The notes below the pieces were generated by a model. The model searched no databases, was not told where the DNA came from, and worked only from the letters and a program-made list of their open reading frames with translations. Shown here one piece after another: positions 1-64,000 of a stretch of 64,000 nt of DNA. Both the position numbers and the translations under genes were made by a program. This stretch comes from an uncultured Dehalococcoidia bacterium (GTDB lineage Bacteria; Chloroflexota; Dehalococcoidia; Lucifugimonadales; UBA3495): the NCBI GenBank assembly GCA_958296225.1, contig OY282456.1, positions 3,664,768-3,728,767 of the forward strand, given 5' to 3'. Positions within the stretch are counted from its first letter, which is position 1. Each line of letters begins with the position of its first letter.

Positions 1-316
1 CCCATTGGGGTGCCAAGTGGGTCATCGCGGCCTCAATGCCGGGGTTGGTTAACCCGATGGAGTTCAGCAGCGTAGTTTCGCCGGCGGCCAGTCCCTCGCG
101 AAAGGAGGCGGGAAACCAGCGGGGTTCGGGGTTGCCGTCCCTGGGATAACGGGTAAAAGTCTTGGGCAGCACGGCGCCCAGCAAGCCCAATGCCGCATCC
201 GGGGCGATGCCACGGCCATACCCGTCATAGCCGAAGGTGCCCGACGCAATCAGCACCGGGTTGGATAAGGCCAGGCCGCCGGGTCGTCCCGGAGCCAGGT
301 TCACCGATAAATCCAT
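1..316 (-). CDS. pyrD: Dihydroorotate dehydrogenase, N-terminal part (cut by window edge)
   Basis: I translated the reverse strand from the ATG at 316 and obtained 105 residues, open to the window edge. They contain the class 1 dihydroorotate dehydrogenase N-terminal signature: a leading 'NPVLIASGTFGYDGYG' segment (flavin/phosphate side), 'KTFTRYPRDGNPEPR', then 'LLNSIGLTNPG', which is the orotate-binding Asn-Ser-x-Gly-x-x-Asn region. The family oxidises dihydroorotate to orotate in pyrimidine synthesis using FMN. The 'GNPxPR' and 'NSIGLxNPG' spacing fits type 1 (probably 1B) rather than membrane type 2. It lies 90 bp downstream of rpoC on the same strand. The C-terminal two thirds, including the catalytic Cys/Ser loop, are outside the window, so subtype is inferred. 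Confidence 0.88.
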   Translation of the reverse strand, partial: MDLSVNLAPGRPGGLALSNPVLIASGTFGYDGYGRGIAPDAALGLLGAVLPKTFTRYPRDGNPEPRWFPASFREGLAAGETTLLNSIGLTNPGIEAAMTHLAPQW

Positions 317-348
317 AGATGCCTCTGCCTATCATTTCACCTCAGATA

Positions 349-374
349 TAGGGGCGAATGATTATTCGCCCCTA
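349..374. repeat. Short inverted repeat of the GGGGCGA type
   Basis: TAGGGGCGAAT and ATTCGCCCCTA form perfect 11-bp arms around a 4-nt loop, between the rpoC stop and pyrD. No clear T-run follows on the minus strand, so a terminator role is possible but unproven. Related GGGGCGA...TCGCCCC hairpins occur at 23308-23333 and inside the 36600-36719 element. Confidence 0.7.
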
Positions 375-405
375 CACCACACGGTTGTTGACGCTGACGC
401 GCGAT

Positions 406-5670
<5,265 letters not shown>

Positions 5671-5673
5671 AAT

Positions 5674-8600
5674 TTAGTTCACCTCCGCGGAAAAGAGATA
5701 GTCGTCTTCGCCGGGCAGCCCCAGGCTGGCGTCGTCCTGCTCATCTTCCTCTTCCAGCTGCACGTTCAGCCCCAGGCTTTGCAGTTCTTTGAGCAGAACG
5801 TTGAAGGATTCGGGAACGCCGGGCTGGCTGATGGGATTGCCCTTGACGATGGATTCGTAAGTATTGACCCGACCCGTGACGTCGTCGGACTTGATGGTTA
5901 GAACCTCCTGCAGGTTGTGGGCGGCGGAGTAGGCTTCCAGGGCCCAGACTTCCATTTCGCCGAAACGCTGGCCGCCGAACTGGGCCTTGCCGCCCAGGGG
6001 CTGCTGCGTAATCATGGAGTAAGGGCCGGTAGAACGGGCGTGGATTTTGTCTTCCACCAGGTGAATCAGCTTGAGCATATAGATGCTGCCCACGGCCACC
6101 GGCTGGTCAAAGGCTTCGCCGGAGCGTCCGTCGTACAGTTGGAACTTGGCGAAAGTGGGCGGCGCAATGAGCCGGCGCCGGTGCACCTCCAGGGCCAGCT
6201 GGTGCATCTCCGACAGGGACATTCCGTCCGGGTTTTCCCCGGCAACGTCGCGCAGCCAGAGGTAGAGGCACGCTTCCCGGGCTTTGCCGTGCTGTCTCTC
6301 GTCGTAGATGGCTGCGGGGTCAAAGCCCTGTTCCTGCAACCAGTCGTACACCTTGTTCAAGTCAATGGAGCCGTCGGCGTCGGAGCCGTTGTCGGCGGCT
6401 TTGGCCTGCTCGGCGAACCACCAGCGGGCCAGGGAGTCTTCGATATTGTCGTCGTCGGCGCCCTCGAACACCGGCGTCAGGGCCTGGAAGTTCAGGCTGC
6501 GGGCCGCCCAGCCCAGATGGCTCTCCAGAACCTGCCCCAGGTTCATGCGCGAGGGCACGCCGATGGGGTTGAGGATGATGTCAACGGGAGTGCCATCGGA
6601 GAGGAAGGGCATATCCTCTTCGGGCAGGATGCGGGAGACCACGCCCTTGTTGCCGTGCCGTCCGGCCATCTTGTCGCCGACGGAAATCTTGCGGGTTTGG
6701 GCGACCCAGACGCGGATGGCTTCGTTCACGTCCGGGGGCAGGTCGTCCCGGTTTTCGCGGCTCAAGGCCTTGACGCCAATGACTTTGCCGCGCTGGCCGT
6801 GGGGCACGCGCAGGGAAGTATCGCGGACGTCTTTGGATTTTTCGCCGAAGATGGCGCGCAGCAGGCGTTCCTCGGCGGTCATTTCCGTTTCGCCCTTGGG
6901 CGTAACCTTGCCCACCATAATGTCACCGGGGCCAACGTCGGCGCCGATGCGGATGATGCCCCGTTCGTCCAGGTCGCGCAGGTTGCCCTCGCCCACGTTG
7001 GGAATGTCCCGGGTTATCTCTTCACCGCCCAGCTTGGTAGCGCGGCTTTCCACCTCGTACTTCTCAATATGAACCGAGGTGAACTGGTCATCCTTGACCA
7101 GGCGCTCGCTGAGGATGATGGCGTCCTCGTAGTTGTAGCCCTCCCAAGACATGAACGCCACCACCACGTTTTGACCCAGGGCCAGTTCGCCGCCATCGGT
7201 GGAGGAACTGTCGGCCAGCACGCCCCCCTCGTTCACGTAGTCGCCTTTCTGCACCACCGGGCGCTGGTTCAGGGAAGTGCCCTGGTTAGTGCGGGCAAAC
7301 TTGCGGAGTTCCAGCGTATGCCGGTGGGTATGCCCGTCACTGGCTTCCGACAGGGTATGCCGGTAGTCAGGGGCTCCGTTGTGGGTATGCTGGTCGTGTT
7401 TATGCCCGGCGCGGGGGTCGCCAACGATGACGATTTTATGCCCGTCCACGGTGTCAACCCAGCCCTGGGCGCAAGACAGGAGCACCTGGCCGCTGTCGCG
7501 GGCGACCCGGCTTTCGATGCCGGTGCCGACGATGGGGGCCTGGGGCTGCAGCAGGGGCACGGCCTGCCGCTGCATATTGCAGCCCATCAGGGCGCGGTTG
7601 GCGTCGTCGTGTTCCAGGAAGGGAATCAGGGCCGCCGACACGCTCATAATTTGCAGGGGGGAAACGTCGGCGTACTCCACTGCGGAGGGCGAAGCAAGAC
7701 GGTAGTTGTCGCCTTCGCGCACTTCCACCTGCTCCTCGGTAAACTGGTAGAGGTCGTCGAAAACGGCGTTGGCCTGTGCGATGCGGTAGCGCTCTTCCTG
7801 GTCGGCAGTCAAGTACTGGACGCTCTCCGGTCGGGTGTCCACAAAAGGCTTGACGTTAATCACCATGTCCGCCGACAGCCGGCGCATCCGACGCAGATGG
7901 GCGTCGGTGATTGCCTCCCCGACCGCTACTATCACCTCGCCCTTACGAGTCTTGACGTCGGCGGTAACTACGTGTCCCATAAGGTCGAAGTAGCCGGGCA
8001 AACCGGGGGTGCGACAGTCGCCCAGCCAGAGTTGGGTGATGACGGGCCAATAGGGGGTCTCGATGAACCCCAGCCGGTCAATCCGGGCATAGGCGGCCAG
8101 GCTGCTCAGCAGGCCGATGTTGGCGCCTTCCGGCGTCTCAATGGGACAGATGCGCCCGTAGTGGGAGGCGTGAACGTCGCGCACGTCGAATCCGGCGCGC
8201 TCACGGGTGAGGCCGCCGCGACCCAGGGCGGAAAGGCGCCGCTTGTGGGTTAGCTCCGCCAGGGGGTTGGTCTGGTCCATAAACTGGGAGAGCTTGTCCC
8301 CGCCGAAAAACTCGCGAATCGCGCCGGTTACGGGGCGCACGTTGACCAGTTTGGCAGGTACGGCGTCTTCCGGCTTTTCCAGCCGGCCCACCCGGTCCTG
8401 GAACATCCGGTGCATCCGCAGCAGGCCGATGCGAACCTGGTCGCGCATCAACTCGCCGGCCACCCGCACGCGCCGGTTGCCCAAGTGGTCGATATTGTCC
8501 CGGGGCTCGGCGTTGCCGGTGTGGTGCCGGATTAGCCCCTGCAAGGTGTCAATGATGTCGTTGAGGTCCAGCACCCGGCGCTCGGGCAACTCCAGGCCCG

Positions 8601-10302
8601 GCAGGTTGAAGCGCACTTTGTGCATATTGTTGCTGGGGCCGCAGTTGACTTCGGTAACAACGCCGATGATGCGGGAGGCCCGGGCCCGGACGGGCGTCAG
8701 GCGCCAGGTTTGCCACGGCCCCCGGCTGACCCGCTCGGCGTAGATGAGCTGGCCGGCTTCAACGATGCTCTCCTCAGCCAGGAAGCGATTTTTCAGGATG
8801 GCGACTTCGCCGCAGGCGATGGCGTCGTCGGCCGCGGAACGGGCGTATATGGGCTGGGTGGAAAGGGCAACCGGCGCGCCCAGCGTTTCCGTAACCTGAC
8901 GCTGCACGCTAACGACCAGGTCGTCAGCAACGTAGCCGTCGCCCAACGCCAGCAGGGTTCCGGTGTTGGCCGCATCCACACTCCACACGTTCAGCGTTGT
9001 GGCATCCTCATCGGACACGCCGGCGAACAGGTTCACGGGTTCAATCCGCCGGTCGGCCCGGCGGGCCAGGTAGCCGTAGTTGATGAGGGCGTCGGTGTCC
9101 CGGTCCGACAGGATGCGATGCTCACGTCCGGAGGCATCGAAAATCTGGTCCGGCGTAACGCCGTCGCCGGTGGCCGTATGCTGACCTTTGACAAACTCCA
9201 GGATGGCCTGCTGCGACTGGGAAAGAAGCTGCGAGTCGGAGCGACCCAGCCGCTGGTCAACTTTAATCCGGCCCACTTCGCCCAGGTCAAACCGCCGCCC
9301 GTCGAAGAAGTGGTTCATCACGAAGGTACAGGCGGCATCCACCTGCACCGCCGGCTCGCCGGGGCGCAGCCATTTGTAGAGGTTGCGCTGGGCCAGACCG
9401 ATGCGGTAAGCCTGGTCGAAGTCGTAACCCCGGTCGGGGTGGATGCGGTCCCAAAGCGACCGCAGTTCCTCCTCCCTGGGGTTGTAATCGCGGTCTTCCG
9501 CGGGCGGCGTACCGGCGACAAAGGGCCGGCAATCGTGGGAGTCAATGTCCGCAAAGAGGCTCCGCATCTCCTCGGCGCTGACGATACCCAGGGCGTAGAG
9601 GAAAGTGGAAACGCCCATCCGGCGACGGCGGTCAACGCTGACGGTGACGGCCTCGGGCAGGTTGCGCCGCCGGGCGTAATAGTGTGTCCAGGTGGAGAGC
9701 TCGACGCGGGCTCCCCGGCTGGCGGAAATGCGGCCCTTGTAGTACCAGTTTTCCAACTTGCCGCATTCGGGACAAGCCGGGTCCTGGGATGGTTCCCGCT
9801 CGTAATAGACGCTGGGGGCGCGCTGTAGCTGGCTGACCAGAACCCGCTCGGCGCCGTTGATGATAAAGGTGCCGGTTTCGGTCATCATCGGCACGTCGCC
9901 GAAGAAGATGTCGGACTCGGTTACTTCCCCGGTTTCCTGGTCCCGCAGCTGGGCCTTGACGTACAGCGGTTGCGAGAAAGTAATCTCGAGCTCCCGGCAT
10001 TCCTCCGGGCTGAACTTAGGGGTGTCGAACCAGTGGTCAAGGAAATAGAGCTCGAAGCGTTCGGCACGCCGGGACGCCTCGCCGTTGGCAAAGCGCCTGG
10101 TGATGCCGGCTACGATGGGGGAGCAATCCCGGAAGGTTTCGGCCAGACCGTTGGTCTTGAACCAGTCGAATGACTCTATCTGGCTGCGGATGAGGTTGGG
10201 TACGTCAAGGACGTTGGCGATGCTGGAATCGGAGTACGTCTTGACATCACGGGCGGACAAACCGCGGTCGTTTCGGCCTGAGCGTTTTCGGGTCAAAACC
10301 AT
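5674..10302 (-). CDS. rpoB: DNA-directed RNA polymerase subunit beta
   Basis: Encodes the 1542-aa beta subunit. Recognisable blocks include the rifampicin-region strand (FFGGDKLSQFMDQTNPLAEL, HKRRLSALGRGGLTRERAGF), RDVHASHYGRICPIETPEG, GQNVVVAFMSWEGYNYEDAI, GDKMAGRHGNKGVVSRILP and GGKAQFGGQRFGEMEVWAL. It is longer than typical beta (about 1150-1350 aa). One insertion of roughly 210 residues lies around 356-570, before the DNDIIDT-like and DNIDHLGNRRVR region. A second, histidine-rich insertion lies at about 967-995 between the 'DGHKIVIV' and 'ARTNQGTSLNQRP' blocks. It is transcribed directly into rpoC. No rplJ/rplL is seen upstream; the gene is preceded by more than 1 kb of repeat-rich DNA that must hold its promoter. 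Confidence 0.98.
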   Translation of the reverse strand: MVLTRKRSGRNDRGLSARDVKTYSDSSIANVLDVPNLIRSQIESFDWFKTNGLAETFRDCSPIVAGITRRFANGEASRRAERFELYFLDHWFDTPKFSPEECRELEITFSQPLYVKAQLRDQETGEVTESDIFFGDVPMMTETGTFIINGAERVLVSQLQRAPSVYYEREPSQDPACPECGKLENWYYKGRISASRGARVELSTWTHYYARRRNLPEAVTVSVDRRRRMGVSTFLYALGIVSAEEMRSLFADIDSHDCRPFVAGTPPAEDRDYNPREEELRSLWDRIHPDRGYDFDQAYRIGLAQRNLYKWLRPGEPAVQVDAACTFVMNHFFDGRRFDLGEVGRIKVDQRLGRSDSQLLSQSQQAILEFVKGQHTATGDGVTPDQIFDASGREHRILSDRDTDALINYGYLARRADRRIEPVNLFAGVSDEDATTLNVWSVDAANTGTLLALGDGYVADDLVVSVQRQVTETLGAPVALSTQPIYARSAADDAIACGEVAILKNRFLAEESIVEAGQLIYAERVSRGPWQTWRLTPVRARASRIIGVVTEVNCGPSNNMHKVRFNLPGLELPERRVLDLNDIIDTLQGLIRHHTGNAEPRDNIDHLGNRRVRVAGELMRDQVRIGLLRMHRMFQDRVGRLEKPEDAVPAKLVNVRPVTGAIREFFGGDKLSQFMDQTNPLAELTHKRRLSALGRGGLTRERAGFDVRDVHASHYGRICPIETPEGANIGLLSSLAAYARIDRLGFIETPYWPVITQLWLGDCRTPGLPGYFDLMGHVVTADVKTRKGEVIVAVGEAITDAHLRRMRRLSADMVINVKPFVDTRPESVQYLTADQEERYRIAQANAVFDDLYQFTEEQVEVREGDNYRLASPSAVEYADVSPLQIMSVSAALIPFLEHDDANRALMGCNMQRQAVPLLQPQAPIVGTGIESRVARDSGQVLLSCAQGWVDTVDGHKIVIVGDPRAGHKHDQHTHNGAPDYRHTLSEASDGHTHRHTLELRKFARTNQGTSLNQRPVVQKGDYVNEGGVLADSSSTDGGELALGQNVVVAFMSWEGYNYEDAIILSERLVKDDQFTSVHIEKYEVESRATKLGGEEITRDIPNVGEGNLRDLDERGIIRIGADVGPGDIMVGKVTPKGETEMTAEERLLRAIFGEKSKDVRDTSLRVPHGQRGKVIGVKALSRENRDDLPPDVNEAIRVWVAQTRKISVGDKMAGRHGNKGVVSRILPEEDMPFLSDGTPVDIILNPIGVPSRMNLGQVLESHLGWAARSLNFQALTPVFEGADDDNIEDSLARWWFAEQAKAADNGSDADGSIDLNKVYDWLQEQGFDPAAIYDERQHGKAREACLYLWLRDVAGENPDGMSLSEMHQLALEVHRRRLIAPPTFAKFQLYDGRSGEAFDQPVAVGSIYMLKLIHLVEDKIHARSTGPYSMITQQPLGGKAQFGGQRFGEMEVWALEAYSAAHNLQEVLTIKSDDVTGRVNTYESIVKGNPISQPGVPESFNVLLKELQSLGLNVQLEEEDEQDDASLGLPGEDDYLFSAEVN

Positions 10303-11104
10303 AAGGGCGGCACTCCTGGCGGTTGGGGACGGTTATGTTAAAGGCGCAGAGCCTGCCCCTCCGTTCATTGTCAATAGACACGTAGATTCGGCCCGCCGGT
10401 CACGGCAAGCCGAATCACAGGTAAGTTAGAACTGAGGGCGCAGGCGAAACTTCAGAGCTATCGCGGCTACTTGCATACTGTACATTGAAGGTTGTATCAG
10501 GCTACACGAACGGGCCGTTTTTGTCAACCGCAGCGCAGTCACGGGTAGCCTTTCGTTTTAGGTGGTTTGGTTATTCCTTTGAGGTGGTGGGCTGGGTTCA
10601 TTGGCAATGCTCCTTGCTGGTTCAGGTGGTCGGGGTTACGGTTCAGGCTATCGGGGTTCGGGCGGTTGGTGGGATGGGGTGGGCGAGCCAGAGGTTACCG
10701 GTCATTGTCAGCCCCACGGCCGGGGGATTTACGCAAAGTTTTGCTCCGATGGTTCGTGAACTGCGCTTTTAAGGGCGCAGCCACGCAGCGCGGTGGCAGT
10801 CGCTGTTGGCCGGTTAGACCGTTCTCGCGTAAGCATTGGACGAGGGGTCTCCACGACGCCGGTATGCGATTTTGTGCTGACTGGCCGTTGACGACCGGTT
10901 GACCTCTGGCTGGACTGAGATTCACGTGACGGGGTACAGTATAGGTCTTATGTTCGCGGTTGTCAAAGGGGGGTTGTCAGTGGGGTAGCGTTTCGTTTTA
11001 GGTGGTTTGATTATTCCCCAATCCCGCTTTCGCGGGAATCCAGGAGCGGCAAGAGCGGCATCCCTGACTTTGAAAGGCCCAGACTACCTAAAACGGAACG
11101 CTAC
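10303..11104. mobile_element. Degenerate repeat zone: composite element ending in a 120-bp MITE
   Basis: No credible gene lies between rpoB and the transposase remnant. A left-type end (GTAGCCTTTCGTTTTAGG) begins at 10545, and the matching right-type end (CCTAAAACGGAACGCTAC) finishes at 11104. An internal left end at 10985 defines a 120-bp element. About 180 bp inside, near 10704-10734, is a block (TCAGCCCCACGGCCGG and flanks) that recurs near 36333-36363 in the other composite element. The same order of outer left end, shared block, inner left end and right end occurs at 36107-36719. The rpoB promoter should lie in 10303-10545, but no confident -35/-10 pair was found. Confidence 0.6.
10985..11104 (+). 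mobile_element. 120-bp MITE-like element, copy A
   Basis: Begins GTAGCGTTTCGTTTTAGG and ends CCTAAAACGGAACGCTAC, giving imperfect terminal inverted repeats of about 24 bp. The core contains an internal hairpin (TCCCGCTTTCGCGGGA) followed by AGGAGCGGCAAGAGCGGCAT. Length and core match copy C (38194-38313) in the same orientation and copy B (12921-13040) inverted. It carries no coding capacity. Confidence 0.85.
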
Positions 11105-11414
11105 CAGACGCCCGGCTGATGTCCCGGCACTTGACGATAGTGATTTGAGTACCTTTGATGACGCTCCTCTTCGCCCGGCCGGTCGGCGCCGCTGGCCATC
11201 CGGCCACACTCGCCGCCGCGGAACACCGGCATCTGCAACCGCAGCGCGCCGTAGCGGGTGGTGATAGTACGGGCATAGCGATGATGCCGGTGCATCGCCA
11301 AACCGCAGTCCGGGCAGAGGGCTGGCAGTCATCCCAAACCTGCGGCAACGACTGCTGCAGCGGGACGGGTATTTGCTGCTCCGGCCGGGTTTCCCAATCG
11401 TAAAGCAGTCCCAT
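11101..11414 (-). pseudogene. Frameshifted transposase-like remnant
   Basis: Two minus-strand frames join across one frameshift near 11310. The upstream part starts MGLLYDWETRPEQQIPVPLQ and runs to VWDDCQP. The downstream frame continues LCPDCGLAMHRHHRYAR and TITTRYGALRLQMPVFR, then stops at 11101. The CxxC zinc pair followed by a 'RTI-T-YG-LRL-VPVFR' stretch is typical of the N-terminal region of several bacterial transposases. I cannot name the IS family, and the catalytic domain is missing. It lies between copy A of the MITE (ending 11104) and another terminal-repeat copy ending 11493, so it may be what remains of the parent IS of this repeat family. That last point is inference. Confidence 0.5.
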
Positions 11415-11465
11415 GGCAACGCCTCTCACTCCATACACCGGAGCCGGTATTTGCGGCCATCCTAC

Positions 11466-11493
11466 AACCAAACCGCCTAAAACGGAACGCTAT
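11466..11493 (-). repeat. Solo terminal repeat of the MITE family
   Basis: AACCAAACCGCCTAAAACGG then AACGCTAT is a right-end version of the family's terminal repeat, without its own 120-bp body. Together with 10985 it brackets the transposase remnant. Confidence 0.65.
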
Positions 11494-11511
11494 CACATCT
11501 GCAAAGGCGGC

Positions 11512-12864
11512 CTAGCTCCCGTCCCCGCCCGTGGTGGCGGGCGCCGCCCGCGTCTCCGTGCCAATCCACCGCCGCCGGGCGCTGGTCGGTGGATTCGGAC
11601 GGGTGCACAACATGAAGGCCGCCGCGCTAACCAGATACAGCGGCGTGAACACGGCCAGGATGAGGTAATAACTGCCGGTGACGTCTTCCACAATGCCGGC
11701 AACCAATGGCGCGGTGAACAGACCTATGTTCATAAACAGGCTCATCACCCCCATCAACGTGGCGAAGCGCGCCCGTCCGTAATAATCACTGAGCATGAGC
11801 CAGTTCACGGAGGTAATGCCCTCCACGATGGCAATTCCGACCACGAAGAGCAGCAGTCCGTACACTCCCGGCCCAATCCACAGCCCGCCCATGCCCAGCG
11901 CGCCTATCACCATGCCCAGGGCCAGCATCACGTTGGACGGGAACTTGTCGGAGGTTACACCCAGCAGGAACCGCAGCGGTATGCCCAGGAAGAACATGGC
12001 GCTGACCCACACCGTGGCTTCGTTCTCCGAGATTCCGCGCTGCCCCATGATGGGGAAAATGTGAACCAGTATCCCGTTGGTGGCCGACACGCGAACGAAG
12101 GAACCGACCATAATCATCCAGTAGGTACGGGTGCGGAGGGCCTGCTTCAAGGTGAAATTGACCTCGCCGCCGGATGCCGCCCGCGCCCGGGCAGGTCGTC
12201 CGCCGGATGCCGCTGCTGCGCCGGCCGGAAGGTCGCCGTCGGGCCGCAGCCCCATGTCTTCCGGCTTGCTGCGAATCAGGTAGGCGACGGGCAGGGTCAT
12301 CACGATGATGAACACCCCCGTCCACAGCAGCGTGTCCCGCCAGCCCAACTCCTGGATGCCCCAATTGAGCAGCAGAACCACGAACGCGCCGCCGCCGGCG
12401 AAGGCCGTCATCAGGGTGGACATGGCTATCGACCGGCGACGGATGAACCACTGGTTGACGGCGGCCATCAGCGTTTGTCCGAATCCGGCGCTTTTGCCCA
12501 GGGAAACCAGACCGGAGAAAAGCACCAGCAGTTCCCAGTAGCTGTCGGCCCGGGACAACAGAATAGTCCCTATTCCTGTCGTCAGCCCCCCCGCCAGCAC
12601 CATGGGACGGGCGCCAAACCGGTCCACCGCCCAGCCAATCAGAGGGCCGCCGACGCTGCCTTCAGCGCGGGCCAGGCTGAAAACCAGCGACATCTGCGTT
12701 GACGTGAGACTCAGCTCAGTCTGGATAGGCGTGAAAAAGCGCGGGAACCCCTGGGAGATAGACCCGTTCCCGAACATACCTACAAAAGATGCGGCGGCGA
12801 CGACCCACCATCCGTAGAAGATACGAGGCCGCCGTCGCCCGCTGTCACTCTCAATATTTGCCAC
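11512..12864 (-). CDS. MFS transporter (OFA/monocarboxylate-like)
   Basis: A 450-aa polytopic membrane protein with about 12 predicted transmembrane segments. It starts with a charged N-terminus, then FYGWWVVAAASFVGMFGNG, a typical first helix of the oxalate/formate antiporter and monocarboxylate-porter groups. The MFS loop 2-3 signature is visible as 'GPLIGWAVDRFGARPMVLAG', followed by a long hydrophilic central loop (about residues 200-240, Ala/Arg-rich). Substrate cannot be read from sequence; a carboxylate is the usual guess for this subfamily. It stands alone between two repeat copies and is transcribed away from hicA. Confidence 0.85.
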   Translation of the reverse strand: MANIESDSGRRRPRIFYGWWVVAAASFVGMFGNGSISQGFPRFFTPIQTELSLTSTQMSLVFSLARAEGSVGGPLIGWAVDRFGARPMVLAGGLTTGIGTILLSRADSYWELLVLFSGLVSLGKSAGFGQTLMAAVNQWFIRRRSIAMSTLMTAFAGGGAFVVLLLNWGIQELGWRDTLLWTGVFIIVMTLPVAYLIRSKPEDMGLRPDGDLPAGAAAASGGRPARARAASGGEVNFTLKQALRTRTYWMIMVGSFVRVSATNGILVHIFPIMGQRGISENEATVWVSAMFFLGIPLRFLLGVTSDKFPSNVMLALGMVIGALGMGGLWIGPGVYGLLLFVVGIAIVEGITSVNWLMLSDYYGRARFATLMGVMSLFMNIGLFTAPLVAGIVEDVTGSYYLILAVFTPLYLVSAAAFMLCTRPNPPTSARRRWIGTETRAAPATTGGDGS

Positions 12865-12920
12865 GTCATAAAATTATAGGCCGCGCCCTGCTATTCGGTC
12901 AAACGGGCAATCCTGCCAGG

Positions 12921-13040
12921 GTAGCGTTCCGTTTCGGGTGGTCTGGGCCTTGCCAAGTCAGAGATGCCGCTCTTGCCGTTCCCGGACTCCCGCGAAAGCG
13001 GGAACGGGGAATAATCAAACCACCTGAAACGGAACGCTGC
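12921..13040 (-). mobile_element. 120-bp MITE-like element, copy B
   Basis: Inverted relative to copies A and C. On the minus strand it begins GCAGCGTTCCGTTTCAGG, runs through the TTATTCCCC and CCCGCTTTCGCGGG core and ends with the complementary repeat. It is again exactly 120 bp. It ends only 17 bp before the -35 of the hicAB promoter. Confidence 0.88.
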
Positions 13041-13057
13041 CGCAGATGTCGTATCGG

Positions 13058-13085
13058 TTGCAAACTGGGCCTTTTCTCGTATCAT
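13058..13085 (+). promoter_or_regulatory. Probable hicAB promoter
   Basis: TTGCAA (13058-13063), a 16-bp spacer and TATCAT (13080-13085) resemble a sigma-70 type promoter. The expected start of transcription (about 13092) coincides with the hicA ATG at 13093, which suggests a leaderless transcript. No Shine-Dalgarno sequence is visible before that ATG. Confidence 0.45.
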
Positions 13086-13092
13086 AAGGCGT

Positions 13093-13350
13093 ATGCTGCC
13101 CAGCCGGCATCGGCGCACTCTAACGCGCATTTTCACAACGCCGACGCTGGCCGGTATTCGTTGGGCGGAAGTTATGGCTCGGATGTGGGCGCTGGATGTT
13201 GAAATTTCAGAAAGGGCCGGCTCTAGGGCTCCGTTCAAAAGGGACACGCTGCGGGTCGTGCTGCATCGTCCGCATCCTGGCTCAAACTTAGATCGAGCAG
13301 CCGTTCGCACTGTTGCCAAGTTTTTTGATGGAATTGGAGTCAAGCTATGA
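13093..13350 (+). CDS. hicA: HicA-type mRNA interferase toxin
   Basis: An 85-aa protein with the HicA pattern: RRTLTRIFTTPTLAGIRW, then EISERAGSRAPF (the double-stranded-RBD-like fold with the GSR turn), then VLHRPHPGSNLDRAAVRTV and a final helix ending GIGVKL. The family cleaves mRNA and is neutralised by HicB. The catalytic His of HicA is usually in the middle strand; here the HRPHP segment is the best candidate. Its stop overlaps the hicB start (ATGA), so the two are translationally coupled. The long N-terminus is needed for the family match, which supports the ATG at 13093 despite the lack of an SD sequence. Confidence 0.82.
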   Translation: MLPSRHRRTLTRIFTTPTLAGIRWAEVMARMWALDVEISERAGSRAPFKRDTLRVVLHRPHPGSNLDRAAVRTVAKFFDGIGVKL

Positions 13351-13601
13351 TGGAGTACAAAGGGTACATCGGAGATTTTGAATACGACGATGCAGCGGAG
13401 GTTTTTTGCGGGTGGGTCGCCAATAACGCCCCCTATCCCATCGCTACATTCGTGGCCACGGAAGAGCATCAGCTGCGACGGGAGTTTCAGATGTCCGTTG
13501 ACGTGTATCTTGACTGGTGCCAAGAAGACGGCGTGGAACCCTTGCCGCCGCTGCCAGCGCCTGTCGAACTCGGTATTGGCTCAAAGGTGGCGCGAGAATG
13601 A
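13347..13601 (+). CDS. hicB: HicB-type antitoxin
   Basis: An 84-aa protein starting MMEYKGYIGDFEYDDAAEVF, the usual HicB partially degraded RNase-H-like opening. It continues with a 'FVATEEHQLRREFQMSVDVYLDWC' helix and a Pro-rich tail. The family binds and masks HicA and often represses the operon. Here there is no clear C-terminal HTH or ribbon-helix-helix, so DNA binding is uncertain. The gene overlaps hicA by 4 nt and the following acetyltransferase by 4 nt (ATGA both times). Confidence 0.85.
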   Translation: MMEYKGYIGDFEYDDAAEVFCGWVANNAPYPIATFVATEEHQLRREFQMSVDVYLDWCQEDGVEPLPPLPAPVELGIGSKVARE

Positions 13602-14191
13602 ACCCGCAGCCCGTAACGCTAATCGGCCAGCACGTCCGCCTGCAACCCATCGGCCCGCAGCACGCCGCCGACCTGTTCGCTGTGGGGTCCGACGAATCCA
13701 TCTGGCGCTACCTCTCCCGTCCGGCATTCACGAGTTTGGACGATGCCAGAGAATGGGTTGATATGTGCGTTGCGCGCAACCAGTCGGGCGAGCGCGTCCA
13801 GTTCGCCGTGGTTCCGGCGGCTGAGGAACGGGCCATCGGCGCGACGGGCTATCTGGATATTGACCGCCCCAACCGCGCGCTGGAAATCGGCATGACCTGG
13901 TACGGCCTGGCCTACCAGCGCACCGCGGTCAACACCGAGTGCAAGTACCTGCTGCTGCGCCACGCTTTCGAGGACTTGGGCGCGCTGCGGGTCTGCCTGA
14001 AAACCGACAGCCGCAATGAGCGGTCGCAGCGGGCTATCGAGCGCATCGGCGCCGTGCGCGAGGGCGTGCTGCGAAACCACCGGATTACCTGGGACGGCGT
14101 GAACCGCCACTCGGTTTTCTTCAGCATCATCGCGAGCGAATGGCCCGGAGTAAAGGAGCGGCTGGAAGGGATGATGGCCGCTGCACGCTGA
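13598..14191 (+). CDS. GNAT family N-acetyltransferase (RimJ/RimL-like)
   Basis: A 197-aa protein, start chosen at the ATG overlapping the hicB stop. It has the RimJ/RimL/SpeG-type layout: VTLIGQHVRLQPI at the N-terminus, an 'ERAIGATGYLDID' strand, ALEIGMTWYGLAYQ and LRVCLKTDSRNERSQRAIER, which carries the acetyl-CoA contact region (N-xRS-xxAIE-x-G). The C-terminal RNHRITWDGVNRHSVFFSI is typical of the family. The expected activity is acetyl transfer from acetyl-CoA to a protein N-terminus, ribosomal protein or small amine; the substrate is unknown. Tight coupling to hicAB upstream and the peptidase downstream places it in one transcript. Confidence 0.9.
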   Translation: MNPQPVTLIGQHVRLQPIGPQHAADLFAVGSDESIWRYLSRPAFTSLDDAREWVDMCVARNQSGERVQFAVVPAAEERAIGATGYLDIDRPNRALEIGMTWYGLAYQRTAVNTECKYLLLRHAFEDLGALRVCLKTDSRNERSQRAIERIGAVREGVLRNHRITWDGVNRHSVFFSIIASEWPGVKERLEGMMAAAR

Positions 14192-15183
14192 TGGGACAGT
14201 CTGAATTTATGGGGACAATCGCCGACGTGCCGGGCATCGCAGCCGGCCACTGGACGGATGCCAACGCCGCTACCGGATGCTCGGTGATTCTGTGCGGGCG
14301 CGGCGCCGTGGGCGGTGTGGCGGTGCGCGGCGGTTCTCCCGGCACTCACGAGACTGACCTGCTGGACCCTGTCCGTCGGGTTGACCGGGTTCATGCCATA
14401 CTCCTCAGCGGGGGCAGCGCTTTCGGACTGGCGGCGGCCGGCGGCGTCCAGCGCTGGCTGGAGGAGCGGCGCATCGGGTTTGCGACGCGGCATGGGTACA
14501 TTCCGATTGTGCCGGCGGCCATTCTGTATGACCTGGGCATCGGCAGCGCGGATGTTCGCCCCGACGCCCGGGCCGGTTACGCCGCTTGCGCCGCGGCAAC
14601 CGGCTCGCCGCTGGCGACCGGCTCGGTGGGCGCGGGTACGGGGGCGACGGTGGCAAAAGCCTTCGGCATCGCGGGGGCGGTCAAGGGCGGTATTGGTTCG
14701 GCCCGTTGCGTGCTGGCGGACGGCGTGTCGGTGGGCGCGGCGGTAGCGGTCAACGCCTGGGGCGGTGTCTGCGACCATCGCGACGGCAGCCTCATCGCCG
14801 GGCCGCGCCGCCCGGACGGACGGATGGCAGACCCGGTGGAGATTATGCTGACCGGCGAAACGTCGGCGGAAACGTCGCTGCTGGTGAATACCACGATCGG
14901 GGTGGTCGCCACCGACGCCGCGCTGGACAAAATGCAGGTCAACTTCATGGCGTCTTCCGCCCACGATGGCCTGGCTCTGACTATCCGCCCCTGCCATACC
15001 CCCAACGACGGCGATACGCTGTTCGGCGTGGCAACCGGGGAAAACTCGGCGCCGGCAGACTTAATGGCAATCGTTGCGGCGGCCACGCAGGTAACGGCCC
15101 TGGCAGTCATCGACGCCGTGCGGTCGGCGACTAGCTTGGGCGGAGCGCCGGCGGTAGGGGAGTTGGCCGATGTCAACCGATAG
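14191..15183 (+). CDS. P1 family (DmpA/NylC-type) N-terminal nucleophile hydrolase
   Basis: A 330-aa P1/S58-family protein. The start is at 14191, overlapping the previous stop as TGATG. Family blocks include TIADVPGIAAGHWTD, GCSVILC, RVHAILLSGGSAFGLAAAGG, the PIVPAAILYDL segment and the GSVGAGTGATVAKAF region. Near residues 233-234 lies VNTTIGVVATDA, matching the Asn/Thr autocleavage site of the NylC branch, where the new N-terminal Thr is the nucleophile. DmpA-type members cut at Gly-Ser instead. Known activities are aminopeptidase, beta-aminopeptidase and amide-oligomer hydrolysis; substrate here is unknown. It overlaps the following gene by 14 nt. Confidence 0.9.
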   Translation: MGQSEFMGTIADVPGIAAGHWTDANAATGCSVILCGRGAVGGVAVRGGSPGTHETDLLDPVRRVDRVHAILLSGGSAFGLAAAGGVQRWLEERRIGFATRHGYIPIVPAAILYDLGIGSADVRPDARAGYAACAAATGSPLATGSVGAGTGATVAKAFGIAGAVKGGIGSARCVLADGVSVGAAVAVNAWGGVCDHRDGSLIAGPRRPDGRMADPVEIMLTGETSAETSLLVNTTIGVVATDAALDKMQVNFMASSAHDGLALTIRPCHTPNDGDTLFGVATGENSAPADLMAIVAAATQVTALAVIDAVRSATSLGGAPAVGELADVNR

Positions 15184-16051
15184 CGACGTCAGCATCGGCT
15201 TCGTGGGAGCCGGCACCTTGGGCCGGGGCCTGGCGCTGGCGCTGGCTGCGGTTGGATGCAGCGTAACAGCCGTGTCCAGTCGCACGCGGGCCAGCGCGGA
15301 TTGGCTGGCGGAACGGATTGACGGCTGCGTTGCGCTGGATACCCCCCAGGATGTTGCCGACCGTTGCAATCTGGTGTTTATCACCACGCCCGACGGTGTG
15401 ATTGCGGAAGTGGCCGCCGGCGTCAACTGGCGTGCCGGGCAAGGGGTCGCTCATTGCTGCGGCGCGGCGTCAACCGAACTGCTGACCGCGGCGGCGGACG
15501 CCGGCGCCGCGGTCGGCGCGATGCACCCGTTCCAGACCTTTGCCGCCCTCAGCGAACCGGCCGCCGCCGCCCGGCGTCTGTCCGGCGTTACCTTCGCGGT
15601 TTCCGCCACCGGGTGGCTGGCGGACTACCTGCCGTCGCTGGCCCAACGGCTGGACGGGCGGGCCATCACCATCGCGGACGAAATGCGTCCGCTCTACCAC
15701 GCCAGCGCCGTTTTGGGCTGCGGCTACGTAACCGCGCTGCTGGACGCCGCCATCAGCCTGTGGACACAGATGGGATTCACCGTTGAGGATGGGGTGCAGG
15801 CGGCCGTCCCCCTGGCCCGCGCCACCATCGAAGCCATCGCGGCCGCAGGGCCGGCCGCCGCCGTAACCGGGCCGGCCGTGCGCGGGGATGCCGCCACCAT
15901 CGCGGCGCACCTGGAGGCCCTGTCCCAACACGCCGCGCGCCTGATTCCCTTGTACCGGGAGCTGACGCTGGCCTCACTGCCACTGGCGCGGAGCAAGGGG
16001 GTGGGGGAGGCAGACTTGGCGGCGCTATCTGATACAATCACGGCACTATGA
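15170..16051 (+). CDS. Rossmann-fold/DUF2520 oxidoreductase-like protein
   Basis: A 293-aa protein. An N-terminal NAD(P)-binding Rossmann motif (IGFVGAGTLGRGLALALA) is followed by CNLVFITTPDGVIAEVA and a DUF2520-type helical domain beginning about residue 140 (YHASAVLGCGYVTALLDA). The AVGAMHPFQTFA segment with conserved His-Pro is characteristic of this group. The fold resembles ketopantoate reductase and prephenate dehydrogenase. It overlaps panB by 4 nt, and no panE is seen in the window, so a role in reducing ketopantoate (PanG-like) is a reasonable inference but not shown. Confidence 0.85.
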   Translation: MSTDSDVSIGFVGAGTLGRGLALALAAVGCSVTAVSSRTRASADWLAERIDGCVALDTPQDVADRCNLVFITTPDGVIAEVAAGVNWRAGQGVAHCCGAASTELLTAAADAGAAVGAMHPFQTFAALSEPAAAARRLSGVTFAVSATGWLADYLPSLAQRLDGRAITIADEMRPLYHASAVLGCGYVTALLDAAISLWTQMGFTVEDGVQAAVPLARATIEAIAAAGPAAAVTGPAVRGDAATIAAHLEALSQHAARLIPLYRELTLASLPLARSKGVGEADLAALSDTITAL

Positions 16052-16881
16052 CGACTACTATTAGAAAACTGGCCGAGATGAAGCGCGCCGGGGAAAAAAT
16101 CCCCATGGTCACCGCTTACGACTATACGGCGGCGCGTATCGCCGATGCTGCCGGCATCCCCATCATCCTGGTGGGCGACAGCCTGGGCATGGTGGTGTTG
16201 GGGTACGACTCCACCATTCCCGTTACTATGGACGATATGCTGCGCCATGCCCGCATGGTGAGTCGGGGCGCGTCCGACGCGCTGGTGGTCGTCGACCTGC
16301 CCTTCATGGCCTACCAGGTTGACGCCAGCGAGGCCATGAGGAACGCCGGACGACTGATGCAGGAAGGCGGAGCGCACACGGTAAAGCTGGAAGGCGGCGT
16401 TGCCATCGCCGACACGGTACGCCGTATCGTGGACGCCGGCGTGCCGGTGATGGGTCACATCGGACTGACTCCGCAATCGGTGAACGCCCTGGGCGGCTAC
16501 CGGGTGCAGGGGCGCACCAGAGCGGCGGCCCGTCGGGTTCTGGACGACGCCCTGGCCCTGCAGAACGCCGGAGCCTACTCGGTGGTGCTGGAATGTGTGC
16601 CCAGCCCGTTGGCCCGGCTCATCACCCAGCGGCTCGCCATTCCCACCATCGGCATCGGCGCCGGGCCGGATTGCGACGGGCAGGTGCAGGTGTTCCACGA
16701 TATGCTGGGCCTCTTCGCCGATTTCGTTCCCCGGCACGCCCGGCGCTATGCCAGCCTGGCCGGTGACATCGGCGCCGCGTTCCGCCGGTACGCCGACGAC
16801 GTGCGCAGCGGGGCCTTTCCGACAGCGGCGGAGAGCTTTACGATGAACGAAAGCCTGCTGGCCGACCTGCGGGACGAATAG
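16048..16881 (+). CDS. panB: 3-methyl-2-oxobutanoate hydroxymethyltransferase
   Basis: A 277-aa PanB, the first committed step of pantothenate synthesis: transfer of hydroxymethyl from methylene-tetrahydrofolate to 2-oxoisovalerate, giving ketopantoate. The signature segments are present: MVTAYDYTAARIADAAGIP, ILVGDSLGMVVLGYDST (metal-binding Asp and Ser), DLPFMAYQ, KLEGG, PVMGHIGLTPQSVNALGGY and VLECVP, then TIGIGAGPDCDGQVQVFHDM. Length is normal for the family. It begins inside the stop of the DUF2520 gene, implying translational coupling. Confidence 0.97.
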   Translation: MTTTIRKLAEMKRAGEKIPMVTAYDYTAARIADAAGIPIILVGDSLGMVVLGYDSTIPVTMDDMLRHARMVSRGASDALVVVDLPFMAYQVDASEAMRNAGRLMQEGGAHTVKLEGGVAIADTVRRIVDAGVPVMGHIGLTPQSVNALGGYRVQGRTRAAARRVLDDALALQNAGAYSVVLECVPSPLARLITQRLAIPTIGIGAGPDCDGQVQVFHDMLGLFADFVPRHARRYASLAGDIGAAFRRYADDVRSGAFPTAAESFTMNESLLADLRDE

Positions 16882-16882
16882 A

Positions 16883-17329
16883 TTGCCTTCCGGGAACAAT
16901 GGACGTTCGGCAGGCCGGGGCGGGGCTTTCGACATTCTGTCCCGGCGCGCCGGTCGGTTTCTGGCGGCGTTTTTCAGTCTTTGGACGCTGCTGGCCGGGC
17001 TGCTCAGCTACGCGCGCATCGTAACCGCCGAAAACACGCCGCTGTCCTGGCCCGAAATCGTTATAATCGTCATCGTCGCCGCCGGCGTCACCGTCGGCAT
17101 CGCGTTCCCGCTGGCAGTCGGATTTGTGGAGGGAATACCTATGGTACTCGCAAAATTGTATAGAGACCGTGTTCGTGAGGAGGGCCGTGAGGAAGGTATG
17201 AAAGAGATGCTGGCCCGCTGGCAGGAATGGAACCGGCGCCGTAACGCGGCGGAGCAGGCCGGCCAGCCTTTCAACGAACCGGAGCCGGGGTTGGACGCAG
17301 CCGGCGATAATCAGAATGCGCCGGGCTGA
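16883..17329 (+). CDS. Small membrane protein with charged coiled tail, unknown function
   Basis: A 148-aa open frame starting at a TTG one base after the panB stop. It has two hydrophobic helices (about residues 26-46, FLAAFFSLWTLLAGLLSY; and 58-82, EIVIIVIVAAGVTVGIAF). A cytoplasmic-looking charged stretch follows (YRDRVREEGREEGMKEMLAR), then a Pro/Asn-rich tail. I do not recognise a named family. An internal ATG at 17142 would give only the charged tail. Its position right after panB suggests co-transcription, not a pantothenate function. Confidence 0.6.
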   Translation: MPSGNNGRSAGRGGAFDILSRRAGRFLAAFFSLWTLLAGLLSYARIVTAENTPLSWPEIVIIVIVAAGVTVGIAFPLAVGFVEGIPMVLAKLYRDRVREEGREEGMKEMLARWQEWNRRRNAAEQAGQPFNEPEPGLDAAGDNQNAPG

Positions 17330-17411
17330 TGGCAACCCGCAGGAACGAAACTAATCCCACGGGCCGGCCGCCAGCCGGTCGTTCTACTTACCCGCAAAGG
17401 AAGGGCTGTAA

Positions 17412-18263
17412 ATGGCTAGACTCGAAGGAAAAACCGCAATCGTTACCGGCGCCAGCCGCGGCATCGGCGCTGCAATCAGCCGCCTTTTCGCCGCCGAGGG
17501 TGCCCGCGTCATCTGCGCCGCCCGCACCGTGAACGAGGGCGACCACCCCTTGGAGGGCTCGCTGGCCAGGACCATCGCTGACATCAAAGAGGCCGGTGGG
17601 GAAGCTACGGCGGTGGCCGCCAACATATCCTTGCCCGAGGACTGCCAGCGGCTGGTCGAGGAAACCCGCAGCAGCTACGGCCCGGTGGACGTGCTGGTCA
17701 ACAATGCTGCCCTGACCTACTATCTGCCCATCAAGGACTTCCCCATCAATCGCTGGATGCGCTCCTGGGCAGTGAATTTCCACGCGCCCTTTATCCTGAG
17801 CCAACTGGTATTAGGCGATATGATTGAGCGCCGGTCGGGCAGCATCGTCAACATCTCGTCGGGCGGCGCCGTGGGGCCGGGTCGTGGGCCATACACCACC
17901 CCATCCAACAACGGCACCTGCTACGGAGCGGAAAAAGCGGCGCTGGAACGATTCTCTCAGGGCCTGGCGCAGGAAGTGTATGAGTACGGCATATCGGTTA
18001 CGGCGGTATCGCCGTCGCTGGTAGTGCCCACCCCGGGCACGGTATTCCACCACCTGGTGGAAGGTATGGACGACCCTCGCGGCGAGTCGCCGGAACTGCT
18101 GGCCCAGGCCACGCTCCTGCTGGCCTCGGAGCCGGTGGATAAGGTTACCGGCCGGGTTTGTTACAGCCAGCAGATTCTCCTGGAGTTCGGCTGGATTGCC
18201 GAAGGTCGCGGCTGGGGCGTGGATAACTCCCGGGGGCCGGGCAGCGGGTACAGCCAAATCTGA
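17412..18263 (+). CDS. Short-chain dehydrogenase/reductase (SDR)
   Basis: A 283-aa classical SDR: cofactor motif TGASRGIGAAIS at residues 12-23, the NNAALTYYLPI stretch (NNAG-like), the catalytic Ser in SIVNISSGGA and the canonical YGAEKAALERF (YxxxK). It has an Asn-rich insertion before the Tyr. The family performs NAD(P)-dependent oxidation or reduction of alcohols and ketones; specificity cannot be read from sequence. A good SD (GGAAGGG) precedes the ATG. It is followed 49 bp later by an acyl-CoA dehydrogenase, suggesting a shared catabolic CoA-linked pathway. Confidence 0.93.
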   Translation: MARLEGKTAIVTGASRGIGAAISRLFAAEGARVICAARTVNEGDHPLEGSLARTIADIKEAGGEATAVAANISLPEDCQRLVEETRSSYGPVDVLVNNAALTYYLPIKDFPINRWMRSWAVNFHAPFILSQLVLGDMIERRSGSIVNISSGGAVGPGRGPYTTPSNNGTCYGAEKAALERFSQGLAQEVYEYGISVTAVSPSLVVPTPGTVFHHLVEGMDDPRGESPELLAQATLLLASEPVDKVTGRVCYSQQILLEFGWIAEGRGWGVDNSRGPGSGYSQI

Positions 18264-18312
18264 CGCGCCTAACGTGATAAGATAGCCGAAACGCCGGGAC
18301 AGGAGTGTTACG

Positions 18313-19485
18313 ATGGAGTTCCAGTTTAGTACCGAGGACGCTGCTTTCCAGAGCGACCTGCGGCAGTTCATCTCCGATGAGTATGTTCCCGAATGGGAAT
18401 TGGGCGAGCGGGGCGCCGGCGAGGAGAACTGGCAGCGCACCCTGGACGTGCGGCGCAAGCTGGCCGACCGGGGCTGGCTGACCATGCACTGGCCCGAAGA
18501 GTACGGCGGGCAGAAAGCATCGCCGGTAAGGACGGCAATCTTCAACGAGGCGATGACCTACCACCGCGCGCCCGGACGGGACAACTTCGGCGTGCGGATG
18601 ATGGGCGCCACCCTGATGATTCACGGCACCGACGCGCAGAAAGCCGACCACCTGCCCCCGGTAGCCAGGGGCGAAGTGCAATGGTGCCAGGGCTACAGTG
18701 AGCCGGAGTCCGGTTCCGACCTCGCGTCGTTGAGCACCCGCGCCATCCGCGACGGCGACGAATTCGTCGTCAACGGCAGCAAAATCTGGACCTCAATGGG
18801 ACACCGCGGCGACTGGATTATGCTGCTCACCCGCACCGACACCGACGCCCCCAAGCACCGGGGCATCAGCTTCTTTCTGGTGGACATGAAAACCCCTGGC
18901 ATCGAAGTGCGCCCCATCATCAACATGGGCGGCCGCCACGAGTTCAACCAGGTGATTTTTGACAATGTTCGGGTGCCGGCCAGCAACATCGTCGGCGAGG
19001 AAAACCGGGGCTGGTACGTGGCCGTGACGCTGCTGGACTTCGAGCGTTCCGGCATCGACTACTCCGCCGCCGCCCGCCGGCATCTGGACGACACGCGCCA
19101 GTGGGCCGACGGCATCCGGCGCAACAGCCAACCGCTGAGCCGGGAGCCGTGGGTGCGCAACCTGCTGGCCGACCGCTACATTGAGACTGAAGTGGCCCGC
19201 CTCATCGCCTACAACGTAGCCTGGATGCAGGGCGAGGGACTGGTGCCCAACAAAGAGGCGTCAATGTCCAAAGTGTTCGGCAGCGAAACGGTCCAGCGCA
19301 CCACCGCCGCCTGCCTGGAAATTATGGGTATGTACGGCGGCCTCCGCGATGAAAAATGGACGCCCATGGCAGCCGATATGCAGGAGCACTGGCTGCGCGC
19401 CTTCTCCCACACCATCGCCGCCGGCACCAGCGAAGTGCAGCGCAACATCATCGCCAGCCGGGGGCTGGGGTTGCCACGGGGGTAG
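18313..19485 (+). CDS. Acyl-CoA dehydrogenase
   Basis: A 390-aa flavoprotein of the acyl-CoA dehydrogenase family. It has an N-terminal helical domain, the CQGYSEPESGSDLASL FAD/substrate loop (residues 118-133), the middle beta domain (VVNGSKIWTSMGHRGDW) and the C-terminal helical domain ending GTSEVQRNIIASRGLGLPRG. Such enzymes introduce the alpha-beta double bond of acyl-CoA and pass electrons to ETF. The 'MHWPEEYGG' segment is typical of FadE17/IpdE-like actinobacterial and Chloroflexota homologues. SD GACAGGAG lies 7 nt before the ATG. The 132 bp after it hold only a short fragment ending DLQKARQTVEYFVRRM, apparently a gene remnant. Confidence 0.95.
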   Translation: MEFQFSTEDAAFQSDLRQFISDEYVPEWELGERGAGEENWQRTLDVRRKLADRGWLTMHWPEEYGGQKASPVRTAIFNEAMTYHRAPGRDNFGVRMMGATLMIHGTDAQKADHLPPVARGEVQWCQGYSEPESGSDLASLSTRAIRDGDEFVVNGSKIWTSMGHRGDWIMLLTRTDTDAPKHRGISFFLVDMKTPGIEVRPIINMGGRHEFNQVIFDNVRVPASNIVGEENRGWYVAVTLLDFERSGIDYSAAARRHLDDTRQWADGIRRNSQPLSREPWVRNLLADRYIETEVARLIAYNVAWMQGEGLVPNKEASMSKVFGSETVQRTTAACLEIMGMYGGLRDEKWTPMAADMQEHWLRAFSHTIAAGTSEVQRNIIASRGLGLPRG

Positions 19486-19617
19486 TGAGGCCCGCCAATG
19501 ACCAACCTGAAACACAAGGGTTTCTGAACGACGCAGATTTGCAAAAGGCCCGGCAAACCGTAGAGTATTTCGTAAGACGGATGCTGATGATTGCCGGAAC
19601 CGGTGGGGGATGAGCAA

Positions 19618-21372
19618 ATGTACCACCCTGGGGGAACCATCAAAGATGCGGTGTACAGCATCGCGTCTCGTAAATATGTCTTGCCGGCAATCCAGAGAGA
19701 ATTTGTCTGGAGTCAAGAACAGATTTGTGCGCTGTTCGACAGCCTGATGCAAGGCTATCCGTTTGGGGAGTTTTTGTTCTGGCAGATTACTCCGGAGAAC
19801 TCCGGAAAATACCGCTACTACGATTTCGTACTCGACTACCACCAACGCGACGACCCGCATTGCCACGATTTGGGCATCCTGCCGGACAGTCCACTGACGG
19901 CGGTGCTGGATGGTCAGCAACGGCTAACGGCTTTCAATATTGGTCTCCGCGGATCGGTGGCAATCAAGATTCCCTACAAATGGTGGAATAACCCGGATGC
20001 GTTCCCTCGCCGGGTTTTAGCGCTGGACTTGTTGACGCAACCTGAACCTGATGAGGAAGGCAACCGTTACGCCTTCGCATTCATCGAAGAAAGCAGAGTC
20101 GGCATCGATGGAGGACGGCTTTGGTACAAGGCAGCCGACATTTTGAAAATCCGAGACGATACGGCTTGGCCTGACATGGACGATTGGCTTAATGACAAAG
20201 ACATTAGCCAAGAGCAACGAAGCCTGGCTATCCGTATCTTGTCCCGTTTGTACCAAGCTGTTCACAAAGACCAGACGGTGTGCTATTACGAGGAAAGGAA
20301 CCAGGACATTGAGCATGTACTCAATATATTTATCCGACGCAACAGAGGCGGCACCGTTCTCTCTTACTCCGACCTCTTGCTGAGCATTGCAACGTCGCAG
20401 TGGGATAACTTGGATGCCCGCAAAGAAGTTCATGCACTAGTCGACGACCTGAACCGCATTGGGTCCGGTCTTAACCTGACGAAGGACTTCGTGCTGAAAG
20501 CCGGGCTAATGCTTACCGACATCGCAAGCGTCGGTTTCCAGGTTCGCAATTTCACGCACGCCAATATGGCGATTCTCGAAAAGAATTGGTCAAGAATCAG
20601 CGCCGCGCTGGTCGAAACTATCCAACTGGTAACCGGCTTCGGATTCGACGGCAACAGCATTCGGGCCAACAGCGCATTGCTTCCGATTGCATACTACATC
20701 TACCATCTAGGCGCACCAACGGACTTTGACATTCACACAAGATATGAGCCAGACCGCAAGGCAATCCGAGGTTGGCTCACCCGTTCTATCTTGAAGTCCG
20801 GCGTCTGGGGCAGCGGTTTAGATACCCTGTTGACTGCGCTTCGTGACGTCTTGCGCAACACGAGCAACGGGCAATTTCCGGCGTCGGAAATGCGCCGGGT
20901 TATGGCGCAGCGGGGCAAGAGCTTGGAATTTTCACAGGAAGAAGTCGAGGACCTTGCCGACATGGGAATTAGCGACCGCCGTACTTTCCCACTGCTGGCA
21001 TTGCTATACCCGTTCATTGACTTGCAGAGCAATCGCTTCCACATCGACCATGTTTTCCCCAAGAGTCGCTTTACCACAACCCGATTGCGCTCCGCCAAAG
21101 TTGGCGAGGATCAGATTGAGTCTTTCATTGACTTGGCCAACCGCCTTCCCAATCTCCAGTTACTTGACGGAGCCATCAACCTTGAAAAGCAAGCTAAACT
21201 GCCGGCGGAATGGTTGGATGAGCGTTTTCCAGATGATCAAGCGCGCCAGCATAATTGCAATCTGCACCATCTGGGCGATGTTCCTCGTGAGATGGTCGGT
21301 TTTGGGAAATTCTACGAGGCGCGGCGGGAACAGTTGCAGGAACGCATTGCCGAGTTGGTAAATTCGGTGTGA
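19618..21372 (+). CDS. GmrSD-like DUF262/DUF1524 nuclease, probable defence gene
   Basis: A 584-aa single-chain protein. The N-terminal DUF262 (ParB-like NTPase) domain has LPAIQREFVWSQEQICALFD and the signature DGQQRLTAF near residue 96. The C-terminal DUF1524 HNH domain has FHIDHVFPKSRFTTTRL near residues 473-489 and a later NRLPNLQLLDGAIN (HNH Asn region). This is the fused architecture of GmrSD type IV restriction enzymes, which cut modified DNA. Activity on phage DNA is inferred. The start is the ATG at 19618 behind GGTGGGGGATGAG. Base composition is visibly less GC-rich than its neighbours, consistent with acquisition between the acyl-CoA dehydrogenase and the hydratase. Confidence 0.88.
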   Translation: MYHPGGTIKDAVYSIASRKYVLPAIQREFVWSQEQICALFDSLMQGYPFGEFLFWQITPENSGKYRYYDFVLDYHQRDDPHCHDLGILPDSPLTAVLDGQQRLTAFNIGLRGSVAIKIPYKWWNNPDAFPRRVLALDLLTQPEPDEEGNRYAFAFIEESRVGIDGGRLWYKAADILKIRDDTAWPDMDDWLNDKDISQEQRSLAIRILSRLYQAVHKDQTVCYYEERNQDIEHVLNIFIRRNRGGTVLSYSDLLLSIATSQWDNLDARKEVHALVDDLNRIGSGLNLTKDFVLKAGLMLTDIASVGFQVRNFTHANMAILEKNWSRISAALVETIQLVTGFGFDGNSIRANSALLPIAYYIYHLGAPTDFDIHTRYEPDRKAIRGWLTRSILKSGVWGSGLDTLLTALRDVLRNTSNGQFPASEMRRVMAQRGKSLEFSQEEVEDLADMGISDRRTFPLLALLYPFIDLQSNRFHIDHVFPKSRFTTTRLRSAKVGEDQIESFIDLANRLPNLQLLDGAINLEKQAKLPAEWLDERFPDDQARQHNCNLHHLGDVPREMVGFGKFYEARREQLQERIAELVNSV

Positions 21373-21395
21373 GGGAAGCAGAGGATGGCGGTACA

Positions 21396-21734
21396 ATGAA
21401 ACTGCCTAACGCAGAACACGCCTATGTTGCACCGGCGAAAATCCTGGACTACCTGCTGTCGATGGAAAGCCCCCGCGGTAAGAGTAAGGCCCGGTTTTTC
21501 ACGCAATTCGGTTTCAGCGCTGACCGATGGCAGCAGTTGGCGAATGCGTTGCGCATTCACGGAGTAAGCCACGAAGTCACCAGCGTTACCCAAACCCAAC
21601 ACGGCACAAGATTCACTGTTGACGGCGAGCTGCAAACTCTCGACGGTCGCAATCCGCACATCCGAACTGCCTGGATTATCCGCAACGGTTCGGAAGAACC
21701 CCGGCTGATTACCGCCCACCCACGACGGAGGTGA
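21396..21734 (+). CDS. DUF6883 protein, putative toxin-like partner
   Basis: A 112-aa protein starting MKLPNAEHAYVAPAKILDYL, continuing with a 'HPRGKSKARFF'-like segment (here SPRGKSKARFFTQFGF), then HEVTSVTQTQHGTRFTVDGE and TAWIIRNGSEEPRLITAHP. This matches my memory of the DUF6883 family, which is often encoded directly before a DUF4926 protein in what look like toxin-antitoxin pairs; function is unproven. It follows the DUF262 gene by 23 bp and precedes the DUF4926 start by 3 bp. The N-terminal ATG is preferred over an upstream GTG at 21369. Confidence 0.75.
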   Translation: MKLPNAEHAYVAPAKILDYLLSMESPRGKSKARFFTQFGFSADRWQQLANALRIHGVSHEVTSVTQTQHGTRFTVDGELQTLDGRNPHIRTAWIIRNGSEEPRLITAHPRRR

Positions 21735-21737
21735 AGT

Positions 21738-22712
21738 ATGTTACAGGAACACGAACAAATCGTGCTCACCGCCGACATACCGGAAGATAATCTCAAGGCC
21801 GGCGACGTTGGCACCATCGTTCACATTTATCCCAGACACGTCGCATACGAAGTAGAGTTTTTCTCGCCGGCCGGCAATACTGTTGCAGTTGCCACTGTCG
21901 AGCGGACGCAAGCCCGACCGGCTGCCCCGGCAGAGATTGAACCGCTGACGGTCCTCTACAACTACGCCACCGATGGCATCGCGGTCCTTACCCTCAACAA
22001 CCCGCAGCGGCGCAATGCCCTCTCGTCGCACACCCTGGCAGCATTGGAGGAATGGCTCGACGAAATCGCCGCTGACCCCGCCGCCCGCGTCGTCGTCATC
22101 CGTTCCGAAGGCCCCGTTTTCAGCTCCGGCCACGACCTGAACGAGTTGGTCAACGGGGATGCGGAGGACTACACCGCCGTGTTTGACGCTTGCACCCGCG
22201 TTATGGAGGCCATCCGCCTGCTGCCCAAGCCGGTCATCGCCCAGGTGCAGGGGCTGGCTACCGCCGCCGGCTGCCAGCTGGTTGCCACTTGCGATATTGC
22301 CGTGGCCGCCGATACGGCCGCCTTTGCCACGCCGGGCGTCCAGATTGGCCTGTTCTGCACCACGCCGGGCGTCGCCGTGGCCCGTTCCGTGATGCCCAAA
22401 AAGGCTATGGAAATGCTGCTGACGGGCAAGCCGATATCGGCTCAGGAAGCCATTGCGTTCGGCCTCATCAGCCGCATCGCCCCGGCCGACGAGCTGGAAA
22501 CGCAGACGATGGAACTGGCGCGGCAAATTGCGTCAGCCAGCGCGCACACGCTGGCGTTGGGCAAGGCCGCTTTCTATCAGCAGGTTGAAATGAACCGCCC
22601 CGACGCTTACCACTTCGCCGGCAAAGTGATGGTGGACAACCTGCTGGCCGACGACGCGCATGAGGGCATCTCCGCCTTTCTGGAAAAGCGCCCGCCGGTG
22701 TGGACGACCTGA
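21738..22712 (+). CDS. DUF4926 domain fused to enoyl-CoA hydratase (ECHDC3-like)
   Basis: A single 324-aa frame with two unrelated halves. Residues 1-60 are a DUF4926 domain (EHEQIVLTADIPEDNLKAGD, VGTIVHIYPRHVAYEVEFF). Residues about 70-324 are a crotonase: GIAVLTLNNPQRRNALSSHT, the oxyanion segment FSSGHDLNELV, VQGLATAAGCQLVATCDIAV and FATPGVQIGLFCTTPGVAVA, which fits ECHDC3-like hydratases. DUF4926 proteins are normally free-standing at about 60-70 aa. No start codon or SD is needed between the halves, because the frame runs straight through. The crotonase half would fit the upstream acyl-CoA dehydrogenase pathway. Confidence 0.85.
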   Translation: MLQEHEQIVLTADIPEDNLKAGDVGTIVHIYPRHVAYEVEFFSPAGNTVAVATVERTQARPAAPAEIEPLTVLYNYATDGIAVLTLNNPQRRNALSSHTLAALEEWLDEIAADPAARVVVIRSEGPVFSSGHDLNELVNGDAEDYTAVFDACTRVMEAIRLLPKPVIAQVQGLATAAGCQLVATCDIAVAADTAAFATPGVQIGLFCTTPGVAVARSVMPKKAMEMLLTGKPISAQEAIAFGLISRIAPADELETQTMELARQIASASAHTLALGKAAFYQQVEMNRPDAYHFAGKVMVDNLLADDAHEGISAFLEKRPPVWTT

Positions 22713-22767
22713 CGACACATTCAGAGGCAGCCGCCAGGGTTGCCCCCTGTACGGAAAAGAGGTAACA

Positions 22768-23286
22768 ATGGCTCTGCAAGAGTTTATCCAACAGTCTTTC
22801 GACAACAACTGGGAATGGCTGGTGCGCTACGTGGACGGGCTGACCCAGGCCGAAATCGAGTTCACCCCCAACGAGCAGTGCCATTCCATCGGGTTCATTG
22901 TCTGGCACTACGGGCGCGCGCTGGATATGTGGGTTCAGTCCCTGGCCAAGCAGGAGCCGCAGCTGTACGAACAGGGATGGGCGGAACGGCTGGGGTTCGC
23001 CCCGGAACCGATGAATGTCGGCTTCGGCTACTCCGTGGACGACCTGGCCGGCTGGGGCTGCCCCGACAAGGCGCTGCTCATGGAATACGCCGACGCCGCC
23101 CGCAACAACCTGCTGGAATTTCTGGCCCGGCACGACGACGCATCGCTGGTCAACACGACGATGACCAATCGCCGGGGCGAAACCATCGCCCTGGCCGATA
23201 TGTTCCGCCTGCTTATCTGGGAGGTCAACCAGCACGGCGGGCAGGCCGGCTACCTGCGCGGGATGCAGCGCGGCCTGAATCAATAA
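22768..23286 (+). CDS. DinB-like four-helix-bundle protein
   Basis: A 172-aa protein starting MALQEFIQQSFDNNWEWLVR. It has the DinB/DUF664 pattern of dispersed histidines: HSIGFIVWHYGRALDMW (helix 2, metal ligand His) and a final WEVNQHGGQAGYLRG (helix 4, HxGQ motif). Members are metal-dependent enzymes such as thiol transferases; the substrate here is unknown. SD GAAAAGAGG lies just before the ATG at 22768. It sits 55 bp after the hydratase gene and ends before a strong hairpin at 23308. Confidence 0.85.
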   Translation: MALQEFIQQSFDNNWEWLVRYVDGLTQAEIEFTPNEQCHSIGFIVWHYGRALDMWVQSLAKQEPQLYEQGWAERLGFAPEPMNVGFGYSVDDLAGWGCPDKALLMEYADAARNNLLEFLARHDDASLVNTTMTNRRGETIALADMFRLLIWEVNQHGGQAGYLRGMQRGLNQ

Positions 23287-23307
23287 ACATTGCGCTTGCG
23301 AACGGCG

Positions 23308-23333
23308 CCGGGGCGAGTAATTATTCGCCCCGG
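23308..23333 (+). terminator. Hairpin after the DinB-like gene
   Basis: CCGGGGCGA and TCGCCCCGG arms surround GTAATTAT and are followed by CTTTTGC. A weak rho-independent terminator is plausible. It also belongs to the GGGGCGA hairpin repeat seen at 349-374. Confidence 0.5.
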
Positions 23334-23354
23334 CTTTTGCAGAGAGGTATCAAA

Positions 23355-24539
23355 ATGCCCGCCAACACATTGCAGTATCGCTACAACCCCCTGCACCAGG
23401 ACATCATCTGCGCCGAAACCGCCATTGACGCCCTGCCCGCCGAGCTGGACAGCCTGGGCGCCAGCCGCGCCATGATTACCTGCGGCCCCACCATCTTGTC
23501 TGCCTGCAACGTTGTCCCCCGCGTGCAGGCGGCCCTCGGCTCCCGCTACGTGGGCACCTACTCCGGCGTCTTGCCCCACTCGCCCGTGGCGACGGTGGAG
23601 GACGGCGTGGCGATGGCCCAGGAGACGCAGCCCGACGTCTTTATCAGCGTCGGCGGCGGCAGCACCCACGACACTACCAAAGCGATAGCGACCCTGCTGG
23701 CCGAGGGCGGCGATATCCACGACTACGAAATCATCTTTGAACCGCCCGACAAAATTACCGTGCCGCCCACCCCGTCGCCCAAGCTGCCGATCCTCAGCGT
23801 GCCGACCACCATGGGCTGCGCCGAGTTCAGTCGCGGCGGGGGCGGCATCACCGACCACCGGCTAGGGCGCAAGCTGATTATTGCCGGCGACGGCGTAACC
23901 CACCGCGCCGTCATCCTGGACGGCCAGGCAATCGCCACCACGCCCTTGCGGATTCTGGTGTCCACGGCCATCGGCCAGCTGCGCATCGCCATTGAAACCG
24001 TCTATTCCACTGGACACAACCCCATCGGCGACGGCATGGCCTTGCACGCCATCCGCCTGCTCTTTGAGAACCTGCCCCGCTGCAAGGACGGCGACATCGA
24101 TACGCTGCTGGCCACCAAGACCGCCTGCGCCATGGCGTCGCTGGCGTCCTTTGGCGGGTTGGGCCTGAACACGGCCACTTGCCACCACGTGGGCGGGCTG
24201 TACGGCGTGCCCCACGGCGAGGCCAACGCCATCCTGCTGCCCCACACTATGCGCTACAACCTGGACGCCTGCGCCGACCGCCAGCGCCTCATCGCCGAGG
24301 CCATCGGCGTCGCCAGCGGCAGTATGACCGACGAAGAGGCCGGCCTGGCCGCCGCCGACGCCGTGGACGGCCTGTGCCGTGAGCTGGAACTGCCACGAAC
24401 ACTGCGGGAGGTGGGCGTACCCGAGGACGGGCTGGAATATATCGCCACGGCCACGCTGCACGACCGCAGCCTGAGCAGCAACCCCAAGCCGATTAGCGAC
24501 GCCGGGCCGGTAATGGAAGTGCTGCGGGCGGCTTACTGA
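23355..24539 (+). CDS. Iron-containing alcohol dehydrogenase / maleylacetate reductase-like
   Basis: A 394-aa protein of the group III alcohol dehydrogenase family. NAD binding is shown by FISVGGGSTHDTTKAIA (residues 98-114). Metal-ligand positions are seen in HNPIGDGMALHAIRLL and the NTATCHHVGGLYGVPHGEAN histidine cluster. Overall length and the PTTMGCAEFSRGGGG loop (PTTxGTGSE-like, with changes) fit the maleylacetate reductase/1,3-propanediol branch. The usual TGSE is replaced by GCAEFS, so the substrate may differ. The ATG at 23355 follows GAGAGGTATCAA. Confidence 0.88.
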   Translation: MPANTLQYRYNPLHQDIICAETAIDALPAELDSLGASRAMITCGPTILSACNVVPRVQAALGSRYVGTYSGVLPHSPVATVEDGVAMAQETQPDVFISVGGGSTHDTTKAIATLLAEGGDIHDYEIIFEPPDKITVPPTPSPKLPILSVPTTMGCAEFSRGGGGITDHRLGRKLIIAGDGVTHRAVILDGQAIATTPLRILVSTAIGQLRIAIETVYSTGHNPIGDGMALHAIRLLFENLPRCKDGDIDTLLATKTACAMASLASFGGLGLNTATCHHVGGLYGVPHGEANAILLPHTMRYNLDACADRQRLIAEAIGVASGSMTDEEAGLAAADAVDGLCRELELPRTLREVGVPEDGLEYIATATLHDRSLSSNPKPISDAGPVMEVLRAAY

Positions 24540-24559
24540 TGGCGGCGCCGGCGTCCCCC

Positions 24560-24958
24560 TTATTGTTCCGACGCGGCCAGGCTGTCCGCCGCCGTTCTGA
24601 TCAGCCGCCTTAAGTGCGCAAACCCTATGGTGAGGCGGTCGCGGAGACCCCGTTCCGTAAGGTTGCCATGATAAAAGTGGTTGTGCCGCCCGCCCTGGTT
24701 GTTAGTCAGACAATCCTGTAGGTCGGCAATGGTTAGTTCGGAATTAGCGATTCGGTTGGCGGCAGCGTTGAACCGTCTGATGTTGTTGGGCGCCATATGT
24801 TCACCGGTTCCGTGTTCCGGGTCGGCGGCGCTCACGGCGTGTACGGTAGCGCCCCAGATAATTTCACCGGCGGCGTCGCGCGACTCCGGTTCGGTGTTCA
24901 GCCGCGCTGCCAGCCGGGTCAAATACTGCGCTCTGGCAAGATGCGCGGCTCTTATCAC
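24560..24958 (-). CDS. Hypothetical HEPN-like protein
   Basis: A 132-aa protein with a GTG start overlapping the upstream stop (GTGA). It is mostly helical. Near residues 91-97 it has RHNHFYHG, which resembles the R-x(4-6)-H RNase motif of HEPN proteins, followed by helices LRDRLTIGFAHLRRLI. No clear family assignment was possible. Its coupling to another HEPN-like gene and the neighbouring PIN remnant suggests a toxin-antitoxin or defence role, which is inference. Confidence 0.55.
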   Translation of the reverse strand: MIRAAHLARAQYLTRLAARLNTEPESRDAAGEIIWGATVHAVSAADPEHGTGEHMAPNNIRRFNAAANRIANSELTIADLQDCLTNNQGGRHNHFYHGNLTERGLRDRLTIGFAHLRRLIRTAADSLAASEQ

Positions 24959-25386
24959 TGAGACACACCTTCGCCTCTAACTTCGGCCAGCATCTCGAGC
25001 AGGGCGCGTACCGGCCCCAGGAACAGCGCGTATTCATCGGGCTGCCAGTACTGTTCCGGGTCATCCAGCTGTACTTCCAACGGCGTTTCGGCGTGTTTCA
25101 GGAACGACTCAGCCACCCCGTAATACCCCATATGACGGAGCGGCGGACAGTCAGCTCCCGGCTCCGGCCAATGGTCGAGCGTGATGCCGTCCAGCGCGCG
25201 CATCAAATCCCAAATCTGTTCGGAAGTGTGGCCGGTCTTGCGTCCCATCCGCCGCGCTGCCTCGTTCACCGCCTGCATCGCAGCTTCGTAGGCCAGCCGG
25301 GCGCCATAACGCACGTCGCCAGCGGCGATGGCCGCCTCGGCCCGGTCCAGAACCTGCTTGGCGGTTAAGGAATTATGAGCAGTCAT
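24955..25386 (-). CDS. HEPN/PaREP1-like helical protein
   Basis: A 143-aa protein starting MTAHNSLTAKQVLDRAEAAI. The repeated pattern 'AIAAGDVRYGARLAYEAAMQ' then 'EAARRMGRKTGHTSEQIWDL' resembles PaREP1/HEPN-type small helical proteins. The frame continues upstream to 25680 into the PIN remnant, but the ATG at 25386 fits the domain start and has an SD-like GAGAGAG upstream. It is translationally coupled to the next gene. Confidence 0.6.
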   Translation of the reverse strand: MTAHNSLTAKQVLDRAEAAIAAGDVRYGARLAYEAAMQAVNEAARRMGRKTGHTSEQIWDLMRALDGITLDHWPEPGADCPPLRHMGYYGVAESFLKHAETPLEVQLDDPEQYWQPDEYALFLGPVRALLEMLAEVRGEGVSQ

Positions 25387-25580
25387 TCGCTCTCTCCTTT
25401 GCCGTGGACGGCCTGTGCCGCGAGCCGGAACTGCCGCGAACGCTGCGAGCAGAAAAGACTCGCGGCTTTGCGGTATAACGTCCACATTTGGGTCGGCCAG
25501 AACGGAACGCACCAGCCCGGCTGCTTCGGCGCACCAGTGCGGGCAATCCAGAACGCAGTATCGGCGAAAACAGGAGTCAC
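25383..25580 (-). pseudogene. Decayed PIN-domain toxin (VapC-like)
   Basis: The frame opens MTPVFADTAFWIARTGAPKQ, the exact N-terminal pattern of a PIN ribonuclease (first acidic residue in FADT). It then loses family similarity. A second frame picks up a later PIN segment, LVRSVLADPNVDVIPQSRES, only about 25 residues downstream. The middle of the domain, with the second acidic residue, is deleted and the rest frameshifted. The partner gene upstream overlaps by 4 nt (ATGA) and is intact, so this is a TA pair whose toxin has died. Confidence 0.7.
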
Positions 25581-26005
25581 TCCGCATCCTCGATACCATA
25601 AATATAATAGTCATGCCGGTGGGAAAGGTCGGTGGGCAGTTTGCCCCGTTCCTGCTCCGGCACATTGGCGGCGATTTCATCCATCACTTCCCAAATGGAG
25701 CGGCGGTTCGGGTTGGGCGGCGGCTTTGCCATCATCAGCAAACAGCTGTGGCCCCCGGTGATGCGCTGCAGCGCGCCGTCCGGCGCAAATTCGCCTTGCC
25801 CGCGCACCCACAGGCGCATTGTGTCATGCTGGCGCAACGCATCCGTAACCGTGCTTTCCCATTCCTTGTCGAAGTTGATCGGGATGCAGGCGCTTTTGTC
25901 GATTTGGATGTGACATTCCTGCCGGCGAACATCTACCTGGAGCATCTCTCCTTTCACGCCAATGTCGCCGGCTCCGAAATGTCTGATTTGCTGCTGGCCG
26001 TCCAC
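25577..26005 (-). CDS. Hypothetical antitoxin-like partner of the PIN remnant
   Basis: A 142-aa protein with a GTG start. It begins MDGQQQIRHFGAGDIGVKGE, has a central IPINFDKEWESTVTDALRQH helix and an Asp/Tyr-rich end (HRHDYYIYG). No DNA-binding motif is obvious. The antitoxin role is inferred only from its position and ATGA overlap with a broken PIN gene. SD GGAGGTT lies 6 nt before the GTG. Confidence 0.55.
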   Translation of the reverse strand: MDGQQQIRHFGAGDIGVKGEMLQVDVRRQECHIQIDKSACIPINFDKEWESTVTDALRQHDTMRLWVRGQGEFAPDGALQRITGGHSCLLMMAKPPPNPNRRSIWEVMDEIAANVPEQERGKLPTDLSHRHDYYIYGIEDAE

Positions 26006-26050
26006 AGGTGAACCTCCATTCGCTTGATGATAATGCCGGGCATTGCCAGC

Positions 26051-27991
26051 TTACAAGTTTTCAATCTCCACCGGCGCCACCGCATCGGCCAGCGCAAACC
26101 CGAACACCCGCGAGTAGAAGTACGCCTCGGCCTCCAGCGCGCGCTTGATATTTCCGGCGCGGCGGAAGCCGTGCTGCTCGCCGGCAAAGGGCAAATAGGC
26201 GCAGGGGATGCCTTTGCCGCGCACGGCGTCGTACATCAGCTCCGCCTGGTTGGGCGGCACAATCCGGTCCTCCAGCCCTTGCAGCAGGATGATGGGGCAG
26301 GACAGCCGGTTGGTGTGGTTGATTGGCGAGCGGCGGCGGTAGGTGTCGGCGCCCTCCGGGTAAGGGGCCACCAGCCGGTCCAGGTAGCGGGACTCGAACT
26401 TGTGCGTATCTGATGCCAGCGCTTCCAGGTCGGATATGCCGTAGTAGCTGGCGCCGGCGGCGAATATGTTGCGAAAGGTCAGCGCGGCCAGCGTGGTGTA
26501 CCCCCCCGCGCTGCCGCCCCGGATGGCCAGCCGCCGGCCGTCGGCCAGACCCTGATGCACCAGATACAGGGCTGCGTTGGCGCAATCGTCCACATCCACG
26601 ACGCCCCAGTTCCCCTTGAGCAGCTGCCGGTAGGCCCGCCCGTAGCCCACACTGCCCCCGTAGTTAACATCCACCACGGCAAAACCCCGGCTGGTCCAAA
26701 ACTGGATGGACAGATCCAGCGCGCCGGAAGCCGCCCCCGTCGGCCCGCCGTGGCTCAGCGCCAGCAGCGGCGGCAGCTCGCCCGCCGGCGCGCGGTAGGC
26801 CGGATTGCGCGGCGCATAGTAGAGAGCGTAGGCCGGCCGGCCTTCGTTGGAGGGAAACTCGACGGTTTCCGCCGGCGATATGTAGCCGGCGTTAACATTC
26901 GTAGTTGACGACATCCGCAGGGTATCCCAATAGCCGGTGTTCAAATTGACCCGCAGCAGCGACAACGGACGACGGGCATCGCCCGCCAGGGCCACCGCCG
27001 TAATCCCCGTTACGGCCAAATCGCCGCGCCCCATTTCGCCGGCCGGCACGTCCAGCGGGGTCAGCACGCCAGCGTCCGGGTCAAGCAGGTTCAGCGACCA
27101 CGCGCCCCGGCGGTTCACCGCGCATACGATGCGCCCGTCGCCGGCAAAGCCGTAGGTATGCGAGGCGAAAACCCACTGCGGCCGGCCATACTCGGCGGCG
27201 TCGGGGTAGAGCGGCTGCGGCGCGCCGGCATCGTTGCGATACAGGTTCCACCAGCCGGATGCGTCGGACACATAATGCAGGATGCCGTCGGGCGACCATT
27301 CCGGCTGATACACGGACACGTTGTCACCGCCGGCCGCGAGGACAGCCGCGCCCAGCGTCCCGTCCGCCAGCACGGGCGCCGTCCACAAGTGCGTCCCGTC
27401 CCAGGGCATATTGGGGTGATTCCAGGACAGCCAGGCCAGCGTTGCCCCGTCGGGGCTCAATCGCGGCGCGGACACGAAATCCCAGCCGGCGGCCAGCGTC
27501 GTTTGCCGGCCAATCCCGTCGGCGGGGACGGCGGCGATGGCGTTAACGATGTTATCCGGGTCGGCATGGTCTTCCCGCACGCAGATGAGGCGGTTGCGCG
27601 CGCGGTCAAGCACGGCGTCGGCGTAACGCAGGGGCGCCGGCGGCGTGATGGCCAACGGCGTATCCCCCGCCTGCTGGCGGTAAATGCGCTGGTCGTCAAA
27701 ATTGGAGAACCACACCGTGCCGCCCTCGGCCAGCCACGCCCCGCCGCCGTATTCGTGGACACGGGTGCGGGCGTTGAACGGCGGCGGGTTGACATCGGAC
27801 ACGTCGCCGCGGGGAGTGCAGCGGACGATAACGTTACGCCCGCCCTCCGCGGGCCGCGCCTCCGTCCACAGAATGGCATCCCCGTCAATGGCGACGCTGC
27901 TGATGGTGATAGACTCGGCGACGATGGCATCGGCGGTAATTGGCGAACGCCAGGAACCGTAAGGCGCGATAGTGGGGTTAGCAGTAGTCAA
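26051..27991 (-). CDS. S9 family prolyl oligopeptidase-type peptidase
   Basis: A 646-aa serine peptidase: an N-terminal beta-propeller (repeats with 'LSPDGATLAWLSW', 'PEWSPDGILHYVSD') and a C-terminal alpha/beta hydrolase domain. The catalytic Ser is in RGGSAGGYTTLAAL, Asp in LQGLEDRIVPPNQ and His in GEQHGFRRAGNI. The family is mostly cytoplasmic and cleaves peptides (dipeptidyl or acylaminoacyl type). I prefer the TTG start at 27991, which has GGAG 8 nt upstream. The ATG at 28042 lies in a palindrome and has no SD. The product would begin (f)MTTANPTIAPYGSW, as in homologues. Confidence 0.92.
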   Translation of the reverse strand: MTTANPTIAPYGSWRSPITADAIVAESITISSVAIDGDAILWTEARPAEGGRNVIVRCTPRGDVSDVNPPPFNARTRVHEYGGGAWLAEGGTVWFSNFDDQRIYRQQAGDTPLAITPPAPLRYADAVLDRARNRLICVREDHADPDNIVNAIAAVPADGIGRQTTLAAGWDFVSAPRLSPDGATLAWLSWNHPNMPWDGTHLWTAPVLADGTLGAAVLAAGGDNVSVYQPEWSPDGILHYVSDASGWWNLYRNDAGAPQPLYPDAAEYGRPQWVFASHTYGFAGDGRIVCAVNRRGAWSLNLLDPDAGVLTPLDVPAGEMGRGDLAVTGITAVALAGDARRPLSLLRVNLNTGYWDTLRMSSTTNVNAGYISPAETVEFPSNEGRPAYALYYAPRNPAYRAPAGELPPLLALSHGGPTGAASGALDLSIQFWTSRGFAVVDVNYGGSVGYGRAYRQLLKGNWGVVDVDDCANAALYLVHQGLADGRRLAIRGGSAGGYTTLAALTFRNIFAAGASYYGISDLEALASDTHKFESRYLDRLVAPYPEGADTYRRRSPINHTNRLSCPIILLQGLEDRIVPPNQAELMYDAVRGKGIPCAYLPFAGEQHGFRRAGNIKRALEAEAYFYSRVFGFALADAVAPVEIENL

Positions 27992-28021
27992 GGTGGAATC
28001 TCCGGCAGCGAATGCCTCGTG

Positions 28022-28043
28022 AATGTCAGGACAGCCTGACATT
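28022..28043. promoter_or_regulatory. Perfect palindrome upstream of the S9 peptidase
   Basis: AATGTCAGG, ACAG and CCTGACATT form 9-bp perfect arms with a 4-nt centre, about 30 bp before the preferred TTG start. It could be an operator or an mRNA hairpin. Confidence 0.4.
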
Positions 28044-28229
28044 TGGTGAGTTTAGGGAATCCGGTAAAGCGCCATCAGCAAAATCCGGTCTATCCGGCGC
28101 CTCCCGGTAAATTCTTAACTCCCGGCCTTGACTTTGAAAAGCCTTGCCCAACTACCGGGACGGATTTTCAAACCCGCCCCGGTCACCTTGCCCGCAACGC
28201 CGGGGCAACGCCCACCCCGGCGGATGCGC

Positions 28230-28649
28230 TTACCGGCTGGCGCTGGCCCCGGCCAGACGGCCAATGCCGGCCCGGGAGCAATCCTCATCCTCCTGGGCCG
28301 TGCCGCCGCTGCCGCCGACGGCCCCAATCAGCTCTCCGTCAATATAGATGGGCAGGGCGCCCTGGCCGGGCACAAACTCCCCGCGTTCCACTTCCATCAC
28401 CGCGCGCATAATCGGCGTCGTGGAGCGCTCGGTCAGGTCGCCGCTCGGCTCGCCAAAGCAGGCCGCCGCCCGCGCCTTGCCGCGCGAAACGTAGGGCGTG
28501 CGCCACGCCGAGCCGTCCATCTTGCACATCGTAATCAGGTCGCCGCGCGCGTCCACGACGGAGAAGCTGAACGCCTTGCCCAGCTCCAGGGCCGCCGCTT
28601 TGGCGCCGCCCAGCACGAGTTCCGCCTGTTCCAGTGTAATGTTCGGCAT
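28230..28649 (-). CDS. GlcG/HbpS family protein
   Basis: A 139-aa protein with the GlcG/HbpS layout: NITLEQAELVLGGAKAAALE, a central SFSVVDARGDLITMCKMDGS, RTPYVSRGKARAAACFGEP and the C-terminal GGLPI-like segment (QGALPIYIDGELIGAVGGSG). Family members bind small molecules or haem and often accompany catabolic operons; function here is unknown. The start is at 28649, after AAGGAG; the longer frame from 28670 has no SD. The 188 bp between it and the S9 gene hold only the palindrome and a dispersed short repeat. Confidence 0.88.
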   Translation of the reverse strand: MPNITLEQAELVLGGAKAAALELGKAFSFSVVDARGDLITMCKMDGSAWRTPYVSRGKARAAACFGEPSGDLTERSTTPIMRAVMEVERGEFVPGQGALPIYIDGELIGAVGGSGGTAQEDEDCSRAGIGRLAGASASR

Positions 28650-28776
28650 CGTTAAAATCTCCTTGACCAATGGTCGGACTGATTCGGGTTGAGGGCGTCA
28701 AGCCGCCTGCGCTATTATAGCAGGCGGACGGCTCCCCGCCGGGTAAGACGCCGCCAGAGGAGGCAGTCAACGCACT

Positions 28777-28902
28777 ATGCCCGGATGTTTTGGCTCTTTT
28801 AACAAAGGCTGCGGTTGCACCCTCGGCGTAATTGCCGGGCTGGTCATCGCCGCCGTCATTATCGGTCTGCTTTTTGGCAGCTGTAACGTTGCCCTTGGCT
28901 GA
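28777..28902 (+). CDS. 41-aa Cys/Gly-rich single-span membrane peptide
   Basis: A small frame below usual size limits. It opens MPGCFGSFNKGCGCTLGVIA, continues with a hydrophobic helix (GLVIAAVIIGLLFG) and ends SCNVALG. AGAGGAGG lies 10-15 nt before the ATG. A GCCTGC/GCAGGC hairpin containing TATTAT lies upstream (about 28707-28727) and may mark the promoter. The four cysteines and single span suggest a small membrane or lipid-associated peptide of unknown role. Confidence 0.5.
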   Translation: MPGCFGSFNKGCGCTLGVIAGLVIAAVIIGLLFGSCNVALG

Positions 28903-28946
28903 CCCCTTTCGCCGGTACTTTCAAGGGTACTTTCAGGAGCGCCGCA

Positions 28947-29891
28947 ATGCAATTCGGATTCTACCTGCCCAACCACGGCCCGAACGCCCAGCCCGGCCCG
29001 CTGGCCCAAATCGCCCAAGCCGGCGACCGCCTCGGCTTCTACTGCATGGTCGCCGGCGACCACGTGCTCGTGCCTGACCGCATTGATTCGCCATATCCCT
29101 ACACCGTCGGCGGCGAGTTCCCCACCGGCGAGAGCGGCGAGTACTTCGAGCAACTGACCCTGCTGACCTACCTGGCCGGCGTTACCGAAAACATCCGCAT
29201 AGTGCCCAGCGTGATGATTGTGCCCTACCGCCCGCCCATCCTGGCCGCCAAGATTCTGGCGACGCTGGACGTGCTGTCGCAGGGCCGCCTGATTCTCGGC
29301 GTCGGCGTGGGCTGGATGGAAGAGGAGTTCGAGGCGCTGAGCGCGCCCCCCTTCGCCGCGCGCGGCGCCGTTACCGACGAATACCTGCGCGCCTACAAAG
29401 AGCTGTGGACCAGCCCCAACCCGGAGTTCGACGGCCAGTACGTCCGGTTCTCCGGCATCCGGTTCCTGCCCCAGCCGGTGCAAAAGCCGCACCCGCCCAT
29501 CTGGGTCGGCGGCCAGAGCCGGCCGGCCATCCGCCGCGCCGCCACCATCGGCGACGGCTGGCATCCCGTAGGAACCATCCCGGCGGCCACGCTGGAGCCG
29601 GAGGAACTGGCCGGCGACCTGGCAACGCTCAACCGCTTCGCCGCGCAGGCCGGCCGCGACCCGGCCGCAATCCAGGTCTCCATGAAAGCCCCCCTCTACG
29701 ACCCGGCTGCCATGCAAACCGGCCCCCGCCGCCGGTTCTCCGGCTCCGCCGACGCCATTCTGGAGGATGTGCATACCTACTCCGAAACGGGCGTCTCCCA
29801 CATCATCTTTGACATTCGGGGCAATGACTTGAACCGGACGCTGGAGCGGCTGGACTGGTTCGCCGGCGATGTAATGCGATACGCTGAATAA
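28947..29891 (+). CDS. LLM class F420-dependent oxidoreductase
   Basis: A 314-aa luciferase-like monooxygenase fold protein. Typical blocks are MQFGFYLPNHGP at the start, GDRLGFYCMVAGDHVLVP, the PYRPPILAAKILATLDVLSQ stretch, RLILGVGVGWMEEEFEA and KPHPPIWVGGQSRPAIRRAA. These are characteristic of the TIGR03619-like F420-dependent group, although FMN use cannot be excluded. The substrate is unknown. A GGAG SD is present 10 nt upstream. A TATAAT at 29932 lies just beyond its stop and probably serves the next gene. Confidence 0.93.
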   Translation: MQFGFYLPNHGPNAQPGPLAQIAQAGDRLGFYCMVAGDHVLVPDRIDSPYPYTVGGEFPTGESGEYFEQLTLLTYLAGVTENIRIVPSVMIVPYRPPILAAKILATLDVLSQGRLILGVGVGWMEEEFEALSAPPFAARGAVTDEYLRAYKELWTSPNPEFDGQYVRFSGIRFLPQPVQKPHPPIWVGGQSRPAIRRAATIGDGWHPVGTIPAATLEPEELAGDLATLNRFAAQAGRDPAAIQVSMKAPLYDPAAMQTGPRRRFSGSADAILEDVHTYSETGVSHIIFDIRGNDLNRTLERLDWFAGDVMRYAE

Positions 29892-29988
29892 CGCGGCCGG
29901 CTGGCAAGGGAACCGGTCGCCGGCGCTGTGCTATAATCTGCCCAGACCAGCCAGCCGCCACCTTACCTGACCTGAGGAGGACACTGCT

Positions 29989-30783
29989 TTGACTACCCCA
30001 GATGCCCGCCGGCAAGCCGGCCAAGAAATGCGGGGGATAATGTCGGGTGGGGATATTAGCCACTATGCCCTCCCCGGCGTTGACCAGCTGGCCCCCGACC
30101 TCAAGCGCATCATTGACGAAGCCCTTTTCGGCATTATCTGGACGCGGCCGGGGCTGGAGCTGAAACAGCGCTGTATATCCACCATCGCCGCGCTGATGAC
30201 CCAGGGGGAAATGAACCTGCTGCGCCGCCACATTACGCGCGCCCTGAACGTGGGCCTGACCCCGCAGCAGGTAGTGGAAATTTTCATCCAGGCCACCTTT
30301 TACATCGGCGTGCCGGCCGTGGAGTCGGGCCTGCGGCTGGCGAAAGATATTTTCGAGGAGCGCGGCATTGACTACGAACCCGTCAACGAGTACGACTCCA
30401 ATCGCCATTTTGACGAACTCCACGCCCTGGGCCAAGAGGTGCACCGCCACCATATGGGCAGCATCACGGCTACCAATTTTGAGCCGGGTACGCCCGAAGC
30501 CCAGCTGGAGCGCATCGTTGACGAATACCATTGGGGCGGCATCCACAGCCGTTCCGTCCTGGACGACAAGGAGCGGGCCATCGTCTCCCTGTCCGCGCTG
30601 ACCAGTATGGGCGTGTACGACGCCCAGATGCGCCGCCGCATCCGGGGCGCCATCGGCGTGGGCCTCACCTCCGACGAGGTTATGGAAATCTTTATCCACC
30701 TGTCCCTGTACGGCGGTTATATCAACGCCCGCACTTCCATGCGTATCGCCCGCTCCGTTTTCAACGAGCTGGAGATTGGCTGA
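29989..30783 (+). CDS. Carboxymuconolactone decarboxylase family protein, two CMD domains
   Basis: A 264-aa protein with two CMD/AhpD-like repeats. The first is near residues 35-125 (TRPGLELKQRCISTIAALMT, RALNVGLTPQQVVEIFIQA). The second is at about 175-262 (LDDKERAIVSLSALTSMG, GAIGVGLTSDEVMEIFIHLS). The CxxC/H proton-relay pair of AhpD is absent, so decarboxylase-like chemistry or a structural role is more likely than peroxidase activity. GAGGAGG precedes the ATG. The gene probably starts a short unit with the hydrolase downstream. Confidence 0.88.
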   Translation: MTTPDARRQAGQEMRGIMSGGDISHYALPGVDQLAPDLKRIIDEALFGIIWTRPGLELKQRCISTIAALMTQGEMNLLRRHITRALNVGLTPQQVVEIFIQATFYIGVPAVESGLRLAKDIFEERGIDYEPVNEYDSNRHFDELHALGQEVHRHHMGSITATNFEPGTPEAQLERIVDEYHWGGIHSRSVLDDKERAIVSLSALTSMGVYDAQMRRRIRGAIGVGLTSDEVMEIFIHLSLYGGYINARTSMRIARSVFNELEIG

Positions 30784-30863
30784 CGGCCCCGGCGTCTGCG
30801 ATACCCGGTAACGGCAGGTGGCATCACGGCGTGAAACACGGCACGGAGGTCGGCGGAAAGCTG

Positions 30864-31658
30864 ATGAAACTACGTTTGGACGACGGCTGCGAACTGTTCT
30901 ACACCATTGACGACTTTACCGACCCCTGGACGGAACCGGAAACGGTGGTTATGCACCACGGGATGGCCAAGAATCACCGGCTTTGGTTCGGGTGGGTGCC
31001 CATCATCGCGCGCCACTATCGCGTCATCCGGTTTGATATGCGCGGCATGGGCCAATCGGCAGTGCCGGAGCCGGGCTACCCCTGGTCGGTGGACAACTTC
31101 GCCAATGACCTGGCCGAGTTCGTTGACAAGCTGGGCCTGGAAAAGTTCCACCTCATCGGCGAAACCGTGGGCGGCAGCATCTCCATGCGCTACGCCACCA
31201 TGCACCAGGAACGCCTGCTGTCCCTCACCGCCTGCACCTCGCCCACCAGTTTCAACGACGCCCACCATGGCGAGTCGGCCATCCAGATTGAGAACGAGGG
31301 CATCGGCGCCTGGGTCGAAAGCAGCATCGGGCGCCGCCTGGACCCGCAAATCGTCGATCCCGCCTACACCCGCTGGTACGCCGCACAGATGAAGGCTACC
31401 ACGCCCCACGTGGTGGCCGGCTTCCAGGCCCAGGCGGGCGGAGACCTGCGTCCCCTGCTGAAAGACGTGCCGACGCCGACGCTGATTATCGCCGCCGCCG
31501 CCCTGCGTGAGGAAGTGCTGGGCGACTTCCGGGGCGCTGCCGACGTGTTCCCCAACGGACGTTCCGTCGTATTCCCCGGCGTGTCCGGGTTCGTGCAGCA
31601 CATCCTGCCCGTGCCCTGCGCCCGGGTGTGGCTCGATTTCGCCCGCAGCCTCGGATAA
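30864..31658 (+). CDS. Alpha/beta hydrolase with Thr at the nucleophile position
   Basis: A 264-aa alpha/beta hydrolase. The oxyanion strand motif is MHHGMAKNHRLWFGW (HG), followed by VIRFDMRGMGQSAVP (DxRGxGxS) and a nucleophile elbow reading HLIGETVGGSISMRY, where the normal G-x-S-x-G-G is G-E-T-V-G-G. A candidate acid lies after TLIIAAAALREE and a candidate His in SGFVQHILPVPCA. The Ser-to-Thr change may lower or alter activity. The ATG at 30864 is preceded by GGCGGAAAG. A strong terminator follows 15 bp after the stop. Confidence 0.88.
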   Translation: MKLRLDDGCELFYTIDDFTDPWTEPETVVMHHGMAKNHRLWFGWVPIIARHYRVIRFDMRGMGQSAVPEPGYPWSVDNFANDLAEFVDKLGLEKFHLIGETVGGSISMRYATMHQERLLSLTACTSPTSFNDAHHGESAIQIENEGIGAWVESSIGRRLDPQIVDPAYTRWYAAQMKATTPHVVAGFQAQAGGDLRPLLKDVPTPTLIIAAAALREEVLGDFRGAADVFPNGRSVVFPGVSGFVQHILPVPCARVWLDFARSLG

Positions 31659-31672
31659 CAAGATTCACGACC

Positions 31673-31713
31673 GCGCCCGTGTCCGGCCCGGTTCGGAGCG
31701 GGCGCCGTTTTTT
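31673..31713 (+). terminator. Rho-independent terminator
   Basis: GCGCCCG (31673-31679) pairs with CGGGCGC (31699-31705), with a second GGCCCGG-containing loop, followed by T6 (31708-31713). It ends the CMD/hydrolase unit. Confidence 0.75.
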
Positions 31714-31720
31714 GTTTGCT

Positions 31721-32431
31721 ATGGTGGACCGCGCAACAGAGGACCCCAATCGCCGCCTCTCCCACGGGCCGGAGCGGCCCGGCAGCGGGGCGGGCCAGCC
31801 CGGAAATCCCCGGCACGCCCATCTCCGGTATCAACGAAGCCGCAACCCCTCGCGCCTGCTGGACCGGGGCGAGATGCAGCTGCTGCCCCGGCGGTTGAGT
31901 CGCCGGCTGCACCTGCCCCCATTTGTCGAGCTGTTCGACGTCCGGTTCTTCCTGATGAAGAAAAGCTACGTGGCCCAGGCAACGTTGGCGACGATAGTGA
32001 TGCTGGCCGTATTGCTGCTGGTCGATTCGGTAGCCGACGCGGTGCTGGCGGCCGGCCTGGGTTCCAGCGCCGTTATCGTCTTCGTACATCCCAATTCCCG
32101 CAGAGCCACCTTGCGCCATCTGATCGGCGGGCATTTGCACGGCCTGGTAATCGGCGTGGCGGCGTCGCTGCTGTTATTTCACTCCAGCCTGCTGCCGGTG
32201 CCGGCAGATATGTACCATTGGGCCGCCGACGTAGCGGCCGCCGTCGCACTGGGCGTTGTCATTCTGGTAATGGCAATAACCGACACGGAACACCCGCCGG
32301 CGGCGGCCACCGGCATGGGTTTCGCCCTGCAAAGCTTTGAGCTGACGGTAATCGCCCTCTTCGCCGCCGGCGTGCTGCTGCTGGCGTTCAGCAAAATCCT
32401 GCTCCGCGGCGCCCTGCGCGACCTGGATTAG
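31721..32431 (+). CDS. HPP family membrane protein
   Basis: A 236-aa frame. The C-terminal 150 residues have four transmembrane helices and the HPP hallmark in ITDTEHPPAAATGMGFAL; HPP proteins have been linked to nitrite/anion transport in some organisms. The N-terminal 85 residues are Arg/Pro-rich and hydrophilic. The ATG at 31721 lies 8 nt after the terminator T-run and has no SD, so the true start may be the ATG at 31874 (MQLLPRRLSRRLHL), which immediately precedes the membrane domain. Confidence 0.85.
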   Translation: MVDRATEDPNRRLSHGPERPGSGAGQPGNPRHAHLRYQRSRNPSRLLDRGEMQLLPRRLSRRLHLPPFVELFDVRFFLMKKSYVAQATLATIVMLAVLLLVDSVADAVLAAGLGSSAVIVFVHPNSRRATLRHLIGGHLHGLVIGVAASLLLFHSSLLPVPADMYHWAADVAAAVALGVVILVMAITDTEHPPAAATGMGFALQSFELTVIALFAAGVLLLAFSKILLRGALRDLD

Positions 32432-32544
32432 CCGGCCCCAATCCGTTGGGCCGAAACGCTCCGGCAATCGCACCGGCCGGGTATGCTAATATGTCCCTGC
32501 AACCGAGTCTGACTCCGCGCGGAACGTTATTTCGGAGGTGCAAT

Positions 32545-32775
32545 ATGGGAGACTACCAGGCTACCGTCAAAATGGGCGACGACGGGGCCATAACCCTGCG
32601 TAACCTGCCCTACCCCCCGGGTATGCGGCTGGAAATTACCATCCATGCCCCCGAATGGGAAACCACGCCCCGCTCCGGGCCGCCGCCGCCCCATCCCAAT
32701 CGCAATACCGTCATACGGTATGATCGGCCATTTGACCCGGCGCTGATTGACGACTGCGGTCAGGCCCGAAATTGA
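32545..32775 (+). CDS. Putative VapB-like antitoxin
   Basis: A 76-aa protein: MGDYQATVKMGDDGAITLRN and LPYPPGMRLEITIHAPEWET look like an AbrB-type beta-hairpin. A Pro-rich linker then leads to an acidic end that could embrace a PIN toxin. CGGAGGTG precedes the ATG by 5 nt. The stop overlaps the toxin's TTG start. The role is inferred from the gene pair. Confidence 0.7.
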   Translation: MGDYQATVKMGDDGAITLRNLPYPPGMRLEITIHAPEWETTPRSGPPPPHPNRNTVIRYDRPFDPALIDDCGQARN

Positions 32776-33167
32776 TAATCCTTGATACCCATATCTGGGT
32801 CTGGTGGTCGAACGAGACAGGCCGACTGACTGCGGCACAGCGGGCTGCTATTGCAACTGAACTGGCTAACGGCAGCATCGGCATTAGCGTTATATCCTGT
32901 ATCGAAATAGCCCGACTGACGGCGATTGGTCGTCTGGAGCTTTACCCAGACACGCTGACCTGGCTGCGTAATGGCATAGCTTACCCTGGCGTCCGGTTAT
33001 TGCCCGTCACCCCGGAGATAGCCGTGCGCGCCTACAGCCTTCCCGAACCCTTCCATCGCGACCCCGCCGACCGCATCCTGGTGGCCACAGCGCTGGAACA
33101 CTACTGCCCGCTGGTCACTTCGGATGGCCGTATTTTGAACTACCCCGAAGTCAACACAATCGGATGA
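32772..33167 (+). CDS. PIN-domain ribonuclease toxin (VapC-like)
   Basis: A 131-aa PIN protein. MIILDTHIWVWW carries the first acidic residue; ISVISCIEIARLTAIGRLEL carries the Glu of the second site; DPADRILVATALEHYCPLVT SDG carries the third and fourth acidic residues. All catalytic positions appear intact, so it should be an active RNase, in contrast to the decayed copy at 25.4 kb. It starts at TTG in the stop of the antitoxin (TTGA), so translation is coupled. Confidence 0.88.
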   Translation: MIILDTHIWVWWSNETGRLTAAQRAAIATELANGSIGISVISCIEIARLTAIGRLELYPDTLTWLRNGIAYPGVRLLPVTPEIAVRAYSLPEPFHRDPADRILVATALEHYCPLVTSDGRILNYPEVNTIG

Positions 33168-33182
33168 AAAGGACATACCGTT

Positions 33183-34592
33183 ATGCCCGATTCCCTCTCC
33201 CGTCAACTGGCCCGCTGGGTCGTCAACCTGGATGCCGCCGACCTGCCGCCCGCCGTCGTCGACAAGATGCAAACCTCTCTGCTCCACGCCACGGTGGTTG
33301 CCATCATCGGTGCTGGCACCCATCACGGCAAAGCGGCCGTTGACCTTACCCTGGCCGAAGAATCCGCGCCCCACGGCGCCGCCATTCTGGCCGCCGGCGG
33401 CCACGCTACGCGCTGCGGAGCGGCTTTCGCCAACAGCAAGCTGATGCACGCCACCAACCAGGCCGATTCATACCGGATGCTTACCCATCCCGGCCCGTGC
33501 GTCATTCCGGCGGCGCTGGCCTCGGCCCAGCTGGGTGGGGCCACGGGCGCTCAGCTCATTACCGCCCTGGCCGCCGGCTACGAAGTGGAATCCCGCATTG
33601 CCGGCGACTTCATCGCGTCCACTCAGGCCAGGGGCTTTCGTTCCAGCCCCATCTACGGCACGCTGGGCGCCGCCGTGGCCACGGGCAAACTGCTGGGGCT
33701 GACCGAAGACCAGATGGTTACCGCCATCGCCCTGGCCAGCACGTTCACCGCCGGCACCAACGAAGGCCCCCGCTCCGGCGGACGGGAGATGATGTTCCAC
33801 GAACCGCAGTCCACCCGCAGCGGCATTATGGCCGCCCTGCTGGCCCGGGAAGACGTGCGGGGTTCGGAGGAAGCGTTGGAAGGCCCGGCCGGATTCTACA
33901 ACGCCTTCACCGGCAACAACCGGGGCGAGCTGTCCTACGTGTTCACGGGGCCGCAGCAGGTTGATTTTGGCCCGGTCACCGCAGGACTGGGCTCCCGCTG
34001 GGAACTGCTGCACACCGTGTTGAAGATGTACCCCACCGCCGGCTACAACTGCCCCGTCATCGACTTGATGACCGACATCCGCCGCTCCCACCAACTGGCC
34101 GTTGCTGAGATCGAGCGCATCACCATTGATATGAACTGGCTGGAAACGCTGTATCCTTCGCCCGCCTTTCCCAATCCCTCCCGTGGGCAGGCCATTGTCG
34201 GCAGCACCCACTACTTCGCCGCCTACGTCGCCGTCAACGGAGCCTACCCGCCCCTGCGCACCCACATTGACCCCGGCGACGACTCCGCCGCCGCTGCCGA
34301 GAACCACGATGCCGTGCTGTCCCTGATGCACAAAGTCCAGACCGTCGGCCATAAAGACCGGCCGGCCTTCGCGCCCCGCATCACCATTGAAATGACCGGC
34401 GAAACAACCTACCAGGGCGAGTACCAGGGCAACGAACTAGAGTGGGGGCTGGATGAGGAAATCGTCCGCCTGCGCCCCCTGTTCCCCCAAATCCGCTGGC
34501 CGGCCGAAAAACTGACCGCCATCGTGGCCGCCGTCCGCGCCATACCCGGCGCGCCCGACGCCGGCGATTTGATTGCCGCGGCCACGCCTTGA
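33183..34592 (+). CDS. MmgE/PrpD family protein
   Basis: A 469-aa protein with the MmgE/PrpD layout: the SRQLARWVVNLDAADLPPAV opening, a helical domain with the NSKLMHATNQADSYRMLTHP motif (catalytic-region His/Asp), VIPAALASAQLGGATGAQLI and a C-terminal alpha/beta domain. The family includes 2-methylcitrate dehydratase and cis-aconitate decarboxylase. Without the methylcitrate genes nearby, the substrate is unclear. Unlike PrpD it is paired with an SDR, which suggests a different carboxylate pathway. Confidence 0.92.
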   Translation: MPDSLSRQLARWVVNLDAADLPPAVVDKMQTSLLHATVVAIIGAGTHHGKAAVDLTLAEESAPHGAAILAAGGHATRCGAAFANSKLMHATNQADSYRMLTHPGPCVIPAALASAQLGGATGAQLITALAAGYEVESRIAGDFIASTQARGFRSSPIYGTLGAAVATGKLLGLTEDQMVTAIALASTFTAGTNEGPRSGGREMMFHEPQSTRSGIMAALLAREDVRGSEEALEGPAGFYNAFTGNNRGELSYVFTGPQQVDFGPVTAGLGSRWELLHTVLKMYPTAGYNCPVIDLMTDIRRSHQLAVAEIERITIDMNWLETLYPSPAFPNPSRGQAIVGSTHYFAAYVAVNGAYPPLRTHIDPGDDSAAAAENHDAVLSLMHKVQTVGHKDRPAFAPRITIEMTGETTYQGEYQGNELEWGLDEEIVRLRPLFPQIRWPAEKLTAIVAAVRAIPGAPDAGDLIAAATP

Positions 34593-34638
34593 CGCTCAAC
34601 AAAAGATTAAACCGCCAACAGGAACAGGAGTGAGAAAT

Positions 34639-35433
34639 ATGCTGCCAGGACTGGAAGGCAAAGCCGCGCTGGTTACCGGAGGGAGCAAAGGCATCGGCAA
34701 GGCTATTGCCTATGCGCTGGCCAGAGAGGGCTGCGCCGTCGCCATCTGCGCCCGCGGCGCGGCCGACTTGCAGGCCGCCGCCGCCGAAATCGGCGACGCC
34801 ACCGGCTCCCGCGTCATCCCCATCCGCGCCGATATGACCGTGCCCGAAGACATCATCAACCTGGTTCGGGAAACCGTGTCCGGCCTCGGCAAGCTGGACA
34901 TCCTCGTTAACAACGCCGTCAACAGCACCAGCGACCGCGCCAGTCAAATCCCGGATGAGGTAATCCTGAACCACATCACCACGAAGGTTATGGGCTACAT
35001 CCGCTGCGCCCGCGAGTGCGTGCCGCACCTGGCGGCGGCCGGCGGGGGGCGCATCATCAACATTGGCGGCATGGCGGCGCGCAATTCCAGCCCCACCAAC
35101 CCCGGCTCCGGCGTAACCAACTCGGCCATGTCCAACTATGCCAAAGCCCTGTCTGACGACGTAGCAGCCGACGGCATCCTGGTCAACTGCATCCACCCCG
35201 GCAGTACCCGCACCGAGCGTTATATGGGCTTGGTGGCCGAGCGCGCCGCCCGCAGCAATACTACTCCGGAAGCGGAGCTGGCCCAATCCGTCGCCGAAAT
35301 CCCCATTGGCCGGATGGTGGAGCCGGACGACATTGCCAACCTGGCGGCTTTCCTGTGTTCCGACCTGGCCTCTGCCATCACGGGCCAGACCATCGCCGTG
35401 GACGGCGGCGGGGGCCGGGGCGTCCATTTCTAG
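34639..35433 (+). CDS. SDR family protein lacking the usual YxxxK
   Basis: A 264-aa SDR fold protein: TGGSKGIGKAIAYALA cofactor motif, NNAVNSTSDRAS and GGRIINIGGMAA. At the place of the catalytic Tyr-x3-Lys the sequence reads SGVTNSAMSNYAKAL. Counting back from the ILVNCIHPG strand puts Ser and Asn at the Tyr and Lys positions. The C-terminal SDLASAITGQTIAVDGGGG is normal. This resembles an SDR subgroup with 'NLTK'-type helices. The start at 34639 follows CAGGAG. It ends before the convergent hypothetical gene. Confidence 0.9.
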   Translation: MLPGLEGKAALVTGGSKGIGKAIAYALAREGCAVAICARGAADLQAAAAEIGDATGSRVIPIRADMTVPEDIINLVRETVSGLGKLDILVNNAVNSTSDRASQIPDEVILNHITTKVMGYIRCARECVPHLAAAGGGRIINIGGMAARNSSPTNPGSGVTNSAMSNYAKALSDDVAADGILVNCIHPGSTRTERYMGLVAERAARSNTTPEAELAQSVAEIPIGRMVEPDDIANLAAFLCSDLASAITGQTIAVDGGGGRGVHF

Positions 35434-35469
35434 CCAACTACCTACGGGTTTGCGCCGCGCCGCCCGCGT

Positions 35470-35982
35470 CTAGTTCATCCCCAACTCCCGCAGCGCACTG
35501 GCGAAATTGGCGTCCAGGATATAAACATCCTCGGCGCGGTCGTAGGTCAGCGGACGCGGCAGGTCCAGGTTCTCCCGTCGCCGCTTCAGCCGGTTCAGGC
35601 TGTGCCCCTGGCTGGACAGCGAGCCGGACAACTCCCGCTGGGACAGTCGCAGCGTGTGCATCAGCTGCGCCCGTTTCTGCGTGTGGTTGGGGGAACGGGA
35701 AACCCGGAGCATCGCCTGCCGTGCCGTGTCCGACAGATTGCCCCAGAATATAGTGACGTAGCTGGCGTTCCAGTCGGCTTTTTCGGGTTTATCAGCCGGG
35801 GGCTCAGGCGGCGCGACGGCGACTGCTTCCGGCGGCGCCACGGCCGGCATCGCGTCGGGAGCCTCCGGGGGCGCTGCCGCTTCCTCAGCGGCGCGCGCGT
35901 TCAGGCCGCGGCCGGTCATCCCCCGCAGGGTAGCGATTACTTCGTCAACGTCACCTTCAATTGTTACCGTAATGTTCGCCAA
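35470..35982 (-). CDS. Hypothetical protein with Pro/Ala linker and basic HTH-like end
   Basis: A 170-aa protein. It has an N-terminal MANITVTIEGDVDEVIATLR beta-helix segment, a Pro/Ala/Glu-rich linker (about 35-68) and a C-terminal helical half (YVTIFWGNLSDTARQAMLRV; LRLSQRELSGSLSSQGHSLN followed by RLKRRRENL) that resembles a winged or HTH DNA-binding segment. I do not recognise a named family. It is convergent with the SDR. Confidence 0.65.
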   Translation of the reverse strand: MANITVTIEGDVDEVIATLRGMTGRGLNARAAEEAAAPPEAPDAMPAVAPPEAVAVAPPEPPADKPEKADWNASYVTIFWGNLSDTARQAMLRVSRSPNHTQKRAQLMHTLRLSQRELSGSLSSQGHSLNRLKRRRENLDLPRPLTYDRAEDVYILDANFASALRELGMN

Positions 35983-36106
35983 AACATTGCTCCTGGTTGC
36001 CCGGTTTCACGCTCCGCAAACAAGTGTGAAACTTGCGCCAACATTTACCAATCCCGCTACACCATACCACACAAATGCCGCCGCCGCCGGCTTACTGTTG
36101 AATCGG

Positions 36107-36719
36107 GCAGCGTTGCAATTCAGGTGGTTTGAGTCCGTTTTTTACATCGTATGGACAGAAGGGACAGGATTTTTTGATTGCGCTTTACGGATTCGGGCGC
36201 GAGCGGGTTCGTTATATTGGGAATGGCGGCTCCTTTGGCTTTGGCGCCTTTGGGGATTTGGGGATTTGGGGGGCGATGTCAGGCGATGGGTGCGATGGTC
36301 AGGCGGATGGTTTGCGGTGACCGGGTTTCAGGGATTATCAGCCCTACGGCCGGAGGTTTTGCGCTGGGGTTTTTAGCTCGGTATTTTCCATGCCCGAAGC
36401 ATGGGGCGCTGTGGCTGACGCCGTGGCCGCAGCGACTACGCCGGTTAATGAGATCGGCGACAGTCTCAACGAGCCGGTAGCGACTTGGATGCTGATAGTG
36501 GCCGTGATTACCTGAAACCCGGTCGGGGTATTGCTTTTCGCCTGACCCGGCTATGATAGCACGGGCGTTCGGTCAGATGCAAGGGGTAGTTTTACCGGGG
36601 CAGCGTTTTGTTTCAGGTGGTTTGAGGCGCTATACCATCGTTTTGGCGGCGGGCATAGGGGCGATCCATGAGTCGCCCCTACCGCTCCGAATGTTAAACC
36701 ACCTAAATTGCAACGCTAC
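36107..36719. mobile_element. Composite repeat element with family terminal repeats
   Basis: The left end (GCAGCGTTGCAATTCAGG) and right end (CCTAAATTGCAACGCTAC) share the private variant GCAATT/AATTGC, so they look like a matched pair 613 bp apart. Inside are a dispersed AATCCTGTC motif (36149-36180), a G-rich stretch, the TCAGCCCTACGGCCGG block (about 36333-36363) also found near 10704-10734, and an inner left end at 36600. No real gene was found in it; the open frames are uninterrupted only by composition. Confidence 0.6.
36600..36719 (+). mobile_element. 120-bp MITE-like element, copy D (divergent core)
   Basis: Same length and terminal repeats as copies A-C, but the core is unrelated. 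It contains a GGGGCGAT/GTCGCCCC hairpin instead of the TTCCCGCTTTCGCGGGA hairpin. Exact 120-bp spacing with a different core suggests either gene-conversion-like core exchange or length-constrained mobility. Confidence 0.7.
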
Positions 36720-36761
36720 CGCGCTCCATAGCAGGGCCTTTGAAAGTCATTAAAGCTGAAT

Positions 36762-36797
36762 CCCTCTCCCCTTGCGGGAGAGGGTTGGGTGAGGGGC
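36762..36797 (+). repeat. CCCTCTCCC...GGGAGAGGG repeat
   Basis: CCCTCTCCC then CTTGCGGGAGAGGGTTGGGT and GAGGGG form a short hairpin plus GGGTGAGGGG tail. This is a very common intergenic repeat in many bacterial phyla. It lies in the 240-bp gap before the tandem repeat genes, with nothing else recognisable. Confidence 0.7.
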
Positions 36798-36962
36798 GGC
36801 GCTCTTGCTCCGGCGTGAGGGAAATCCGGCGCCCGCAAAACCCGCCACCCGGACTTGGCAACGGCTCTCTCAGAGTTGGAGGCCGTATTGTAACGGTTTA
36901 ACCTGCTGTGTCATACTGGCACTGAGTAGCACGGCAGCCCGGCCTCTGGAGGAACAACCGCT

Positions 36963-37256
36963 ATGACCACCCCCGCCTCAAACTTGGATGAGCGCGTAAC
37001 CATACTGGAAACCCGCCTGGACACTATCCTGCCCACCCTGGCGACCAAAGCCGACATCGCTGCGGTTAAAACCGACATCGCGAAGCTGGAGGGCAAGATG
37101 GACGCTACGAACGAACGTCTGGAAGGCAAGATTGACGCCATGAACGTGCGTTTGGACGGCAAGATAGATGCCCTGGGCAACCGCCTGCTCATCAGGCTCG
37201 GCGGTATGGCGGTCGCGGTGGCGGCAGTTGCGGTGGCGGCTGCCAAGTACCTCTAG
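36963..37256 (+). CDS. Coiled-coil membrane protein, tandem paralogue 1 (3 repeats)
   Basis: A 97-aa protein: MTTPASNLDERVTILETRLD, a helical 'LPTLATKADIAAVKTDIAKL' segment, then three 11-residue units of the form EGKIDATNERL (33 bp each, 37089-37187) and a C-terminal hydrophobic helix (LGGMAVAVAAVAVAAAKYL). An 11-residue period fits a right-handed (hendecad) coiled coil tied to the membrane. It follows GGAGGAACAACCGCTATG. The overall design recalls Bdr proteins of Borrelia; function is unknown. Confidence 0.85.
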   Translation: MTTPASNLDERVTILETRLDTILPTLATKADIAAVKTDIAKLEGKMDATNERLEGKIDAMNVRLDGKIDALGNRLLIRLGGMAVAVAAVAVAAAKYL

Positions 37257-37304
37257 ACTATCATTGAGTGGCACGGCAACCCGGCCTCCGGAGGAACAAC
37301 CGCT

Positions 37305-37697
37305 ATGACCACCCCGGCCTCAAACTTGGAAGATCGCGTAACTATACCGGAAACCCGCCTGGACACCATCCTGCCCACCCTGGCGACCAAAGCCGACATC
37401 GCTGCGATTAGAACCGACATCGCGAAATTGGAAGGCAAAATTGACGCTACGAACGAACGTCTGGAAGGCAAAATTGACACTACCAACGAACGTTTGGAAG
37501 GCAAGATTGACGCTACCAACGAACGTTTGGAAGGCAAGATTGACGCCATGAACGAACGTTTGGAAGGCAAGATTGACGCCATGAACGTGCGTTTGGACGG
37601 CAAGATAGATGCCCTGGGCAACCGCCTGCTCATCAGGCTCGGCGGTATGGCGGTCGCGGTGGCGGCAGTTGCGGTGGCAGCTGCCAAGTACCTCTAG
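37305..37697 (+). CDS. Coiled-coil membrane protein, tandem paralogue 2 (6 repeats)
   Basis: A 130-aa paralogue, near-identical at both ends to its neighbours but with six 33-bp units (37431-37628) in place of three. The units differ mostly by silent or Ala/Thr/Met changes (DATNERL, DTTNERL, DAMNERL, DAMNVRL, DALGNRL). The intergenic spacer and SD (CCGGAGGAACAACCGCT) are also duplicated, so the whole transcription or translation unit was copied. The difference in size comes almost only from repeat number. Confidence 0.85.
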   Translation: MTTPASNLEDRVTIPETRLDTILPTLATKADIAAIRTDIAKLEGKIDATNERLEGKIDTTNERLEGKIDATNERLEGKIDAMNERLEGKIDAMNVRLDGKIDALGNRLLIRLGGMAVAVAAVAVAAAKYL

Positions 37698-37745
37698 ACT
37701 ATCATTGAGTGGCACGGCAACCCGGCCTCCGGAGGAACAACCGCT

Positions 37746-38051
37746 ATGACCACCCCCGCCTCAAACTTGGATGAGCGCGTAACCATACTGGAAACCCGCT
37801 TGGACACCATCCTGCCCACCCTGGCGACCAAAGCCGACATCGCGAGAGTGGAGGGCAAGATTGACGCTACGAACGAACGTCTGGAAGGCAAGATTGACGC
37901 CATGAACGAACGTCTGGAAGGCAAGATTGACGCCATGAACGTGCGTTTGGACGGCAAGATAGATGCCCTGGGCAACCGCCTGCTCAGCAGGCTCGGCGGT
38001 ATGGCGGTTGCGGTGGCGGCAGTTGCGGTGGCAGCTGCCAAGTACCTTTAA
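37746..38051 (+). CDS. Coiled-coil membrane protein, tandem paralogue 3 (4 repeats)
   Basis: A 101-aa paralogue with four 33-bp units (37851-37982). It also lacks a 'AAVKTDIAKL' segment between the ADIA helix and the repeats (here ADIARVEGKIDATN). The same C-terminal membrane helix is present. Spacing between gene starts is 342 and 441 bp, consistent with serial tandem duplication followed by repeat-number change. Confidence 0.85.
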   Translation: MTTPASNLDERVTILETRLDTILPTLATKADIARVEGKIDATNERLEGKIDAMNERLEGKIDAMNVRLDGKIDALGNRLLSRLGGMAVAVAAVAVAAAKYL

Positions 38052-38193
38052 CTACAAGATTGCCTAACTACAAGATTGTCGCAGCGACGCGCGCAATGAT
38101 GCGTGGCCGTCATTATGCCGGCCGGCGGTCATTTTCCGGCGCCACAGGATGTTGCTAATGCGGCTTGGGATGGTCAAGGCAGCGCGCTCCCAG

Positions 38194-38313
38194 GCAGCGT
38201 TCCGTTTCAGGTGGTTTGATTATTCCCCATTCCCGCTTGCTCGGGAATCCAGGAACGGCAAGAGCGGCATTCCTGACTTGGCAAGGCCCCGACCACCTAA
38301 AATGGAACGCTAC
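38194..38313 (+). mobile_element. 120-bp MITE-like element, copy C
   Basis: Begins GCAGCGTTCCGTTTCAGG and ends CCTAAAATGGAACGCTAC. The core carries TTATTCCCC, CCCGCTTGCTCGGGAA and GGAACGGCAAGAGCGGCAT, co-linear with copy A and the reverse of copy B. It lies 65 bp upstream of the -10 of the giant surface-protein gene. Confidence 0.88.
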
Positions 38314-38378
38314 CGGGGCGGCGGCTGGCGGGGGCGGCCCGGGCCGCGGGTGGGCTATCCCCCGCCCCATTCTAAGGC

Positions 38379-38384
38379 TATAAT
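38379..38384 (+). promoter_or_regulatory. TATAAT -10 box for the giant secreted protein
   Basis: A perfect TATAAT with no convincing -35 at 17 bp. Transcription would start near 38391, so the poly-C tract (38481-38498) would be inside the 5' leader, about 90-108 nt from the start. Confidence 0.45.
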
Positions 38385-38450
38385 CCTCTGCGGATTAACC
38401 TATGCCGGCCCGACGCCGGCTGATGCTGACGCCGCAGAGAGGACGCCCCG

Positions 38451-38519
38451 ATGCCTGCCCGAATGACTGCCCGAATCCTGCCCCCCCCCCCCCCCCCCGA
38501 CTTTGGGGGTGCAGAATGA
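38451..38519 (+). CDS. 22-aa leader ORF spanning the poly-C tract
   Basis: ATG at 38451 (AGAGAGGA 12-19 nt upstream) encodes MPARMTARILPPPPPP then DFGGAE. It crosses the 18-C tract and stops at TGA 38517-38519, overlapping the ATG of the giant gene (ATGATG). With 18 C it ends there and could couple translation by re-initiation. With 16 or 19 C it would run in frame into the giant protein. It may be a regulatory leader; expression is unproven. Confidence 0.4.
   Translation: MPARMTARILPPPPPPDFGGAE
38481..38498. repeat. Poly-C tract of 18 nt (candidate phase-variation site)
   Basis: An uninterrupted run of 18 C just 17 nt before the first ATG of the 2223-aa secreted protein. Homopolymers of this length are prone to slipped-strand errors in vivo, and also in library preparation and sequencing. 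Confidence 0.95.
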
Positions 38520-41500
38520 TGACCCGCCGCCGCATCCGCTTTGCGCTGGCCGGCGCTGCGCTGGCCCTGTTTGTCGTGCTGGCGGCCCTGGCCGGCTGGC
38601 TGCTGCCGGAGGTACGGCCGGCCGCCGCGCACAACAACAGCATCACGGCTATCAGCATCACCAGCAACGCCGGGCCGGATGACACTTACCGCACCGGCGA
38701 CGTCATAACCGTGCGGCTGACCTTTGACGCCGCTATCACGAACATCAACGGCTACTTGCGAATCGCCGTTGGCGGAAACACCCGCAACGCCCCGCCGACC
38801 GCTAGCGAACCAAACAGCACAAACGTTGACTTCTCTTATACGGTCGTCGCCGCCGACCTAGACACCGACGGCATCACCGTGGCCACTAACGCCCTCTTTG
38901 GCACTTATCTGCACGGAAGCTCCGAGCCCGGTCTCGACCGTACCATCCCCAACACCCTGGCTACCGCTCAGGCCGCGCACAAGGTCAACGTTATCGACTA
39001 CGATACCGATAACGACAACCTCATTGACATCACCACGCTGGCCCAGCTTAACGCCATCCGTCACGACCTGGACGGCGACGGCGCCCCTACTGCCGGAGCG
39101 GGAACCACTGCTTACAATACCGCTTTCCCCTACCGCGTAACTTCCGCCACCGGGCGGATGGGCTGCGCCGCTACCTGCGCCGGCTACGAGCTGATGGCCG
39201 ACCTGGACTTTGACACTGACGGCGATGACGACGTGGACAGCAACGACGCTTACCCCAACTGGTCGCCCATCGGAACTTACACGTCCACCTTCTACGGCAA
39301 CGGCCATAGCATCTCCAACCTGAACATCGACAGCAGCCAAGATGAAGTCGGGCTGTTTTCGATATTGAGCAGCAGCGGCGCCATCTCCGCGGTGGGACTG
39401 ATTAATCCCGATGTGAAGGGTCGGGAGGATTACTCAACGGTCGGCGGACTGGTGGGCGATAACCAGGGCACGATTAATGCCGCCTTTGTCAGTGGCGGCT
39501 CCGTTTTCGCCAGCGACGAGGGTATCTTCGCCGGCGGGCTGGCGGGCCGGAACAGGGGCACGATACGCGCCTCTTATTCCACCGCTGCCATCTCCAACAG
39601 TGGCGATGAGGATAATGACATCGGCGGGCTGCTGGGCAACAACTTTGGCGGCACCATCATCGCCAGCTACGCCGCCGGCACCGTTAGCGCCACCGGCACC
39701 AACGTCGATGTCGGCTGTCTGGTGGGAAACTTCCCGGCCACCATAACCAACAGCTATTGGGATTCCACCGTCTGCACCCTCACCGGCGGCGGCGGCGCGG
39801 GCCGGACCACCACCGCCCTGCAAACGCCCACCGCCTACGGAACTACCGGCATCTACTCTGCCTGGAACGTGAACGTTGACGGCAACGCCGGCAACGACGA
39901 CCCCTGGAACTTTGGCGCCAACAATCAATACCCCATCCTGCAATACGACCGGGATGCCGTCGGCATCGACCAGCAGCGGGGCAGTACCAGCAAGGACTAC
40001 GACGCCAACGACAACAATCTGATTGACATTACGACGCTGGCCCAGCTGGACGCCATGCGCTACGACCTGAACGGCGACGGCGCCGGCATCGCCAAAGGGA
40101 GCGCCAGCAGCAAATACGCGGCGGCGTTCCCCGGCCTGTCCCGTGGGATGGGCTGCCCCGGCACCTGCGCCGGCTACGAGCTGCGGAACAACCTGGACTT
40201 TAACACCGGAATGGCCGCCCGCACCGACGATGCTTATTACAACGGCGGCGCCGGCTGGACGCCCATCGGGACCGGCCCTGCGTCGTTCACCGGCACGTTC
40301 CGGGGCAACGGCCATACCCTGTCCAACCTGCAAATCAACGCGCCGGCGGGCACCCTGCAAATCGGGCTGTTCGGCGTCATCAACGGCCCGGTCTCCGGCA
40401 TCGGGCTGCCTAACGCCAGCGTTACCGGCGCCCATAATGAACTGTTCGCCGGCGCCCTGGTGGGCGAGCTGTACCCGCAGGGGGGGTCGGTAACTTCCAG
40501 CTGGGCCAGCGGCAGCGTAACCGCCAGCAGCGCCACCGGCCACGTCAAGCGCATCGGCGGCCTGGTTGGCAACAACGTGGGCGTGGTGCGGGCCAGCTAT
40601 GCCGACGTGTCGGTAACGGCCGACGCGGCGGCTACGACGATTTACGCCGGCGGCCTGGCCGGGAGCATGGGCACCACCGAGGTGACGGGCGCGGGCTCAG
40701 TGACGGCCAGCTATGCCACCGGCGCGGTAGCCGGCGGCACGAGCAACACCTCTTACGTCGGCGGGCTGGCCGGCCGGCTGGAGGGTACGCCCACCATAAC
40801 GGCGTCCTACACAATGGGGACGGTTACGGTCGGCGCCAGCGGCAACCGGGGCGGGCTGGCCGGCAATCTGCCCAGCGGTGCCACGGTGACCAACAGCTAT
40901 TGGCACATCGAAACCAGCGGCATCATCACCGCCGGCGCCGGCCAGGGCAAACTCACCGGCGAGCTGCAAATGCCCACCGGCTACGCCGGCATCTACTCCG
41001 GCTGGAACGTGGACGTTGACGGGGAAACCGGCAACGACGACCCCTGGGACTTCGGCTACGATTCCCAATACCCGGTGCTGAAGTACGGCGGCCTGGACCT
41101 GCTAAAGCAGGGGCGGGACACGATTGTTCTCTCCACCGACGAACTGGACGCGGACGAGGGGGCCGACACCACCTATACCGTGCGGCTGGGCGGCCGGCCC
41201 ACGGCGGCGGTAATCGTAACCGTAACCAGCCCCACCGGAGACGACGTAACTATTGACGGCCCGGACAGCGGCGCCGGGTTCAGCGAAAGCGAGGAGGTGA
41301 GTTTCTCGACTACCAACTGGAATCAGCCGCAAACGGTAACCGTCCGGGTCGCGAGTGACACCGACCTGGCTGATGGCACGGCCACCCTGACGCACACCGC
41401 CGCCGGCGCCGGCAGCGGCTTTGCGGGCGTCACCGCGTCCCTCGCCGTAACCGTTACGGACGACGACACCGGCAGCATCCTCCTGACCCAAAACAGCATG

Positions 41501-44500
41501 GCCATAACCGCGCTGACGGTGGATGAGGAGGGCAGCAACGTTACTTATGATGTGGCGCTGAGCCACCGGCCGACGGCTGCGGTCACCGTCACCGCCACCA
41601 CCACCGGCCTGCTGATTGACGGCCCCGACGCCGGCGCTGTGTTCTCCACCAGTGAAACGATAGCCTTCACCACTTCCAACTGGTCAACGGCGCAGACGGT
41701 AACGATAGAGGCGCCGGGGAATGACGCCAACGCAATGGACGAAACGGCTACGCTGGCCCACACGGCCACCGGCGGCGGCTATGGCAGCGTCAGCAAATCC
41801 CTGTCCGTAACCATTGACGACAACGACGCTCCGGACATCATCCTGTACCACGCCACCAATAGCGCCGCCATCACCACGCTGCCCGTAACCGAGACGGTTG
41901 CCGCCTCTTACCGCGTGCGCCTGGCAACCCTGCCCACGGCTGATGCAACCGTCACCGTCACCGCGTCCGCCGGTTTGGAAATCAACGACGGCAGCGGCAA
42001 TTACGGGAGCAGCCGCACGCTGAGTTTCACGACGGCTGACTGGGATACGCTGCAAACGGTAACGGTGCGGGCGACGGCGGACGACGACCTGGCCGATGGC
42101 AGCGCCACGCTGTCCCACGCCGCCGCCGACGCGGTGCCGGGCACGGCCAGCGCCTACGCCGGCGTCAGCAAGTCCCTGCCCGTAACGATTACGGACAACG
42201 ACACGCCAACCATCATCATCTCCGAAACCGTCGCCCTGTCGGTGGACGAGGGCGGCACCGGCAGCTACACCGTCAAGCTGAGCCACCGCCCGGCCGCCGG
42301 CGTAACCATCACCATCACCAGCAGCGCCACCGACGCCGTGACCATCGCAACCGATGGCACTTTCAGCGACAGCGAAACGCTGAGCTTCTCGACTAGCGAC
42401 TGGAATACGCCGCAAACGGTAACGGTCAAGGGAGCAACCGACAACGACCTGTCTAACGACCTCAACAACACCCTGACCCACGCCGCCAGCAACACAGTGT
42501 CCAGCCAGGACAGCCTGTTCAGCAGCGCCGCCGCCGCCGAGCTGTCCGTAACGGTAACCGACACTACCAGCCCCAGCATCGTGCTAACCCAAAGCGGCGC
42601 GGCCATCAGCGGCGCGCTGTCCATCGAGGAGGAGGGCACCAACGTCACTTACCAGGTGGGCCTGAGCAACGCGCCCCTGGCTCCCGTAACCGTCACCATC
42701 ACCAGCAACAACGCCGCCGTAACCATCGACGGCCCCGACGCCGGCGCCGGGTTCAGCAACAGCGAAACGCTGAGATTCAACACCGGGGTCACTACGGCGC
42801 AGACGGTAACCATCCAGGCGCCGGATGACGGCAACCCGGTCAACGAAAGCGTAACGCTCACTCACGACGCCAGCGGCTCGCTCAGCGGCTACGAAAACGT
42901 CAGCGACGCCACCCTGACCGTGAACGTTATGGACGACGACGCGCCAAACATCGTCCTGTCCGAATCCATGCTGACCGTAGCCGAGGAGAACAGCGTCACC
43001 GTGGACTACACCGTGCAGCTGGCTACCCTGCCCACGGCCAACGTAACCGTAACCGTAACCGCGTCCGGCGACTTGACCATCGACGGCCCCGACGCCGCCA
43101 CTGCGTTCTCCACCAGCGAAGCGCTGACTTTCACTGCTCTGAACTGGTCAACGGCGCAGACGATAAAGGTGAAGGCGGCGGCGGACAACGACCTGGCGGA
43201 CGACGCCGCCAGGATTGACCACCGGGCGGCCAACGCGGGGGCCACGGCCAGCGGCTACGCCGGCATCAGCAAATCCCTGCCCGTAACGGTTACCGACGAC
43301 GACACGGGCAGCCTCATGCTGTCCGAAACCTCCCGCACTGTAACCGAGGGCGACGACGCCGGCGCAACCTATACCGTGAAACTGAGCCACCGGCCCTCGG
43401 CAACGGTAACCGTAACCATCACCGGCGACACCGGCAAGGCCGCCGCAACCCCGGCGTCCCTAACCTTCAACGCCGCCAACTGGAACGTGGCGCAGACGGT
43501 AACGGTAACGGCGGTGGCCGACGCCGACCTTGCCAACGACAGCGACACGCTGACCCACACGCCCAGCGAAACCGGCGGCTACCTGGCCACGGCAGCCGAG
43601 GATGTAACCGTAACCGTCCACGACACCACCGCGCCGGCCATCACCTTCAGCGAGAGCCAGTTGTCTATCGAGGAGAGGGACAACGGCACCTACACCGTGG
43701 CACTGGCTGCCGCGCCCCCGGCTGATACAACCGTTGCCATCACCAGCAGCAACTCCGCAATCACTGTCAACCCGGCGACCCTGGCCTTTACCACTATGAA
43801 CTACGGCAGCGCCCAGACGGTAATGGTCAACACGACGGCGGACGATGACGCCTTCCACGATGCGTTTGCGCTGACGCACACCCCCACCATCCGGGGCATC
43901 GCCGGCGACGTCACGCTGCTGCTGGCGCTGCTGCGGGAGCCGGAGCCCAGCGAAAGCGAGGAGCCGGCGCGAATCCGTATCACGCCGCCGCCGCCGCCGT
44001 CGCCGGCCGCCACCTCAACAATAACAATCTACGCTATCGACACCCACACGCTTACGGTGGCCGGCACGGCCGGCGTTCCCGACGGGGTGACGGTCAATAC
44101 GTTGCAGAGCCTGGCCGGGGACTTGACCATTACGTTCAGCGTGCCGTCGGGCATCCCAACCACGCTTTCCGGCTTCAGTCTGGACGGCGATACGCTGGTG
44201 GACATTGAGCCGGATTCCGTGCCGGCGGGCGGGCTGGAAATCTGCCTGCCCCGGGGCGACGGTTCCACGCAGCTGCTGCACTACCGGGCGGCCGGTTGGC
44301 AGGTAGTGCCGGGTTCGGGGCCGCGGGGCGACCAGGTCTGCGGCACGGTAAGCGAGTTCTCCCCCTTCATCGCCGGCCAGCCCGCCGCCGTCGCGCCTGA
44401 GACCGAGCCTGAGCGGCCGCCCATCATCTACAACCTGAACATCCGCTTTGACGCCCGGCGCATTGCGTTGCCGGAGGGGCATACCGCCAGCTACCAGGTG

Positions 44501-45187
44501 CGCCTGGCCGGCCGGCCCGCCGGTCGCGGTGCCACGATCAGAATCCGCAGCGACAATCCGGACGTGAAACCGACTCCCGCCGAGCTGCGTTTCACCGCCG
44601 CCGACTGGAACCAGTGGCAAACGGTAAGCATCGCCATCGCCGGCGACGCCAATCATACGGACGAAAGCGCGACGCTGGCCCACTACGGCCCCAACCGCGG
44701 CTACGGCTCCGTGCTGGTGTCGGTAACGGACACCGGGGACAGCCGGCAGGCTGGCGACACAATCCCGCCGGCGCTGACGGTAATCACGGAGCCGGGAGCG
44801 CGCTGGGGCGTAACCGTAACGGCAACCACGCCGGCGGATTTGACGGCGCACGGCGTGGTCCGGGTATCGCCGGCCTCTGGCGTACCACGCACGGCGGCGG
44901 GCTACGGCCTGGGCCGGAACGGCGCAGCACAAGCCATCGTGAGCATCGCCGCGCCGGCGGACGCGCCGGCATCGGGGCTGACCGTCTGCCTGCCGGTGGC
45001 CCGGGCGCTGGCGGAGGAGGCCGGGGAACGCCGGCTGACGCTGCTGCGGTATGGTGATGCTGCTGACACCGGCGGCGGCTGGCAGGTGGTACCGGGCGCG
45101 GAGTATGACGCCGTGGGGCGGAGGGTTTGCGCCGCCGGGGTGAGCGAGTTCGGCCCCTTTGCGGCGGCCTATATCCTGCCGCAATAA
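38516..45187 (+). CDS. Giant secreted GLUG/Calx-beta-like repeat protein (adhesin-like)
   Basis: A 2223-aa extracellular protein. A signal peptide (RRRIRFALAGAALALFVVLA...RPAAA) spans residues 1-38. The N-terminal third contains two copies of an approximately 330-residue module. Each has an acidic DxDNDN-LIDITTLAQL segment, a GMGC...CAGYEL pair, GLUG motifs (GGLVGDNQGTI, GGLAGRNRGTI, GGLAGSMG) and an end reading NDDPWNFG then QYPIL. From about residue 865 there are nine roughly 95-120-residue beta-sandwich repeats (EEGxxxTYxVxLSxRP...FSxxNWxxxQTVTV), resembling Calx-beta/adhesin domains. There are two 'WQVVPG...SEFGPF' blocks near the C-terminus. No sortase motif, anchor or terminal TM is visible. 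The ATG at 38516 follows GGGGGTG. Confidence 0.9.
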   Translation: MMTRRRIRFALAGAALALFVVLAALAGWLLPEVRPAAAHNNSITAISITSNAGPDDTYRTGDVITVRLTFDAAITNINGYLRIAVGGNTRNAPPTASEPNSTNVDFSYTVVAADLDTDGITVATNALFGTYLHGSSEPGLDRTIPNTLATAQAAHKVNVIDYDTDNDNLIDITTLAQLNAIRHDLDGDGAPTAGAGTTAYNTAFPYRVTSATGRMGCAATCAGYELMADLDFDTDGDDDVDSNDAYPNWSPIGTYTSTFYGNGHSISNLNIDSSQDEVGLFSILSSSGAISAVGLINPDVKGREDYSTVGGLVGDNQGTINAAFVSGGSVFASDEGIFAGGLAGRNRGTIRASYSTAAISNSGDEDNDIGGLLGNNFGGTIIASYAAGTVSATGTNVDVGCLVGNFPATITNSYWDSTVCTLTGGGGAGRTTTALQTPTAYGTTGIYSAWNVNVDGNAGNDDPWNFGANNQYPILQYDRDAVGIDQQRGSTSKDYDANDNNLIDITTLAQLDAMRYDLNGDGAGIAKGSASSKYAAAFPGLSRGMGCPGTCAGYELRNNLDFNTGMAARTDDAYYNGGAGWTPIGTGPASFTGTFRGNGHTLSNLQINAPAGTLQIGLFGVINGPVSGIGLPNASVTGAHNELFAGALVGELYPQGGSVTSSWASGSVTASSATGHVKRIGGLVGNNVGVVRASYADVSVTADAAATTIYAGGLAGSMGTTEVTGAGSVTASYATGAVAGGTSNTSYVGGLAGRLEGTPTITASYTMGTVTVGASGNRGGLAGNLPSGATVTNSYWHIETSGIITAGAGQGKLTGELQMPTGYAGIYSGWNVDVDGETGNDDPWDFGYDSQYPVLKYGGLDLLKQGRDTIVLSTDELDADEGADTTYTVRLGGRPTAAVIVTVTSPTGDDVTIDGPDSGAGFSESEEVSFSTTNWNQPQTVTVRVASDTDLADGTATLTHTAAGAGSGFAGVTASLAVTVTDDDTGSILLTQNSMAITALTVDEEGSNVTYDVALSHRPTAAVTVTATTTGLLIDGPDAGAVFSTSETIAFTTSNWSTAQTVTIEAPGNDANAMDETATLAHTATGGGYGSVSKSLSVTIDDNDAPDIILYHATNSAAITTLPVTETVAASYRVRLATLPTADATVTVTASAGLEINDGSGNYGSSRTLSFTTADWDTLQTVTVRATADDDLADGSATLSHAAADAVPGTASAYAGVSKSLPVTITDNDTPTIIISETVALSVDEGGTGSYTVKLSHRPAAGVTITITSSATDAVTIATDGTFSDSETLSFSTSDWNTPQTVTVKGATDNDLSNDLNNTLTHAASNTVSSQDSLFSSAAAAELSVTVTDTTSPSIVLTQSGAAISGALSIEEEGTNVTYQVGLSNAPLAPVTVTITSNNAAVTIDGPDAGAGFSNSETLRFNTGVTTAQTVTIQAPDDGNPVNESVTLTHDASGSLSGYENVSDATLTVNVMDDDAPNIVLSESMLTVAEENSVTVDYTVQLATLPTANVTVTVTASGDLTIDGPDAATAFSTSEALTFTALNWSTAQTIKVKAAADNDLADDAARIDHRAANAGATASGYAGISKSLPVTVTDDDTGSLMLSETSRTVTEGDDAGATYTVKLSHRPSATVTVTITGDTGKAAATPASLTFNAANWNVAQTVTVTAVADADLANDSDTLTHTPSETGGYLATAAEDVTVTVHDTTAPAITFSESQLSIEERDNGTYTVALAAAPPADTTVAITSSNSAITVNPATLAFTTMNYGSAQTVMVNTTADDDAFHDAFALTHTPTIRGIAGDVTLLLALLREPEPSESEEPARIRITPPPPPSPAATSTITIYAIDTHTLTVAGTAGVPDGVTVNTLQSLAGDLTITFSVPSGIPTTLSGFSLDGDTLVDIEPDSVPAGGLEICLPRGDGSTQLLHYRAAGWQVVPGSGPRGDQVCGTVSEFSPFIAGQPAAVAPETEPERPPIIYNLNIRFDARRIALPEGHTASYQVRLAGRPAGRGATIRIRSDNPDVKPTPAELRFTAADWNQWQTVSIAIAGDANHTDESATLAHYGPNRGYGSVLVSVTDTGDSRQAGDTIPPALTVITEPGARWGVTVTATTPADLTAHGVVRVSPASGVPRTAAGYGLGRNGAAQAIVSIAAPADAPASGLTVCLPVARALAEEAGERRLTLLRYGDAADTGGGWQVVPGAEYDAVGRRVCAAGVSEFGPFAAAYILPQ

Positions 45188-45220
45188 CCCGCCGGCCATC
45201 CCGTACCCGCGCCGTCATTC

Positions 45221-45266
45221 CCCCAATGTCGTCTCTCCGACGCAAGTTGGAGAGACGGCATTGGGG
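45221..45266. terminator. Long hairpin between convergent genes
   Basis: CCCCAATGTCGTCTCTCC (45221-45238) pairs with GGAGAGACGGCATTGGGG (45249-45266) around a 10-nt loop. It could serve as a bidirectional terminator for the giant gene and the lipoprotein gene. It directly abuts a MITE-type end and may be part of an element. Confidence 0.6.
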
Positions 45267-45292
45267 CCAAGCCACCTGCAAAGGAACGCTAC
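45267..45292 (-). repeat. Solo MITE-family end
   Basis: CCAAGCCACCTGCAAAGG then AACGCTAC matches the right-end repeat of the family. The stop codon of the lipoprotein gene (TAG on the minus strand, 45289-45291) lies inside it, so this end may have replaced the original C-terminus. Confidence 0.6.
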
Positions 45293-46206
45293 TGTTGCAG
45301 CGCCGCCAGCAGCGCCGACTCCAGCACGTCCGGCGGCACGTACTGCTCAAACCGCGCGGCGATGCGTCCATCGCGGCCCACCACGAAGGTCCACGGTTCC
45401 GACACCAGACCCCATTCTTCCACCGCCGGAACCAACTCCCGCGCCGGGCTTGCCGGGTCAATCCGATGCGGGTCGCGATAGACCTCCACGTGCACAAAGT
45501 TGGCCTGTTCCCGATAACGTCCCGCCAGCGCCGACAGGTCGGCAATCTGCGGGCCACAGGTTGCGGAAACGCAAAAGGCCGGCGTGGCAAAACTGATGAC
45601 CGCCGGTTTCCCCGCCCGCACGGCCTCGGCCACCGACAGCTGATAGAGCGTCGGGTCCGGCTGCGGGCTGCTGCTGATGGTATGCAGGTCAGCCGTGTTG
45701 GCGACGGTCGGCGTGTGGGACGCCGGGGCCGCATCGCCGGGGAACGGCGCGCTGTGCCGGGCAGCAACGGACACCGCCGCGCCGATGGTCAGCGTTTCCC
45801 CGTCCGCGTAGTCAAAAGTGGCGTGCAGTTCCCAGATTCCCGGAGTGTCGCCGGTAGCCGTGCCGGCCTGGTCGAAAGCCACGTTGGCGATGAATACGCC
45901 GCGCCGGCCCTCCGGCGGCCAGGGCAAATATTCGGCGTCAGCGCGATGGCGCACCTGGCCCTCAGCCGCTCCCGGCTCGTAATACACCGCGCGCAGGGCA
46001 ACCGAATCAGGACGCACCGGCATATAGTCCCGGTCCACCAGCCCAAAGGACACGCGGTTGTCGCCCACGGCCAGGTCGCTGTTGGCGATGACCAGACTCA
46101 CCGGCGGGCCGCCCGGAGGCTGCGCCAGCGGGTCCCCGGGCGCCGCCGGCGTGCAGGCCGCCGCCAGCAGGCAGATTAGCCAGATTGGAATAAACAGCCG
46201 TGTCAT
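45289..46206 (-). CDS. Lipoprotein with thioredoxin-like domain
   Basis: A 305-aa protein. A lipoprotein signal (LICLLAAACTPAAPG, lipobox LAAAC) suggests it is tethered outside the membrane. Residues 40-160 form an immunoglobulin-like beta region (FGLVDRDYMPVR). The C-terminal half, about residue 185 on, is thioredoxin-like: GKPAVISFATPAFCVSATCG with the Cys pair spaced C-x5-C, not CxxC, then FVHVEVYRDPHRID and SEPWTFVVGRDGRIAARFE. The wide Cys spacing resembles SCO/TlpA-like peroxide or copper proteins; redox function is inferred. It is convergent with the giant gene. Confidence 0.85.
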   Translation of the reverse strand: MTRLFIPIWLICLLAAACTPAAPGDPLAQPPGGPPVSLVIANSDLAVGDNRVSFGLVDRDYMPVRPDSVALRAVYYEPGAAEGQVRHRADAEYLPWPPEGRRGVFIANVAFDQAGTATGDTPGIWELHATFDYADGETLTIGAAVSVAARHSAPFPGDAAPASHTPTVANTADLHTISSSPQPDPTLYQLSVAEAVRAGKPAVISFATPAFCVSATCGPQIADLSALAGRYREQANFVHVEVYRDPHRIDPASPARELVPAVEEWGLVSEPWTFVVGRDGRIAARFEQYVPPDVLESALLAALQQ

Positions 46207-46303
46207 AACAAACAGCGTACCTTATAATCACGGCCAGTCAAACCCTGCTTATCCGGTTCATCCCGGTTCATTCAATGTAAAACTCTCTCACTGCGAGGCA
46301 AAA

Positions 46304-47344
46304 ATGCGCTTCGGTTCTTTCGTCTTTCCCGTCAGCCATCATCCCGAAACCGACTCGGCGGTCATTGACAGCGCCCTTGACGAGATACTGCTGGCCGAGC
46401 AAATCGGTATGCACTCGGTATGGCTCACCGAGCACCACTTTGACGGCGCCGCCGCCCACGCCGACCCGCTGGTGCTGGGAGCCGCCGTCGCCGCCAGCAC
46501 CAGGCGCGTCAAAATCGGCTTTGCGGTGGTGGAGCTGGCCTTCCATCATCCCGTCCGCCTGGCCGTGCAAACCTCCCTGCTGGACAATCTGAGCCACGGC
46601 CGGCTCATCGTAGGCACGGGCCGCGGCTCCGCCTACAACCATTACGAGTACCTGGGCTTCGGCATTACTATGGAGGACGGCCTGGCCCGCCTCGACGAAG
46701 CCGAGCAGCTGCTAGTCAAAGCCTGGACGGGCGAAGACCTGCACCACCGCGGCGAACATTGGGACGTAGAGTTTCCCCGGCTGCGCCCCCGACCGTACCA
46801 ACAGCCCTACCCGCCACTGATTCGCGCCTGCATTAGCGAGGCGTCGGCAATCAAGATGGCCGAAATCGGCCGGCCGGTGATGATTGGCATACAGACGCCG
46901 GACACGCTGCAAGCGCGTCTGGAACGCTACCGGGCCGCCATGCTCGACTCCGGGTTTAGCGAGCCGCAGACCGAGGCCACCCTGGACCAGTGCTGGGCCT
47001 CCCGCGACCTTTTCGTAGCCGACAGCCACGGCGAGGCGCTGGAAATCGCCCAGGCCGGCTTTGAGCGCGAACGCACCCACTTCCGCCGCGCCCGCGAACT
47101 CTACAACCCCGGCGGATTCCCGCCCCCTGACCCCAACCGACCCGTGCCAGCCGGCGAAAGCCTGGAACATTCGTTTATTCTGGGCACCCCGACCCAAGTG
47201 GCCGAGCAAGTCGCCGCCATGCGCGACATCGGCGTTCGTAACCTGATGCTGAAGCTGAACACCGGCGAAATGGATACCCGCCAGGTACAGAAATCAATGC
47301 GGCTGTTTGGGGAAAAGGTGATGCCTCATTTTGCCCAGTCTTGA
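46304..47344 (+). CDS. LLM class flavin-dependent oxidoreductase
   Basis: A 346-aa luciferase-like monooxygenase: MRFGSFVFPVSHHPE, LAEQIGMHSVWLTEHHFDGA (the WxxEHH of bacterial luciferase-like enzymes), RVKIGFAVVELAFHHPVRLA, LDNLSHGRLIVGTGRGSAYN and a long C-terminal half ending ILGTPTQVAEQVAAMRDIGV. The WLTEHHF motif points to the FMN-type alkanal monooxygenase-like branch, unlike the LLM gene at 28.9 kb. TATAAT at 46223-46228 may be its -10. The start at 46304 follows GCGAGGCAA. Confidence 0.92.
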   Translation: MRFGSFVFPVSHHPETDSAVIDSALDEILLAEQIGMHSVWLTEHHFDGAAAHADPLVLGAAVAASTRRVKIGFAVVELAFHHPVRLAVQTSLLDNLSHGRLIVGTGRGSAYNHYEYLGFGITMEDGLARLDEAEQLLVKAWTGEDLHHRGEHWDVEFPRLRPRPYQQPYPPLIRACISEASAIKMAEIGRPVMIGIQTPDTLQARLERYRAAMLDSGFSEPQTEATLDQCWASRDLFVADSHGEALEIAQAGFERERTHFRRARELYNPGGFPPPDPNRPVPAGESLEHSFILGTPTQVAEQVAAMRDIGVRNLMLKLNTGEMDTRQVQKSMRLFGEKVMPHFAQS

Positions 47345-47421
47345 CAGCAAGCAAAAGGCGCATATAGCCTGTGGCTGCGGGTTCCGCCACAGTCATCCGG
47401 CATTATTCTGGAGGGAAGCTT

Positions 47422-47941
47422 ATGGACGCTACTACCGCGATTGCCGTCGCCACCGGAATCGGCGTCGGTATCACGCTGATAGTGCTGATACTCAGAGGCA
47501 GCTTCATGTTGGGCAAGCTGGACAACAAGGTTGACAGTCTGGACAAAAAGTTGACGATCTAGACAAAAAAATTGACAGCAAGATTGACGGGCTGGACAAA
47601 AAATTGACAGAGAGATTGACAGCTTGGACAAAAAAATTGACAGCAAGTTTGACAGCCTGGACAAAAAGATTGACAGCAAGTTTGACGACCTGGACAAAAA
47701 GATTGACAGCAAGTTTGACGACCTGGACAAAAAGATTGACAGCAAGTTTGACGACCTGGACAAAAAGATTGACAGCAAGTTTGACGACCTGAACTCAAAG
47801 ATTGACAGCAAGTTTGACAGCCTGTCCGGCGAGATAGCCGCAATGCGCGCGGAAGTCCAGCAAACCAACCGGATACTGATGACCCTGGCCAATCACACTC
47901 ACGACGCCGACGGGCACATCATATTTACTGTCCCCCAGTGA
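47422..47941 (+). pseudogene. Membrane-anchored 11-residue-repeat protein broken by A-tract frameshifts
   Basis: ATG at 47422 (SD TGGAGGGA) encodes an N-terminal membrane helix (MDATTAIAVATGIGVGITLI) then LGKLDNKVDSLDKKL and stops at 47560-47562. The repeat continues in the other frames: adding one A to the run at 47544-47548 and one to the run at 47596-47601 restores a continuous DSKFDDLDKKI (11-residue, 33-bp) coiled coil to a normal C-terminus (VQQTNRILMTLANHTHDADG, ...TVPQ at 47941). Intact units nearby have AAAAAG or A7 at the same places. This could be phase variation, decay, or homopolymer sequencing error. Confidence 0.75.
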
Positions 47942-48040
47942 CGCCGCCCGCCCGCCGCCGATATGGAGCAGATGACGATACACACCGCGCAGCCACACGG
48001 CGCAGCGCGGGTTGCAGACCGGGTTGGCAGTCCAGTCAAA

Positions 48041-48628
48041 TTAGCCCGGCATAATCCCGGCAACTGCCAGCGCAATGTCGGGGAAGCGCCCCGGCGTAAG
48101 AATATCGCCGGCCCGGAGCGTCCGCACTTGCGCGTATTTACCATCCGCCGGCTCCGTATGGACTGCCACCGTGCGCTCCGGCAGCACGGCCAGCCAAACT
48201 TCGGGGATGCCGGCGCGGGCATACGCCGGCAGCTTTACGTTGCGGTCGTAGTTCACTGAGCCGCCCGCCACCTCAATCAGCAGCAGCGCATCCTCAGGGC
48301 CGGCCGCGCCGGATGCGTAAAAGTCGGCGCGCTCGTGCAGCGCTGCCAGGTCGGGTTGGGGCGAGCTCCGTTCGTGCAGCGCTATTGACCCCTGCACTCG
48401 CACGATAGCCCGTGTCCCGACGGTCGTAACCATCATTCTGGTAAGTATGTCCACCGCAGCGACGTGGCGGTTTCCTAAGGGGGCCATTGCGATTATCACT
48501 CCATCCGGCAGCTCCACCCGGTCATCATCCGTCAGGATGCCGGCCTCGCCCATGGCCAGGTATTCGGCCACGGTGAAACGGTACGGTTCGACCGCGCTGA
48601 GCGTGAGCGGTTTAGTCTGCGTCGTCAT
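48041..48628 (-). CDS. Uma2 family (DUF820) putative nuclease
   Basis: A 195-aa protein with the Uma2 PD-(D/E)xK-like layout: YRFTVAEYLAMGEAGILTDD, VELPDGVIIAMAPLGNRH, a SPQPDLAAL acidic position, ALLLIEVAGGSVNYDRNVKL (E-V and D...K) and PAYARAGIPEVWLAVLP. These proteins are numerous in Chloroflexota and Cyanobacteria; their target is unknown. I start it at the second ATG (48628), where family similarity begins. The frame could extend to 48661. Confidence 0.88.
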   Translation of the reverse strand: MTTQTKPLTLSAVEPYRFTVAEYLAMGEAGILTDDDRVELPDGVIIAMAPLGNRHVAAVDILTRMMVTTVGTRAIVRVQGSIALHERSSPQPDLAALHERADFYASGAAGPEDALLLIEVAGGSVNYDRNVKLPAYARAGIPEVWLAVLPERTVAVHTEPADGKYAQVRTLRAGDILTPGRFPDIALAVAGIMPG

Positions 48629-48672
48629 AACGCTTTTCTGTGCCACCGGAGCAGCTGCCACCGGCGCCGTGG

Positions 48673-49839
48673 CTATAGCCCCCGCACCATGGCGTCCAAA
48701 CTCTCCAGCGCCCGGCTGATATTCTCCTGGCTGTTGGCGTAGGAAAGCCGCACGTACCCCTCGCCGAACTCCCCGAACGCCGCACCGGACAGCAGCGCCA
48801 CGCCGGCCTCCTGCATCGCCCGCTCCTCAAATTCGGCGCTGCTCAGCCCGGTTTCCTTGATGCTGGGGAAGGCGTAGAACGCGCCTTCCGGCTCGGGGCA
48901 GTTAATGCCCGGTATAGATTGCAGCCCGTCGGCGATGAGGCGGCGGCGGCGGGCGAACTCGGCCGCCATTTCCTGCACTGCGTCCTGCGGCCCGTCCAGC
49001 GCGGCCACGCCGGCCAGCTGGCTGAACGATGCGGCGCAGGATACGCTGTTGGTCGCCAGCCGCGATACGTGGGGCACCAGTTCCTCCGGCATAATCCCGT
49101 AGCCCAGCCGCCAGCCCGTCATCGCGTAACTCTTGGAAAAACCGTCCAGGATGATGGTGCGTTCCGCCATCCCCGGCAGCGCGGCGATGCTGTGGTGTGC
49201 GCCGGAGTACAGGATGTCCTTGTAAATCTCATCCGACATCACGTACAGATCCGGGTGGCTCCGCACCACGTCGGCGATGGTTTCCAGCTCAGCCAGCGTG
49301 AATGCCGAGCCGCAGGGGTTCTCCGGCGAGTTGATGATGAGCAGCCGGGTGCGTTCGTTCACCATCCCGGACAGGCCGCTCAAGTCGGGATGATAGGCCC
49401 GCTCCTCCAGCAGCTGCATCGGCACGGCGGTCGCCCCGCTGAACTCAATCATCGACTCGTAGATGGGGAAACCGGGGTTGGGATAGATGACCTCGGCGCC
49501 GGCCTCGGCAATCGCCAGCAGCACGTAGAACATGATGGGTTTCGCGCCGGGCGTAACCACCACCTGCTCCCAATCGGTGTCGATGCCGCGCACCTCCCGG
49601 CTGTTGCGCGCCACGGCCTGGCGCAACTCCGGCAGCCCCGGCGTGGGGCCGTAGTGGGTGTAGCCGTCCTGCAACGCTTTGACGCCCGCCGCAACGATAT
49701 GGGCCGGCGTCTCAAAGTCGGGTTCGCCAATTTCCAGGTGGACAATCTCCCGTCCCTGGGCCTCCAGCGCCCGCGCTTTCGCCAGCACCTCAAAGGCGGA
49801 TTCGGTTCCCAAACGGCTCATACGGGTGGCAATGGTCAT
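48673..49839 (-). CDS. Class I/II PLP-dependent aminotransferase
   Basis: A 388-aa fold-type I aminotransferase, aspartate/alanine-aminotransferase-like. It shows EIVHLEIGEPDFETPAHIVA, YTHYGPTPGLPELRQAVAR, PGAKPIMFYVLLAI, PNPGFPIYESMI, INSPENPCGSAFTLAELETI (N for PLP), YVMSDEIYKDI (D/Y) and the Schiff-base Lys in LDGFSKSYAMTGWRLGYG. It ends with the substrate-carboxylate Arg in GYVRLSYANSQENI. GGAAGGATG lies before the ATG at 49839. The 207 bp upstream separate it from a divergent gene. Confidence 0.95.
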   Translation of the reverse strand: MTIATRMSRLGTESAFEVLAKARALEAQGREIVHLEIGEPDFETPAHIVAAGVKALQDGYTHYGPTPGLPELRQAVARNSREVRGIDTDWEQVVVTPGAKPIMFYVLLAIAEAGAEVIYPNPGFPIYESMIEFSGATAVPMQLLEERAYHPDLSGLSGMVNERTRLLIINSPENPCGSAFTLAELETIADVVRSHPDLYVMSDEIYKDILYSGAHHSIAALPGMAERTIILDGFSKSYAMTGWRLGYGIMPEELVPHVSRLATNSVSCAASFSQLAGVAALDGPQDAVQEMAAEFARRRRLIADGLQSIPGINCPEPEGAFYAFPSIKETGLSSAEFEERAMQEAGVALLSGAAFGEFGEGYVRLSYANSQENISRALESLDAMVRGL

Positions 49840-50049
49840 AACTCGGCATCCTTCCGGAAAATATTGGCAACTTGGCCCCGGCGCTGCCGGCAAGATTACC
49901 ACATCCCGAAACCCGCTGCCGCGCTGCCCTCAGCACGGCCCGCCGGAAGCCGCCGGACAACATCGGCCCCGGAACGGATGGCAGCCCGGCGATATGCTGG
50001 TAGAATAGTCGCCAGCAACACTGGAGCAAGCACAAACAGCAGGAGGGGC

Positions 50050-50745
50050 ATGATGAGCATTTTCAGGCGGCGCCGGCGAGAATCGGACGACGATAACGCC
50101 GCAGAAAACCGGGGCGGCAAAGTCCGGGCACCCCAGCAGTTCACCCCCATCCCCTGCCTGGACGGCCTGGTCTGGATTGAGGACAGCTGCCTGCACAAGT
50201 CGGGCATTGACACCAGCCGGTCCTTCCGCCTGCCGCTCAACGACGTGTCGGACATCATCGCCGACTGGGATTTTTTCAAGGAAAACCCCACGCGCGCCGA
50301 AACCAAGATAATGGTGCAGGGGCCGGTGGGCCTGGTGCGCGCCAGCTTCGGAGCGTTACAGTATTCCGGGATGATTAGCCTGGCCGCCCATCTGCATCAC
50401 GTTTATACCGAAGAGGAAACCACCGAGCTGGGCGAGATGCGCACCGACACCCCGGAAATGGTCGGCCCCTTCCAGTGCCGCCGCGGTATGATGTGGGCCG
50501 ACCGCGACTTCGTTTATCTGGGCAAGTCCGTGTCCGCCGACTCCGCCCGCGTCCCAATGTCCACCATCGACGGCGTAAAAGCCCATTGGGACCGCTCCAT
50601 CGTCAATAACGGCCGCCGCATCCGCCTGGACGTGTTCAGCCGCCTGGGCGGGCTGATGGGTTCGGAGTTTTCGGTCAAGCAGGCATCGGGCGTATTCACC
50701 CTGGTCAACTACGTCAACCAGCTGCGGACGGCGCCGGCGCAATAA
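50050..50745 (+). CDS. Hypothetical protein with two related halves
   Basis: A 231-aa protein of unknown family. It starts MMSIFRRRRRESDDDNAAEN behind AGGAGGGGC. Two segments have a similar plan: FTPIPCLDGLVWIEDSCLHK...SRSFRLPLNDVSDIIADW, and VGPFQCRRGMMWADRDFVYL...SARVPMSTIDGVKAHW. Each is a strand, an aromatic/Asp turn, then 'xxPLxxVxxIxAxW', suggesting a duplicated PH- or Tudor-like beta domain. It may be cytoplasmic. It is followed 1 nt later by a toxin remnant. Confidence 0.65.
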   Translation: MMSIFRRRRRESDDDNAAENRGGKVRAPQQFTPIPCLDGLVWIEDSCLHKSGIDTSRSFRLPLNDVSDIIADWDFFKENPTRAETKIMVQGPVGLVRASFGALQYSGMISLAAHLHHVYTEEETTELGEMRTDTPEMVGPFQCRRGMMWADRDFVYLGKSVSADSARVPMSTIDGVKAHWDRSIVNNGRRIRLDVFSRLGGLMGSEFSVKQASGVFTLVNYVNQLRTAPAQ

Positions 50746-50746
50746 G

Positions 50747-50845
50747 TTGTGGCTGCTTCACGGTGGCGACAAGAACAATCACCGGGAACAGCAGCGGGAC
50801 ATTGCCAGGGTCAAAGGCTACTGGCAAGATTATCAAAAAAAGTGA
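50747..50845 (+). pseudogene. C-terminal remnant of a RelE/HigB-type toxin
   Basis: Reading from TTG at 50747 gives LWLLHGGDKNNHREQQRDIA, then RVKGYWQDYQKK and stop. This matches the last 30 residues of small RelE/HigB addiction-module toxins ('LLCGGDKS-QxxDIxxAxxYWxDY'). The first two thirds of the toxin are absent. An antitoxin-like gene follows 5 nt later, the usual order for higBA. Confidence 0.6.
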
Positions 50846-50850
50846 ACGCT

Positions 50851-51057
50851 ATGGACGGATACACCAGAATGGTACGTGAACGAGCGGAGCGGGGCCCCGA
50901 GTTTTACCAACTGCGTTACGAACAGGCATTGTCGCATCTTGCTGCCGGCAAAGACCAGGACTGCGAAATTGCGCGCCGTATTCTGCGGGAACAGCTGGGC
51001 ATCGCCGGTGACGAAGTGGCCCGCATTATTGACGAGGCGGCGCTTTCGCCGGCATAG
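50851..51057 (+). CDS. Antitoxin-like small protein
   Basis: A 68-aa protein: MDGYTRMVRERAERGPEFYQ, then LRYEQALSHLAAGKDQDCEI and ARRILREQLGIAGDEVARII. The N-terminal half follows the pattern of addiction-module antidotes paired with RelE/HigB toxins (RAxRDPxF...LLxGDxxxAKxxLR), but the usual HTH after it is short or missing. Without its toxin it may be an orphan. Confidence 0.5.
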   Translation: MDGYTRMVRERAERGPEFYQLRYEQALSHLAAGKDQDCEIARRILREQLGIAGDEVARIIDEAALSPA

Positions 51058-51114
51058 GCTTCACAGCTAACGCCGGCCGCGCGCTCTCTCCGGGCCAAGG
51101 TATGGAGGAAGACC

Positions 51115-51414
51115 ATGGCACGAGGCATGAATAACCTGCAAAGAGAGTTTGAGACGGAGCCGGTCGTGAAGTACTTTCCTGAGACGCAATGGCTGTGGAT
51201 TGACAGCGGTAAGCCACTTGGAGAAGGGGAAACAATCGCAAACGGGGTTGTTGTCTTTTACGGCAAAGGGGATGCTACGCAGGCTGAGGGGATTCGCATT
51301 GAATTTGCCGAAGACGTGCTCAAGCCGTTCGTGGATGCAATCCTGGCCAAGTACGGTATGAATCCGGCGCCACGGCGCGAAGATGGCAAAGCGACCGTGC
51401 CGAAGCCGCTCTGA
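51115..51414 (+). CDS. Hypothetical protein
   Basis: A 99-aa protein of unknown family: MARGMNNLQREFETEPVVKY, a FPETQWLWIDSGKPLGEGET strand pair, then VVFYGKGDATQAEGIRIEFA and a C-terminal helix DVLKPFVDAILAKYG. It looks like a small alpha/beta fold with normal codon use. AAGGTATGGAGGAAG precedes the ATG. It lies between TA remnants and a methyltransferase; function cannot be assigned. Confidence 0.6.
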   Translation: MARGMNNLQREFETEPVVKYFPETQWLWIDSGKPLGEGETIANGVVVFYGKGDATQAEGIRIEFAEDVLKPFVDAILAKYGMNPAPRREDGKATVPKPL

Positions 51415-51531
51415 ACCGCATCCGCATCAAGTACGAAAACGCGGCCCAAGCTCGCAACCCATCCCGGCTGAGCAAATCCGGGAGGCGTTGGCATTGCGGC
51501 TGCATCCGGTTCCGGGCCACGGAAAACGCCG

Positions 51532-52923
51532 ATGTCCAACGTCGCTAACCGCACCATCTTTATCCGGGACAACCTGGAGGTGATGCGCGGCGTCAACTCC
51601 GCCAGCGTTGACCTCATCTATCTCGACCCGCCGTTCAACTCCAAGCGGATGTTCGAGGCCCCCATCGGCAGCCGGGCGGCCGGCGCCGCGTTCAAGGACG
51701 CCTGGACTCTGGACGACGTAAAAGAGGAATGGGTTACGCAGATTGAGGACGACCACCCGGCTCTGGCCCACATCATCACCGCCGCCGGCAAGGCCCACTC
51801 CGAGGGAATGCAAGCCTACCTCACCTGGATGACCGTCCGCCTGATGGAAATGCAGCGCGTTCTCAAACCAACCGGCAGCGTCTATCTGCACTGCGACCCC
51901 ACCGCCGCGCACTACTTGAAAGCGGCGATGGATGCCGTGTTCGGTTCGGATAATTTCCGCAGCGAAATTACCTGGAAACGCACTACTACACACAGCGATT
52001 CCAAGAATTGGGCGAATGTCAACGACATTATCTTTTACTACGCGATGAGCGACAACTACCTCTGGAATCCGCAACACGGTAAATACGACCCGGAGTATGT
52101 GCATACCAAATACCGTTACGACGACGATGACGGCAGAGGCCCTTATACGCTGGACAATATGACCAGCCCAAACCTGCGCCCCAATATGATGTACGAGTGG
52201 CAAGGCCACGCTTCACCGCCCCGGGGCTGGCGCTATTCGATGGAAACTATGACCCGCCTGGACAGCGAAGGGCGCATCCGGTATCCCGACTCCAAGCGGA
52301 AACGTCCCCGGCTCAAGCGTTATCTCAACGAAATGCCGGGGCGTATTCTGGACAACCTCTGGACGGACATTGCGCCGGTTAATTCCCAGGCCAAAGAGCG
52401 CACCAATTACCCGACCCAAAAGCCGCTGGCCCTGTTGGAGCGCATCATCAAGGCGTCGTCCGACGCGGGCGACCTGGTGCTGGACCCGTTCTGCGGCTGC
52501 GCCACCGCCTGCATCGCCGCCGAGCGGCTGGGCCGGCAGTGGATTGGCGTTGACATCTCGGAGAAAGCCTACGAACTGGTCATCGAGCGGATGCGCCGGG
52601 AAGTGAGCCTGGGCGACGCCGACCTGCCCGCGCTGTTCGGCAGCGTAAGCCACCGGACGGACGCGCCGAAACGCACCGACGCCGCCGCGCCCCGCCGTTC
52701 CCGCAACATCAAGGAAAGGCTCTACATTGCCCAAAGCCGGCGCTGCGCCGGCTGCCGGATTGAACTGCCGGCCCGCCTGCTGGAACTGGACCACATCACG
52801 CCCCGCTCCAAAGGCGGCCCCGACGTTGACGCCAACCTGCAGCTGCTCTGCGGCTGGTGCAACCGCACCAAAGGGGCGCGCAGCAACGACTACCTGCGGG
52901 AACGACTGAGCCGCGCCGTGTAA
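51532..52923 (+). CDS. DNA methyltransferase (beta class) fused to HNH nuclease domain
   Basis: A 463-aa protein. Motif IV (LIYLDPPFNSKRMF) comes first, near residues 29-42, and motif I (VLDPFCGCATACIAAERLG) near residues 320-338, the order of beta-class N6-adenine/N4-cytosine methyltransferases; NYPTQKPLALLERIIKAS is the usual block before motif I. After about residue 390 an HNH domain appears: CAGCRIELPARLLELDHITP, then RSKGGPDVDANLQLLCGWCN with two CxxC pairs and DHI. This combines modification and a possible cutting domain in one chain. Recognition sequence is unknown; no separate restriction gene is adjacent. Confidence 0.92.
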   Translation: MSNVANRTIFIRDNLEVMRGVNSASVDLIYLDPPFNSKRMFEAPIGSRAAGAAFKDAWTLDDVKEEWVTQIEDDHPALAHIITAAGKAHSEGMQAYLTWMTVRLMEMQRVLKPTGSVYLHCDPTAAHYLKAAMDAVFGSDNFRSEITWKRTTTHSDSKNWANVNDIIFYYAMSDNYLWNPQHGKYDPEYVHTKYRYDDDDGRGPYTLDNMTSPNLRPNMMYEWQGHASPPRGWRYSMETMTRLDSEGRIRYPDSKRKRPRLKRYLNEMPGRILDNLWTDIAPVNSQAKERTNYPTQKPLALLERIIKASSDAGDLVLDPFCGCATACIAAERLGRQWIGVDISEKAYELVIERMRREVSLGDADLPALFGSVSHRTDAPKRTDAAAPRRSRNIKERLYIAQSRRCAGCRIELPARLLELDHITPRSKGGPDVDANLQLLCGWCNRTKGARSNDYLRERLSRAV

Positions 52924-53116
52924 CGCGCCGCCCCGGCCGCAACCACCAAACCTATGCCCTGTGATTCCGCAGTCCCCGTTTTATAGTCCATTGGGAAAGA
53001 GAGCCGGCAGCTCAATAATGCGCTATGACGCATTACCCGCTGAACCGCGTCATGCCGGGCCGTCGGCTATGCTATTATTAGACAGTGAAGCGCCCCGACA
53101 AACTGGAGGTGTGAAG

Positions 53117-53431
53117 ATGATGACGGCACAAGGCAAGATGACCGGTGAGGAAAGGGAGCGCCGCGCTTTGGAAATCTATGATGCCCAAATCCGCCACCTG
53201 ATTGGCCCGGAGGATGAGGCCAAGTTTGTCAAGGTTGATGTCCTCACCGGCGATTACGAAATTAGCGACAATCCGGCCATTGCCGGGCGCATACTTCGTA
53301 CCCGCCGGCCGGGCTCAGTTATCCATACCATCCAGGGCCACCAGACCCGCATTATCAAGCTGCGCAGCCCGCGCCGGATGATACGCAAAAAATCGCCCTC
53401 GCCTACAGTGGCGGCCTTGACACCTCCGTAG
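53117..53431 (+). CDS. Small protein of the retropepsin-associated module, copy 1
   Basis: A 104-aa protein: [54 protein letters not shown], then [20 protein letters not shown]. This matches small proteins I recall beside retropepsin-like proteases. Its last 14 or so codons run into DNA copied from argG, so the natural C-terminus (compare [14 protein letters not shown] in copy 2) has been replaced by [24 protein letters not shown] lies upstream. Confidence 0.75.
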
Positions 53432-53486
53432 CCGTGCCTTGGCTGCAGGAAAACTACACCGCCGACGTGATTATCTGCACCATCAG
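53386..53486 (+). repeat. Duplicated 5' fragment of argG
   Basis: About 100 bp here match 54229-54330 at the start of argG almost base for base (for example CTCGCCTACAGTGGCGGCCT is shared), with a few changes. There is no reading frame for it here. It marks an old tandem duplication. Confidence 0.9.
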
Positions 53487-53503
53487 CAGCGGAGGTGAAA
53501 ACT

Positions 53504-53791
53504 ATGAGCAAGCGCAGTGAAATCCCTTACTGGGAAAAAGAACGTCGCGGCCAGGCCATCTACGACGCCCAAATCCGCCATCTGATTGGCCCGGCCGACG
53601 AGGACAAGTACGTGCTTGTTGACATACTCACCGGCGACTATGAAATCGACCATCGGGCCGCCCCGGCGAGAATCAAACTGCGCGCGCTCCGGCCGGATGC
53701 GGTCATCCTCACGATGCGCCGCCACCAACCTTACGTTGGGCGACTGCGCAGCCCGCGTCGCATCGAACGCAAGGCAAAGACAGCTCAGTAA
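53504..53791 (+). CDS. Small protein of the retropepsin-associated module, copy 2
   Basis: A 95-aa paralogue of the previous small protein: [87 protein letters not shown] sits 6 nt before the ATG. Its stop codon overlaps the protease ATG by one base (TAATG), so the two are coupled. It may act as partner or substrate of the protease, which is inference. Confidence 0.8.
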
Positions 53792-54189
53792 TGCACTACG
53801 GCACGGTCAACGACGGTATTGAAGCCATTGTTACCCTTACCGCGCTGGGTAATAATGACGCAACCGAACGCATCGCTTTTATCATAGACACCGGCCTTAC
53901 TGAGGAGGCAATCCTGCCGCAAGAAATCATCGACCGGCTCAATCTGCCAGCGGTCGACGGTGATGATAATGATGACAGCTTTAGAATCACTTTGGCCGAC
54001 GGTTCGACCGCCATCCCCAGTGTATATACCACTCGAATTCTGTGGCATGATCGGCTGAGAGAAGTTCAAGTTGTCGCCCTCGGCCCCGACCCGCTCATCG
54101 GAATGGGCCTGCTCCGCGGCTGCAACATCAATGTTGACGCTGTTCCCGGCGGCCTGGTAACTATCACCGAGCTATCCGTTCCATCCTGA
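53791..54189 (+). CDS. Clan AA (retropepsin-like) aspartic protease
   Basis: A 132-aa single-domain aspartic protease-like protein. The catalytic DTG lies in RIAFIIDTGLTEEAILPQEI (residues 29-48). A second conserved turn, LGPDPLIGMGLLRGCNINVD, matches the family's hydrophobic-Gly-Met-x-Leu-Leu end. As in retroviral proteases, a homodimer would form the active site. TAATG coupling to the small protein suggests a two-gene module. Function in bacteria is unproven. Confidence 0.85.
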   Translation: MHYGTVNDGIEAIVTLTALGNNDATERIAFIIDTGLTEEAILPQEIIDRLNLPAVDGDDNDDSFRITLADGSTAIPSVYTTRILWHDRLREVQVVALGPDPLIGMGLLRGCNINVDAVPGGLVTITELSVPS

Positions 54190-54217
54190 TGCGACTATCA
54201 AGGAGTAGATGCAACCA

Positions 54218-55408
54218 ATGCCCCGCCAGAAAATCGTCCTCGCCTACAGTGGCGGCCTTGACACCTCCGTAGCCGTGCCCTGGCTGCGGGAAAACTACAA
54301 CGCCGACGTGATTACCTGCACCATCGACCTGGGCATGGTGGACCTGGAAACCATCCGCCAGCGCGCCTACGCCGTGGGCGCAACGGAAGCCATAACGGTC
54401 GATGGGCGCGCGACTTTGGTCAGCGAATTCCTCTGGCCCGCCCTGCGCGCCGGCGCGATTTACGAGGGGCAGTATCCTTTGGCTACCGCTCTGGGCCGCC
54501 CCCTCATCGCCCGCTACCTGGCCGAGGCGGCGCGCCAGCACGGCGCCGACGCCGTGGCCCACGGCTGCACCGGCAAGGGCAACGACCAGGTGCGTATCGA
54601 AATCGGCGTGTCGGCATTGGCTCCCGGCGTGGCACTCATCGCCCCCATCCGCGAGTGGGGGATGAACCGGGAGGACGAAGTGCAGTATGCCCGCCAGCGC
54701 AACCTGCCCATCGCCCCGTCCAACAGCAAGTACAGCACCGACGAAAACCTGTGGGGCCGCAGCGCCGAGGCCGGCGAGCTGGAAGACCCCTGGGTGGAGC
54801 CTCCCGAAGACGCCTACGAGTGGACGGTCAGTCCCGCCGCCGCCCCCGACGAACCCGCCTACGTAGAGCTGCGTTTCGAGGCCGGCATCCCCACCGCCGT
54901 TGACGGCGAGACGATGAGCGGCGTTGACCTCATCGCCCACCTCAACCGCCTGGCTGGCGCCCACGGCATCGGCCGCATTGACCACGTGGAAAACCGTCTG
55001 GTGGGCATCAAAAGCCGCGAGGTGTACGAATCCCCGGCGGCGGCGCTGCTCCACGCCGCCCATCGCGCCCTGGAAACCATGACCCTGTCCCGCGAGCAAA
55101 GCCGTCTCAAGGAGCGCATCGCCCAGGAATATGCCGAACTGGTGTACAACGGCCTCTGGTACACCGCCCACCGCCGCGACCTGGACGCCTACGTGGACAG
55201 CACGCAACGCCACGTAACCGGCGCCGTGCGCCTCCGCCTGCACAAAGGCTCCGGCGTAGTGGTGGGCCGCACCGCCGACCGCCCCCTCTACAACTACGGC
55301 CTGGCCACCTACGACCGCGCCGACGAGTTCGACCACACCGCCGCCAAAGGCTTCATCGACATCTACGGCCTGCCCGTAAGGACGCAGAACCGGCAGCAGG
55401 GCGAGTGA
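54218..55408 (+). CDS. argG: Argininosuccinate synthase
   Basis: A 396-aa ArgG joining citrulline and aspartate with ATP in arginine synthesis. The N-terminal PP-loop is [56 protein letters not shown] and APIREWGMNREDEVQYA are family blocks, as are SKYSTDENLWGRSAEAGELE and the GIGRIDHVENRLVGIKSREV region. I chose ATG 54218 (MPRQKIVLAYSGG); an ATG at 54209 is only 3 nt from AAGGAG. No other arg genes are nearby. Its first 100 bp exist a second time at 53386-53486. Confidence 0.96.
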   Translation: MPRQKIVLAYSGGLDTSVAVPWLRENYNADVITCTIDLGMVDLETIRQRAYAVGATEAITVDGRATLVSEFLWPALRAGAIYEGQYPLATALGRPLIARYLAEAARQHGADAVAHGCTGKGNDQVRIEIGVSALAPGVALIAPIREWGMNREDEVQYARQRNLPIAPSNSKYSTDENLWGRSAEAGELEDPWVEPPEDAYEWTVSPAAAPDEPAYVELRFEAGIPTAVDGETMSGVDLIAHLNRLAGAHGIGRIDHVENRLVGIKSREVYESPAAALLHAAHRALETMTLSREQSRLKERIAQEYAELVYNGLWYTAHRRDLDAYVDSTQRHVTGAVRLRLHKGSGVVVGRTADRPLYNYGLATYDRADEFDHTAAKGFIDIYGLPVRTQNRQQGE

Positions 55409-55448
55409 TTCGCCGCCGGGGATGCGGCAGAACAACAGGAGGCAACGG

Positions 55449-55892
55449 ATGATACGGCTAACGGAAGAGATGGCGAGGTTGATTAATAGCGCGCGCGATG
55501 ACGGGTACCCCTGCATCGTGGGCACGGCTTCCGGCGACGGCACCCCCAACTGTGGCTACATCGGCACGGTGCTGACCGTCGGCGACGACTCCCTCATTTA
55601 CCGGGACCGCACCGGACGGGTTCCCCTGGAGCACGTTGAGGACAATCCCAAGGTCATTGTCCTTTTCCGCAACACCGGGAGCGATGCGGGCTGGAAGTTC
55701 CGGTGCACCGCCAGCGTCTATCGGGAAGGAGCGGTATTCGATGAAATGAGCGACCGCCTGCTTCAGTCGGGGCTGGTAACGGAGCGCTATCTCCAGGGCG
55801 GCCGGGGGGCCATCGTGGTATTGCAGATTGACCAGGTGCTAACGCTGTTCGGGGAAGTGCTGCAAGAGCGCGTCCCCGGACAGCGCTGGTAG
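55449..55892 (+). CDS. Pyridoxamine 5'-phosphate oxidase-like FMN-binding protein
   Basis: A 147-aa split-barrel protein: MIRLTEEMARLINSARDDGY, PCIVGTASGDGTPNCGYIGT (FMN phosphate side), LIYRDRTGRVPLEHVEDNPK and VIVLFRNTGSDAGWKFRCTA SV. The length and pattern fit PNPOx-like or general stress (Ydcg-type) FMN/F420 proteins. The substrate is unknown. ACAGGAGG sits 7 nt before the ATG. It is followed by a convergent gene. Confidence 0.85.
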   Translation: MIRLTEEMARLINSARDDGYPCIVGTASGDGTPNCGYIGTVLTVGDDSLIYRDRTGRVPLEHVEDNPKVIVLFRNTGSDAGWKFRCTASVYREGAVFDEMSDRLLQSGLVTERYLQGGRGAIVVLQIDQVLTLFGEVLQERVPGQRW

Positions 55893-55898
55893 GGCCGG

Positions 55899-57047
55899 TT
55901 ACTTCCGCAACAGGGCCGCGATACGTTCTCCAACGATGCCGTCCTCTCCGGGGTTCAGCCCAAACATATGGATGGTGATGAAGTCCTCATCATCCCGAAC
56001 CCTGGTCCAGATGGGAGGGTCGCCTTCCTTCAGGCGGTCCCGCAGCTCGTAGATAGTCATTCCGGCGGCGGCCGGGTCAACCCACAGGTTCAGGCCGTAG
56101 GCGTGATGGCCGATGATGTTGTCGATTAGTTCCGCCCGCAGCCCCCGGATGCCGGCGACGGCGTTCATTATGTTGCGGCTCCGCCGTTCGGAATCGGCCA
56201 GCCGGTCTTCGTGGTTCATAGTCATCCAGTGCCTGACCGCCGCCACGGCGCCAATCATCTCCTGGCGGTCAACTTTCTGGGGCCGGCCGACCCCGCGCAC
56301 CCGGCGCCCTTCGTAGCTGGCAAATGCCTGCAAACCTATCTTGCGTATCATATCCTCGGAACCCAGGGCCAGGCCCACCGATTGGGTCGCTCCCAGGTAC
56401 TTGGCGGCGATGCACTGAAAGTCGGCGCCCATCCTGACGTACTTGCCGAAGTTCTCCAAAGGATAGATTTGCCCGGCAGCGTCCACCGTGACCGGCAGGC
56501 CGTGAGCATGAGCGATAGCGATAGTCTGCTCCAGCGACAGGGCATTAGGGTCGTAATCCTGCTCCACGGCGTAGTAGTGTACGGCGGCGGTGTTGGGGCC
56601 GATGGCCTCTGCCAGGTCCTCCGCGGTGGTTCGTTCCTCGGAGCCGAACATCACCAGTTTGGCCCCGGCCAACTCCAGGCAACGGTCGTACCAGTAGCGC
56701 TGGCGGGTCTGGATGAGGATTTCGTTTTTCATCCCGCCGGTGTTGGGGAGTTGCTGAATCCGGTCATCGTCGTCGCCGGCCATGGCCGCCGCGGTAGCCA
56801 GCATCAGGGCCGAGCCGGCGCCGGAGGTGATGTAGGCCGCCGGTACGTCCACCATCCGGGCGATGGCTGCCCCCGCCTTCTCTTGCAGCTCCATAAGCGG
56901 GATATAGGCGCCGTCGGCCCGGTCGATGGCTGCCTTCACTTCGGGAATGGGAGTGGAGCCGCCCAACATGGTTACGCTGCCGGTGGCGTTAATTACCGGA
57001 GTCGCCCCCAGCTCTTTGTAGATGTCACCCCAATCGGCGGCCATCAT
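55899..57047 (-). CDS. SelA-like PLP-dependent enzyme
   Basis: A 382-aa fold-type I PLP protein of the SelA/DgaE-like group: ELGATPVINATGSVTMLGGS at the start, YITSGAGSALMLATAAAMAG, HGLPVTVDAAGQIYPLENFG (Asp for PLP) and the likely Schiff-base Lys in CIAAKYLGATQSVGLALGSE. It lacks the tRNA-binding extension and is shorter than true SelA (about 460 aa). No selenocysteine genes are near, so an ammonia-lyase or isomerase role on an amino acid or amino sugar is more likely. AAGGAGATG precedes the ATG. Confidence 0.88.
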   Translation of the reverse strand: MMAADWGDIYKELGATPVINATGSVTMLGGSTPIPEVKAAIDRADGAYIPLMELQEKAGAAIARMVDVPAAYITSGAGSALMLATAAAMAGDDDDRIQQLPNTGGMKNEILIQTRQRYWYDRCLELAGAKLVMFGSEERTTAEDLAEAIGPNTAAVHYYAVEQDYDPNALSLEQTIAIAHAHGLPVTVDAAGQIYPLENFGKYVRMGADFQCIAAKYLGATQSVGLALGSEDMIRKIGLQAFASYEGRRVRGVGRPQKVDRQEMIGAVAAVRHWMTMNHEDRLADSERRSRNIMNAVAGIRGLRAELIDNIIGHHAYGLNLWVDPAAAGMTIYELRDRLKEGDPPIWTRVRDDEDFITIHMFGLNPGEDGIVGERIAALLRK

Positions 57048-57159
57048 GTTTCATCTCCTTCACCCGCAAGCCATTGTCGCGGGCGCAGCCTGGCTGAAAT
57101 TCCATCTGAATGATAGCCGCCACCCCGGGATCTGTCCACAGGTGCCGGCGGCCCGGCAT

Positions 57160-58680
57160 CTAGCCGCCGCCGCCCCCGGTTGCTGCGACCCGCTCGAACC
57201 TGATGAGTGTGGCCGTATGCTCGGCGCCGCTCCGGGGCCGTACCGCGGCCCAATCCGCGATGCGAACCCCCACTGCCCAGGCGACGCCGCGCGGCGTAAC
57301 CACCAGCGGCGCCCGCTCCCGCCGGTTCCGGGGAACGCCCGCATCCGTGAACACATCCTGCAACTTACGGCTGCCCGCCATCCCCAGGGGCTGTATCCGG
57401 TCTCCCGGCTGCCAGGTCCGAACCGACGCGCCCTCAGACAAAGCGGCCGGCGACAAATATGCTGCCATAGGATTCCCGGTGTCCAGAGACGCATCCGCTG
57501 GCAGCCGGGACGCCTGGCAAGTGACTTCCCAGCCATCGCGCCTGGTAACCCCCACCGCAATCGGCCCCCAGGGCAGGGTTAATCGGAACTCGCCGCTTAA
57601 CGTCGGATAGGGGCATTCGTCGTCGTCATTTCGCGCCAGCGCCAGCCACTGCCCTTGCGTCCGCGCCGTATAACCGCCCGGCAGCGACACTCTTTTCCCC
57701 GATTCCGCTCCCCCGGCGATTGCCGCCATTTGTTGCAGGTGCCGTTCCGTCAGCCGTTTGCTCCCGCCGGTAACAACCTCCCATGCCCGCCGCAGCAACA
57801 GCGGCTGCAAAGCCGGGTGAGCGGCGGCCAGCGCGCGCCGGCTCAGCCGCAGCGCGCCGTCCGCCGCTGCGGGTTCCGGCGCAACACAATTCCAATAACC
57901 GGCCGCCTGCGCCTCCAAGTAATCCAGCTGGACGCCGGCCGTCCGCGACAGCCGCACCAGCGCGCGCGCAACCTGGGGATTCAGTTGTTCGGCCAGCGCC
58001 GGCATCAAATTGAGGCGCACCCGGTTGCGCGCAAAATCCTCCATATAGTTGGTGCGGTCGTCCCGGTAATCAATCCCCAGCGCGCGGCAGTAAGCGATGG
58101 TGTCGGCCCGCCGCAAGCTCAATAAAGGCCGCCAGAGCCGGGGCGAGTCCTCACCTTGCGGATAAGGCCAGGCGCTCACTTCGCGCATCCCGCGCAGGCC
58201 GTGCAGCCCGCTGCCCCGCGCGAGGTGCAGCAGCACGGTTTCGGCCTGGTCGTCGGCGGTATGCCCCAGGGCGACGGTACTGGCCCCCACCTCACGCGCC
58301 ACCCGCGCCAGAAATGCGTACCGCAAATCCCGCGCCGCCTGCTCGAAAGAGCTGATGCCATGCTCCCGCTGGTAGGCCGGCACGTCCACTTCTGCTACCG
58401 TCAAATCCGACCCCCGGCACAGCCGCCGCACAAACTCGGCGTCGTCGTAAGATTCCTGCCCCCGGAAATCGTGAATCAGATGCGCCGCGTGCAGTGCGAA
58501 CCCCAGCCCCCTTTTTCCGGTGCTGCTGCCTAGCGACGCCCACAACGCGCAGGAATCCGGCCCGCCCGATAATCCGACTACCACCGTATCGCCCGGCCCC
58601 AGCCCGAGGCGGCGCGCCGCTGCCATCGCCGCAAATGCCCCCCGCCGCTCCGACCGCAGCTGTTCATAGTGCCGGTTCAT
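57160..58680 (-). CDS. tilS: tRNA(Ile)-lysidine synthase
   Basis: A 506-aa TilS. The PP-loop ATPase signature is VVVGLSGGPDSCALWASL (residues 34-51), followed by HAAHLIHDFRGQESYDDAEF, ALGHTADDQAETVLLHLARG, RPLLSLRRADTIAYCRALGI and DRTNYMEDFARNRVRLNLMP. The C-terminal TilS domain (WQPGDRIQPLGMAGSRKLQD, VFTDAGVPRNRRERAPLVV) is present. It converts C34 of tRNA-Ile(CAU) to lysidine so that AUA is read. It is 12 bp downstream of the phosphatase gene on the same strand. Confidence 0.95.
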   Translation of the reverse strand: MNRHYEQLRSERRGAFAAMAAARRLGLGPGDTVVVGLSGGPDSCALWASLGSSTGKRGLGFALHAAHLIHDFRGQESYDDAEFVRRLCRGSDLTVAEVDVPAYQREHGISSFEQAARDLRYAFLARVAREVGASTVALGHTADDQAETVLLHLARGSGLHGLRGMREVSAWPYPQGEDSPRLWRPLLSLRRADTIAYCRALGIDYRDDRTNYMEDFARNRVRLNLMPALAEQLNPQVARALVRLSRTAGVQLDYLEAQAAGYWNCVAPEPAAADGALRLSRRALAAAHPALQPLLLRRAWEVVTGGSKRLTERHLQQMAAIAGGAESGKRVSLPGGYTARTQGQWLALARNDDDECPYPTLSGEFRLTLPWGPIAVGVTRRDGWEVTCQASRLPADASLDTGNPMAAYLSPAALSEGASVRTWQPGDRIQPLGMAGSRKLQDVFTDAGVPRNRRERAPLVVTPRGVAWAVGVRIADWAAVRPRSGAEHTATLIRFERVAATGGGGG

Positions 58681-58692
58681 TTATCGCCCAAC

Positions 58693-59319
58693 CTAATACC
58701 CGGTGCGGTTCGCCGGCGTCAAATGATTAACGGCGTTGTATTCGCTCAGCCGGCGTCCCCGTCGCCCGGTGCTGACGGTCGTGCGGCTGCCCAGAGCCAG
58801 GTCCATATAATTGATATTCGCCAATGGCAGGTCAATGATGGCGGCCACGATGCAGCGAATCGTAAAATTGTGCGTAACTGCAATCACCGTATCGTCGGCG
58901 CCGTGGCAACGGTCCATATCAGCGAAAGCGGCCATCGCCCGCTCCTGCACGTCGCCCAGCGACTCGCCGTCCGGCATCGTAACGCTGCTGGCGTCCCGAC
59001 GCCATCCCTGATACAGCTCCGGCCAGTCGTCGCGCATCTGCTGTACCGTAACCCCTTCCAGCGCGCCCATAGCCATCTCGGTGATTCGCGGCTCCTCGTT
59101 AACGGCCAGCCCGGTCAGACTGGCGATTGGCTCGGCGACGCCGCGCGCCCGTTTCAGGGGGCTGGAATAGACGGCGGCCGGGTTCCAGGCCAGACTGGCC
59201 ACGGCCAGCTCCTGCGCCTGTCGGTGGCCGCGCGGCGTCAGCAGCGAGTTGGTGGAACCTTGCAGACGGCCGGCGGCGTTGATGTCCGTTTCGCCGTGCC
59301 GCACCAGGTGGAGCCTCAT
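58693..59319 (-). CDS. Histidine phosphatase family protein
   Basis: A 208-aa protein with the RHG motif at the start (MRLHLVRHGETDINAAGRLQ), LTPRGHRQAQELA, VYSSPLKRARGVAEPIASL, EMAMGALEGVTVQQMRDDWP and the second catalytic His in VIAVTHNFTIRCIVAAIIDL. This fits the phosphoglycerate mutase-like/CobC/PhoE group. Its metabolite substrate is unknown. It starts inside the stop of the CNNM gene (ATGA). Confidence 0.94.
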   Translation of the reverse strand: MRLHLVRHGETDINAAGRLQGSTNSLLTPRGHRQAQELAVASLAWNPAAVYSSPLKRARGVAEPIASLTGLAVNEEPRITEMAMGALEGVTVQQMRDDWPELYQGWRRDASSVTMPDGESLGDVQERAMAAFADMDRCHGADDTVIAVTHNFTIRCIVAAIIDLPLANINYMDLALGSRTTVSTGRRGRRLSEYNAVNHLTPANRTGY

Positions 59320-60695
59320 CGCGCCTTTTCCTCCTGAGGTGTGGCGACTCGCTCCAGACGCACCTGGTCAATGCGCGCCCCCGCCATGTTGGTAACCGTA
59401 ACCGCCAGCCCGGCGGAGCTAACCGTGTCGTACTCCCGCGGAATCTCCCCCAGCTTGTGGAGCACCAGCCCGGCGATGGTCTGATATTCGCCTTCGGGCA
59501 GAACGATGCCGTCATCACCCAGCCGGTCGTTAAGCTCGATGATGGTCATGCCGCCTTCCACCAGGTAAGCGCCATCCGGCTGCCGGGCGACGCTGCCGTG
59601 CGCCATCGCCGAGGGCGGGTCGTCGTCCACCACCGTCCCCACGATTACGCTGATGAGCTGTTTCAACGTTACCAGCCCGGCAATCCCGCCGTATTCGTTG
59701 GTAACCAGCATCATCGACAGGCGCTTCGCCTGCATCGCGTCGAACGCATCGGACACCGTAACCGTCTCCGGGATGAAATCCACTTCGCGCATCGTTTCCG
59801 TAACGGAGTCATCCCGGCCCAGCAGTCCCCGGCCCTGGGCAATCAGCACTTCTTTATTGGAGAGCACCCCCAGGACGGTTTCCTGGCTGCCCTCAAAAAT
59901 AGGGAACCGGGTATGGCTGTGCTCGGCATAGAGGGCCAGGAACTCAGGCAGCGTAGTGCCTTTTTCAATCCAGACAATATCCGTGCGCGGCGTCATAATT
60001 TCGCTCAACCGGCGGTCCCGGAAGTGGAACACCCGGGCCAGCCGCTGGGCCTCCTCCGATTCCACGGTTCCCTGCTGCCGGGACAAGTCAATCATCATGC
60101 GCAGTTCGCCTTCGGTGAACGTGGCTTGCCACCCGTCCGACGGCGTGCCCAGAGCCTTGTAAATCAGCCGGGGCATCACCGTGAAGAGATAGATGAAGGG
60201 CGTACAGAGCAGCATCACCCAGCTCACGGGACGGGCCGCGATGAGCGACCAGCGTTCCGAGTAAGTGGCCGCTACCGTCTTGGGGGTTATCTCCCCGAAT
60301 ATCGAGATTACCACCGTCATAACCAGCGTGGTCAGCAGCGCGGCGTAGCCTGAGTCGTTGAGCAGTTCCGCCGCCAGCGCGGTACCGATGGCCGTGGCGA
60401 AGATGGTAAAAGCGTTCTGACTCAGCAGGATGGTCGCAAAAAACTTTTCGTGCTGCGACAGCACCCCGTTGACCGCCCGCGCCGCCGCGTGGCCCTGCCC
60501 GACCAGAAACTGGATGCGAATTTTGTTGACCGCAATCAGCGCCGCCTCGGCGCTGGTGAAAAACGCCACTCCCAGAAAGCTGATGATGAGCAGCGAAAGT
60601 TGCAGGCCCAGCGGAACGGCGAATCCGCCGCTCACGTCTCCGGCCTGCAGCAAAACGACCCAGCGGGATAAACCATCGGGTGCAAGCTCTAGCAT
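59316..60695 (-). CDS. CNNM/HlyC-CorC family transporter-like protein
   Basis: A 459-aa membrane protein. An N-terminal DUF21/CNNM domain has about four helices (LSLLIISFLGVAFFTSAEAA, TLVMTVVISIFGEITPKTVA). A tandem CBS pair spans about residues 230-350 (IMTPRTDIVWIEKGTTLPEF, VLGVLSNKEVLIAQGRGLLG). A C-terminal CorC_HlyC domain starts with DGAYLVEGGMTIIELNDRLG. Family members are implicated in Mg/Na export. It is the first gene of a three-gene minus-strand operon with the phosphatase and tilS. Confidence 0.94.
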   Translation of the reverse strand: MLELAPDGLSRWVVLLQAGDVSGGFAVPLGLQLSLLIISFLGVAFFTSAEAALIAVNKIRIQFLVGQGHAAARAVNGVLSQHEKFFATILLSQNAFTIFATAIGTALAAELLNDSGYAALLTTLVMTVVISIFGEITPKTVAATYSERWSLIAARPVSWVMLLCTPFIYLFTVMPRLIYKALGTPSDGWQATFTEGELRMMIDLSRQQGTVESEEAQRLARVFHFRDRRLSEIMTPRTDIVWIEKGTTLPEFLALYAEHSHTRFPIFEGSQETVLGVLSNKEVLIAQGRGLLGRDDSVTETMREVDFIPETVTVSDAFDAMQAKRLSMMLVTNEYGGIAGLVTLKQLISVIVGTVVDDDPPSAMAHGSVARQPDGAYLVEGGMTIIELNDRLGDDGIVLPEGEYQTIAGLVLHKLGEIPREYDTVSSAGLAVTVTNMAGARIDQVRLERVATPQEEKAR

Positions 60696-60871
60696 CGGGG
60701 TGATCTACCTCCTGTTGCGAACGCGGTCCGATTTCCAGGTTGTGGCAACCGAAACCTGATTTTGATTATTTATGAAAAGGATAACACCGGCAGCGGCCCG
60801 GCGCAAAGTGGCGCGGCTTGCGTATCTCCCTGATATAATTCCCTGACGCTAGCAAAAAGGCCGGTTCAAAA

Positions 60872-61981
60872 ATGCTCATCCTAGGCATCGAAACTTCCTG
60901 CGACGAAACCGCCGTCGGGATAGTCCGGGACGGTCGCGAACTCCGCGCCAACGTAATTGCCTCCCAGGCTGCCCTCCACGCTGCCCACGGCGGCGTCGTC
61001 CCGGAGCTGGCCTCCCGCCAGCACATCCGCGATCTGCAGCCCACCCTGCAACGCGCCCTGGCCGACGCCGGCGTGGCCCTGGCCGACGTTGATGCCGTCG
61101 CCGTTACCCACGGCCCCGGCCTGGCCGGCGCTCTCATCAGCGGCGTCAACACCGCCAAAGCCCTGGCGATGACGCTGAACGTACCACTCCTCGGCGTCAA
61201 CCACCTCGAGGGCCACATCTACGCCGCCTGGCTGGCCGCTTCCGGGCCGGGCCGGGCCCCGGCTCCATCCCCGGCTCCATCCAATGAACCGGGGTTTCCT
61301 CTGGCCTGCCTGGTAGCGTCGGGCGGCCATACCGACCTTATCCTGATGGAAGGCCACGGCGATTACCGGCTGGTAGGCCGGACCCGCGACGACGCCGCCG
61401 GCGAAGCCTTTGACAAGGCCGCGCGGGTGTTGGGCCTGGGCTTCCCCGGCGGGCCGGAAATTCAAAGGGCCGCCGAATCCCTGGCCGCCTTCACCGAAGT
61501 TGACGATTCTCCCGGAACGCGCCGCGCGCAAGCGGCGACGCCTCTGCCCCGCGCCTGGATGCGCGACACCCTGGATTTCAGCTTCAGCGGCGTGAAAACC
61601 GCGCTGCTGCACCGCGCCCAGGACGTAGGGCTATACCCACCGTCGGAATCCATTGACCAGGACGCCGACCGGCTGGTGGCGCAATTGGCGCGGGAGTTCC
61701 AGGAGTCCCTGGTGGACGTGATGACCGCCAAGCTGCTCACCATGGCCGAACGCTATCAGGCCCGTGGGCTGATACTCGGCGGCGGGGTAACTGCCAACGC
61801 CCGGCTGCGCCAGCGTGTCCGCGCCGACTCGCCGTTGCCCGTGGTCATCCCGCCGCCGGCGCTATGCACCGACAACGGAGCCATGATTGCCGCCGGAGCC
61901 TTCTACCAGTATCAGCGCGGCGACATCGCCGACTTATCCCTCGACGTTGACCCGTCCCTGCCATTCGGCCAGCCGGCGTAA
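60872..61981 (+). CDS. tsaD: tRNA N6-adenosine threonylcarbamoyltransferase
   Basis: A 369-aa TsaD (Kae1/YgjD). MLILGIETSCDETAVGIVRD at the start, ELASRQHIRDLQPTLQRAL with the metal-binding His, VTHGPGLAGALISGVNTAKA and GVNHLEGHIYAAWLA with two His (HxxxH) are present, as are LVASGGHTDLILMEGHGDYR and LILGGGVTANARLRQRV. It transfers threonylcarbamoyl to A37 of ANN-reading tRNAs together with TsaB/TsaE, which are not in this window. A TATAAT at 60834 lies upstream, without a clear -35. It is divergent from the CNNM operon. Confidence 0.97.
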   Translation: MLILGIETSCDETAVGIVRDGRELRANVIASQAALHAAHGGVVPELASRQHIRDLQPTLQRALADAGVALADVDAVAVTHGPGLAGALISGVNTAKALAMTLNVPLLGVNHLEGHIYAAWLAASGPGRAPAPSPAPSNEPGFPLACLVASGGHTDLILMEGHGDYRLVGRTRDDAAGEAFDKAARVLGLGFPGGPEIQRAAESLAAFTEVDDSPGTRRAQAATPLPRAWMRDTLDFSFSGVKTALLHRAQDVGLYPPSESIDQDADRLVAQLAREFQESLVDVMTAKLLTMAERYQARGLILGGGVTANARLRQRVRADSPLPVVIPPPALCTDNGAMIAAGAFYQYQRGDIADLSLDVDPSLPFGQPA

Positions 61982-62028
61982 CTTCCCTGCCGCCGGCTGT
62001 TTCCCCGGTTGTGCCGGGGTGACGCTGA

Positions 62029-62655
62029 CTAACGGTCGGCCTCCCGCCGCTGCTCACGGTCCATCATTAGGCCCGGCGGCTGATAAATACAATCCACGCT
62101 GCCGCCGGCTTGCAGCAGCAGCACTACGTTGGCAAAGGCCATCAAGTCATCGTTGGATTCCGCGCAGGGAGCGTCTATCGTCCAGTTCACCCCGGCAATT
62201 TGTATCAGATTCCCGCCCGAATGAGTCAGGCTCCGCCAGAAGAGCCACCCCACCAGCACAATCAGCGCCACGATAATCGCCGCCACCGCGTGCAAATTGA
62301 TGACCGGAATTATCACCTCGGGCAGCCGGTCCACCAGCCAGTACGCTAACACCAGATAGATGGCCACGCCGCCGATTAGCAGTGATGCCCACTGTCGCCA
62401 CGACAAACCCCGCCGGGCGTCATTGCGGACGCTCACTCCGCGAACGGATGCCGCCGGGAACATCATCGTAGCGTGCGCCCGCCGGTCCTCAAACACGCTG
62501 ATAACGCGGCGGTTCGTAGCCACCAGCAAGCGCCCGGCCGTGGCCGGCTCGGCAATCAGCCCCTGCTCAGTATGCAGAATAGCCCCGACCATCTCGCCAG
62601 GCAGCAGCTCCACCCCCCGGATTCGGGACAAATAAGATGTGGTTGGTTGCATCAC
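62029..62655 (-). CDS. Membrane protein with PH-like N-terminal domain
   Basis: A 208-aa protein. The N-terminal GVELLPGEMVGAILHTEQGL and RLLVATNRRVISVFEDRRAH, then VRGVSV, resemble bacterial PH (bPH)-type domains. Two transmembrane helices follow (about residues 88-108 and 118-140: ASLLIGGVAIYLVLAYWL; AAIIVALIVLVGWLFW). The C-terminal part (AGVNWTIDAPCAESNDDLMA) faces the same side. The family is unnamed to me. It is convergent with tsaD. Confidence 0.7.
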   Translation of the reverse strand: MMQPTTSYLSRIRGVELLPGEMVGAILHTEQGLIAEPATAGRLLVATNRRVISVFEDRRAHATMMFPAASVRGVSVRNDARRGLSWRQWASLLIGGVAIYLVLAYWLVDRLPEVIIPVINLHAVAAIIVALIVLVGWLFWRSLTHSGGNLIQIAGVNWTIDAPCAESNDDLMAFANVVLLLQAGGSVDCIYQPPGLMMDREQRREADR

Positions 62656-62769
62656 AATTGGGAATAATCAGGATGATAGCGCATACGCGGGTGAAATGCT
62701 ATCACAACCGGGGGGTTGGCGTTGCCGGTGTTCCCGTCATTCCGGCGCCGGCTGGAATCCAGCGCAACC

Positions 62770-62802
62770 CAATCAGCAAAATCCGGTCTATCTTGTCCAT
62801 AC
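62770..62802 (+). repeat. Dispersed AATCCGGTCTAT motif
   Basis: CAATCAGCAAAATCCGGTCT then ATCTTGTCCATAC recurs, diverged, at 28073-28095 (plus strand) and 36149-36180 (minus strand, CAATCAAAAAATCCTGTCCC then TTCTGTCCATAC). It is a short dispersed intergenic repeat. Confidence 0.6.
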
Positions 62803-62819
62803 CGGAAATAAAATTGTAA

Positions 62820-62847
62820 TTGACGCCCCCGCCGGCCCCGTGATACA
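62820..62847 (+). promoter_or_regulatory. Candidate promoter of the T-box/ilvB transcript
   Basis: TTGACG (62820-62825), a 16-nt spacer and GATACA (62842-62847) precede the T-box leader by about 8 nt. The -10 is weak. Confidence 0.4.
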
Positions 62848-62854
62848 GTTTTGA

Positions 62855-63146
62855 GCGAAAAGCTGAGATGGAGACGAGTAAGCGGTTTTCAAGCGCGATA
62901 GCGAGCCTGGTCCGGTGTAAGCAGGCGCGCCGACCCCGCCCAAAATCCCTCCGGAGCTGCCGGCTGAAAACCGTTGCCCTATAGCGACGGTGATTAAGCT
63001 CAGGCCGGGTTCGTCGCCCGTTAGCAGCGACGGGACATGATGGTGTCCTGCTAGAGTGGCCTTGCGTCGCCGGATACCCGGCGGCTCACGGGCAAATAGG
63101 GTGGTACCGCGGGCCATTGTCCGTCCCTATGGGGCGGGCTTTTTTA
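62855..63146 (+). ncRNA. T-box riboswitch controlling ilvB
   Basis: The antiterminator T-box AGGGTGGTACCGCGGGC is at 63098-63114. Stem I landmarks are visible: AGTA (62877-62880), CGGTTTTCA pairing with TGAAAACCG, and the distal AGCGAGCC...GGTGTAAGCAGGC loop. The specifier position, read by analogy before CCTCCGGAG, is ATC (62945-62947), an isoleucine codon. A terminator hairpin (GTCCGTCCC/GGGGCGGGC, with G-U pairs) and T6 ends at 63146. Uncharged tRNA binding should let transcription continue into ilvB. The isoleucine assignment is inferred by alignment by eye. Confidence 0.88.
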
Positions 63147-63217
63147 ATGCCTGGTCGCAGCGAAGCCACCTGCCGCAACGGTCTGGCAGGCAGAACGAAC
63201 ATCCATGGAGATAGGCC

Positions 63218-64000
63218 GTGAAGCTGAAAGGATCGGAAATCATCTGCGAGAGCCTGTTGCGCGAAGGCGTTGATGTGCTGTTCGGGCACCCCGGCGGCGC
63301 CATTCTGCCCTTCTACGATGCGCTGTGGGCCTACCCCCAGCTGCGCCATATTCTGGTGCGTCACGAACAGTCCGCCGCCCACGCCGCCGACGGCTACGCC
63401 CGCGTTACCGGCCGGCCCGGCGTCTGCGTCGCCACCTCCGGCCCCGGCGCCACCAACCTCATCACCGGCATTATGGGCGCCAAAGCCGACAGCATCCCCC
63501 TGGTAGCCATCACCGGACAGGTCGCCCGCGCCGCCATGGGCACCGAGGCGTTCCAGGAGTGCGACATCTGCTCCATCGCGTCCGTCTGCACCAAGCGCAC
63601 CTATCTGGTGATGTCGGCCGGCGACCTGGCGCGCACCGTCCGCGACGCCTTTCGCGTCGCCCAGGAAGGCCGCCCCGGCCCCGTCCTGATTGACGTGCCC
63701 CGCGACGTGCAGTTGGAAGAAGCCGAGTTTGAGTATCCGGCAATGGAGCCAACCCCGGAGCCAACGCTGTCCGAGGCCACCCTGGAAAACGTGCGCCGGG
63801 CGGCGGCGCTCATCAATCAGGCCGAACGTCCGGTCATCATCGCCGGTCATGGCATCGTCCACTCCCGCGCCTTTGACGAGCTGCTGGCCCTGGCCGACCG
63901 CACCGGCATCCCGGTCATCAACACCCTCCTCGGCCTGAGCGGGTTCCCGCGCAGCCACCCGCAAAGCCTGGGTATGCTGGGTATGCACGGTATGTACTGG
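63218..64000 (+). CDS. ilvB: Acetolactate synthase large subunit (3' end outside window)
   Basis: A GTG start at 63218 (SD GGAGATAGG) opens 261 codons to the window edge. The start reads VKLKGSEIICESLLREGVDV, and the thiamine-diphosphate Pyr domain has LFGHPGGAILPFYDALW, the catalytic Glu in RHEQSAAHAADGYARVTGRP, ATSGPGATNLITGIMGAKAD and PVLIDVPRDVQ. The central domain begins about residue 185. It condenses pyruvate (or pyruvate with 2-oxobutyrate) in valine/leucine/isoleucine synthesis. It is under T-box control. The ThDP-binding C-terminal domain is beyond the window. Confidence 0.95.
   Translation, partial: MKLKGSEIICESLLREGVDVLFGHPGGAILPFYDALWAYPQLRHILVRHEQSAAHAADGYARVTGRPGVCVATSGPGATNLITGIMGAKADSIPLVAITGQVARAAMGTEAFQECDICSIASVCTKRTYLVMSAGDLARTVRDAFRVAQEGRPGPVLIDVPRDVQLEEAEFEYPAMEPTPEPTLSEATLENVRRAAALINQAERPVIIAGHGIVHSRAFDELLALADRTGIPVINTLLGLSGFPRSHPQSLGMLGMHGMYW

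Follow-up and report, generated by a model that had tools for sequence, protein, structure and literature searches.

Does the run of 18 cytosines that stands just before the gene for a giant surface protein in an uncultured Dehalococcoidia bacterium act as a phase-variation switch and, if so, by what route would a change in its length reach the protein? In the window, by which we mean the whole stretch of 64,000 nt that was analysed, the tract (C18) occupies positions 38481-38498 and is followed by 17 nt and then by the ATG at 38516 that opens an ORF of 2223 aa. An earlier note, made from the letters alone, had given the tract this distance from the ATG and placed it within a 22-codon leader ORF whose TGA overlaps that ATG, and had worked out how the leader frame would shift with C16, C17, C18, C19 and C20. 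The coordinates were reproduced, including the overlap of the TGA (38517-38519) with the ATG (38516), and our recomputation of the frame arithmetic agrees. The locus reads as follows.

38379-38384, forward strand: likely -10 element (TATAAT) for the transcript that spans leader and adhesin, proposed because most paralogues have TATAAT or TAAAAT in front of the leader
38437-38443, forward strand: Shine-Dalgarno-like GAGAGGA of the leader ORF
38451-38519, forward strand: leader ORF of 22 codons plus TGA, presumed to be translated
38481-38498, forward strand: C18 tract
38499-38517, forward strand: flank module common to most tracts, here GACTTT, a G-rich stretch, and CAGAAT at the usual place of the A-rich box
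38505-38511, forward strand: GGGGGTG, a possible second Shine-Dalgarno for the adhesin ATG, with a predicted hairpin to the C tract
38516-45187, forward strand: giant secreted surface protein of 2223 aa, with a signal peptide, GLUG motifs and fn3-like repeats

The tract therefore stands downstream of a leader ATG that has a good ribosome-binding site and upstream of the adhesin ATG, which is followed by a second in-frame ATG at 38519. The next-longest run of C in the window is 7, as is the longest run of G, and under an independent-base model C/G runs of at least 18 are expected 0.00016 times in 64 kb and 0.006 times genome-wide; C18 has in this respect the mark of a contingency locus, a repeat tract longer than chance. 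A second mark, a change of reading frame on gain or loss of a unit, is also present. With C18 the leader stop overlaps the adhesin start (coupled), with C19 or C16 the leader is fused in frame with the adhesin (fused), and with C20 or C17 it overruns the adhesin start by 164 nt (overrun). With the tract at C18, the open frame of the adhesin can also be followed upstream to ATG 38402, which has no evident Shine-Dalgarno; the closest paralogue does not share this extension. A sigma-70 consensus scan upstream of the leader gave no full match and no evident -35; the likely -10 lies approximately 100 nt before the tract, which places the tract inside the likely transcript. No relative of the adhesin with a solved structure was found by sequence.

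We hypothesize, with a probability of about 0.7, that this locus undergoes translational phase variation driven by slippage and exerted through the coupled leader ORF. Replication slippage would change the length of the tract, ribosomes would load on the leader ATG at 38451 with its good Shine-Dalgarno and translate through the tract, and the frame in which they leave it would decide the outcome at the adhesin start. In the current C18 state, where the leader stop overlaps the ATG, translation could restart there; C16 or C19 would yield a leader fused to the signal peptide; and with C17 or C20 the ribosome would pass the start out of frame, with the protein reduced or abolished. The pairing predicted in the RNA between C18 and GGGGGTG could in addition make re-initiation dependent on translation of the leader. 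A hairpin between the same two elements that hides the Shine-Dalgarno was rejected as a mechanism, the predicted fold being not clearly better than those of shuffled sequences, and it remains no more than a candidate aid to coupling. The rate of slippage and the level of expression in each state are what we infer from this arrangement.

The same design is common to 22 surface genes in the window genome (G000) and in the closest relative compared (G003; 3,298,084 bp, with its tracts as in OY282494.1, an uncultured Dehalococcoidia chromosome). Each has a leader ATG, 16-32 codons and then the surface ATG, with GGAGG, AGAGGA or a close variant preceding the leader ATG in 22/22, and a run of at least 10 lies between the two ATGs in half of them (11/22). 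The leader sequences differ, and in every member a stop overlaps the surface start in one frame, whether as ATGA (15), TAATG (4) or TGATG (3). That the overlap is kept by three sequence solutions points to translational coupling, although the copies are related rather than independent. Their present states are coupled in 11, fused in eight and overrun in three; overrun among the members with short runs (1/11 vs one third expected) is not significantly depleted (p=0.075). Two members have frame damage further on, and those with TAGAATGATG may have no OFF state, since a stop at the start codon ends both of their non-fused frames.

Homologous copies that differ in both tract length and frame, a further mark of contingency loci, are found in other families as well. 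A glycosyltransferase-like membrane family, which has no Pfam match and owes its name to a likeness to PMT-type genes, has 23 copies in G000, G003, G015 and G356, seven of which bear a tract of C8 to C17 at one site. Five of these seven are broken exactly at the tract, as against 0/16 tract-free copies, one of which is broken elsewhere (Fisher p=6e-4, to be taken as a guide, the copies being related). In G015, which belongs to another genus, one of two near-identical LRR lipoprotein genes has C18 and stops after 13 codons, and its partner has C25 and reads through into the lipoprotein signal peptide. Tract lengths both in frame and out of frame are present in the PMT-type family. In a secreted fn3-trypsin gene, G13 closes the signal-peptide part and the mature protein lies in a different frame. 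Which individual copies are ON or OFF is uncertain, because the comparison draws on one assembly per genome and one genome per species and assembled homopolymer lengths can be off by at least one.

The tract in the window is one of a set. The window genome, a single contig of 3.97 Mb, has 23 C/G runs of at least nine (lengths 9 to 18), where an independent-base model predicts approximately 180, and poly-C and poly-G tracts proved generally under-represented in an earlier survey of 99 genomes (PMC2831843). Eight of the 23 runs reach at least 14, compared with 0.07 expected from the tail given 23 runs; runs of at least nine are thus generally avoided, yet long ones are in large excess. About 20 long poly-C tracts of this genome are so placed that gain or loss of a single base would shift a reading frame. 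Comparison with related genomes, which the earlier note had proposed, revealed similar tract sets in several Dehalococcoidia/Chloroflexota relatives with long-contig assemblies: G003 has 29 C/G runs of at least nine, the longest of 27, and runs of at least 13 number 19 in G015, 14 in G037 and 10 in G033. Unlike G000 and G003, G010 (same genus, single contig, 4.4 Mb) has no run of at least 14, and the tract repertoire has therefore been gained or lost between species of one genus. Fragmented short-read relatives were excluded from the comparison because poly-G/C runs at contig ends can be artefacts; one contig end in a public MAG (L126, from G252) has 82 G's beside an apparent Nextera adapter, a sequencing artefact.

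The genes that carry tracts belong mostly to the classic contingency classes of surface, glycan and restriction-modification functions, with exceptions that include an HTH regulator and a glycerate kinase. Pfam names among them are LRR proteins, PMT-type and family-2 glycosyltransferases, a TylF-like methyltransferase (sugar O-methyltransferase), the fn3-trypsin secreted protein, an N6/N4 DNA methylase, the HTH regulator and an arylsulfotransferase-like protein, and in surface proteins whose signal peptide is of the same type as the adhesin's the tract adjoins the start. The DNA methylase gene (L019:4963-5961, in the C1:841596 region of G000; Pfam 4.6e-44) has C12 at its 5' end, where the start codon is ambiguous, and a similar gene in G015 (L192) carries C17; a phase-variable methylome is possible for both. 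The tract of the HTH regulator gene (L013:3651-4148, in the C1:2416109 region of G000) is a C14 at the end of the gene, and a transcription factor may therefore also be phase-variable. Three tandem copies of an unnamed membrane-protein family (L023:4998-8471) each have a tract near the N-terminus (C12, C13 and C9), and genes like these with a tract at a similar place occur in other families of the order (L168, L181, L186 and L198). In G003, at approximately position 3209 of L093, a C9 run lies between 'gattcccccgcacacgcggggataga' repeat units that resemble a CRISPR array. The earlier note had likened the layout at the adhesin to that of contingency loci, and the likeness is strengthened by the many long tracts in such gene classes of the same genome, by the frame-breaking length differences between paralogues and by the occurrence of the adhesin leader family in all three frame states.

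The sequences around the tracts are themselves alike. In G000 and G003, together with one tract in G002 (a Chloroflexi MAG, contig JAPOQH010000043.1, the relative that supplied it), the base after tracts of at least 11 is G in 37/37. When each of 25 gene groups, among them three subtypes of the surface-protein leaders, is represented by a single tract, the flanks give the consensus ATTNT[A/G]-Cn-GANTTT-N8-AAAAA, with p down to approximately 1e-9 per column, values that serve as a guide as the groups were picked by eye. This flank is common to unrelated genes, is read in different frames and lies on either strand relative to the gene, which indicates that the first part of the consensus is a DNA-level signal; the A-rich box, apparently more pronounced where the gene reads in the C sense, may in part be due to lysine codons. 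G is also the next base after 38/43 tracts in three further genomes (one of another genus, two of other families of the order), and the remainder of the consensus grows fainter with distance. Its origin may lie in short-patch copying between genes, in a structural requirement of the tract or in a dedicated enzyme. That dedicated, sequence-specific machinery makes or maintains the tracts, over and above passive slippage, we think doubtful, although a recognised flank module moved between unrelated genes would, if real, be a new way of installing hypermutable switches. The idea that GACTTTG marks tracts universally was rejected, since an exact search of 84,980 species for C12-GACTTTG returned just 17 stretches; the Neisseria glycosyltransferase-like genes among them are read as convergence.

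The same observations bear on other accounts of the tracts. Transcriptional slippage can arise at long homopolymers, and slippage of RNA polymerase, or frameshifting of the ribosome, on DNA of fixed length would give all three frames in a graded mixture with no heritable switch. The long intact frames that out-of-frame copies retain downstream are also what leaky expression of this kind would leave, but tract lengths of close paralogues differ widely, including by non-multiples of three, from which it follows that the DNA itself changes length, and, seen from the gene, the tract may consist of C or of G; we regard this account as unlikely. That the tracts are assembly artefacts, or neutral microsatellites without a role, is considerably less probable. 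False poly-G does occur at contig ends in some short-read relatives, L126 among them, but several long-contig assemblies, made independently, have tracts at corresponding sites of homologous genes, and a common flank consensus together with contingency-type gene classes would be hard to reconcile with either idea; for the long-contig genomes the artefact was rejected.

Least probable of all, in our estimation, is that the tract controls transcription by promoter spacing or as a binding site, as the C stretch of Bordetella fim does. A phased A-rich box in the common flank and tracts close to a -10-like box (in L089, C12 is followed by TATAAT and an ATG) speak for such a role. Against it, many tracts lie deep within coding genes, the A-rich box is AAAAA and lacks the final T of a -10, for which reason the flank motif was rejected as a promoter element, and the tract in the window lies within the leader ORF, past the likely -10 and not in the promoter position of the fim type. 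The promoter-spacer model was accordingly dropped for this locus. Loss of mismatch repair was likewise rejected as the cause of the tracts, as MutL, which the check covered, is present in 7/7 genomes checked; slippage would have to outrun mismatch repair, if repair is complete.

Phase variation through the coupled leader, our preferred reading, would extend beyond this one gene. Judged from their genomes, these bacteria probably turn surface genes on and off by means of poly-C tracts, and such switching would take place within a population. The benefit would presumably be a surface whose proteins and glycans keep changing in the face of a host, phages or grazers. Some genomes of uncultured Dehalococcoidia have at least 10 putative tract switches each, the leader design, if it acts as proposed, would be a three-state translational switch in which one tract sets stop-start coupling, fusion or overrun, and the common flank module could reveal how such switches are acquired. 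Poly-C switching of surface genes is a mechanism known mainly from pathogens. Our literature searches, with preprints and many subscription papers outside their scope, turned up no account of phase variation for either Chloroflexota or sponge symbionts, and the adhesin locus is best read as poly-C phase variation via a coupled leader in a phylum for which no earlier report was found.

Several known systems share part of this arrangement. In the lic genes of Haemophilus influenzae, repeats precede several start codons in different frames, and there as here a single repeat, by way of different frames and starts, yields several states of expression; the lic repeat, however, is a tetranucleotide inside the gene, with no stop-start coupled leader ORF. 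The promoter C stretch of Bordetella fim controls a surface structure and is a poly-C tract of similar length, whereas the tract in the window lies inside a likely transcript and leader ORF. In Listeria inlA a 5' poly-A tract reversibly shifts the frame of a surface-protein gene (PMC2831843); the position of a homopolymer near the 5' end of such a gene is alike, but the inlA tract is a short run of A in the gene itself, with no separate leader ORF (PMC2831843). Phasevarions are phase-variable DNA methyltransferases (PMC2667262), and the tracted methylase genes L019 and L192 may be candidates of this kind. Closest are the homopolymeric contingency loci of Neisseria and Campylobacter, with poly-C or poly-G in surface-protein and glycosyltransferase genes (PMC5084427, PMC4965091). 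They too have several long C/G tracts per genome in surface, glycan and DNA-methylase genes, with length modulo 3 setting the frame. The present case differs in belonging to uncultured Chloroflexota, with putative variation within populations, in having the adhesin-family tract in a distinct leader ORF, the stop of which overlaps the start, and in the flank consensus that its tracts share across unrelated genes.
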